Source: Sphingobacteriales bacterium (GTDB lineage Bacteria; Bacteroidota; Bacteroidia; Chitinophagales; JADJOU01). From it: 32,906 nucleotides of DNA. The stretch covers positions 1 to 32,906 of the forward strand of contig JAJTHM010000020.1 of assembly GCA_021297855.1 (NCBI GenBank), written 5' to 3'. The position numbers were made by a program, and so were the translations under genes. How positions within the stretch are numbered: position 1 is the stretch's first letter; every line of letters begins with the position of its first letter. A model generated the notes under the pieces. The model saw only the letters and a list, made by a program, of their open reading frames with translations. It did no database searches and was not told where the DNA came from. Shown piece after piece: positions 1-32,906 of this stretch.

Positions 1-138
1 GAACAAGAAAAAAGCAGTGCCAGACTTATTCAATTCCAGCTGACCCCCCTGCTATTTCATTTTAAAAAGTCTTATCAATGTTTTCAACTACTTTGAATCC
101 CTAAAAGGGCCATTTCTTATATTTGTCGGACAACAATG
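1..138 (+). mobile_element. Probable right end of an insertion sequence (partial)
   Basis: The second reading frame is open from the window edge to a TGA at 41-43 and ends in the short tail VPDLFNSS, which could be a transposase C-terminus, but too little is present to recognise it. About 95 bp later, 126-138 reads TCGGACAACAATG. This is the exact reverse complement of the 13 bp at 32771-32783, which lie just upstream of an apparent transposase start at the other window edge. The simplest reading is the right terminal inverted repeat of one IS copy here and the left repeat of a related copy there, both oriented plus. The tail alone is weak evidence; the paired terminal sequence carries the call. 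Confidence 0.45.
126..138 (+). repeat. Putative IS right terminal inverted repeat
   Basis: TCGGACAACAATG matches 32771-32783 in inverted orientation over 13 of 13 bases. Beyond this core the two ends show only loose similarity (both continue into an A-rich stretch reading towards TAAG), as expected for imperfect IS ends. A 13-bp perfect inverted match confined to the two window edges is unlikely by chance. Confidence 0.5.
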
Positions 139-296
139 TTTGTAAACGGTAAATTTTAGTTAATATTTGTAAATACTTAGGGGGTGTTTTACAAATTTTC
201 ACACTTTGAAACCTTGAAAACTGACATGTTTTTTCAGGACAAGACAATACATATTTTATTTATTCAAATCAATCATAGAATACAATGTCCTTTTAT

Positions 297-304
297 TACT
301 TTTG
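297..304 (+). promoter_or_regulatory. Possible -7 promoter box for the ATPase-nuclease pair
   Basis: TACTTTTG fits the Bacteroidota -7 consensus TAnnTTTG. It lies 32 nt before the ATG at 337, which I prefer as the ATPase start. No convincing -33 TTTG is seen at the right spacing, and such short boxes arise by chance in AT-rich DNA. If real, it rules out the upstream in-frame start at 184. Confidence 0.3.
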
Positions 305-336
305 TGCGTTATAAATCATTTAGAGAACCATTCGCA

Positions 337-1584
337 ATGAATAGAATAAAAATTAAAAATTTTGGACCAATCAAGGAAGGATTTGGTAAAGAATGGATAG
401 ACATTAAAAAACTAACCGTATTCATTGGAAATCAGGGAAGTGGTAAAAGCACTATCGCAAAATTGATTTCAACCTTTACTTGGATTGAAAAAGCCTTGAT
501 CCGAGGGGATATAGAGCAGCATATTTCAAATGAAGATTTCATAGAATTTATCCGCTACCATAGAATGGAGTATTATATCGAGCCTAATTCTGAAATTGAA
601 TATGAAGGAGAATCATACTCACTAAAATTGATTAAAAACATAGGTGCAGTATTGCCTCATATTGAGGCGAGAAAATTAACCAATCCTAGCAAACCTATAT
701 TGCTCCCAAAGATAATGTATGTTCCAGCTGAGAGAAATTTTTTAAGTGCAATAGAAAATGTGAATAAAATCTCAAATTTAATAGGAGGTAGCCTTCGTAC
801 GTATTCCATAGAATATAGAAGTGCCCAAATAAAAAATTCAGGACAAGAGCTAAACTTACCTATCAATAAAACTCAAATACAATATGAACAAAAAGATGAT
901 GAGATATATCTTAAATTAGGCGATAAGAAAATAAAATTAGCAGATGCTTCCAGTGGCTTTCACTCTGTAGTTCCTTTATTTTTGGTATCAAAATACTTGG
1001 TAGATTTTGTAAATCTACCAGATAAAGAAAAGCTAGAGACACTAAGTCTTGACCAAATTGTTCGAAGACATGGAGAACTAATCAATTGGGACATTAGTGA
1101 ATATGATACAATCAAACAGAAAGAACATGAAGAGAAAATTAATGCAAAATATATTTGCAAGTATTTAGTCAATATTGTCGAAGAACCAGAACAAAACTTA
1201 TTCCCAACTTCCCAATGGGAAATGCTAAAAAAGTTATTGGAATTTAACAATATAAACGATGACAATAAGCTAATACTGACTACACATAGCCCATATATTT
1301 TGAACTATATTAGTATAGCCATCCAAGCAGGATATCTTTATACAAAGATAAAAGGTAATAAAAACTCACTAGAGTTGATTGAAAAGTTAGAAAACATTAT
1401 TTCACTCAAATCTCTTTTAGCAGCTGCAGATGTCGTCATTTATCAATTAGATGAGACAAATGGAACTATCAATAAATTACCTAATTCAGAAGGAATTCCT
1501 TCAGATAATAACTTTTTAAATCAATCCTTACATCATGGTAATGAAATGTTTGATAACCTTCTAGAGATTGAGCAAGAATTATGA
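337..1584 (+). CDS. ABC-type AAA ATPase of a candidate defence module
   Basis: This is a 415-residue ATPase of the SMC/OLD-like ABC class (AAA_15/AAA_21 type). The N-terminus (MNRIKIKNFGPIKEG) is the usual first strand, followed by Walker A GNQGSGKST at 31-39, an ABC-signature-like stretch with ASSGFHS at about 204-210, Walker B with the EEPEQNLFP signature at 282-290, and a switch-histidine segment LTTHSPYIL at 314-322. The frame stays open upstream to 184, but those 51 residues do not look like the family, and residue 52 begins the canonical first strand. The gene ends in a 4-nt ATGA overlap with the next gene, so the two are probably translationally coupled. Related ATPases occur in PARIS (AriA), Septu and other anti-phage systems, usually beside an effector nuclease. 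The role in defence is inferred. One sampled 60-base line (841-900) is 28% G+C. Confidence 0.85.
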   Translation: MNRIKIKNFGPIKEGFGKEWIDIKKLTVFIGNQGSGKSTIAKLISTFTWIEKALIRGDIEQHISNEDFIEFIRYHRMEYYIEPNSEIEYEGESYSLKLIKNIGAVLPHIEARKLTNPSKPILLPKIMYVPAERNFLSAIENVNKISNLIGGSLRTYSIEYRSAQIKNSGQELNLPINKTQIQYEQKDDEIYLKLGDKKIKLADASSGFHSVVPLFLVSKYLVDFVNLPDKEKLETLSLDQIVRRHGELINWDISEYDTIKQKEHEEKINAKYICKYLVNIVEEPEQNLFPTSQWEMLKKLLEFNNINDDNKLILTTHSPYILNYISIAIQAGYLYTKIKGNKNSLELIEKLENIISLKSLLAAADVVIYQLDETNGTINKLPNSEGIPSDNNFLNQSLHHGNEMFDNLLEIEQEL

Positions 1585-2072
1585 GTTTAAATTTTTTTAA
1601 ATCAGATTGCCAATATCCACCAATTGCACTAAAGATTTTTGGTTTATGCGATAACCAAAACGGTTCAAAAGCTTATCCAGATACTGCAAATCCAGACACG
1701 TGGATTGCAGAAATAAAAAATGAAGGCAATTTAGAAATTGTATTTACCGCTATAGATAAGTGTGTGCTTCAAGACGATGAATATAAAGGTAGAGGAAGAT
1801 GTGATGGTATGCTCACCACAGATAATCATTTGTATTTAGTGGAATTAAAAAATCAAGAACCCCCTTGGCAAAAACAAGCTATTGATCAATTAATATCAAC
1901 AATTCAATTTCTATTGGATACACACGATCTTAGTCAGTACAAAAAAAGAAAAGCTATAGCAAGTAATAAAAAGAGAGAGAAGTTTGTCGTAATTGATAGT
2001 GAGTTAAACTTATCATTATTCAGAAAAACAGGATTTAGGATTGATATTCAATCAGTAGTTATAGTTTTATAA
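1581..2072 (+). CDS. Small PD-(D/E)XK nuclease-like protein, partner of the ATPase
   Basis: I do not recognise this 163-residue protein as a named family. Its centre carries an arrangement typical of PD-(D/E)XK nucleases: Asp75 in GRCDGML, then a hydrophobic strand ending in VELK with Glu88 and Lys90, followed by a helix with a QAIDQL motif around 99-104. An upstream Glu (Glu44, in WIAEIKN) could be the helix acid. There is no signal peptide or membrane segment, so it should be cytoplasmic. The start codon overlaps the ATPase stop (ATGA), arguing for fixed stoichiometry. The obvious inference is an effector or antitoxin-like partner whose nuclease activity is controlled by the ATPase. It lacks features of AriB (TOPRIM/DUF4435) or of an HNH nuclease, so it is not a plain PARIS or Septu partner. 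The nuclease call rests on motif spacing only. Confidence 0.6.
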   Translation: MSLNFFKSDCQYPPIALKIFGLCDNQNGSKAYPDTANPDTWIAEIKNEGNLEIVFTAIDKCVLQDDEYKGRGRCDGMLTTDNHLYLVELKNQEPPWQKQAIDQLISTIQFLLDTHDLSQYKKRKAIASNKKREKFVVIDSELNLSLFRKTGFRIDIQSVVIVL

Positions 2073-2376
2073 GAATAATATACTTCCTGTGATTGTAAAT
2101 TTATAATTTACGAAGTATAAAATCCCTCCGCTTTATTTGCGTTTAAAAAACATACACCGCAGGTGTAAATAATTCGTGCATACTGATGTTTTATCAGCAC
2201 AGGTTCGTGGCTAATTCCCTTTAGCGCACAGACCCCTCTCCTTTGGAGAGGCTGGGTGAGGTCCTTAACCTTTTTTTCAAAGTTTCTCCATACAATTAAC
2301 CCTTGTCATACGTTATTATACTAAGATTAGTAATCACTAATTGACATAATATTATTCACATTTAAAATCATTTCGT
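2073..2376. other. Intergenic region with short inverted repeats
   Basis: No gene is seen in these 304 bases. It contains several small palindromes: GTAAAT/ATTTAC arms near 2095-2111, ACACC-GCA-GGTGT near 2154-2166, CTGAT-GTTTT-ATCAG at 2183-2197, and CCTCTCC-TTT-GGAGAGG at 2235-2251. The last sits in a stretch of the kind scattered between genes in Bacteroidota genomes. The segment 2171-2197 also resembles 32735-32762 near the other end of the window. Some promoter for the next gene must lie here, but I find no good TAnnTTTG box. Confidence 0.5.
2235..2251. repeat. Hairpin repeat, 7-bp stem with 3-nt loop
   Basis: CCTCTCC and GGAGAGG flank TTT, giving a perfect 7-bp stem. No T-run follows on the plus strand, so it is not an obvious terminator for the nuclease gene. 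The surrounding sequence looks like a dispersed intergenic repeat; its copy number can only be told from the whole genome. Confidence 0.5.
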
Positions 2377-3108
2377 ATGAAAAAAGTAATTGAAACAGGT
2401 CATGCCAAGAACGTGGCCAATCTCGGGAAACTCATAGAATATGTAGACTCCTACGGCGCTACCTACAATCCTTCCCGCACAGCACTCACAGTCGCCAATC
2501 TTAAAGTTCTAGAGACCGATACAAAAAATGCTTTAGACGAGGTTATAGACAAACTCGCCCTCTATGACGATGCTGTCAATCAGCGGCATCAGGCCTTTGC
2601 AGAACTCAAACCCCGAGCCACACGTATCATGGCAGCATTAAAAGCTTCGGGCACTTCAGTAGAATTGTTAGATGATGCCAAAGGCTTCAATCGCAAAATT
2701 CAAGGTCAGCGTGCAGCTAAGCCTCCCCTGCCATCTGACCCTAATTCTCCACCGCCCAGCACTGTCAGCGTGAGTCAGCAATCCTATGACCAGTTGATTC
2801 AGCATCTCAAAGGCTTGATAGCCATTCTCAAAACAGAGCCCAATTATGCGCCTAATGAAGATGAACTAAAACTATCGAATTTAGACACCTATGTGGCAGA
2901 CCTATTAGACAAGAATAATAAAGTAGCTATAGCTATAGCCGCTATCAGCAATGCTCGCATAGACCGCGACAAAATGCTTTATACAAAGACAACAGGTTTA
3001 GTAGATATAGCCCAAGCAGTCAAGCTCTATGTCAAATCTATCTTCGGATCTAAAAGTTCTCAATATGGTGATGTGAGCAATCTTCCCTTCAAGCATATAA
3101 AACCATAG
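2377..3108 (+). CDS. Uncharacterised helical protein common in Bacteroidota
   Basis: This is a 243-residue protein without a signal peptide or membrane segment. It begins MKKVIETGHAKNVANL and appears to be two helical halves joined by a Pro/Ser-rich linker (about residues 115-130). A motif GFNRKIQGQRA lies at about 103-113 and SQQSYDQLIQHL at about 133-144. I recall very similar proteins, with the same opening and the same GFNRKIQGQR motif, as widespread uncharacterised proteins in this phylum, but no function is known to me. Base composition differs from the module upstream: one sampled line (2461-2520) is 48% G+C against 28% in the ATPase gene, which suggests high expression or a different history. 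It is monocistronic, with its own strong terminator just downstream. Helical-bundle packing is inferred from sequence character only. Confidence 0.8.
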   Translation: MKKVIETGHAKNVANLGKLIEYVDSYGATYNPSRTALTVANLKVLETDTKNALDEVIDKLALYDDAVNQRHQAFAELKPRATRIMAALKASGTSVELLDDAKGFNRKIQGQRAAKPPLPSDPNSPPPSTVSVSQQSYDQLIQHLKGLIAILKTEPNYAPNEDELKLSNLDTYVADLLDKNNKVAIAIAAISNARIDRDKMLYTKTTGLVDIAQAVKLYVKSIFGSKSSQYGDVSNLPFKHIKP

Positions 3109-3130
3109 CCGCTTTGAAGCTAAGCTAAAG

Positions 3131-3166
3131 CCCTCTGTGATAGAGCAATCTCACAGAGGGTTTTTT
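3131..3166 (+). terminator. Rho-independent terminator
   Basis: CCCTCTGTGA (3131-3140) and TCACAGAGGG (3151-3160) form a perfect 10-bp stem with a 10-nt loop, followed immediately by six T. It lies 22 nt after the stop codon at 3108 and ends that one-gene transcript. Confidence 0.92.
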
Positions 3167-3409
3167 ATTTATAGTTATTTGTCCTTATTAAAAAATTCTT
3201 CAAAAACTAATACGCTTAAGCTTTTTTTAATGCGTATTCTAAGTTTAAACGAATACTGTAGTTTGACCGTGACCGCCCATTAGCGAAAATGTCGTAAAAA
3301 TTGCGACTGAAAAGCGTTAAAATTTCAAGAGGAGGAACGACGAAATTTGAAATTTAGCTTTGAAAATCACAATTTTAGACATTGCAGCGGAAGGGCTTGA
3401 CTTTTTTTG

Positions 3410-3439
3410 TAACTTTTTTGCGTCAAGGCAAAAAAGTTA
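3410..3439. repeat. Perfect 12-bp stem-loop in intergenic repeat
   Basis: TAACTTTTTTGC (3410-3421) and GCAAAAAAGTTA (3428-3439) are exact reverse complements separated by GTCAAG. The hairpin is A/T-rich, with no extra T-run that would make it a normal terminator. It sits at the end of a stretch that resembles dispersed Bacteroidota intergenic repeats. Confidence 0.65.
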
Positions 3440-3543
3440 GATACTAAATCTTATGATAATTTTTTCTGCTAGTGCTGATATTTACCACTATTAAAGAGAT
3501 TCCTGAATTCCCCTGCCTAGTCGTCAGACAGGGCTGCGCTTCA

Positions 3544-3558
3544 TCCGCCAGAGGCGGA
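3544..3558. repeat. Short palindromic repeat TCCGCC-AGA-GGCGGA
   Basis: A perfect 6-bp stem with a 3-nt loop, preceded at 3511-3533 by a CCCTG/CAGGG stem. The two together look like a degraded copy of GC-rich palindromic units that I recall between genes in many Bacteroidota genomes. Both are much more G+C-rich than their surroundings. Confidence 0.5.
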
Positions 3559-3979
3559 CGCTACTGGGTGTAGACCTCGTTTTTTTGGTCTGTTAAAGAT
3601 TTCTATCTGGTATTGCACCTCACTAATTCATATTGAATACTTCCCCCTACATTCTTGCTACTTCCATTTATATTCTTCTCACTGCCAAGCTAAAAAGCCT
3701 AACTAACTTTTATGATGTCATTACTGATATGGTAAAACTTACTACTACTTAGATATAAATCAGTACTGCACAAATATAGAATGCAACTGCTTTGATAATA
3801 ATACCTACTGCCTTCATTGCAAAGCAAACTGCTTTAGTAATATTGCGTACTACTAATCTAAAGTTCGCTAGATGGTGGGTAATACTGATAACTGCATTCA
3901 TATATGGAGAATAATTCCAGACAGAAGTAGGAATCCACCTACTACATTTGAAAGACTAAACATTTCTATAAACCCAATC

Positions 3980-4912
3980 CTAATCCAACCCCCTGCCTGT
4001 CTTCAAGATTTTTCCTTCTGTCTGCAGTTCACGCATGATTCGATCCATGATGCCGTTGACGAAATCTTTACTTTTGACAGAACAAAACAATTTAGTCAAA
4101 TCAATATATTCATTGACACTGACTTTGAGTGGTATGGTTGGGAAATGAAGCATTTCACTGATAGCCATTTTGATAATCGTCATATCGAGAATAGGAATCC
4201 GCTCCGCTTCCCAGCCTTTGAGTTTGGGTTTGATGAGTTTCATATACTCCAGCTGCTGCTCGAGGGTGACCTTGATAAGGTTATAAGCAAACTCTTTTAG
4301 TTCTTTCGTCTCTTGAATTCCGAATGAGATTTCCAATGCTGTTTTATCTATAATAGCCTTGATAGAGCGCTTCAAGGTGAAGTGAACTAAGTCAGCATCT
4401 TCCTCTATATTGGCGTAATAGGATTCTAAATAATCAATTAAATCTTCATTCTTAAACAAAATTTTCTTGAAAAAAGAATTACATAAATTGTATTCCGTCT
4501 GACTATTTCTCGCCAGCACAAACTCTTTATATTCGTGAGTTCCTATGAGCTCCGTAAACATTTTCTTGATATATTCAGACTGGATATACTGATCCAATTT
4601 AAATTTTTTAATGAGCTTATGAAATGCCACATTTTCTTTCAGATATACATACAATTGAGCATCGACCAAACTTGTATTAACCTTTTTCTCTTCATCTGTC
4701 AGCAAATACATTTGGCTTTGCTGCACAGAATATTCTTCTATGTATTTAAATGTCTGAAATAAATAGTTCAAATAAATGACATTAATTTCGATTACATCTT
4801 GTATGCTCTTGTCATAGATTTCATAGGCTTTTTCTACATTTTCTTCATTTAAAAGAAATTGACCATAAATAGCCTGTAAAACCTTAATGCGAATACTTCT
4901 TCTGCTTATCAT
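3980..4912 (-). CDS. nusB: Transcription antitermination factor NusB (long Bacteroidota form)
   Basis: NusB binds boxA RNA with NusE (ribosomal protein S10) and promotes antitermination of rRNA transcripts. The protein is 310 residues, about twice the E. coli length. The C-terminal part (roughly 165-300) is the NusB helical domain, with the helix signature around ERIPILDMTIIKMAISEML and the following VSVNEYIDLTKLF segment, where classical NusB has its conserved Asn-Glu. The N-terminal part keeps the starting RRSIRIKVLQAIY helix of the family and then carries a helical extension typical of this phylum. Its start lies 3 nt after the stop of the dehydrogenase gene, so the two are co-transcribed. 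No terminator is obvious just downstream. Confidence 0.9.
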   Translation of the reverse strand: MISRRSIRIKVLQAIYGQFLLNEENVEKAYEIYDKSIQDVIEINVIYLNYLFQTFKYIEEYSVQQSQMYLLTDEEKKVNTSLVDAQLYVYLKENVAFHKLIKKFKLDQYIQSEYIKKMFTELIGTHEYKEFVLARNSQTEYNLCNSFFKKILFKNEDLIDYLESYYANIEEDADLVHFTLKRSIKAIIDKTALEISFGIQETKELKEFAYNLIKVTLEQQLEYMKLIKPKLKGWEAERIPILDMTIIKMAISEMLHFPTIPLKVSVNEYIDLTKLFCSVKSKDFVNGIMDRIMRELQTEGKILKTGRGLD

Positions 4913-4915
4913 ATA

Positions 4916-5998
4916 TTAGTTCGCTAGGCTTTTAAGTTTAGCATTCTCTATCCTCTCTTTCGCTATAGCCATAGCTGCCAGTTGTGGATTTATAGAATCT
5001 CTTTCTGATTTATCGAAAATTTCTATCACTTTGTTATAAATTGGTTCTATAAATTGCATCGTTTTTTCTTTGCTATATTCTCCTATCGCTTCGGTATAAC
5101 AGTTGATCACACCGCCTGCATTGATGAGGAAATCTGGAGCATACAAAATGCCGCGCTGCATAATGGCATTTCCATCAGCTATCTCATCTTTCAATTGATT
5201 ATTCGCAGCTCCACACACCACTTTGCATTTCAACTGAGGTATGGAAGATGAATTAAGCGTAGCACCTAATGCACATGGAGAATACACATCTACTTCTGAG
5301 GTGGCAATAGATTCTGGAGACACCACTTGAATAGTTGCATACTTCTTGGTGACTAGGTCCAAGTTTGCCTGATTAATGTCGGCTATGGATACAATAGCTT
5401 GCTCACTCATAAGATGATCAATGAGATATTGACCTACATGACCTGTTCCCTGGACCGCTACCTTCACACCACTGAGCGAGTCCTGACCCGTTAGTTTTTT
5501 CCATGACGCTTTCATAGACACATAGACTCCATAGGCGGTAAATGGACTTGGATCTCCACTTCCTCCGAGGTGAAATGGTTTTCCTGCCACATGTTTTGTC
5601 TCTTTTGCGATATACTCTATTTCTTTAGGCGATGTTCCTACATCTTCTGCAGTGATATATTTCCCATTGAAGCTATTTACAAATTCGCCATATTTACGCC
5701 AGAACTTCTCATCTCTTTTTACTGCATCATCTGCTAGTATGACGGCTTTACCGCCACCTAGATTAATCCCACTAATAGAAGACTTGAAGGTCATACCTCG
5801 AGACAATCTTAGCACATCTTGTAGCGCTTCTACTTCATTACTATACTTCCAAACTCGCGTTCCACCTAGGGATGGACCCAATACTGTATTATGAATAGCG
5901 ATGATAGCACGCAGACCCGTTTCTTTATCATAACAGTGAACTACTTGTTCATGCTCCGTCTCATTCAATACTGAAAAAAGATTTGATGTTAACTCCAT
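4916..5998 (-). CDS. Glu/Leu/Phe/Val dehydrogenase (leucine dehydrogenase type)
   Basis: This is a 360-residue NAD-dependent amino-acid dehydrogenase that oxidatively deaminates branched-chain or aromatic amino acids to 2-keto acids and ammonia in the cytoplasm. The N-terminal catalytic domain has GPSLGGTRVW at 41-50, the glycine-rich GGGKAV with probable catalytic Lys84, and AEDVGTS at 117-123 with the conserved Asp. The Rossmann domain begins near residue 178 and has the GTGHVG dinucleotide motif at 184-189. Length matches leucine/phenylalanine dehydrogenases rather than the roughly 450-residue glutamate dehydrogenases. Exact substrate preference among Leu, Val and Phe cannot be read from sequence. 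It leads a two-gene unit with nusB. The 130 bp upstream is AT-rich and contains only an imperfect promoter box (TAGATTTC on the minus strand). Confidence 0.9.
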   Translation of the reverse strand: MELTSNLFSVLNETEHEQVVHCYDKETGLRAIIAIHNTVLGPSLGGTRVWKYSNEVEALQDVLRLSRGMTFKSSISGINLGGGKAVILADDAVKRDEKFWRKYGEFVNSFNGKYITAEDVGTSPKEIEYIAKETKHVAGKPFHLGGSGDPSPFTAYGVYVSMKASWKKLTGQDSLSGVKVAVQGTGHVGQYLIDHLMSEQAIVSIADINQANLDLVTKKYATIQVVSPESIATSEVDVYSPCALGATLNSSSIPQLKCKVVCGAANNQLKDEIADGNAIMQRGILYAPDFLINAGGVINCYTEAIGEYSKEKTMQFIEPIYNKVIEIFDKSERDSINPQLAAMAIAKERIENAKLKSLAN

Positions 5999-6128
5999 TT
6001 TTTAAATGCTTTATGTTAAATTTTTAATACTATAGTTGAAATCTAATTTTCTTTATTCTCGTTTTATATTAACTATACTCAAATTGACTCATTTTAATTC
6101 AAATTCAAAACATCTTAGGTTCTCCTCA

Positions 6129-7244
6129 CTACAAATATGGAATCATGCGCTTTGCATTAATTTCATTAGAATATAATTCATTGAGGACTTTTTCTCTTTC
6201 TTTAATTCTTTCTGCGGTCTTAACCTCGCCCCAACATTCATTGATCTTAGCTAAAATTTCATCTGGGGTATTGGCTAGTCTGCATAATCGATCCAAGCCA
6301 GAATTTAAGACCATTTTATCATTGGCTATAACAAATCTTCCTCTATATAAAGCATTGATGAGCTTGTGTTTTAAACCAGTGGCTTGAAATGTAAACAAAA
6401 CATTGCATTGAGCATTTTCAATGAGTGTGTCGAGTTCATCTTGAGGCAAATTAGCTCTTAACTTGACATTGGGATGCGTCTTTATTAGTTCTATCAGGCT
6501 GGATTTTGGCTCTTTCCCAGCGATAATGACGTCTTTATCCATGCGAGAAAACACCGATTTGATCAAATAGACTGCTGCTTGATGATTTTCGACCACATCC
6601 AAACTGCCGTGATAAAGTATATAATCCCCCGTTCCTGTTTTTACCGTTACTTTTTCATTTAGGTGAAAGGGCGGAATGAAGATGGAGTTTTTACAATATT
6701 GCTTCATATATTCAGTATCTGCTTGATTCACACTAAATATTGTCTGAGCTGAGGTCAAATACTTTTCAAATTGTTTCAACTTTTTACTTTCTACATTGAA
6801 ATGTATCTTGTGGATGAAATTCTTATCTGCTTGGCTGAGATTTTTGTAATAATCCCATTCAATATTGTGCATCCAAACTAGTTTATTTCGATCTTTCAGC
6901 TGAGGATGTGCCAGATAAAAACAAGTATGGAGTCCTTCGAAGATTATAGGGTCATTATCTTCTAACAAATTGGAAAGCAATTCATTTGAAGATCGAGAAC
7001 TAACAATATAAGGCACCATACTAAAGAAAACTTTATAGATTTTCTTTCGCTGATAGTAATAAACCTTTTCACAGTATTCATTGAGAATGGTCTGTTCATT
7101 CTTATCTTTATATTGATAGCAGTGTAGTGTGATTTTATAACCTAAACTGTGCAGCGACTTGATTTTATAAAAGACGTCTATAATGCCCCCGTATATGGGT
7201 GGGTAAGGTATATCAAACGAAATGATATGTATGTGCTTAGACAT
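6129..7244 (-). CDS. Glycosyltransferase, GT4/GT-B type
   Basis: A 371-residue cytoplasmic glycosyltransferase with the GT-B two-Rossmann layout. The N-terminal half starts IHIISFDIPYPPIYGG, the usual acceptor-domain first strand with a Gly-rich loop. The second half begins near DYILYHGSLDVVENHQAA, a typical donor-domain entry, and has the strand DVIIAGKEP and the segment with LKHKLINALYRGRFVI, where GT4 enzymes place donor-binding residues. The usual acidic E-x7-E pair is not clear, so the catalytic details are unusual or diverged. It is the last gene of the DUF2723-lpxK-GT-GT run and overlaps the preceding GT by 8 nt. A role in LPS core, exopolysaccharide or protein glycan building is inferred from that company; donor and acceptor are unknown. 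Confidence 0.8.
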   Translation of the reverse strand: MSKHIHIISFDIPYPPIYGGIIDVFYKIKSLHSLGYKITLHCYQYKDKNEQTILNEYCEKVYYYQRKKIYKVFFSMVPYIVSSRSSNELLSNLLEDNDPIIFEGLHTCFYLAHPQLKDRNKLVWMHNIEWDYYKNLSQADKNFIHKIHFNVESKKLKQFEKYLTSAQTIFSVNQADTEYMKQYCKNSIFIPPFHLNEKVTVKTGTGDYILYHGSLDVVENHQAAVYLIKSVFSRMDKDVIIAGKEPKSSLIELIKTHPNVKLRANLPQDELDTLIENAQCNVLFTFQATGLKHKLINALYRGRFVIANDKMVLNSGLDRLCRLANTPDEILAKINECWGEVKTAERIKEREKVLNELYSNEINAKRMIPYL

Positions 7245-8343
7245 TGTTATATATAGAACTCAGTTTTTCTTCTTGATTTTCCCATGTGAGAAAAGAAGCT
7301 GCAATATCGCCATTTCTAAGCAAATCGTGATACTTATTTTCATTAGCAATCACTTCTTCCAAAGCTTTTATATATAGTGCTTTATCCAATGATGGAATCA
7401 ATATAGAGCAATTGTATTGATCCTGAATTCTTCTGTACTCAGGAAAGTCCATAGAAATAGGAATAACACCTGCCTGTATGTAATCAAAAAACTTATTTGC
7501 CAAGGAATAATAATAGTTAAGTCCTTTATTCTCCAACAAGTTAATCCCAAATTTGGCCTTCTGAGTTAAAATTTTGAGTTCAGCCGGAGTCTTTCTTCCA
7601 AGAAATTCTATAGAATCGGTATTTTGAATCCCATTAGCTATTTCTTCCAGCACTCCTTTATGATAACCATCCCCAACTATCCATAACTTCCAACCATACA
7701 AATCATCCATAGCACTAATTGCTATTTCTAACCCCCTTCCTTCATTCAAATCCCCTTGATATAGTATAACATTTTCTTTTACTATTTGACTATTCCTAAT
7801 GCTTCGCAAAGGATAATTATAAATCACTTCAATATACTTTCTATACTCAGATTCAAATCTAAGAGCAATAGAATTGGAAACAGTGTATATACTACGACAT
7901 GCTGGCAGTGTCAGTTTTTCTAGCCATTTCCAGATGGATTTTTCAAAAATTCTTCCCTCCAATTCCGGTACTTCTGTATAATATTCATGGGCGTCATATA
8001 CCAAAGGTTTCTTCTTAATTTTACTTACCAAATAGTTTGGCAAAATAGTATCTAAATCGACAGCACAGTATATATCTGCATTTCTCTTGAGGAGATAAAA
8101 GAAAAGTCTAAGATTATATTCAAAATAGAAAAACTTTCCTCGTTGGAAAAACATTTGGAACCGGTGAGAAGTAAAAATAGAAGAATCCAAATCGACACTA
8201 GAATCTCTATCTTTCAATCGACCCACTATATGGACCTCAAACCCACTTTTTTGAAGGGTATACGCTGTCTTTTGCATGCGCTGATCATAGGCGATATCAT
8301 TCGTGACCGAAATAAGTATTTTCTTTTTCACACTAGGTTTCAA
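7237..8343 (-). CDS. Glycosyltransferase family 4 protein
   Basis: A 368-residue GT-B glycosyltransferase. The N-terminus KILISVTNDIAYDQRMQKTAYTL is a common GT4 opening in this phylum, and the middle contains KPLVYDAHEYYTEVPEL, a frequent GT4 motif with His and acidic residues. The donor domain begins around ENVILYQGDLNEGRG and includes IEFLGRKTPAELKIL and then a segment with SLANKFFDYIQAGVIPI, the usual nucleotide-sugar contact region. It overlaps lpxK by 11 nt and the next GT by 8 nt, so the three are very likely one polycistronic message. The association with lpxK suggests lipid A/LPS or another surface glycan. The sugar donor cannot be read from sequence. Confidence 0.85.
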   Translation of the reverse strand: MKPSVKKKILISVTNDIAYDQRMQKTAYTLQKSGFEVHIVGRLKDRDSSVDLDSSIFTSHRFQMFFQRGKFFYFEYNLRLFFYLLKRNADIYCAVDLDTILPNYLVSKIKKKPLVYDAHEYYTEVPELEGRIFEKSIWKWLEKLTLPACRSIYTVSNSIALRFESEYRKYIEVIYNYPLRSIRNSQIVKENVILYQGDLNEGRGLEIAISAMDDLYGWKLWIVGDGYHKGVLEEIANGIQNTDSIEFLGRKTPAELKILTQKAKFGINLLENKGLNYYYSLANKFFDYIQAGVIPISMDFPEYRRIQDQYNCSILIPSLDKALYIKALEEVIANENKYHDLLRNGDIAASFLTWENQEEKLSSIYNNV

Positions 8344-9370
8344 ATTGATTTATGTAGGCTTTTATACGATCTAAAAAATCAAGCCAACTTAAAGGATCCA
8401 TATATACTTCTACAGGCAAAACTAATATTTCAATACCTGACTCTTCAAATAAACTCCTGAATTCCATGATTCTCACAGCATCTTTTGTTGTCATGACTAT
8501 CTGTATCACGCCATGTGTTCTGCACTTATCCAACCATTGTCGGATATTATCTACAGAAAAATTATGATGGTCATGGTATTGAAACCTAGCTAAAATAACG
8601 CTCCTCTTCTCTACTTCTTTATAAAAAAGGGTCGGATTAGCAATAGCGGTGACGGCTAGTACGTTTGGCTGAATCTGTGATTCAATTCCAGTAAACCAAT
8701 TTTGATAGGGCAAGTACTTCAGGCTGCTATGATAAACAGGCGACTTGGTATAATTTTTTATACCTTCTTTCAACTCAGGTATTGCTAGTCCATTGTCTTC
8801 CGTTTTAGTAACAACTACCATGTCCACTTTTTCTGACCTGGACTTTAAATCTCTCAGTTTACCTGCAGGAAACAGCATGTCTTTATAAAAGGGGAGCGAA
8901 TACTCTGTCAATAATATTTCATACCCTCCTCGGAGTCGTCTGTGCTGGAGACAATCATCTAGAATGATGAGCTTTTTATCATTACTTAAAGAGTTGATAT
9001 GATGGATACCCGCAACTCTATCCTCCGCTACGAATACTCTACATTCTGGTAGACTTTTTTTCATCATCAATGGTTCGTCACCCACTTCATTATGACTGCT
9101 ATTGACCAAAACTTCTTGAATTCCCTTGGTCGATCTCCCATATCCTCTACTCAAAATGTAAACCATAGTTTGATTAGATAAAGCTTTCGCCAAGCAGATA
9201 GTCATTGGGCTCTTACCTGTTCCTCCAAAGGATAAATTACCTATTTTGATTATTGGCTGGTCAAAAGTCTTAGAAAAGAAAAAACCTCTATCGTACAATT
9301 GATGTCTTACCCAAAGGATAAGACCATACAACCACGATAGAGGTTTCAAAATAAGAGAAAGACCTCTCAT
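8333..9370 (-). CDS. lpxK: Tetraacyldisaccharide 4'-kinase LpxK
   Basis: LpxK phosphorylates the 4' position of the tetraacyl disaccharide-1-phosphate, giving lipid IVA, at the cytoplasmic face of the inner membrane. The 345-residue protein has a hydrophobic N-terminal helix (about 5-22), then the family P-loop IGNLSFGGTGKSPM at 43-56, SRGYGR at 74-79, and the LDDCLQHRRL motif at 137-146, which matches the usual DDxFQHR signature with Cys-Leu in place of Gly/Ala-Phe. Length is normal. It starts 13 nt after the DUF2723 gene and overlaps the following glycosyltransferase, so lipid A synthesis and glycosylation genes are coupled here. It shows the cell is an LPS-producing Gram-negative. Confidence 0.95.
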   Translation of the reverse strand: MRGLSLILKPLSWLYGLILWVRHQLYDRGFFFSKTFDQPIIKIGNLSFGGTGKSPMTICLAKALSNQTMVYILSRGYGRSTKGIQEVLVNSSHNEVGDEPLMMKKSLPECRVFVAEDRVAGIHHINSLSNDKKLIILDDCLQHRRLRGGYEILLTEYSLPFYKDMLFPAGKLRDLKSRSEKVDMVVVTKTEDNGLAIPELKEGIKNYTKSPVYHSSLKYLPYQNWFTGIESQIQPNVLAVTAIANPTLFYKEVEKRSVILARFQYHDHHNFSVDNIRQWLDKCRTHGVIQIVMTTKDAVRIMEFRSLFEESGIEILVLPVEVYMDPLSWLDFLDRIKAYINQFET

Positions 9371-9383
9371 TAAATTTTAATTA

Positions 9384-12300
9384 TCAATTCAGCACCATAT
9401 TGTACTGATTCATTTTCTGTTGTATTTTGGTAGACATTGTAGTATCTCCCGATCTAGCCAATATTTCTTGCATTCCATTTAAAGAACTCATATATAGACG
9501 CAATTCCTCTTGAGCCAATTTAGCTTTTTTTGCATTGTTTGAATTTGTCATCCAATCCAGATTAGAAACACAAACAGTAAACAAACCTTCCGAAATCAGC
9601 TTCATATACTTTTGGTTCTTTGCTATAGATGCAGCCTGTAGGGCTGGCAGATCCACATAACTATATGGAAGCTTACTCGGTGGAATATTCGTATATAAAT
9701 GATTGAGTAATTTATCCACCTTTTCAGGATTGTTATTGATGGCGTAATACATTGCTAGATTTGCTATAGCCGGTTTCATTCCACCATTGAAACTTATTAA
9801 CGTGTGCTCATCTAGTAGGATATCATTTTCTTTTATCTTTCCAAAATCATATTTGAACACTAAGTCGTATACTCGCTCTGCATCTACAGATTCCAGACCA
9901 TTGGCATCAGGGAAACCCACGGGGGAAAACATAATAAGCATACCCTCACTCATTAAATAATTTTTCAAACCTAAACCAGTTACTGATGGATTAGACGAAG
10001 CAAAACAAACAGGTCTTTCATACATATTATTCAATAATACATCGAGCTGAAGTAAGGCTCCTCTAGATAAACTCGACGGAAGCTGAAGGTAAACCCTTGT
10101 AGGCACTGTGGATTCTTTACCCTTAGGAATCAAAAATCCAGATTTCACGGCCTTGGCAGGATCTATATCAATATATACATTTGTTGTAGGTAAATAATTC
10201 TCAGCAGGGTAATTTGGATTATAAGAAACTTTTGCAGCAGGATCATCGCTCATCATAAAATCAATGACATCCTTCAAAGCCATAGTATCTCCTGAAGAAC
10301 CGCTTTGATTCAATCTAAAGTAAGAACGTTTGTCCCCTTTTATTTTATCCTGAGCCATAGATAATTTGACAGCCTTACTTTCATTCATCGGTAGTCTCAG
10401 CTGACCGATATAGGCATCTCCTTCCACAAGACTCGTATTTATGACTCGTATATCTGGTCTGATATTTTCTATCTCTTGGGCATACCATAACGGGTATGTA
10501 TCATTATCTCCATAGCAGAAAAGAATCGCATTGGGTGGACATGCATTCAACATATTTTTTGCAAATGCTAACGTAGTCGATCGATTGCCTCTATTATGGT
10601 CATCCCAGCCTTGGAAACCCATAAGAATAGGGGCGGCTGCTCCTATGGCTAGGGATACGATAAGAGACATTTTTGCTGCTAATCGGCTTTTTAAAAGGTC
10701 GTAAAGGAATGCAATACCAAATGGTAACCATAGTACAAATGCCCAGTAAGACGGAGCATAGACATAATCTCGCTCCCTTGGCTCCACTGGAGGCTCATTA
10801 TGAAAGACAACCTGCATGATGCCTGAAGCAAACACTAACAATAAAATAATCGAAAACGATTTTCTGTCTTTGATGTAATTATAATATAATCCTAGGATGC
10901 ACAATAAAAATGGAATCATGAAAAAGACATTGTGCGATTTGGAGGTCCTAGCCTCTTTTGGCCTTCCACTTTCATCGAGTTGAACATTTCCCCATATATC
11001 TCCGATAAGCGGTAAATTGTCTATCAAAGTGAAGCCAGAAGTCCATCTTCCATAATCATTGGTGGCTCTCCCTTGATGATCATCTACTTTGCCTGCCGTA
11101 TTCCACATCATATATCTAAAATACATGAAGCCTATTTGATATTTGCACATATACCAAATGTTGTCAAAAAAGCTCACTTTGTCTTTGACAGCATATTGTT
11201 GACCACCAGTTCCATTCATTTGGGCGGCAGTTTGTTCTGCCTGATCTGCTTCGCCACGTCCAAAAGATTGAACTGAGTTGCCTGTCCCTCTGTCTATAAT
11301 TTCATACTTAGGATCTATCCATGCTCTATAATAATTTTTCTTATCCTCCCCTTCGTGACCTACACGAGGAAAGAACTTTTTAACCCTTGAAGGATACTTG
11401 TACTGCTTATTAGTTCCTACGAGCTCATACTTATTTGTTACCGTATTTTTTAAATAAATATCTCCTTTATCCTCGACAGCCTCTACCTCATTAACATCAT
11501 AATAATGTGGTCCGAATAAAAAGGGTCTATCGCCATATTGTTCACGGTCTATGTATGATTTCAAAGTGAGGAAATTATTTGGCACATTCATATTAATTGG
11601 GAGATTAGCATTCCCTCTAATCACCACCATGAAGTAGCTAGTATAGCCCATTAATAAAAAGGCGAAAAACAAAATGACTGTATTTAATGGTATTTTTGTT
11701 AGATTTTCATTCCAGAATTTAAACGATCTTTTGTTGGAAGTATATCTCAACAAATAGATATAGAGTAACACAATCAAAATAATACCAACTATCGTACCTG
11801 AATAAAAAGGCATACCTAAAGAATTGACAAAAAACAAATCCATATTACCCAAGAAAGACGATGTTGTACTCAGGATTCCTTTCATCAAAATTTGAATCAT
11901 AACCACTGAAATAATAAAGGAGATTAAAGCTCCAAGGAGGGTTGGTTTAAATCGCTTGTAATAAAATATGAGTGCAATGATTGGAAATACAAGTAAAGAG
12001 AGTAAATGCACTCCGATGCTCATACCAGTGCAAACACCTATCAATAAAAGCCAAATGTCAGCTTTTGGACCATCGTCCTCATTCCATTTTAATATTGCCC
12101 ATACGTTAAATGCCATAAAGAATACGGAAAACGCATATACCTCCCCTTCAAGGGCATTAAACCACATGGAATCTAAAAACGTAGCCGCAAGTGCTGCAAT
12201 AAATGAACCCAAAAGTATAAGATACATTTTGGACTCTTCTATTTCTTCGCCTTTTTTAATGAAGACCATTTTCATGAGCATCACCGACGACCAAAAGAAA

Positions 12301-12578
12301 AACAAAGAACAAAATGCAGTAGATAATGCACTAAGGAAATTTATAGATTGAGCTACCTTAGTGATATCTCCAAATGAGAATAGAGAGAATATTTTTCCTA
12401 CAAGCATAAAAAACGGAGCTCCTGGTGGGTGTGCCACCTGAAGCTTATAGGTACAACTTAGAAACTCACCGCAATCCCAAAGACTGCCTGTTTTTTCCAT
12501 AGTCAATGTGTAGGTGGCAAGTGCTATGAAAAACACCGCCCAACCCAAAATTTTGTTTAATCGATTAAATTGATTCAT
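9384..12578 (-). CDS. DUF2723/TMEM260-type protein O-mannosyltransferase
   Basis: A large 1064-residue polytopic membrane protein of the DUF2723 family (CAZy GT117), related to the human O-mannosyltransferase TMEM260. The first 350 residues hold many membrane helices. The signature GSLWDCGEFLSC at about 31-42 contains the acidic pair expected for a GT-C active site (Asp35, Glu38), followed by VAHPPGAP at 48-55. A long extracytoplasmic stretch with EPPVEPRERDYVYAPSYW near the middle is also typical. The C-terminal third is soluble, helical and repeat-like. The likely job is transfer of a sugar from a lipid carrier onto exported proteins. It is the first gene of the minus-strand lpxK run, with a good -7 box at 12603-12610. 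Acceptors are unknown. Confidence 0.88.
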   Translation of the reverse strand: MNQFNRLNKILGWAVFFIALATYTLTMEKTGSLWDCGEFLSCTYKLQVAHPPGAPFFMLVGKIFSLFSFGDITKVAQSINFLSALSTAFCSLFFFWSSVMLMKMVFIKKGEEIEESKMYLILLGSFIAALAATFLDSMWFNALEGEVYAFSVFFMAFNVWAILKWNEDDGPKADIWLLLIGVCTGMSIGVHLLSLLVFPIIALIFYYKRFKPTLLGALISFIISVVMIQILMKGILSTTSSFLGNMDLFFVNSLGMPFYSGTIVGIILIVLLYIYLLRYTSNKRSFKFWNENLTKIPLNTVILFFAFLLMGYTSYFMVVIRGNANLPINMNVPNNFLTLKSYIDREQYGDRPFLFGPHYYDVNEVEAVEDKGDIYLKNTVTNKYELVGTNKQYKYPSRVKKFFPRVGHEGEDKKNYYRAWIDPKYEIIDRGTGNSVQSFGRGEADQAEQTAAQMNGTGGQQYAVKDKVSFFDNIWYMCKYQIGFMYFRYMMWNTAGKVDDHQGRATNDYGRWTSGFTLIDNLPLIGDIWGNVQLDESGRPKEARTSKSHNVFFMIPFLLCILGLYYNYIKDRKSFSIILLLVFASGIMQVVFHNEPPVEPRERDYVYAPSYWAFVLWLPFGIAFLYDLLKSRLAAKMSLIVSLAIGAAAPILMGFQGWDDHNRGNRSTTLAFAKNMLNACPPNAILFCYGDNDTYPLWYAQEIENIRPDIRVINTSLVEGDAYIGQLRLPMNESKAVKLSMAQDKIKGDKRSYFRLNQSGSSGDTMALKDVIDFMMSDDPAAKVSYNPNYPAENYLPTTNVYIDIDPAKAVKSGFLIPKGKESTVPTRVYLQLPSSLSRGALLQLDVLLNNMYERPVCFASSNPSVTGLGLKNYLMSEGMLIMFSPVGFPDANGLESVDAERVYDLVFKYDFGKIKENDILLDEHTLISFNGGMKPAIANLAMYYAINNNPEKVDKLLNHLYTNIPPSKLPYSYVDLPALQAASIAKNQKYMKLISEGLFTVCVSNLDWMTNSNNAKKAKLAQEELRLYMSSLNGMQEILARSGDTTMSTKIQQKMNQYNMVLN

Positions 12579-12602
12579 TTAAAAATTTTTATCTGCAAAC
12601 GA

Positions 12603-12635
12603 CAAAAATATAAAAACAGGGCTTTCTTAAAGCAA
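12603..12635 (-). promoter_or_regulatory. Promoter of the DUF2723-lpxK operon
   Basis: On the minus strand TATTTTTG (12610 to 12603) matches the Bacteroidota -7 box TAnnTTTG, with TTG (12635 to 12633) 22 nt upstream as a possible -33 element. The box ends 24 nt before the ATG at 12578, a reasonable leader length. Confidence 0.5.
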
Positions 12636-12663
12636 TTTTAAACCAAAAAAATCATTTTTAATC

Positions 12664-12694
12664 TTGTATAAGTAATATTTATTCACTAATTTTG
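12664..12694 (+). promoter_or_regulatory. Promoter of the DUF1800-DUF1501 operon
   Basis: TTG at 12664-12666 and TAATTTTG at 12687-12694 are spaced 20 nt apart, close to the Bacteroidota -33/-7 arrangement. The box ends 17 nt before the ATG at 12712. Together with a stop codon in frame at 12697-12699, this fixes the start of the DUF1800 gene. Confidence 0.6.
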
Positions 12695-12711
12695 CGTAAA
12701 ACGTTTATTCT

Positions 12712-14301
12712 ATGCCAATTGTATCGAGCAAAGGAATCGGAGTCTATACAGGTATCTTCGGTGAGAAAGAGCTAAAACATTTACTAAGAAGAACCAGGTT
12801 TGGTATTCGCAAATCTGATTTGACCGCTTATAATGGGCAAACGCTAAATCAAGTGCTTAGCTCTATTTTAATTCAATCACCAGAACCCTCACCACCGCTC
12901 AATCATTATGAGAACATCATTCAGCCTCAGTATAAAGAGTCCGCTATTCCCTTCGGTACTACTTGGGTTAATACTACCCCCCAATTTCCTGAAATAAATT
13001 TTCACAAAATAAATTCTTTTCGAGGTTGGCTAGCTATAAATTATCATAAAGATACCACCATTACTGAAAAAATGGCTCTTTTCTTGCATAGCTTTATTCC
13101 AATCTCCCATGATGTAAATGACCCACGCTTTTTGTATAGAAACTATAAAATGCTTCGGACGAATGCTCTTGGAAACTTTAAAACTGTCATAAAATCTAGT
13201 CTGCTCGATAGCGGTGTATTAAAATATCTCAACGGTGATGTCAATCAGAAGAATGCCCCGGATGAGAATTTGGCACGAGAGCTACAAGAGTTATTCACCT
13301 TGGGTAAAGGATTTACACCCATCTACAATGAATCGGATGTAAAAGAAGCTGCAAAAGTATTGACGGGCTATACCATAGACCGAACAACAGGGTTCGTTGT
13401 ATTTAATCCGAATCGACATGATACTACAAACAAAACATTTTCTTCCTATTATAATAACAATGTCATTGCTGGAAAAACTGGGACTGCGGGTCAGGACGAA
13501 TTAGATGATCTAGTCAATATGATCTTTCAAAAGGACGACGTCGCCTTGCATTTTTGCAGAAAATTATATGGTTTTTTTGTTTACTATGACATTGATAGCA
13601 CGATAGAAGCCAATGTAATTGTGCCATTGGCGAATATTATGCGCTCGAATAATTATGAGATTTTACCTGTCATTCAAGCCCTTTTCGCATCTGAGCATTT
13701 CTATGATACAGATGTTTACGGTAGTCATATTAAATCGCCTGTAGATATCATTTTTGGTCAATATCAAGAAATGGAAATAGCCCTTCCAGATAATTCAGAT
13801 ATATTAAAACAATATGAGATTTACAGTGATATGTTTGCAGGTTCCTTTTTATTACGACAACTTCCATATGATCCACCAAGTGTTTCAGGATGGGAAGCCT
13901 ATTATCAAAAGCCTCTAATGCATGAAAACTGGATTACTACAGACACTATAGCAAATAGAAATAAATACGCTGTAGGTCTTCTAATTGGATATACTAAGCG
14001 ATCCTTTAAAATACAAGTGGACACCATAAATTACACAAAAGGATTTTTAAATCCATCAGATCCGAATAAATTGATAGATGATGCTTTAGGATTCTTGCAT
14101 ACCATCCCAGCTACTGCTGAATTAAAGACTTATTTGAAATCTATTTTACTATTTGGACAGAGTCAAGACTACTATTGGACCAATGCATGGAATGACCATA
14201 TCAATAGTCCGAATGATGCTGCCAAGAAAAAGTTGGTAAGTGATTTGTTGTTTGCATTTTACAAATACATATTAGAATTAGCAGAATATCAATTAATGTA
14301 A
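12712..14301 (+). CDS. DUF1800 family protein
   Basis: A 529-residue protein of the DUF1800 family, function unknown. Family marks are HLLRRTRFGIR at 23-33, where relatives have HLLRRxxFG, and DENLARELQELFTLGKG at about 184-200, corresponding to the usual NENYARELMELFTLG. Length is normal. No signal peptide is visible, and an in-frame stop lies between promoter and ATG, so no hidden N-terminal extension exists. That is notable because the paired DUF1501 protein has an export signal. DUF1800 and DUF1501 genes are found side by side in many bacteria; here they are 12 nt apart and surely co-transcribed. They may act as partners on an exported or surface substrate, but no activity can be assigned. 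Confidence 0.88.
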   Translation: MPIVSSKGIGVYTGIFGEKELKHLLRRTRFGIRKSDLTAYNGQTLNQVLSSILIQSPEPSPPLNHYENIIQPQYKESAIPFGTTWVNTTPQFPEINFHKINSFRGWLAINYHKDTTITEKMALFLHSFIPISHDVNDPRFLYRNYKMLRTNALGNFKTVIKSSLLDSGVLKYLNGDVNQKNAPDENLARELQELFTLGKGFTPIYNESDVKEAAKVLTGYTIDRTTGFVVFNPNRHDTTNKTFSSYYNNNVIAGKTGTAGQDELDDLVNMIFQKDDVALHFCRKLYGFFVYYDIDSTIEANVIVPLANIMRSNNYEILPVIQALFASEHFYDTDVYGSHIKSPVDIIFGQYQEMEIALPDNSDILKQYEIYSDMFAGSFLLRQLPYDPPSVSGWEAYYQKPLMHENWITTDTIANRNKYAVGLLIGYTKRSFKIQVDTINYTKGFLNPSDPNKLIDDALGFLHTIPATAELKTYLKSILLFGQSQDYYWTNAWNDHINSPNDAAKKKLVSDLLFAFYKYILELAEYQLM

Positions 14302-14313
14302 AAAATAAAAGAT

Positions 14314-15918
14314 ATGCAACGTAGAGAATTTTTAAGTAGAACAGGTAAGACTATAGCACTAGGAAGCGTAATACCTGGATTTAGTTTTTCAGCTATTCAA
14401 GAAAAATCGGCTTTGGGTTCGCTTTTAGCAGGCTCTGCTGAAATCAATGACCACGTATTAGTGATCATACAACTCAATGGTGGAAATGATGGCTTAAATA
14501 CCTTAATACCTTTAGACCAATATACTAACTTAGCTTTACACAGAGCTAATGTACTAATACCAGAGAATAAAGTTTTAAAACTGAATAAGGTAGATAAAAC
14601 TGGTTTGCACCCTTCGATGTCAGGTATACAAACTATGTACAATGAAGGAAAGGTAAATTTTATTCAGAGCGTAGGTTATCCAGATCAGAATTATTCGCAT
14701 TTTAGAAGCACTGATATTTGGCTCACTGGATCTGATGCTAAAGTGGTAGAAAATTCAGGTTGGATGGGGCGCTATTTAAATCATCAATTCCCTAATTATC
14801 CTGATGCTTATCCTACAGCGGACATGCCCGATCCCCTTGCTATACAAATAGGAGCCTTGGTTTCTCCAGGCTTCCAAGGACCAACGCCTGGACCAGGCAT
14901 ACCGATGGCTATTTCTGTTACAAGTGATAAAGATTTTTATGATTTAGTCAATGGTTCTCACTCCTCAGCGGGAAGCAATGCTATAGGCAAAGAACTAGCT
15001 TATGTCAGGGAGGTGGCAGGCCAAGCTAAAATCTATAATACAGCCATAAAAAACGCAGCCCTCAAAGTTACCACGCAAGGTACTTACCCATCAAATAATA
15101 AACTTGCTGATCAGTTGAAAATAGTAGCTAAACTTATAAAAGGCGGTCTGAAAACTAAAATCTATATGGTGAGTTTAGGAGGATTTGACACCCATTCAGA
15201 CCAAGTAGATAATGCAGATTATACCAAAGGATCACATGCGAACTTACTAGCTACCTTATCCGATGCTATTTCTGCCTTCCAAAATGATTTGAAATATTTA
15301 TCTATTGAGGACAAAGTACTGGGAATGACATTTTCTGAATTTGGTCGAAGAATTAAATCCAATGGCAGCAATGGTACAGACCATGGATCAGCCCTACCAA
15401 TGCTTGTATTTGGGACTCAGGTTCAGAATGGAATTATTGGTGTGAATCCTACTATAAATCCTAGTTTTACAGTGGAGGATAATTTAGCAATGCAATATGA
15501 TTTTAGGTCAGTATATGCCTCTATCTTGCGTCAATGGTTCTGTATCGAGGAGAGTGCGATTTCCACCATACTTTTCAAAAATCATCAGACAATTCCTCTT
15601 ATTAAAAATGCAGCTTGTGCCACAAGTAGCATTTCTGATTATCAAAAAGAGTTAGAAGAAAAGCGTTTACAATGTTATCCCAATCCTTATTCGAGTTCAG
15701 ATACAATAAAAATAGATATCAATTCTAAGGGTGGACATTCACTAGTGGAAATTTACAATACGGAAGGTAGATTGATTAAAACATTAATGGATGAAAAATC
15801 AGCCCCTGGCGTTTATCAGTTGACTTGGAAAGATGAACAGTTACCTTCAGGATTCTACTATTGTAGATACCAAAATGAAGGTTATCAGTCGGTGTTTACT
15901 TTGCAGAAGGTGAGGTAG
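14314..15918 (+). CDS. DUF1501 protein with Tat-like signal and T9SS sorting domain
   Basis: A 534-residue DUF1501 protein (alkaline-phosphatase/sulfatase superfamily fold by family knowledge; reaction unknown). The N-terminus MQRREFLSRTGKTIALGS is a twin-arginine-type signal followed by a hydrophobic segment. The core shows IIQLNGGNDGLNTLIP at 51-66, GGFDTHSDQ at 289-297, SEFGRR at 341-346 and GTDHGSALP at 354-362, all characteristic of the family. From about 452 to the end is a type A sorting domain for the type IX secretion system: it opens with CYPNPYSS, has VEIYNTEGRLIKTL, and closes with GFYYCRYQNEGYQS. So the protein is predicted to leave the cytoplasm folded, cross the outer membrane and be attached or released. 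The stop codon directly abuts the convergent gene's stop with no base between. Confidence 0.9.
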   Translation: MQRREFLSRTGKTIALGSVIPGFSFSAIQEKSALGSLLAGSAEINDHVLVIIQLNGGNDGLNTLIPLDQYTNLALHRANVLIPENKVLKLNKVDKTGLHPSMSGIQTMYNEGKVNFIQSVGYPDQNYSHFRSTDIWLTGSDAKVVENSGWMGRYLNHQFPNYPDAYPTADMPDPLAIQIGALVSPGFQGPTPGPGIPMAISVTSDKDFYDLVNGSHSSAGSNAIGKELAYVREVAGQAKIYNTAIKNAALKVTTQGTYPSNNKLADQLKIVAKLIKGGLKTKIYMVSLGGFDTHSDQVDNADYTKGSHANLLATLSDAISAFQNDLKYLSIEDKVLGMTFSEFGRRIKSNGSNGTDHGSALPMLVFGTQVQNGIIGVNPTINPSFTVEDNLAMQYDFRSVYASILRQWFCIEESAISTILFKNHQTIPLIKNAACATSSISDYQKELEEKRLQCYPNPYSSSDTIKIDINSKGGHSLVEIYNTEGRLIKTLMDEKSAPGVYQLTWKDEQLPSGFYYCRYQNEGYQSVFTLQKVR

Positions 15919-17925
15919 TTATTGACCGCCCATTTGACCAGTGATCTGCTGATAAATACTCATATATTGCTGAGCCATAGCACCATTACCCTGCTGCTGA
16001 TATATCTGAGCTAACAATCTATATGGGTCTGGCATATTAGGATTTTCTTCAATCAAATTCATCAATACAGATTGTGCATAAGGCAAATTACCACTTTGTA
16101 AATAAGCATAAGCTAAATAATTTTTAGCCATCATATTCTCAGGAGAAATTTTCAAAGCATTCGACAAAGATTGAACAGCTTCATTTGGTTGATTTGAATT
16201 TAGCTGAGCTAAACCTAAATTAGTCCATGCGATTTCGTTATTCGCATCATACTGGAGAGCTTTATTTAGAAATTCGATTGCTTTAGGATATTGCTGACTG
16301 TCGAGTGCTTTTTTACCATAATAGTCATTTTTGTCTTGGCGTTTTAGGATGGCACATACTGGAACACCATCCACATCTATTGTTTTAATAACATCTTTGC
16401 TTGTACCAAAATATCCATTTCGTAGGTATTCAGCATCGACAAAGCTTTGGGTTAAGATATTGTAATCCCAATCTTGATCATATCTTTCGCGGTATCGTGT
16501 ATAAGCTATAGGCAGTGAACCGTATTTTGGCTTTAAAATTTCCGATACCTGGAAAGTATTATTTGAAGCCAATTTCTTTTTTTCAAATCCAGGCTCATTT
16601 TGTTCTAGCCATTTAATCGCAGGCATGATAGAGTGAGAATAATAATCTAATTCGTAATTGCCCATCGCTTTTTTCACACCACCAAAAGTTGGATTAAAAT
16701 AAACATAAAAAAGCGGATAATTTTTGACCATGAAATATATAGTAGGCAGAAGTGCGAAACAGATAACTCCAATTACTATTCTCTTTTTTATTTCTGATAA
16801 AACATTATGCTCAATAATAAATGTATAGGCAATAGCCGAAAATACAACCAAAGGTATATAAATAAAATAACCATGTCTCCAACCAGTTAGTAATCCTGTC
16901 TTACTATAAATAATTAGGAACAAAGGAAAGAAGGAACTAATTAGAAGAAAAGATATTCTTCTAAAATTATATACCTTTTTAAGTTTAAAAAGTAAGATTA
17001 ATCCAATTAAAATACCAATCAGTATCACCTCTGGGTTTGATATTAAAAAGTATTTTGGCAAATAATACCAAGGGATTTCTGTGGACTGCAAATATTTCCC
17101 TTCAAATAAATTTTTAACGGTTACAGGTAGATTTTTTAAAAAGGCTAGCGCTTCGAATGGTTGAGTAAAAGGTGCATTGATCATGGCTGGCCATAGTATT
17201 ATACCTGCAAAATATCCTACTCCGAAGGCAATAAATACTTTCTTGGCTATATCTTTTAAATCTATTGCTATTTTATTTTTATGTAAATAGTAAAGTTCCC
17301 AAACTAAAAAGATAACAAAAAGGAATTCGCTTATTAATCCTGATATTCTTACTAATAGTGACCCTGCTACACCTATGCCCAGCAATATTGTTTTTCGCCA
17401 ACTCGGTTTAGGTAATGCATCAAGAAAAACAAAAAAAGTATACAAACTAATTAGTGAGGTGGCGCAGTAAGTAGGATCTTTCGGATTATTAAAAGCCTCT
17501 CCAAAAATTCGAGGAGTTAATATAAGAAAGGCCATAGCTATGTATGCAGCAGTCCATGATTTTGTAATTCTTTTAGCCAAAAGTGCGCCAAAAAAAATAT
17601 AAAAAAAGCTCATCAAAGTCATAATGGCATGTCTTATACCATAAAGTTCCCAACCAAATAATCTATGAAGAAAATGAGCAGGCAGTTCAATGGCAATACC
17701 ATAATGTTTCATCACAGGTTCAATCTTAGTAGTAGTAGTCAATACTGTATCATTCTTGCCAAAACTAGAATAATAATCTAGAGCTAAATCGGCATAAGGT
17801 ACATTATACCTCTCATCATTCGATGGAGCCCAATCATAGCTCATATATACCATTGATACTAAAATGATTAAAGAAAATATAAGAAAAATAATTTCCTTTC
17901 TTTCTAATTTTCTAAGAGATAACAT
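15919..17925 (-). CDS. GT-C membrane glycosyltransferase with C-terminal TPR repeats
   Basis: A 668-residue protein with about ten or more membrane helices over residues 10-420, then a soluble region ending in tetratricopeptide repeats (about 532-660, three repeats with Tyr/Ala/Pro positions). The first outside loop has APSNDERYN, with Asp37-Glu38, the acidic pair of the PMT/ArnT-type GT-C fold. Such enzymes use polyprenyl-phosphate sugars outside the membrane. The frame is open to a TTG at 17946, but that codon lies inside a -7 box (17944-17951), so the ATG at 17925 is the better start. It is divergent from the CDP-sugar operon across a short shared promoter region, which suggests it may use the operon's lipid-linked sugar. 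Acceptor (lipid A, protein or glycan) is unknown; the TPR tail hints at protein contacts. Confidence 0.78.
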   Translation of the reverse strand: MLSLRKLERKEIIFLIFSLIILVSMVYMSYDWAPSNDERYNVPYADLALDYYSSFGKNDTVLTTTTKIEPVMKHYGIAIELPAHFLHRLFGWELYGIRHAIMTLMSFFYIFFGALLAKRITKSWTAAYIAMAFLILTPRIFGEAFNNPKDPTYCATSLISLYTFFVFLDALPKPSWRKTILLGIGVAGSLLVRISGLISEFLFVIFLVWELYYLHKNKIAIDLKDIAKKVFIAFGVGYFAGIILWPAMINAPFTQPFEALAFLKNLPVTVKNLFEGKYLQSTEIPWYYLPKYFLISNPEVILIGILIGLILLFKLKKVYNFRRISFLLISSFFPLFLIIYSKTGLLTGWRHGYFIYIPLVVFSAIAYTFIIEHNVLSEIKKRIVIGVICFALLPTIYFMVKNYPLFYVYFNPTFGGVKKAMGNYELDYYSHSIMPAIKWLEQNEPGFEKKKLASNNTFQVSEILKPKYGSLPIAYTRYRERYDQDWDYNILTQSFVDAEYLRNGYFGTSKDVIKTIDVDGVPVCAILKRQDKNDYYGKKALDSQQYPKAIEFLNKALQYDANNEIAWTNLGLAQLNSNQPNEAVQSLSNALKISPENMMAKNYLAYAYLQSGNLPYAQSVLMNLIEENPNMPDPYRLLAQIYQQQGNGAMAQQYMSIYQQITGQMGGQ

Positions 17926-17943
17926 AAATTTTAGTAGTTTTGG

Positions 17944-17951
17944 CAAATCTA
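17944..17951 (-). promoter_or_regulatory. -7 box of the GT-C/TPR gene
   Basis: TAGATTTG on the minus strand (17951 to 17944) matches TAnnTTTG. It overlaps the in-frame TTG at 17946, ruling that codon out as a start, and lies 18 nt before the ATG at 17925. No clear -33 element is seen. Confidence 0.5.
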
Positions 17952-17995
17952 AAATAATTATGATTTATATTGCCTTTTAAAAATTAGAAGGTTAT

Positions 17996-18003
17996 TAGTT
18001 TTG
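17996..18003 (+). promoter_or_regulatory. -7 box of the CDP-sugar operon, almost leaderless
   Basis: TAGTTTTG matches TAnnTTTG and ends only 7 nt before the ATG at 18011. With a start of transcription 4-7 nt after the box, the message would have a leader of 0-3 nt. A TTG at 17970-17972 could be a -33 element, though its spacing of 23 nt is long. Confidence 0.5.
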
Positions 18004-18010
18004 GTTTTAT

Positions 18011-18787
18011 ATGAAGGTAGTAATATTTGCAGGAGGACTAGGCACACGACTTATGGAAGAGACCGAGGCGCGACCAAAGCCTATGGTCGAGATTGGCGGG
18101 AAACCTATCCTATGGCATATTATGAAAATTTATTCACATTATGGCTTCAATGATTTTGTAATTTGTTTAGGCTATAAACAAGCCTTCATAAAAGAATTTT
18201 TCATAAATTACTATTACAATAATTCAGATATTACTATTGACCTAGAGAGAAATCAAACAGAGGTACATCTTTCAAGTCAAGAGAAATTCAAAGTGACCTT
18301 AGTCGATACTGGAGTCAACACCAATACTGCTGGACGACTAAAAAGAGTCCAAAAATATATTGGTAATTCTAGATTCATGCTAACCTATGGAGATGGGGTA
18401 TCTGATATTAATATCCCACAACTCATTCAATTTCATGAAGAAAAAGGGAGGTTGGTTACATTAACTTCTATTCAAGTTCCTGGAAAATTTGGTAATATAG
18501 AATCAGACAATAATGGATTAGTTACTCAATTTGTTGAAAAACCGCAGGGAGATGGAGTATGGATCAATGGGGGTTTTTTTGTTCTAGAACCCGAGGTTTT
18601 CAATTATTTGGATGGCAATATGGATGATATTCAATGGGAGAAAAAACCACTAATAGCCATAGCAAATGATGGTCAGTTAGTATCATTCAAGCATCATGGT
18701 TTTTGGAAGTGTATGGATGCCTTGAGGGATAAGATAGAATTAGAAGAACTTTGGAATTCAGGAAAGGCAGAATGGAAGGTTTGGTAA
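18011..18787 (+). CDS. rfbF: Glucose-1-phosphate cytidylyltransferase RfbF
   Basis: This enzyme makes CDP-D-glucose from CTP and glucose-1-phosphate, the first committed step to CDP-3,6-dideoxyhexoses. The 258-residue protein has the nucleotidyltransferase signature FAGGLGTRL at 6-14 followed by ARPKPMVEIGGKPI (19-32), and the metal-binding YGDGVSD near 125-131. The segments VPGKFGN, FVEKPQGDGVWINGGFFVL and HHGFWKCMDALRD match the RfbF/DdhA family throughout. Length is standard. It is the first gene of a nine-gene operon and overlaps rfbG by 16 nt, using the preferred rfbG start. Cytoplasmic. Confidence 0.95.
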   Translation: MKVVIFAGGLGTRLMEETEARPKPMVEIGGKPILWHIMKIYSHYGFNDFVICLGYKQAFIKEFFINYYYNNSDITIDLERNQTEVHLSSQEKFKVTLVDTGVNTNTAGRLKRVQKYIGNSRFMLTYGDGVSDINIPQLIQFHEEKGRLVTLTSIQVPGKFGNIESDNNGLVTQFVEKPQGDGVWINGGFFVLEPEVFNYLDGNMDDIQWEKKPLIAIANDGQLVSFKHHGFWKCMDALRDKIELEELWNSGKAEWKVW

Positions 18788-19833
18788 AAGCGTTTAAAGG
18801 AAAAAAAGTGTTTCTCACTGGGCATACTGGCTTTAAAGGCTCTTGGATGCTCCAATGGCTTCACTCGTTGGGAGCTATAGTTAAAGGCTATGCTTTGGTC
18901 CCTGAAAATATACAAGATTTATATCCTACCATAAATGGGGATACCCTATGCGAATCTGTCATCGCTGACATTCGTGATTTAAATAAATTAAAATCGGAAA
19001 TAATATCCTTTGAACCTGATTTTATTTTTCATTTGGCTGCTCAGCCATTAGTTCGTTACTCATATCAATTTCCTGTAGAAACTTTTGAAGTAAATGTCAT
19101 GGGAACAGCTAATGTGCTTGAAGCTATGCGCTATCTCCAGAAGCCTGTCATTGGAGTTATGATCACTACGGATAAAGTTTATGAAAATAAGGAATGGCAT
19201 TATCCATATCGAGAAGTAGATAGACTAGGCGGTTATGACCCATATAGTGCAAGTAAAGCATCTGCTGAATTAGTGATTAGTTCTTATAGAAATAGTTTTT
19301 TCAATGCCTCTAACTTCGCTGAGCACAAGAAATCCATTGCTTCGGCTCGGGCTGGCAATGTAATTGGAGGAGGCGACTGGGCTAAAGACAGAATTGTACC
19401 CGATATAGTGAGAGCTTTATCCAATGGAAATGATATAGAAGTAAGAAACCCGAATGCAGTCAGACCATGGCAACATGTGCTTGAACCGATTGGTGGTTAT
19501 TTACAACTCGCTATGCGAATGGCTCAAAATAGAGAGAAGTACAATGAAAGTTGGAATTTCGGACCAAATGCAGATGATACCTATGTAGTAGAAGATTTAG
19601 TAAAGATATCTATTGATATATGGGGAAAGGGCAGCTATAAGAAACCAGAGTTAAAAGATGAACTTCATGAGGCGGGTCTTTTAAAATTGGATATACAAAA
19701 AAGTATTCAAGAATTAAAATGGAAGCCAAAATTGAATTCCATTGAAGCCATAAAATGGACTTTAGATTATTACAAGTCGAACGATCCAATTTTAACAATG
19801 AAAAAACAAATTAGCGATTATCAAAATTTATGA
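18772..19833 (+). CDS. rfbG: CDP-glucose 4,6-dehydratase RfbG
   Basis: An SDR-superfamily enzyme that converts CDP-glucose to CDP-4-keto-6-deoxy-glucose using bound NAD. The 353-residue protein has the Rossmann motif [13 protein letters not shown] near the N-terminus, ITTDKVYEN with the catalytic Thr-Asp-Lys region at about 131-138, and the YSASK catalytic Tyr158/Lys162. The frame extends to a TTG at 18751, but the ATG at 18772 has AGGAAAGG just upstream and gives the normal family N-terminus, so I take it as the start. It overlaps rfbF by 16 nt and is overlapped in turn by rfbH, so the three steps are translationally coupled. Confidence 0.94.
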
Positions 19834-21137
19834 TGGAGTTTAAAAATTTTAGTGGTGATTTAGCAGAATCATTAAGAGAGATTGCCTCTAAGCGAGTCAA
19901 ACAGGAAATTGTAGCTGGGGAAGATTATATCCCAGTCACTGGTAAAGTATTAGATGCGGATGATTTACTAATTGGAGTGGATGCTACGTTAGATGGTTGG
20001 TTGACGACAGGTCGATTTGGGCCTAAATTTGAGCGTGCTTTTGCTAAGTATTTTGGGTCTCTTACTTCATTGCTTGTCAATTCAGGCTCTTCTGCCAATC
20101 TTACCGCTTTTTACACCTTAACTTCACCCAAACTAGGGGATGGTCAAATTAAACCAGGCGATGAAGTCATCACCGTGGCTGCAGGATTTCCCACGACGGT
20201 CAATCCAATGATTCAGTATGGATGTGTTCCCGTTTTTATTGATGTAGAATTGGGCACTTATAATATTATAGTCGATAGAATCGAAGAAGCAATATCTTCA
20301 AAAACAAAAGCCATAATGATCGCCCATGCCTTAGGGAATCCATTTAATCTGGAAAAGGTAATGGAAATCGCAAGAAAGTATAATCTATGGGTAATAGAAG
20401 ACGATTGTGATTCATTAGGGGCAACCTATAATGGACAGAAAACCGGCACATTTGGTGATTTAGCCACTGTATCATTCTATCCAGCACATCATATCACTAT
20501 GGGTGAGGGTGGAGCAGTGTTAGTTAACAATAAAGACCTCGTTATGATAGCCAAGAGCTTTAGAGACTGGGGGCGTGACTGCTACTGCGAGCCAGGATGT
20601 GATAATACGTGTAAAAAAAGATTTGAATGGCAGCTAGGAGATTTGCCCTATGGTTATGATCATAAATATACATACTCTCATATAGGATTTAATCTCAAAG
20701 TCACAGACATGCAAGCGGCTATTGGATTGAGCCAACTAAATAAGGCTGATTTATTCGTAGAAAAGCGAAGAGAAAATCATGCCTTGTTAAATGATAGATT
20801 GAAGGAATTTGAAGAGCATTTTATCTTGCATAAAGCGACAGAAAATTCCAATCCAAGTTGGTTTGGCAATATGATAACTTTAAGAGAAGATAGTCCGCTA
20901 AAAAGAAATGAGTTAGTTCAGTATTTAGAACAAAATAAAATTGGAACTAGATTATTTTTTGCAGGAAATTTATTAAAACAACCAGCCTATTCTAATATAA
21001 ATAAACGGATAGTCGGCGATTTAACCAATACCGATATTATTATGAATAGTAGCTTCTGGCTGGGTGTATGGCCTGGATTAAATGCGAGTCATTATGATTA
21101 TATGATTGACATTTTAGGAAGATTTATAAAGAAGTAA
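19830..21137 (+). CDS. rfbH: CDP-4-keto-6-deoxy-glucose 3-dehydrase RfbH (DdhC/E1)
   Basis: This enzyme uses PMP (pyridoxamine phosphate) and a [2Fe-2S] cluster to remove the C3 hydroxyl of CDP-4-keto-6-deoxyglucose, giving the CDP-3,6-dideoxy-4-keto sugar after reduction. The 435-residue protein has the aspartate-aminotransferase fold, but the usual PLP lysine is replaced: the motif reads YPAHHIT with His220 and His221, as in the family. Cys193, Cys251, Cys253 and Cys261 reproduce exactly the C-X57-C-X1-C-X7-C cluster pattern of the Yersinia enzyme. The start codon ATG overlaps the rfbG stop (ATGA). The dedicated reductase partner (RfbI/DdhD, E3) is not in this window, so a general ferredoxin or flavodoxin system may serve. 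Confidence 0.96.
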
Positions 21138-21138
21138 A

Positions 21139-22047
21139 TTGAATAAATTATTTATAACAGGTGGCACAGGTTTTTTTGGAAAGAATATACTTAAATCTAT
21201 TCTTGAAGACGAAATTTGGATAAATTTTTTTTCTGAGATAGTTGTATTGACAAGAAATTCTAATAAGTTTTTAAAAGAATTTCCAGAATTCAAATCTGAT
21301 AAAATTTTCTTTATAGAAGAAGATGTTCGATTTTTTAAAAGTAATAGAACTGATTTTGAATATATTTTACATTTAGCTACCGATGCTAGTAAAGATTTGA
21401 ATGATCATCATCCATTGGAAATGATAGATGTCATTCTCAATGGTACTAAAAATATACTTGAGTTTGCTGATAAACAAAAAGAGTTGAAAAAACTTATTTT
21501 TGCTAGCTCAGGCGCAGTTTATGGACAGATTCCTTTAGAAAATCATGGCGTCAGGGAGGAAGAGCGATTTGATCTAGATTTTAATAATCCCATCAATGCA
21601 TATGCTCAAGCGAAAAGAACGGCAGAGATGATGTGCAGCATTTATTATGAACGTAAAAAAATGCCCCTCATTATCGCACGAGGATTTGCATTTATTGGAG
21701 CGTATTTATCAGAAAGTGCACATTTTGCTATTAAAAATTTTGAAAGACAAGCCAAAGAGACGGGTAAAATTATCATTCAATCGGATGGGAATGCGAAACG
21801 CTCCTATATGAAAGGAGATGAATTAGCAAAAATTTTATTATCTTTACTTACCGTAAAATCTAATTTTTATTATATCTATAATATAGGTTCTGATGAGGCA
21901 AAAACACTTAAAGAATGGGCGCACTGGATCGCGGATAAAAGCGGTGAAGTGGTCGTAGAAATTTTGAATAATAATACAGAAGGATATAGTGCTGGTCATA
22001 ATTATATTCCCAATGTAGATAGAATGAAACAAGAAGTAGAATTTTGA
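21139..22047 (+). CDS. NAD(P)-dependent sugar epimerase/reductase (extended SDR), TTG start
   Basis: A 302-residue SDR with the dinucleotide motif FITGGTGFFG at 5-14, FASSGAVYG at 121-129 with the catalytic Ser, and YAQAK with Tyr155 and Lys159. No ATG fits: the conserved first strand follows directly after a TTG at 21139, 1 nt after the rfbH stop, so TTG is the likely start, reached by coupled translation. By position it acts on the RfbH product or on the branched product made by the next gene. Candidate reactions are 4-keto reduction (like abequose/paratose synthases), epimerisation, or reduction of the side-chain ketone as proposed for YerF. It is a distant paralogue of the SDR at 25822-26862; the two share AFIG and RSYxxGxxxA segments. 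Substrate is not decided by sequence. Confidence 0.85.
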   Translation: MNKLFITGGTGFFGKNILKSILEDEIWINFFSEIVVLTRNSNKFLKEFPEFKSDKIFFIEEDVRFFKSNRTDFEYILHLATDASKDLNDHHPLEMIDVILNGTKNILEFADKQKELKKLIFASSGAVYGQIPLENHGVREEERFDLDFNNPINAYAQAKRTAEMMCSIYYERKKMPLIIARGFAFIGAYLSESAHFAIKNFERQAKETGKIIIQSDGNAKRSYMKGDELAKILLSLLTVKSNFYYIYNIGSDEAKTLKEWAHWIADKSGEVVVEILNNNTEGYSAGHNYIPNVDRMKQEVEF

Positions 22048-22058
22048 TAAGTTAATTT

Positions 22059-23888
22059 ATGATTAAAGGAAGTGACTTAGTCGCAAATTTTTTAGAAGAA
22101 AAAAAAATCAAAGTTGTTTTTGGAATAATTGGTGCAGGCAATGCTCATATTTTTGACTCTATTCAAACTAAAGGGTACACTAAAATTGTTTGTGTGCATC
22201 ATGAGCAAGCTGCTTGTATGGCTATGCAGACCTATTATAGAGCTAGTGGAAATTTATCTGCAGCTATCTTAACTACTGGTGCGGGCTCTACCAATGGAAT
22301 AACGGGTGTCGTGAGTGCTTGGGCCGATTCTATTCCTGGATTAATAATTTCAGGCAATGAACATTCTAAATATATTGAGTTACATAAAAACATAAGAATG
22401 TGGGGAGTTCAAGGGTATGATAGTTCGCTAATGGTAGAAAAAGTAACTAAATATTCTACAAGAGTATTGGATGTAAAAAAAATTACAGAAGAATTAAGTG
22501 CAGCATATGAAATTGCATTGCAGGGTCGTAAAGGTCCTTGCTGGATAGATATCCCCATGAATATTCAGTCAGAAAAGGTTAATGAAGAAGAAATAATTAA
22601 ATTTTCTAAAGAGAAATTACCAAAATTAAATCTTGATTTAGATTCTGATTTAATTGAAAATATAGATAAACTATTGTCAGATTTATCATCTTCAAAAAGA
22701 CCACTATTTTGGTTTGGAAATGGAGTCCGATTATCCAATGCTAATTCCTTACTAGAGCCACTATTAAATCAAATTAATATTCCAACTATATTATCATGGG
22801 CTGGGATAGATATGATTGACTCTAATCACCCATTGGTGTTCGGTAGAGCGGGTACATATGGTCAGCGTTGTGCAAATTTAGTTTTACAAAATTGTGATTT
22901 ACTCATATGTGTAGGGACAAGATTATCCATTTCTCAAATAGGATATGATATTACCGAATTAGCAAGAGATGCTAAAATCTTTGTAGTAGATATTGATAAA
23001 TCTGAATTAGAAAAATATAAAGATAGATATAGTTTAAGTATAAATGCTGATGCTAAAGATTTTCTAACTGGTTTAACTTTCAAATCAAATAATTACGGAG
23101 AAAGTTTCGAAGAATGGATAAAACTATGTAATCATTATAGAACTAAATATCCTTGGGTAAGCGAATGGGAACATCCTGATTTGGATGGGTTTATTAATTC
23201 ATATACTTTTATTGATAAGTTGAATCATTACTTAAAAAAAGACCAAATAATAGTTACAGATATGGGTACAGCCCTACTGTCAGGACATCAGGTTTTAAGA
23301 ATAAAACAAGGGCAGAGATTAATGACATCAACGGGTTTAGGCGAAATGGGTTATGGATTACCAGCTGCTATTGGAGCATCCTTTGGAATAGATAATGGAG
23401 AAGTGATGTGTTTAAACTGCGATGGGGGTATGATGATGAATCTTCAAGAATTACAGACGGTAGTTCATTATAAATTACCAATTAAAATATTTATATTCAA
23501 TAATGATGGTTATTTGATGATAAAGCATACTCAGACTGCATTATTTAACGGTAGAAGAGCTGGGGTAGATGCGGAGTCCGGGGTTTCTTGTCCTGATTAT
23601 AGTGCTTTAGCTAAGGCATTTGGATTAAAGGCATTTCAAATTAGAACTTGGGACGATTTTGATCAAGTTATCCCGCAAGTCCAAGAATATAACGGACCAT
23701 TAATTTGTGAAGTATTTATGCATCCAAATCAATTGTTCGTACCTAAATTAAGTTTAGCCATTCAAAGTGATGGCACATTAATTTCACCTCCATTAGAAGA
23801 TTTGTCTCCGTTTATTTCCAGAGAAGAATTAAAAAATAATATGATCGGGGGATTACATGTCAAATCAGAATTGATTGAAGTAAAATAG
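22059..23888 (+). CDS. ThDP-dependent acetolactate-synthase-like enzyme (YerE-like sugar ketolase)
   Basis: A 609-residue enzyme with the three domains of acetolactate synthase: PYR domain (1-170) with the ThDP-activating Glu49 in VHHEQAA, central domain (190-340) and PP domain with the metal/ThDP motif CDGG near 454-457 and NN at 481-482 (the usual Gly of GDG is Cys). In a CDP-3,6-dideoxy-sugar operon the known precedent is YerE of Yersinia, which decarboxylates pyruvate and adds an acetyl unit to C4 of CDP-3,6-dideoxy-4-keto-hexose in yersiniose A synthesis. There is no regulatory small subunit and no ilv gene nearby, so branched-chain amino-acid synthesis is unlikely. Whether the donor is pyruvate or the larger 4-hydroxy-2-oxovalerate made by the next two genes is open. 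FAD binding is expected by family but not visible from motifs. Confidence 0.85.
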   Translation: MIKGSDLVANFLEEKKIKVVFGIIGAGNAHIFDSIQTKGYTKIVCVHHEQAACMAMQTYYRASGNLSAAILTTGAGSTNGITGVVSAWADSIPGLIISGNEHSKYIELHKNIRMWGVQGYDSSLMVEKVTKYSTRVLDVKKITEELSAAYEIALQGRKGPCWIDIPMNIQSEKVNEEEIIKFSKEKLPKLNLDLDSDLIENIDKLLSDLSSSKRPLFWFGNGVRLSNANSLLEPLLNQINIPTILSWAGIDMIDSNHPLVFGRAGTYGQRCANLVLQNCDLLICVGTRLSISQIGYDITELARDAKIFVVDIDKSELEKYKDRYSLSINADAKDFLTGLTFKSNNYGESFEEWIKLCNHYRTKYPWVSEWEHPDLDGFINSYTFIDKLNHYLKKDQIIVTDMGTALLSGHQVLRIKQGQRLMTSTGLGEMGYGLPAAIGASFGIDNGEVMCLNCDGGMMMNLQELQTVVHYKLPIKIFIFNNDGYLMIKHTQTALFNGRRAGVDAESGVSCPDYSALAKAFGLKAFQIRTWDDFDQVIPQVQEYNGPLICEVFMHPNQLFVPKLSLAIQSDGTLISPPLEDLSPFISREELKNNMIGGLHVKSELIEVK

Positions 23889-23895
23889 ATAAGAA

Positions 23896-24765
23896 ATGAT
23901 CAAAAAAAGAGTCGCCATCATTGGGAGTGGCAATATTGGAACTGATTTATTAATAAAAATACAACGCTCTAGTTATTTAGAGTGCGTTTTATTTATTGGA
24001 CGAAATTTGTCATCTCCAGGTATGGCCAAAGCGATATCATTGGGTATAAAAGTTTCTGATGAGAGCATTCAAGCCATTATTAAAGATCCTGATTGTTGTG
24101 ATATCGTATTTGATGCGACATCAGCTAAAGATGCAATTCATCATTGGGAAATATTAGAAAAATTAGGGAAAATAGTTATAGACATGACTCCTGCAAAGCT
24201 AGGAGGCCTATGTATACCTGCGGTCAATATGGCTGAATCAATTATACTTAAAAATATAAATATGATCACCTGCGGTGGTCAAGCATCTATCCCAATCGCA
24301 TATTTGATAGGGAAATTACACAAAGATATAGAATATATAGAGGTTGTATCTAGCATAGCTTCTAAAAGTGCTGGGCCAGCAACAAGATTAAATCTTGATG
24401 AATATATCGAGACGACTGAATTAGGTGTTAAACTATTTTCAAATGCAAAAAATGCTAAAGCAATTTTAAACTTAAATCCTGCAGAACCATGTATTGACAT
24501 GCAGACGACAATTTTTGCAAAACTAGATAATCCAAAAATTGATGAGTTAAAAATTGAAGTAGACAAAATGATTACTTCAATAAAAAAATACGTACCAGGA
24601 TATCAACTTTTGGTCGAACCTATCTATGAAAATGGAAAAATAGTAGTCATGATTAAGGTTCAGGGATTGGGAGATTATTTGCCTAAATATGCGGGTAACT
24701 TAGATATAATTAATTGTGCGGCAGTAGCTGTTGCTGAGCAGTTTGCTATAAATAATCAATCTTAA
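23896..24765 (+). CDS. Acylating acetaldehyde dehydrogenase (DmpF/MhpF type)
   Basis: This family interconverts acetaldehyde, CoA and NAD with acetyl-CoA and NADH. The 289-residue protein begins with the Rossmann motif AIIGSGNIGTDL (7-18), has the catalytic Cys126 in MITCGGQASIP, the KSAGPATRLNLDEY segment (157-170) and NPAEPCIDMQTT (194-205) near the dimer/partner interface. Length is slightly shorter than the usual 300-315. As in meta-cleavage pathways it is immediately followed by its aldolase partner, and the pair should form a channelling complex. No aromatic ring-cleavage gene is present. I infer that here it reduces acetyl-CoA to acetaldehyde for the aldolase, or removes acetaldehyde from a side reaction. 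Confidence 0.9.
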   Translation: MIKKRVAIIGSGNIGTDLLIKIQRSSYLECVLFIGRNLSSPGMAKAISLGIKVSDESIQAIIKDPDCCDIVFDATSAKDAIHHWEILEKLGKIVIDMTPAKLGGLCIPAVNMAESIILKNINMITCGGQASIPIAYLIGKLHKDIEYIEVVSSIASKSAGPATRLNLDEYIETTELGVKLFSNAKNAKAILNLNPAEPCIDMQTTIFAKLDNPKIDELKIEVDKMITSIKKYVPGYQLLVEPIYENGKIVVMIKVQGLGDYLPKYAGNLDIINCAAVAVAEQFAINNQS

Positions 24766-24799
24766 ACAATTTAATTTATAGACTATTAAGGTAAGCAAA

Positions 24800-25807
24800 A
24801 TGAAAAATATATTAATCAGTGATCCAACATTGAGAGATGGCAATCATGCCGTTTCTCATAAATTGAATTTAAAACAAATTGCTATCTATTGCGAAGCTGC
24901 GAATTATGCAAATGTGCCTATAGTAGAAGTAGGTCATGGTAATGGACTTGGAGCATCATCGCTACAAGTTGGTCTTAGCGATGTTACAGATAGACAAATG
25001 CTAGAAACGGCCAAAAAACACTTAACTAAATCCAAGTTAGGAATACATTGTATTCCTGGATTTGCTACTATAAAAAGAGACTTAGCTAATGCGATTGATA
25101 TAGGAGTAGATGTTATACGTGTGGCATCACACTGTACAGAAGCAGATATTACACAGCGACATCTTGGCTACATAAGAGAGCGTGGTAAAGAGGCATATGG
25201 AGTATTGATGATGAGTCATATGGCTCCAGCTAATCTGCTTTTAGAAGAGGCTCAAAAAATGGAAAATTATGGAGCAGAAGGAATCATAATAATGGACTCT
25301 GCAGGCGCATATTTACCTAGTGACGTAACTGAAAAAATATCAACCTTGGTTGAAGGATTAGATATACCAGTTGGATTTCATGCTCATAATAATCTGGGTT
25401 TAGCAATAGCAAACTCTATAACCGCACTAGAATCAGGTGCAAAGATTTTAGATGGAACGGCTAGAGGATTTGGGGCTGGTGCAGGAAATGCACAACTTGA
25501 GGTACTCGTAGCAGTATTAATAAAAATGGGATACAAAACAGGTATAGATTTATATAATATATTAGATGCTAGCGATATCGCCGAAAAAGAAATAATGCCT
25601 TCAATACCTGTAATCAAATCTGAAAGTATAGTCAGTGGACTTGCAGGTGTTTTTTCAGGATTTTCAAAACATGTAAAAAGAATTTCAGAAGAGTTTAAAA
25701 TAGATCAACGTGATATTTATTTTGAACTAGGAAAACGGAGAGTTGTCGCAGGACAAGAAGATATTATTATCGAAGTAGCAATGGAAATTTTAAAGAATAA
25801 AAAGTAA
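24800..25807 (+). CDS. 4-hydroxy-2-oxovalerate aldolase (DmpG/MhpE type)
   Basis: A class II pyruvate aldolase of the HMGL-like family that cleaves or forms 4-hydroxy-2-oxovalerate from pyruvate and acetaldehyde. The 335-residue protein has the metal and substrate motif DPTLRDGNHA at 8-17, GHGNGLGASS at 45-54, the HAHNN metal ligands His194 and His196, and GFGAGAGNAQLE near 223-234. The C-terminal domain that contacts the dehydrogenase partner is present, so the enzyme is full length. It lies 34 nt after the dehydrogenase. In this sugar operon a synthetic role is attractive: pyruvate plus an aldehyde would give a hydroxy-2-keto acid donor for the ThDP enzyme. The direction cannot be read from sequence. 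Confidence 0.92.
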   Translation: MKNILISDPTLRDGNHAVSHKLNLKQIAIYCEAANYANVPIVEVGHGNGLGASSLQVGLSDVTDRQMLETAKKHLTKSKLGIHCIPGFATIKRDLANAIDIGVDVIRVASHCTEADITQRHLGYIRERGKEAYGVLMMSHMAPANLLLEEAQKMENYGAEGIIIMDSAGAYLPSDVTEKISTLVEGLDIPVGFHAHNNLGLAIANSITALESGAKILDGTARGFGAGAGNAQLEVLVAVLIKMGYKTGIDLYNILDASDIAEKEIMPSIPVIKSESIVSGLAGVFSGFSKHVKRISEEFKIDQRDIYFELGKRRVVAGQEDIIIEVAMEILKNKK

Positions 25808-25821
25808 ACTTGGATTAAACG

Positions 25822-26862
25822 ATGAAAGAGCAATTAATACTAATTCAAAAAGATTGTGAAAAATCTTGCGCAGATATTTCATCATTAAATAGTCTTAGAA
25901 ACCAATCGATTTTAATAACAGGAGGTACTGGATTTGTAGGGAAATGGATAGCAGAGATGATATGCTATCTAAATGAAAAAGAAAATTTTAATATTAAGTT
26001 ATATTTGCTTTCTCGTAATGTAGAATTATTTAAAACCGAAGTTCCACATTTGGCAAAAAAATCTTATGTTAATCTAATCGAGCAGGATGTTAGAAATATT
26101 TATGAAATACCTAATGATATCCAATGGGTTGTAAATGCAGCAGGTTCTCCTGATTCAAAAGAACATTCCTCACAACCAATAAAGACAATAGAAACATTTA
26201 CTAAAGGAACAACATCTTTATTTGAATCATGTTTTAGACTTCCAGATTTAAAAAAAATTGTTCATTTAAGCTCACATCAAGTGTATGGAAAGATAAATTC
26301 TGAAAAACCAATTGATGAAAAACAATTTGGTTCATTAGATGCTTATAATTTAAATTCTATATATGCAGAATCAAAACGATTAACTGAGACCTATTGTGCT
26401 ATATATAGAAATCAATATAGAATGCCGATCATAATTGCTAGGCCTTTTGCTTTTATCGGTCCTTATCAGAGTTTAAATAAACATTGGGCTGTAAATAGTT
26501 TTATCAGAGATGGGTTATTTGGGGATAGTATTCGCATCTTAGGAGATGGAAATACAGTAAGAAGCTATTTGTATGGCAGTGATATGGCCTACTGGATTTT
26601 GTCAATGTTATCAAACGGGATAAGTGGAGAGTGTTATAATCTAGGTAGTTCTGAAAGAATTAATTTAATAGAATTGGCTAATAAGATAGTAAATTTACTA
26701 AATAGAAACATTAAAATTAATTCAAAATCTTCAAAAGAATCTTATGATAATACGTCAATAATAGTGCCAGATTTAAGTAAAGTATTTAATCAATTAAAAA
26801 TAGAAGTAAATATAGATATAGATTTTGCTTTAATGAGAACTATTCAATGGAATAAAAAATAG
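25822..26862 (+). CDS. NAD(P)-dependent sugar epimerase/reductase (extended SDR), second copy
   Basis: A 346-residue SDR with an N-terminal extension of about 28 residues before the motif LITGGTGFVG (31-40). The catalytic Ser lies in HLSSHQVYG (148-156) and the pair Tyr181/Lys185 in YAESK. IARPFAFIGPYQ and GNTVRSYLYGSDMA are the usual nucleotide-sugar SDR segments. It starts 14 nt after the aldolase and precedes the GT2 gene by 14 nt. Together with the SDR at 21139-22047 it gives the operon two ketone-handling enzymes, which fits a product with both a ring ketone and a side-chain ketone, or a reductase plus an epimerase. Base composition is extreme: two consecutive sampled lines (26641-26760) contain about 21% G+C, pointing to transfer. 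Confidence 0.85.
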   Translation: MKEQLILIQKDCEKSCADISSLNSLRNQSILITGGTGFVGKWIAEMICYLNEKENFNIKLYLLSRNVELFKTEVPHLAKKSYVNLIEQDVRNIYEIPNDIQWVVNAAGSPDSKEHSSQPIKTIETFTKGTTSLFESCFRLPDLKKIVHLSSHQVYGKINSEKPIDEKQFGSLDAYNLNSIYAESKRLTETYCAIYRNQYRMPIIIARPFAFIGPYQSLNKHWAVNSFIRDGLFGDSIRILGDGNTVRSYLYGSDMAYWILSMLSNGISGECYNLGSSERINLIELANKIVNLLNRNIKINSKSSKESYDNTSIIVPDLSKVFNQLKIEVNIDIDFALMRTIQWNKK

Positions 26863-26876
26863 ATAATATTTATTAA

Positions 26877-27815
26877 ATGTCAAAACCACTTATTTCAATA
26901 CTGACTCCTGCCTATAATGAATCTGAAAATATTCAACAATTAATTATAGAAATATCTTCAGAGATATTGATTTATAAAGATAAATATGATTTTGAAATTA
27001 TCGTAATTGATAATTGCTCGACTGATAATACAGTTCAATTGGTCAAAGAAATTTGTACTACTGACAAACAAGTAAAACTTATAGTAAATTCACGTAATTT
27101 TGGTCATATAAAGTCTCCATTTTATGGATTGTTACAAGCAAATGGTGATTCAGTAATCTTGATGGCTTCAGATTTTCAAGATCCAATTCATTTAATTCAT
27201 CAGCATATTCAAAATTGGGAAAATGGATTTTTAATGTCACTTGCTATTAAGAATAATGCAGAAGAAAATTGGTTATTTTATAATATTCGAAAATTGTTTT
27301 ATAAAACCTTAAGTAGATTATCAGATACAAAACTGATAGAAAACTTTACTGGTTCTGGATTATATGATAGAAAAATAATTGAAATATTGAAAAAGGTAGA
27401 TGATCCTTATCCTTATTTTAGAGGAATTGTTTCCGAAATAGGATTTGAAAAAGCGATTGTTTTTTTCAACCAACCAACGAGAAAAAGAGGTTTTACTAAA
27501 AATAATTTTTACACATTGTATGATATTGGAATGCTTGGTATAACAAGTTATTCTAAAATACCACTTAGATTAGCAACTATGCTAGGCTTTATTATGTCTG
27601 GGTTGAGTTTAATTGTGGCTATTATTTATTTATGCATGAAATTAACTTTATGGAATAATTTTCCTGCTGGCAATGCGCCGACAGTCATTGGGTTATTTTT
27701 CTTTGCCTCAGTTCAACTTTTATTTATTGGTATACTTGGAGAATATATTGGTTCGATACATACCCTAGTGCAAAAAAGACCTATAGTCATAGAAAAAGAA
27801 AGAATAAATTTCTAA
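26877..27815 (+). CDS. GT2 polyprenyl-phosphate glycosyltransferase (DPM1/ArnC/GtrB-like)
   Basis: A 312-residue family 2 glycosyltransferase with the GT-A domain motifs ILTPAYNESENI (8-19), VIDNCSTDNT (43-52), SRNFGHIKS (72-80) and DFQDP (99-103), followed by TGSGLYDRKII and two membrane helices near 232-255 and 268-292. This layout matches enzymes that put one sugar on polyprenyl phosphate at the cytoplasmic side. It is the only glycosyltransferase in the operon and its last gene, so it is the natural user of the CDP-sugar. The closest functional analogues use UDP- or GDP-sugars, so use of a CDP-sugar would be unusual. The divergent GT-C enzyme at 15919-17925 could take the lipid-linked product. 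Confidence 0.88.
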   Translation: MSKPLISILTPAYNESENIQQLIIEISSEILIYKDKYDFEIIVIDNCSTDNTVQLVKEICTTDKQVKLIVNSRNFGHIKSPFYGLLQANGDSVILMASDFQDPIHLIHQHIQNWENGFLMSLAIKNNAEENWLFYNIRKLFYKTLSRLSDTKLIENFTGSGLYDRKIIEILKKVDDPYPYFRGIVSEIGFEKAIVFFNQPTRKRGFTKNNFYTLYDIGMLGITSYSKIPLRLATMLGFIMSGLSLIVAIIYLCMKLTLWNNFPAGNAPTVIGLFFFASVQLLFIGILGEYIGSIHTLVQKRPIVIEKERINF

Positions 27816-27870
27816 TAATCTATCTCATTCTTTCATTCTCATTTCTAAGATATTTTAAAAAACTCGAAAC

Positions 27871-27887
27871 ATAGTTAAATTAACTAT
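27871..27887. promoter_or_regulatory. 17-bp palindrome upstream of htrA, possible operator
   Basis: ATAGTTAA and TTAACTAT are perfect 8-bp arms around a single A, positioned about 30 nt upstream of the htrA -7 box. It could bind a dimeric regulator or form a weak end-of-operon hairpin. The sequence is A/T-only except for one G and one C, so chance is possible. Confidence 0.35.
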
Positions 27888-27896
27888 AATGCCCCT

Positions 27897-27926
27897 TTTC
27901 TGATAAAATTTTTGACCCTAATTTTG
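27897..27926 (+). promoter_or_regulatory. Promoter of htrA
   Basis: TAATTTTG at 27919-27926 matches the -7 box, with TTTC at 27897-27900 as a weak -33 element 18 nt upstream. The box overlaps an in-frame GTG at 27926, so translation must begin later, at the ATG at 27950. Confidence 0.6.
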
Positions 27927-27949
27927 TGTTTAAATCTAAAACATTAAGT

Positions 27950-29395
27950 ATGATAAACTATAAAATTAAAAGTCTAGGATTTATAACTTTACTATTTGTA
28001 TTGATTCAATGCCAAGCTAAGCCAAAGGAATCAAATAATTTTGAAAACGGAAATTTTCAAGAGCTAACAGAATTATTGAAAAATGCCAATAAAACAAACA
28101 ATGGCATTAGTTTTGTCGCGGCAGCGGCTGTCTCTGCACCATGTGTAGTACATATTAAAACTAAAATTCAGGTAACGGTGAATTATCATGATCCATTTCA
28201 TAGTTTCTTTGGATTTGATTTTTACCAACCGCGAACACATAAGCAAGAATCTAGCGGATCAGGAGTTATTGTAGCTAAGGATGGTTATATCATCACAAAC
28301 TATCATGTGATACAAAATGCGACTGAGATTGAAGTTACTTTGAGGAATAAAAACACCTATTCTGCCAAGGTCATTGGTACTGATAAGGATACTGACTTAG
28401 CTTTAATAAAGATAGAAGAGAACGATCTACCTGTCATGGAATTAGCAAATTCGGATGAAGTCATGGTAGGGGAATGGGTACTAGCCGTTGGTAACCCCTT
28501 CAATCTCGAAAGCACGGTAACACAAGGAATAGTAAGTGCTAAAGGACGCTCCTTATCGTTAGGGGAGCCTAATCAGCATGGAAATCCAATTGAATCTTTT
28601 ATACAAACAGATGCTGCAGTGAATCCGGGTAACTCTGGAGGAGCCTTAGTAAATCTCAATGGCCAACTGATAGGTATCAATACAGCTATAGCCTCTCCTA
28701 CAGGTGCATACGCGGGTTACTCATTCGCGGTGCCATCCAATATCGTAGGTAAAGTGGTCAAAGATCTAAAACAATATGGAACTGTGCAGCGCGCATACTT
28801 AGGTATCAAACCTGCTCAATTGACCTCGGATTTGGCTAAAAAGCTATCTCTGCCCTCTCCTAGTGGTGTACTCGTAGAAAATGTGTTTGATGGCAGTGCC
28901 GCCAAAGAGGCAGGATTGCAATCTAATGATGTCATAGTAAAGATAAATTCAAGTACTATAGCTAGTTTCCCTGAACTGAAAGAGCACCTTGCTACCCATA
29001 GTCCAGGAGATAAAGTTAATATCACTTATATGCGAAATGGCAACAGTTCTGAGACTTCAGCTATACTCAAGAATATGAAAAACACAACTGAAATATTGAA
29101 AAATGAAGCCAATAGTATTCATAAGCTCGGTTTAAAACTAGTTCCTCTTTCCGCACAAGAAATCAATCAATATAGAGTACCAGGAGGTGTAAAAGTTCTA
29201 AAAATTGAAGATGGAATCATAGCTAGGAATACCAAAATAAAACCCGGTTTCGTCATTACTAGTATAAATGATATTTCTATAAAGTCAGAGAGTGAGTTAT
29301 CTAGTATTTTAAATTCAAAGAATGGCTCAAAGGTAGTATTGGATGGCTTCTATCCAGGTACTCCTTATATCGTTCGATATGAATTTACATATTAG
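27950..29395 (+). CDS. htrA: HtrA/Deg family periplasmic serine protease
   Basis: An envelope protease/chaperone for misfolded proteins. From the ATG at 27950 it has 481 residues: an N-terminal hydrophobic signal (about 8-20) ending at Cys21 (VLIQC), a trypsin-like domain with catalytic His119 (ITNYHVI), Asp149 (DTDLALIK) and Ser229 (NPGNSGGA), a first PDZ domain (about 282-370) and a second, shorter PDZ (about 393-457). The frame is open to a GTG at 27926, but that codon is inside the promoter box. The Cys could be a lipobox, though Gln before Cys is atypical, so lipoprotein status is uncertain. It has its own promoter after the sugar operon and a palindrome upstream that may regulate it. 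Confidence 0.93.
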   Translation: MINYKIKSLGFITLLFVLIQCQAKPKESNNFENGNFQELTELLKNANKTNNGISFVAAAAVSAPCVVHIKTKIQVTVNYHDPFHSFFGFDFYQPRTHKQESSGSGVIVAKDGYIITNYHVIQNATEIEVTLRNKNTYSAKVIGTDKDTDLALIKIEENDLPVMELANSDEVMVGEWVLAVGNPFNLESTVTQGIVSAKGRSLSLGEPNQHGNPIESFIQTDAAVNPGNSGGALVNLNGQLIGINTAIASPTGAYAGYSFAVPSNIVGKVVKDLKQYGTVQRAYLGIKPAQLTSDLAKKLSLPSPSGVLVENVFDGSAAKEAGLQSNDVIVKINSSTIASFPELKEHLATHSPGDKVNITYMRNGNSSETSAILKNMKNTTEILKNEANSIHKLGLKLVPLSAQEINQYRVPGGVKVLKIEDGIIARNTKIKPGFVITSINDISIKSESELSSILNSKNGSKVVLDGFYPGTPYIVRYEFTY

Positions 29396-29428
29396 TTCAT
29401 TAAAACGGTCCAATCTAGAATTTGGTCT

Positions 29429-29436
29429 TATCTTTG
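29429..29436 (+). promoter_or_regulatory. Possible -7 box for panD and downstream genes
   Basis: TATCTTTG matches TAnnTTTG and lies 33 nt before the panD ATG at 29470, which has CTAGGAG just upstream as a possible ribosome site. No good -33 element is seen at proper spacing. Confidence 0.4.
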
Positions 29437-29469
29437 CTCCTCAATTTTTCAAATTAAGAAAGCTAGGAG

Positions 29470-29820
29470 ATGTTTTTTCATGTTTTTAAATCAAAGATTC
29501 ACAGGGCAGTAGTAACACAAGCTGACCTAAACTATATAGGGAGTATCACCATTGACGAAAATTTGATGGATGCCGCCAAAATTTATGAGAATGAACGAGT
29601 CCAAATCGTCAATGTCAATAATGGTGAGCGACTAGAAACCTATGTAATCAAAGGAGAGCGAGGCAGTGGTGTCATATGTCTAAATGGACCTGCGGCCAGA
29701 AAAGTAGAACCTGGAGACATAGTCATTATCATATCCTATGTCTATATGTCGGAAGATGAAATGAAGAGCCATCAGCCTGTAATGGTATATCCATCTCAAC
29801 CAGATAATCAACTAAACTAG
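29470..29820 (+). CDS. panD: Aspartate 1-decarboxylase PanD
   Basis: PanD decarboxylates L-aspartate to beta-alanine for pantothenate and coenzyme A synthesis. It is a pyruvoyl enzyme made by self-cleavage between Gly24 and Ser25, visible in the motif [10 protein letters not shown]. Lys9, Arg54 and Tyr58 sit at the same positions as in E. coli. The 116-residue length is normal. The C-terminal [18 protein letters not shown] is the usual family ending. The gene is 5 nt before the YbhN-like membrane gene, a pairing I recall from other Bacteroidota. Cytoplasmic. Confidence 0.96.
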
Positions 29821-29825
29821 TTTAG

Positions 29826-30797
29826 ATGAAACTCAATTTTGGTGCCATTGTCAAATTTATCCTCTCTTTAGGGATTGGGTTGGGGTTGGTATATTACCTC
29901 CAATCTAATATTTCTTCCGAACAGAGACTTCAAATCATTCATGGTTTAAAAAATATAGAACCATGGCTAGTAATACTGTCGATACTGCTCGCTGGCTTAG
30001 CATGCATTATAAGAGCATATAGATGGAAGATGCTTCTAGAGCCTCTCGGATACCAGCCTCGGAACTCTACCTTAATTTCCTCCATATTTATCATGTATCT
30101 AGGTAACTTGATTTTTCCTCGACTGGGTGAAGTACTTCGCTGCTCAGTATTAATGAGGGAAGAGAAAATTCCAATGGACAAAGGCATTGGAACCATGATT
30201 ACTGAGCGATTAATTGATATATTAGGCTTAGGACTCTATGTAATATTGGCAATCATCTTCGAATATGATAAGTTTTTCGATATTTATAAGCAGTATTCTT
30301 CTATGAAAGGAGAAACTAGCCTAGTGATTCCTGGCGTTTTATTTTGTATACTTGTTATTGGTGGTCTGATAGTATGGAGAATGAGCGCACTTCGACAGTT
30401 CATTCTAGAAAAGATTTATGGTGTCCTTGAAGGATTAAAATCCATCTTGATGTTAAAAAATCCGTTCTTGTTTGTGGCTTATAGTCTAACAATTTATTCT
30501 ATCTATTACCTGAGTACATATATTCTTTTTTATGCATTTAGCGAAACGATGGATCTAAGTCTGGGTTGTGGTCTTGTCGTATTAATCGCTGGCACTTTAG
30601 GTGTAGGTTTAACTCAAGGTGGAATTGGAGCTTATCAAGTTCTTGTTACATGGACACTAAGTCTTTATGGTGTTTCCAATACCATAGCACAAACGTATTC
30701 CTGGGCAGCTTGGATTCTCACTACGGCTACTCTAGTTGCTTTTGGTGTCATAGCTTGGGCATATCTTCTCAAAAGAGGTCATGGCAAAGTCAGCTAA
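29826..30797 (+). CDS. YbhN/UPF0104-family membrane protein (LPG synthase TM-like)
   Basis: A 323-residue polytopic membrane protein with about eight helices. It belongs to the lysylphosphatidylglycerol synthase transmembrane family (flippase-like domain), recognisable from the segments LACIIRAYRWKMLLEPLGY (about 57-75), YLGNLIFPRLGEVLRCSVL (about 91-109) and TERLIDILGLGLY (about 126-138). It lacks the catalytic aminoacyl-transfer domain of MprF, so it is the membrane part only. Relatives are proposed lipid or precursor transporters, but the substrate is not known. It lies between panD (5-nt gap) and the RNase H gene (17-nt overlap), so all three are co-transcribed. Confidence 0.88.
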   Translation: MKLNFGAIVKFILSLGIGLGLVYYLQSNISSEQRLQIIHGLKNIEPWLVILSILLAGLACIIRAYRWKMLLEPLGYQPRNSTLISSIFIMYLGNLIFPRLGEVLRCSVLMREEKIPMDKGIGTMITERLIDILGLGLYVILAIIFEYDKFFDIYKQYSSMKGETSLVIPGVLFCILVIGGLIVWRMSALRQFILEKIYGVLEGLKSILMLKNPFLFVAYSLTIYSIYYLSTYILFYAFSETMDLSLGCGLVVLIAGTLGVGLTQGGIGAYQVLVTWTLSLYGVSNTIAQTYSWAAWILTTATLVAFGVIAWAYLLKRGHGKVS

Positions 30798-31410
30798 ATT
30801 CTACGTTGTATGGCGCGGACATCAACCTGGTATTTATGACAATTGGTTGCAGTGCAAGGCACAGATAGATGGATTTCAAGGTGCACAATACAAGTCTTTT
30901 CCCAATAAAGCGCAAGCTGAATTAGCATTCAAAGACAATTATTGGAAATTTGTCAATACAGAAGAAAAAACTAAGACTAAAGCAATTACGCCAGCAAATC
31001 AACCTATAGAACACAATAGTATCTGTGTAGATGCAGCCTGTAGCGGAAATCCTGGGGATATGGAGTATCGATGTGTAGATACCTCCTCAGGCAAAGAACT
31101 CTTCAAAAGAGGTCCTTATAAAGAAGGTACCAACAATCTAGGGGAGTTCCTCGCATTAGTGCACGGTATAGCATATTTACAAAGAAACAATTTAGTTAAA
31201 TCTATTTATTCTGATAGTGCTATAGCTATAGCATGGGTAAAAAATAAAAAGGCCAAGACAAAATTAGAGATGACAAGGAATAATGAAGAATTGTTCGACC
31301 TCATCGAAAGAGCAGAAAATTATCTTAGAAGACACGAAATTAATATAGAGATACTGAAATGGGATACAGAAAATTGGGGAGAAATTCCTGCTGATTTCGG
31401 CAGAAAATAA
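30781..31410 (+). CDS. rnhA: Ribonuclease HI with N-terminal hybrid-binding (viroplasmin) domain
   Basis: A 209-residue RNase H that cuts RNA in RNA-DNA hybrids. Residues 6-50 are the viroplasmin-like hybrid-binding domain, with FYVVWRGHQPGIYDNW and the Tyr-Lys-Ser-Phe motif. The catalytic domain begins near 80 and carries the four acids Asp84 (CVDAACSGNPG), Glu122 (NLGEFLA), Asp145 (YSDSA) and Asp205 (PADFGRK). This two-domain form is common in Bacteroidota. The start at 30781 overlaps the membrane gene by 17 nt, and the first residues already lead into the hybrid-binding strand, so the overlap is real. Cytoplasmic. Confidence 0.95.
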   Translation: MAKSAKFYVVWRGHQPGIYDNWLQCKAQIDGFQGAQYKSFPNKAQAELAFKDNYWKFVNTEEKTKTKAITPANQPIEHNSICVDAACSGNPGDMEYRCVDTSSGKELFKRGPYKEGTNNLGEFLALVHGIAYLQRNNLVKSIYSDSAIAIAWVKNKKAKTKLEMTRNNEELFDLIERAENYLRRHEINIEILKWDTENWGEIPADFGRK

Positions 31411-31469
31411 TCAAGCTACTGAACTGAAATTGAAAAAAAATTGTTATCATACCCAAACTAGAACCCCCA

Positions 31470-32069
31470 ATGTTATATAAAAAGACAGAAGAATATAACT
31501 CAGAAGCATTAGAAGGTATTTCAGCCAATATAAAATCATCCTTAGATCTTTTGGGTGAGGACTCTTCTCGTGAAGGTCTAATTAGTACGCCACTGAGGGT
31601 AGCTAAGGCATGGAGTTATATGACTAATGGATATCAACAAGACGGCTTGGCAATTTTAAAATCAGCCATTTTTAATGAAAATTCACAGGAAATGGTCATA
31701 GTAAAGGATATTGAACTCTACTCTATGTGCGAGCATCATATGGTGCCTTTTTATGGGAAAGCGCATATTGGTTATTTACCCAATGGAAAAATAACGGGAC
31801 TGAGTAAACTGGCAAGAGTCGTGGACGTATATGCCAGGAGGCTGCAGGTGCAGGAGAGAATGACTGTTCAAATACGCGATGCCATTCAAGAAGCCCTAGA
31901 TCCCCATGGAGTAGCTGTAGTTATAGAAGCTAAGCACCTATGTATGATGATGCGTGGCGTGCAAAAACAGAATTCATCTACTGTTACTTCAGCTTTCACC
32001 GGTCCGTTTTTAGAAAATTCATCTACCAGAAAAGAGTTTATGGACTTGATTAGTCATAAACTTTCTTAA
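31470..32069 (+). CDS. folE: GTP cyclohydrolase I FolE
   Basis: FolE converts GTP to 7,8-dihydroneopterin triphosphate, the first step of folate synthesis. The 199-residue protein has the [15 protein letters not shown] segment (34-48), the zinc ligands Cys87 and His90 in [10 protein letters not shown] and Cys158 in KHLCMMMRG, catalytic His89 and His156, and [20 protein letters not shown] (110-129). Length and motifs are those of the classical zinc enzyme (type IA). The 59-nt gap before it has no clear promoter box, so it may be transcribed with the panD run. It converges on the next gene with 4 nt between the stops. Confidence 0.96.
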
Positions 32070-32073
32070 ACTT

Positions 32074-32469
32074 CTAAGGCTTTTGAGCTTGAGAATTTGT
32101 AGTAGCTAAGGCATCAATAGATTTTTCTACCTCACCACTTTTTGTATTCAATTGAGTTATTTTAGAAGCAATTTCAGAAAGTGATTGATTATTGAGTGTA
32201 TTAAAATTGAGAAGAGAATCTACCATAACTTGACTTAACTTTATAGACTCTACTTCTTTGAGCAAAACACTATCTTCTATAGGAAGTTTCGCTTCCAATT
32301 CTCCTATTTTTTCCTTCAATTTTGATAATTCAAATTTCGCACTTGATACCAACATACTGTTATTTGAGTCTTTTCTGTATTTTTTAAATACAATAAAAAC
32401 TGCTGCGATATTGATCAGTATAAATACTGAAAAGGCGAATAAATAAATTTTTTTATACTTTCCTTTCAT
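32074..32469 (-). CDS. Small membrane-anchored coiled-coil protein
   Basis: An unrecognised 131-residue protein. Residues 8-28 form one membrane helix preceded by Lys residues (MKGKYKK), so the N-terminus is probably inside and the rest outside. Residues 44-125 look like a coiled coil with heptad Leu/Ile (for example FELSKLKEKIGELEAKL). The tail is Ser/Thr/Gln-rich. On the minus strand TACTTTTG (32481 to 32474) matches the -7 box only 4 nt before the ATG, which would give a leaderless message or may be chance. Function cannot be assigned; a structural or envelope-spanning role is possible. Confidence 0.7.
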   Translation of the reverse strand: MKGKYKKIYLFAFSVFILINIAAVFIVFKKYRKDSNNSMLVSSAKFELSKLKEKIGELEAKLPIEDSVLLKEVESIKLSQVMVDSLLNFNTLNNQSLSEIASKITQLNTKSGEVEKSIDALATTNSQAQKP

Positions 32470-32770
32470 AAGTCAAAAGTAAGGATATTTTTAGAATTCT
32501 AGTTAGTTTTTCTAACCTCAGATAATTACTAAATTCAATGTCACTCACTCATGGTCATTTTATATAGATTTATGTTTGCAAGAAATAGTCTGAAACGCAA
32601 TGGTATTTCAATACAAGCTCGGCGGAAAAAATCGCAAGCGATTTTTTCCGCCGAATGTTGAGGGGTGGAGAGGACTTCGCCCTCACTAGCACGGTTATTT
32701 TATGATATGTATATTTGTCCAATTCAAAATGGAAAATTCGGTGCATACCAGTTTTACATCAGTTAGGAAT
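32470..32770. other. Intergenic region before the IS, with a strong hairpin
   Basis: No gene is seen. The stretch has a perfect 16-bp stem at 32620-32653 followed by a G/C-rich patch (32659-32694) that differs from the AT-rich surroundings, and a segment 32735-32762 that loosely matches 2171-2197. These look like dispersed non-coding repeats next to an IS insertion point. Confidence 0.5.
32620..32653. repeat. Perfect 16-bp inverted repeat with 2-nt centre
   Basis: CGGCGGAAAAAATCGC (32620-32635) and GCGATTTTTTCCGCCG (32638-32653) are exact reverse complements around AA. It would form a very stable hairpin or cruciform. The T-run lies inside the stem, so it is not a standard terminator. Confidence 0.75.
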
Positions 32771-32783
32771 CATTGTTGTCCGA
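32771..32783 (+). repeat. Putative IS left terminal inverted repeat
   Basis: CATTGTTGTCCGA is the exact reverse complement of 126-138. It lies 70 nt before the apparent transposase start, where an IS left end should be. Confidence 0.55.
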
Positions 32784-32791
32784 GATAAATT

Positions 32792-32823
32792 AAGCTGACC
32801 TTCCGAAAAAGGTCAGCTTTTTT
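32792..32823 (+). terminator. Terminator inside the IS left end, upstream of the transposase
   Basis: AAGCTGACC (32792-32800) pairs with GGTCAGCTT (32811-32819) over 9 bp with a 10-nt loop, and the T-run continues to 32823. There is no gene just upstream on this strand, so its likely job is to stop outside transcripts from entering the transposase gene, a known protective feature of IS ends. Confidence 0.75.
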
Positions 32824-32853
32824 AGTTTTGCAAGTTCCTACACTTTTAAAACC

Positions 32854-32906
32854 ATGAACAAAAGTACAAATTATTTCGGACAGCACCTATTTTCTCAAAT
32901 AGCAAA
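32854..32906 (+). CDS. Transposase, N-terminus only (IS4/DUF4372-like), cut by the window edge
   Basis: Only 17 codons are present: MNKSTNYFGQHLFSQIA. This closely resembles the N-terminus I recall for IS4-family transposases with a DUF4372 domain (MNKS, then an FGQ motif and a hydrophobic helix). Placement supports it: terminal repeat, then terminator, then ATG within 85 bp. The catalytic DDE core lies beyond the window, so activity cannot be judged. Confidence 0.55.
   Translation, partial: MNKSTNYFGQHLFSQIA

Follow-up and report, generated by a model that had tools for sequence, protein, structure and literature searches.

ErwE of Pectobacterium atrosepticum is described as joining 4-hydroxy-2-oxo acids to CDP-4-keto-3,6-dideoxyglucose to give erwiniose, and YerE of Yersinia pseudotuberculosis as using pyruvate directly (PMC12247030), so that two carbons are added (yersiniose A). 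JanthE, another enzyme of the YerE-like type, uses 4-hydroxy-2-oxovalerate in vitro, and its physiological substrate was stated to be unknown (PMC12188165). Among the titles and abstracts that we searched, no paper linked a 4-hydroxy-2-oxovalerate aldolase to O-antigen or branched sugars, and parts of what follows may already be proposed in the ErwE and JanthE literature.

The locus and its ThDP enzyme

The stretch of DNA analyzed here (the window, positions 1-32,906) contains an operon-like run of genes on the + strand from 18011 to 27815, in the order rfbF-rfbG-rfbH-SDR-ThDP-DmpF-DmpG-SDR-GT, with junctions that are short or overlapping. The features are as follows.

18011..18787, + strand: rfbF, glucose-1-phosphate cytidylyltransferase, leading to CDP-glucose (TIGR02623, 380 bits, cut-off 300)
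18751..19833, + strand: rfbG, CDP-glucose 4,6-dehydratase (TIGR02622, 468 bits, cut-off 278)
19830..21137, + strand: rfbH, C3-dehydrase leading to CDP-4-keto-3,6-dideoxyglucose, the predicted acceptor (NF011936, 702 bits, cut-off 423)
21139..22047, + strand: first extended SDR, putative sugar reductase or epimerase of uncertain role (Epimerase family; GGTGFFG and YAQAK motifs)
22059..23888, + strand: JanthE-type ThDP-dependent carboligase, predicted sugar-branching enzyme, 609 aa (best solved match 8rph)
23418..23426, + strand: CDG motif Cys454-Asp455-Gly456 of the ThDP-binding site, in place of the usual GDG (sequence alignment)
23896..24765, + strand: DmpF-type acylating acetaldehyde dehydrogenase, 289 aa, predicted to convert acetyl-CoA to acetaldehyde (TIGR03215, 373.8 bits, cut-off 282.25)
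24001..24006, + strand: DmpF Arg36-Asn37, end of strand 2 of the Rossmann fold, Ile-Asp in catabolic enzymes (alignment)
24800..25807, + strand: DmpG-type class II pyruvate aldolase, 335 aa, predicted maker of 4-hydroxy-2-oxovalerate (TIGR03217, 384.4 bits, cut-off 286)
25046..25048, + strand: codon of DmpG His83, equivalent to DmpG Leu88 and BphI Leu87 (alignment)
25652..25654, + strand: codon of DmpG Phe285, equivalent to DmpG Tyr291 and BphI Tyr290 (alignment)
25822..26862, + strand: second extended SDR, most likely the branch-ketone reductase by prediction (GGTGFVG and YAESK motifs)
26877..27815, + strand: glycosyltransferase of family GT2, with the completed sugar or its glycan as the likely substrate (PF00535)

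RfbF, RfbG and RfbH all exceed the curated cut-offs that define equivalogs of the CDP-3,6-dideoxyhexose pathway. The DmpF/DmpG pair reported in the preliminary description occupies exactly 23896-25807 as two intact ORFs, both above their family cut-offs. Its placement between a ThDP enzyme and an SDR in a nucleotide-sugar operon is likewise confirmed by the gene order and by the short gaps, which measure 7 bases between the ThDP gene and DmpF, 34 between DmpF and DmpG, and 14 between DmpG and the second SDR. DmpG also carries the communication domain PF07836 (92.3 bits, cut-off 27). At the equivalent places of other cassettes the first SDR is poorly conserved (27-38% identity); the second is 50-59% identical in the cassettes of Bacteroidota and 35-43% identical in most others, and a homologue of the GT2 gene is present in many of the loci.

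The best solved match of the ThDP enzyme is 8rph, at 796 bits compared with 247 for the next. Because five residues discussed in the JanthE paper align with 8rph at a constant offset of one, and because the CDG motif is shared, this structure is identified, by alignment, as JanthE. The window enzyme is 58% identical to JanthE over its full length, and CDG is common to both. Among 72 aligned ThDP sequences, CDG is found in 71 and the catalytic Glu49 in all 72. Lys563, which corresponds to JanthE Lys567, is conserved as well and is a candidate for binding the 4-hydroxyl of 4-hydroxy-2-oxovalerate. The motif, the catalytic Glu and the full-length similarity place the window enzyme with the JanthE-type (CDG) YerE-like carboligases, for which carboligation activity is predicted. 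The ThDP enzyme of Rugamonas rivuli is 98.7% identical to JanthE, and its gene is followed directly by DmpF and then DmpG.

Linkage and genome context

To find further loci of this type, we searched a collection of genomes from 84,980 species, using an alignment of three ThDP sequences, and obtained 60 JanthE-type loci. These span seven phyla: Bacteroidota, Pseudomonadota, Hydrogenedentota, Gemmatimonadota, Spirochaetota, Armatimonadota and Actinomycetota. Within the fetched flanks, DmpF is present in 57 of the 60 and DmpF together with DmpG in 55, and rfbF, rfbG and rfbH are present in 48, 47 and 50, respectively. The loci that do not have both DmpF and DmpG are three at contig ends (L061, L071 and L077) and two real exceptions, L045 and L046. 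L045 is the only one whose ThDP enzyme has GDG instead of CDG. L046 has a CDG ThDP gene with no DmpFG in its contig, and this locus counts against a donor-making role for the pair. Four GDG-type relatives in rfbFGH clusters of Gammaproteobacteria (L142, L143, L144 and L146) have no DmpFG; with L045, this gives DmpFG beside 0 of 5 GDG-motif ThDP genes, in a comparison of CDG with GDG loci that are related to one another.

Three of these GDG clusters carry other candidate 2-oxo-acid makers for other branched sugars: an HpaI-type aldolase beside the ThDP gene in L142, and a NeuB-type synthase in L143 and L144. Because these genes stand in place of DmpFG, they suggest that each branching ThDP enzyme may travel with its own 2-oxo-acid maker.

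A search of plasmids for JanthE-type ThDP genes found none at E 1e-80. The cassette is kept in two small genomes of about 1.5-1.6 Mb (L147 and L148) and occurs in Candidatus Aquirickettsiella (L072), and its retention in these genomes suggests that the glycan matters for host-associated life. In addition, nine IMG/VR contigs (L078-L086) carry the ThDP, DmpF and DmpG genes, with an RfbH-like gene in all nine. The two RfbH-like proteins that were scanned, from L079 and L085, are both above the RfbH cut-off; the same two contigs also encode RmlB-like 4,6-dehydratases that score below theirs, and glycosyltransferases are among the genes checked in L079. Of the eight viral records searched, one, the 327-kb L080, gave a terminase match, so that a viral origin is supported for this record and is putative for the other contigs. 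The match (G800:C1:21974-23224) reads through one in-frame TGA, which could be explained by recoding, by an intervening element or by an error in the sequence. From the genes on the nine contigs, phage-classed DNA may make a branched nucleotide sugar.

We also asked what catabolic setting the window's own genome offers. Across the whole 3.1 Mb genome there was no match to catechol-2,3-dioxygenase (TIGR03211) and none to the DmpE-type 2-oxopent-4-enoate hydratase (TIGR03220). The earlier observation that ring-cleavage and hydratase genes are absent therefore extends from the window to the genome, and these searches gave no sign that the rest of an aromatic meta-cleavage pathway, with its dioxygenase and hydratase, lies in the operon or elsewhere. 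The window DmpG is the sole DmpG of its genome, and DmpG is an uncommon gene in the phylum, occurring in 6 of 395 genomes, this one included. Of the five others, L016, which belongs to a different family within the class, shares the cassette; its ThDP, DmpF and DmpG proteins are 71-81% identical to those of the window. Three have pairs that are 40-47% identical and lie outside any such cassette, and the fifth (30% identical) has its gene in an apparently unrelated sugar cluster. Among 35 other cassette genomes searched, DmpE was absent from 25.

Phylogeny and clade-specific residues

A maximum-likelihood tree of 70 DmpGs, rooted with a very distant outgroup, united the cassette proteins, those of the viral contigs and the biosynthetic DmpGs of Streptomyces and Roseobacter in one group with a support of 100/99. 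All catabolic DmpGs fell outside this group, and L091 formed a long branch beside it; the catabolic references were vetted by their annotated neighbors, and some of these contexts are weaker, for example that of L099. In three cassette genomes a further copy of DmpG lies close to a hydratase, and these copies were placed among the catabolic DmpGs. The DmpF tree agrees with the DmpG tree, and in neither did the proteins group inside the catabolic clades. The preliminary description had proposed that a recruited pair would form a separate clade found only beside rfbH and the ThDP gene. The separate clade is there in the DmpG tree, and in 55 of the 60 loci the pair adjoins the JanthE-type ThDP gene, usually with rfbFGH; the clade's restriction to rfbH clusters did not hold, as it also includes the Streptomyces and Roseobacter pairs. 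We consider it plausible from the tree that the ancestor of the cassette pair was catabolic, and only plausible because the root rests on a long branch and a very distant outgroup.

Plasmid-borne members of the group lie in settings of their own. Four Streptomyces plasmids (L007, L010, L011 and L012) have biosynthetic-looking clusters, with KASIII and ACP in three and a CoA-ester-lyase and MaoC in three. On Leisingera and Phaeobacter plasmids (L008 and L009), cassette-clade DmpGF is found in a conserved cluster that also encodes ATP-grasp proteins, a PLP enzyme and a protein that binds FAD/NAD(P).

The window DmpF scores as a member of TIGR03215 and retains the catalytic Cys126. The acidic residue that typically follows Rossmann strand 2 in catabolic DmpF is missing from it, Arg36-Asn37 replacing Ile-Asp. 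This change is general in the cassettes: the GID motif at the end of strand 2 is GR(N/H) in 58 of 58 DmpFs (GRH once), that is, Arg in 58/58 and Asn in 57/58, compared with Asp in 18 of 19 catabolic enzymes. In Rossmann folds, Asp at this place commonly binds the NAD ribose, and Arg commonly accompanies NADP. Because the change loses the Asp and gains an Arg, we predict that cassette DmpF uses NADPH, which would fit the reductive direction.

In the alignment, Arg12, Asp13, His16, His194 and His196 of the window DmpG correspond to Arg17, Asp18, His21, His200 and His202 of DmpG, and the likeness to the solved structure 1nvm locates the residues. The active sites had been described as intact on the basis of Cys126, Asp8, His194 and His196. 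This stands for Cys126 and the two histidines, but Asp8 is ruled out as a metal ligand, since it aligns with DmpG Asp13; the ligand, which we take to be DmpG Asp18, is Asp13 of the window protein. That description had also overlooked the altered DmpF motif and two substitutions in DmpG, Leu88 to His and Tyr291 to Phe, and it had recognized neither the JanthE-type nature of the ThDP partner nor the probable use of the aldolase product as its donor. The Leu88 position is His in 57 of 57 cassette members and Leu in 19 of 19 catabolic ones, and the Tyr291 position is Phe in all 57 and Tyr in all 19. In a separate sample of Gammaproteobacteria, three cassette-type proteins have His and Phe, and 24 others, classed by sequence alone, have Tyr together with Leu (one Ile).

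These positions are Leu87 and Tyr290 of BphI, with a one-residue offset taken from the catalytic residues. In BphI, which gives the 4S product, Y290F relaxes stereocontrol, and the double mutants L87N/Y290F and L87W/Y290F take the 4R enantiomer exclusively, a switch in specificity from 4S to 4R (PMC3962088; PMC4012138). The window DmpG is a family member by score and does not have the Leu/Tyr stereocontrol pair, so membership does not imply a 4S product. Because both positions that were switched in the laboratory are changed here, we predict that cassette DmpG probably makes 4R-4-hydroxy-2-oxovalerate, the mirror image of the catabolic product. This claim is weaker than that of a donor-making role, because the substitution here is His where the BphI residues tested were Asn and Trp, and because Y290F alone only relaxes control. 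As a derivative of D-gulo-octose, erwiniose would have an R center at C7. Should the 4R prediction prove correct, natural aldolases of opposite stereochemistry are available in the family.

Proposed pathway and comparison with known systems

From the gene content, the conserved linkage, the separate phylogeny, the changed residues and the lack of two key catabolic genes, all observed here, we consider it very probable that DmpF and DmpG together supply the donor for the synthesis of a branched sugar, and we infer the reactions, with their direction, stereochemistry and cofactor, as follows. RfbF, RfbG and RfbH would make CDP-4-keto-3,6-dideoxyglucose. DmpF would reduce acetyl-CoA to acetaldehyde, probably with NADPH, and pass it to DmpG, which would join it to pyruvate and so form 4-hydroxy-2-oxovalerate, probably as the 4R enantiomer; a point against this is that with the homologue BphI, aldol formation from acetaldehyde is inefficient in vitro (PMC3962088). 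The JanthE-type enzyme would decarboxylate the DmpG product and transfer the resulting 3-hydroxybutyryl unit to the sugar's C4 ketone, and an SDR, most likely that at 25822-26862, would reduce the new branch ketone. The predicted product is a CDP-3,6-dideoxy-4-C-(1,3-dihydroxybutyl)hexose of the erwiniose type, which a glycosyltransferase would then use.

We weighed three other explanations of the pair. That JanthE also takes pyruvate (PMC12188165), and that DmpF-type enzymes are established to be able to oxidize acetaldehyde, would allow the ThDP enzyme to add a two-carbon acetyl branch from pyruvate while DmpF and DmpG only recycle leaked acetaldehyde to acetyl-CoA or trap it. We think this improbable, because DmpF alone would suffice for such salvage, whereas 55 of the 57 loci on uncut contigs also have DmpG; the GDG-type relatives manage in the same kind of cluster without DmpFG, and the fixed changes in the DmpG active site point to selection on its product. 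It is also unlikely, if a little less so, that the pair uses propionyl-CoA, a 3-hydroxyacyl-CoA or the like to build a branch that is longer or further functionalized. DmpG-type aldolases do accept longer aldehydes, under the control of Leu87 and Leu89 in BphI, where L89A favors long aldehydes (PMC3962088), and ErwE takes C4-C6 hydroxy-oxo acids (PMC12247030); the equivalent of Leu89, however, is still bulky in the cassettes (Ile in 53 and Met in 4 of 57 DmpGs).

Lastly, an ordinary catabolic pair might adjoin the sugar genes by chance or by recent insertion, as the family is best known from meta-cleavage operons and some cassette genomes also carry DmpE hydratases. This we find scarcely credible and reject on the linkage, the phylogeny and the genome searches: the arrangement is repeated across phyla, both proteins form a separate clade with residues of its own, this genome has neither the hydratase nor the ring-cleavage dioxygenase, and the additional, catabolic copies of other genomes fall in a different part of the tree. 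The same three lines of evidence support the original suggestion that the pair was recruited to sugar synthesis.

On a broader picture built from these comparisons we are evenly balanced between acceptance and doubt. Cassette DmpG would be a natural stereo-inverted class II pyruvate aldolase, altered at the positions mutated in the laboratory; the pair, reversed and NADPH-shifted, would feed 4(R)-hydroxy-2-oxovalerate to the CDG ThDP enzyme; each subfamily of ThDP enzymes that branch sugars may have a 2-oxo-acid maker of its own (DmpFG, HpaI-type or NeuB-type); and viral-classed DNA would also carry the DmpFG version. For annotation, a 4-hydroxy-2-oxovalerate aldolase call alone does not indicate aromatic degradation, and in the cassette clade it more likely marks surface-glycan synthesis. 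JanthE is under development as a biocatalyst, and its conserved DmpFG partner names a candidate natural substrate.

Compared with DmpFG, BphI-BphJ and MhpEF, the cassette pair is alike in domain make-up, metal ligands, catalytic Arg and His, dehydrogenase Cys and communication domain. It differs in the changes Leu88 to His, Tyr291 to Phe and GID to GR(N/H), in lying in a sugar rather than a ring-cleavage operon, and in its separate clade. The closest relatives that we found outside the cassettes are the biosynthetic DmpFG pairs of Streptomyces and Roseobacter (53-57% DmpG identity), whose neighbors are also non-catabolic; these pairs adjoin KASIII/ACP/MaoC or ATP-grasp/aminotransferase genes, with no ThDP or rfb gene nearby. 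YerE is similar in its type of acceptor, CDP-3,6-dideoxy-4-keto-D-glucose, whose C4 ketone is likewise the site of ThDP chemistry, but the donor of YerE is pyruvate and its branch has two carbons, and the GDG-type clusters examined here are without DmpFG. With the erwiniose system, and its YerE-like ThDP enzyme ErwE, we claim a likeness at the level of chemistry only; the window enzyme is a member of the CDG (JanthE) branch. For JanthE itself (Janthinobacterium sp. HH01; PDB 8rph-8rpj), whose physiological donor was left open in the published work, the conserved DmpFG linkage described here proposes one.
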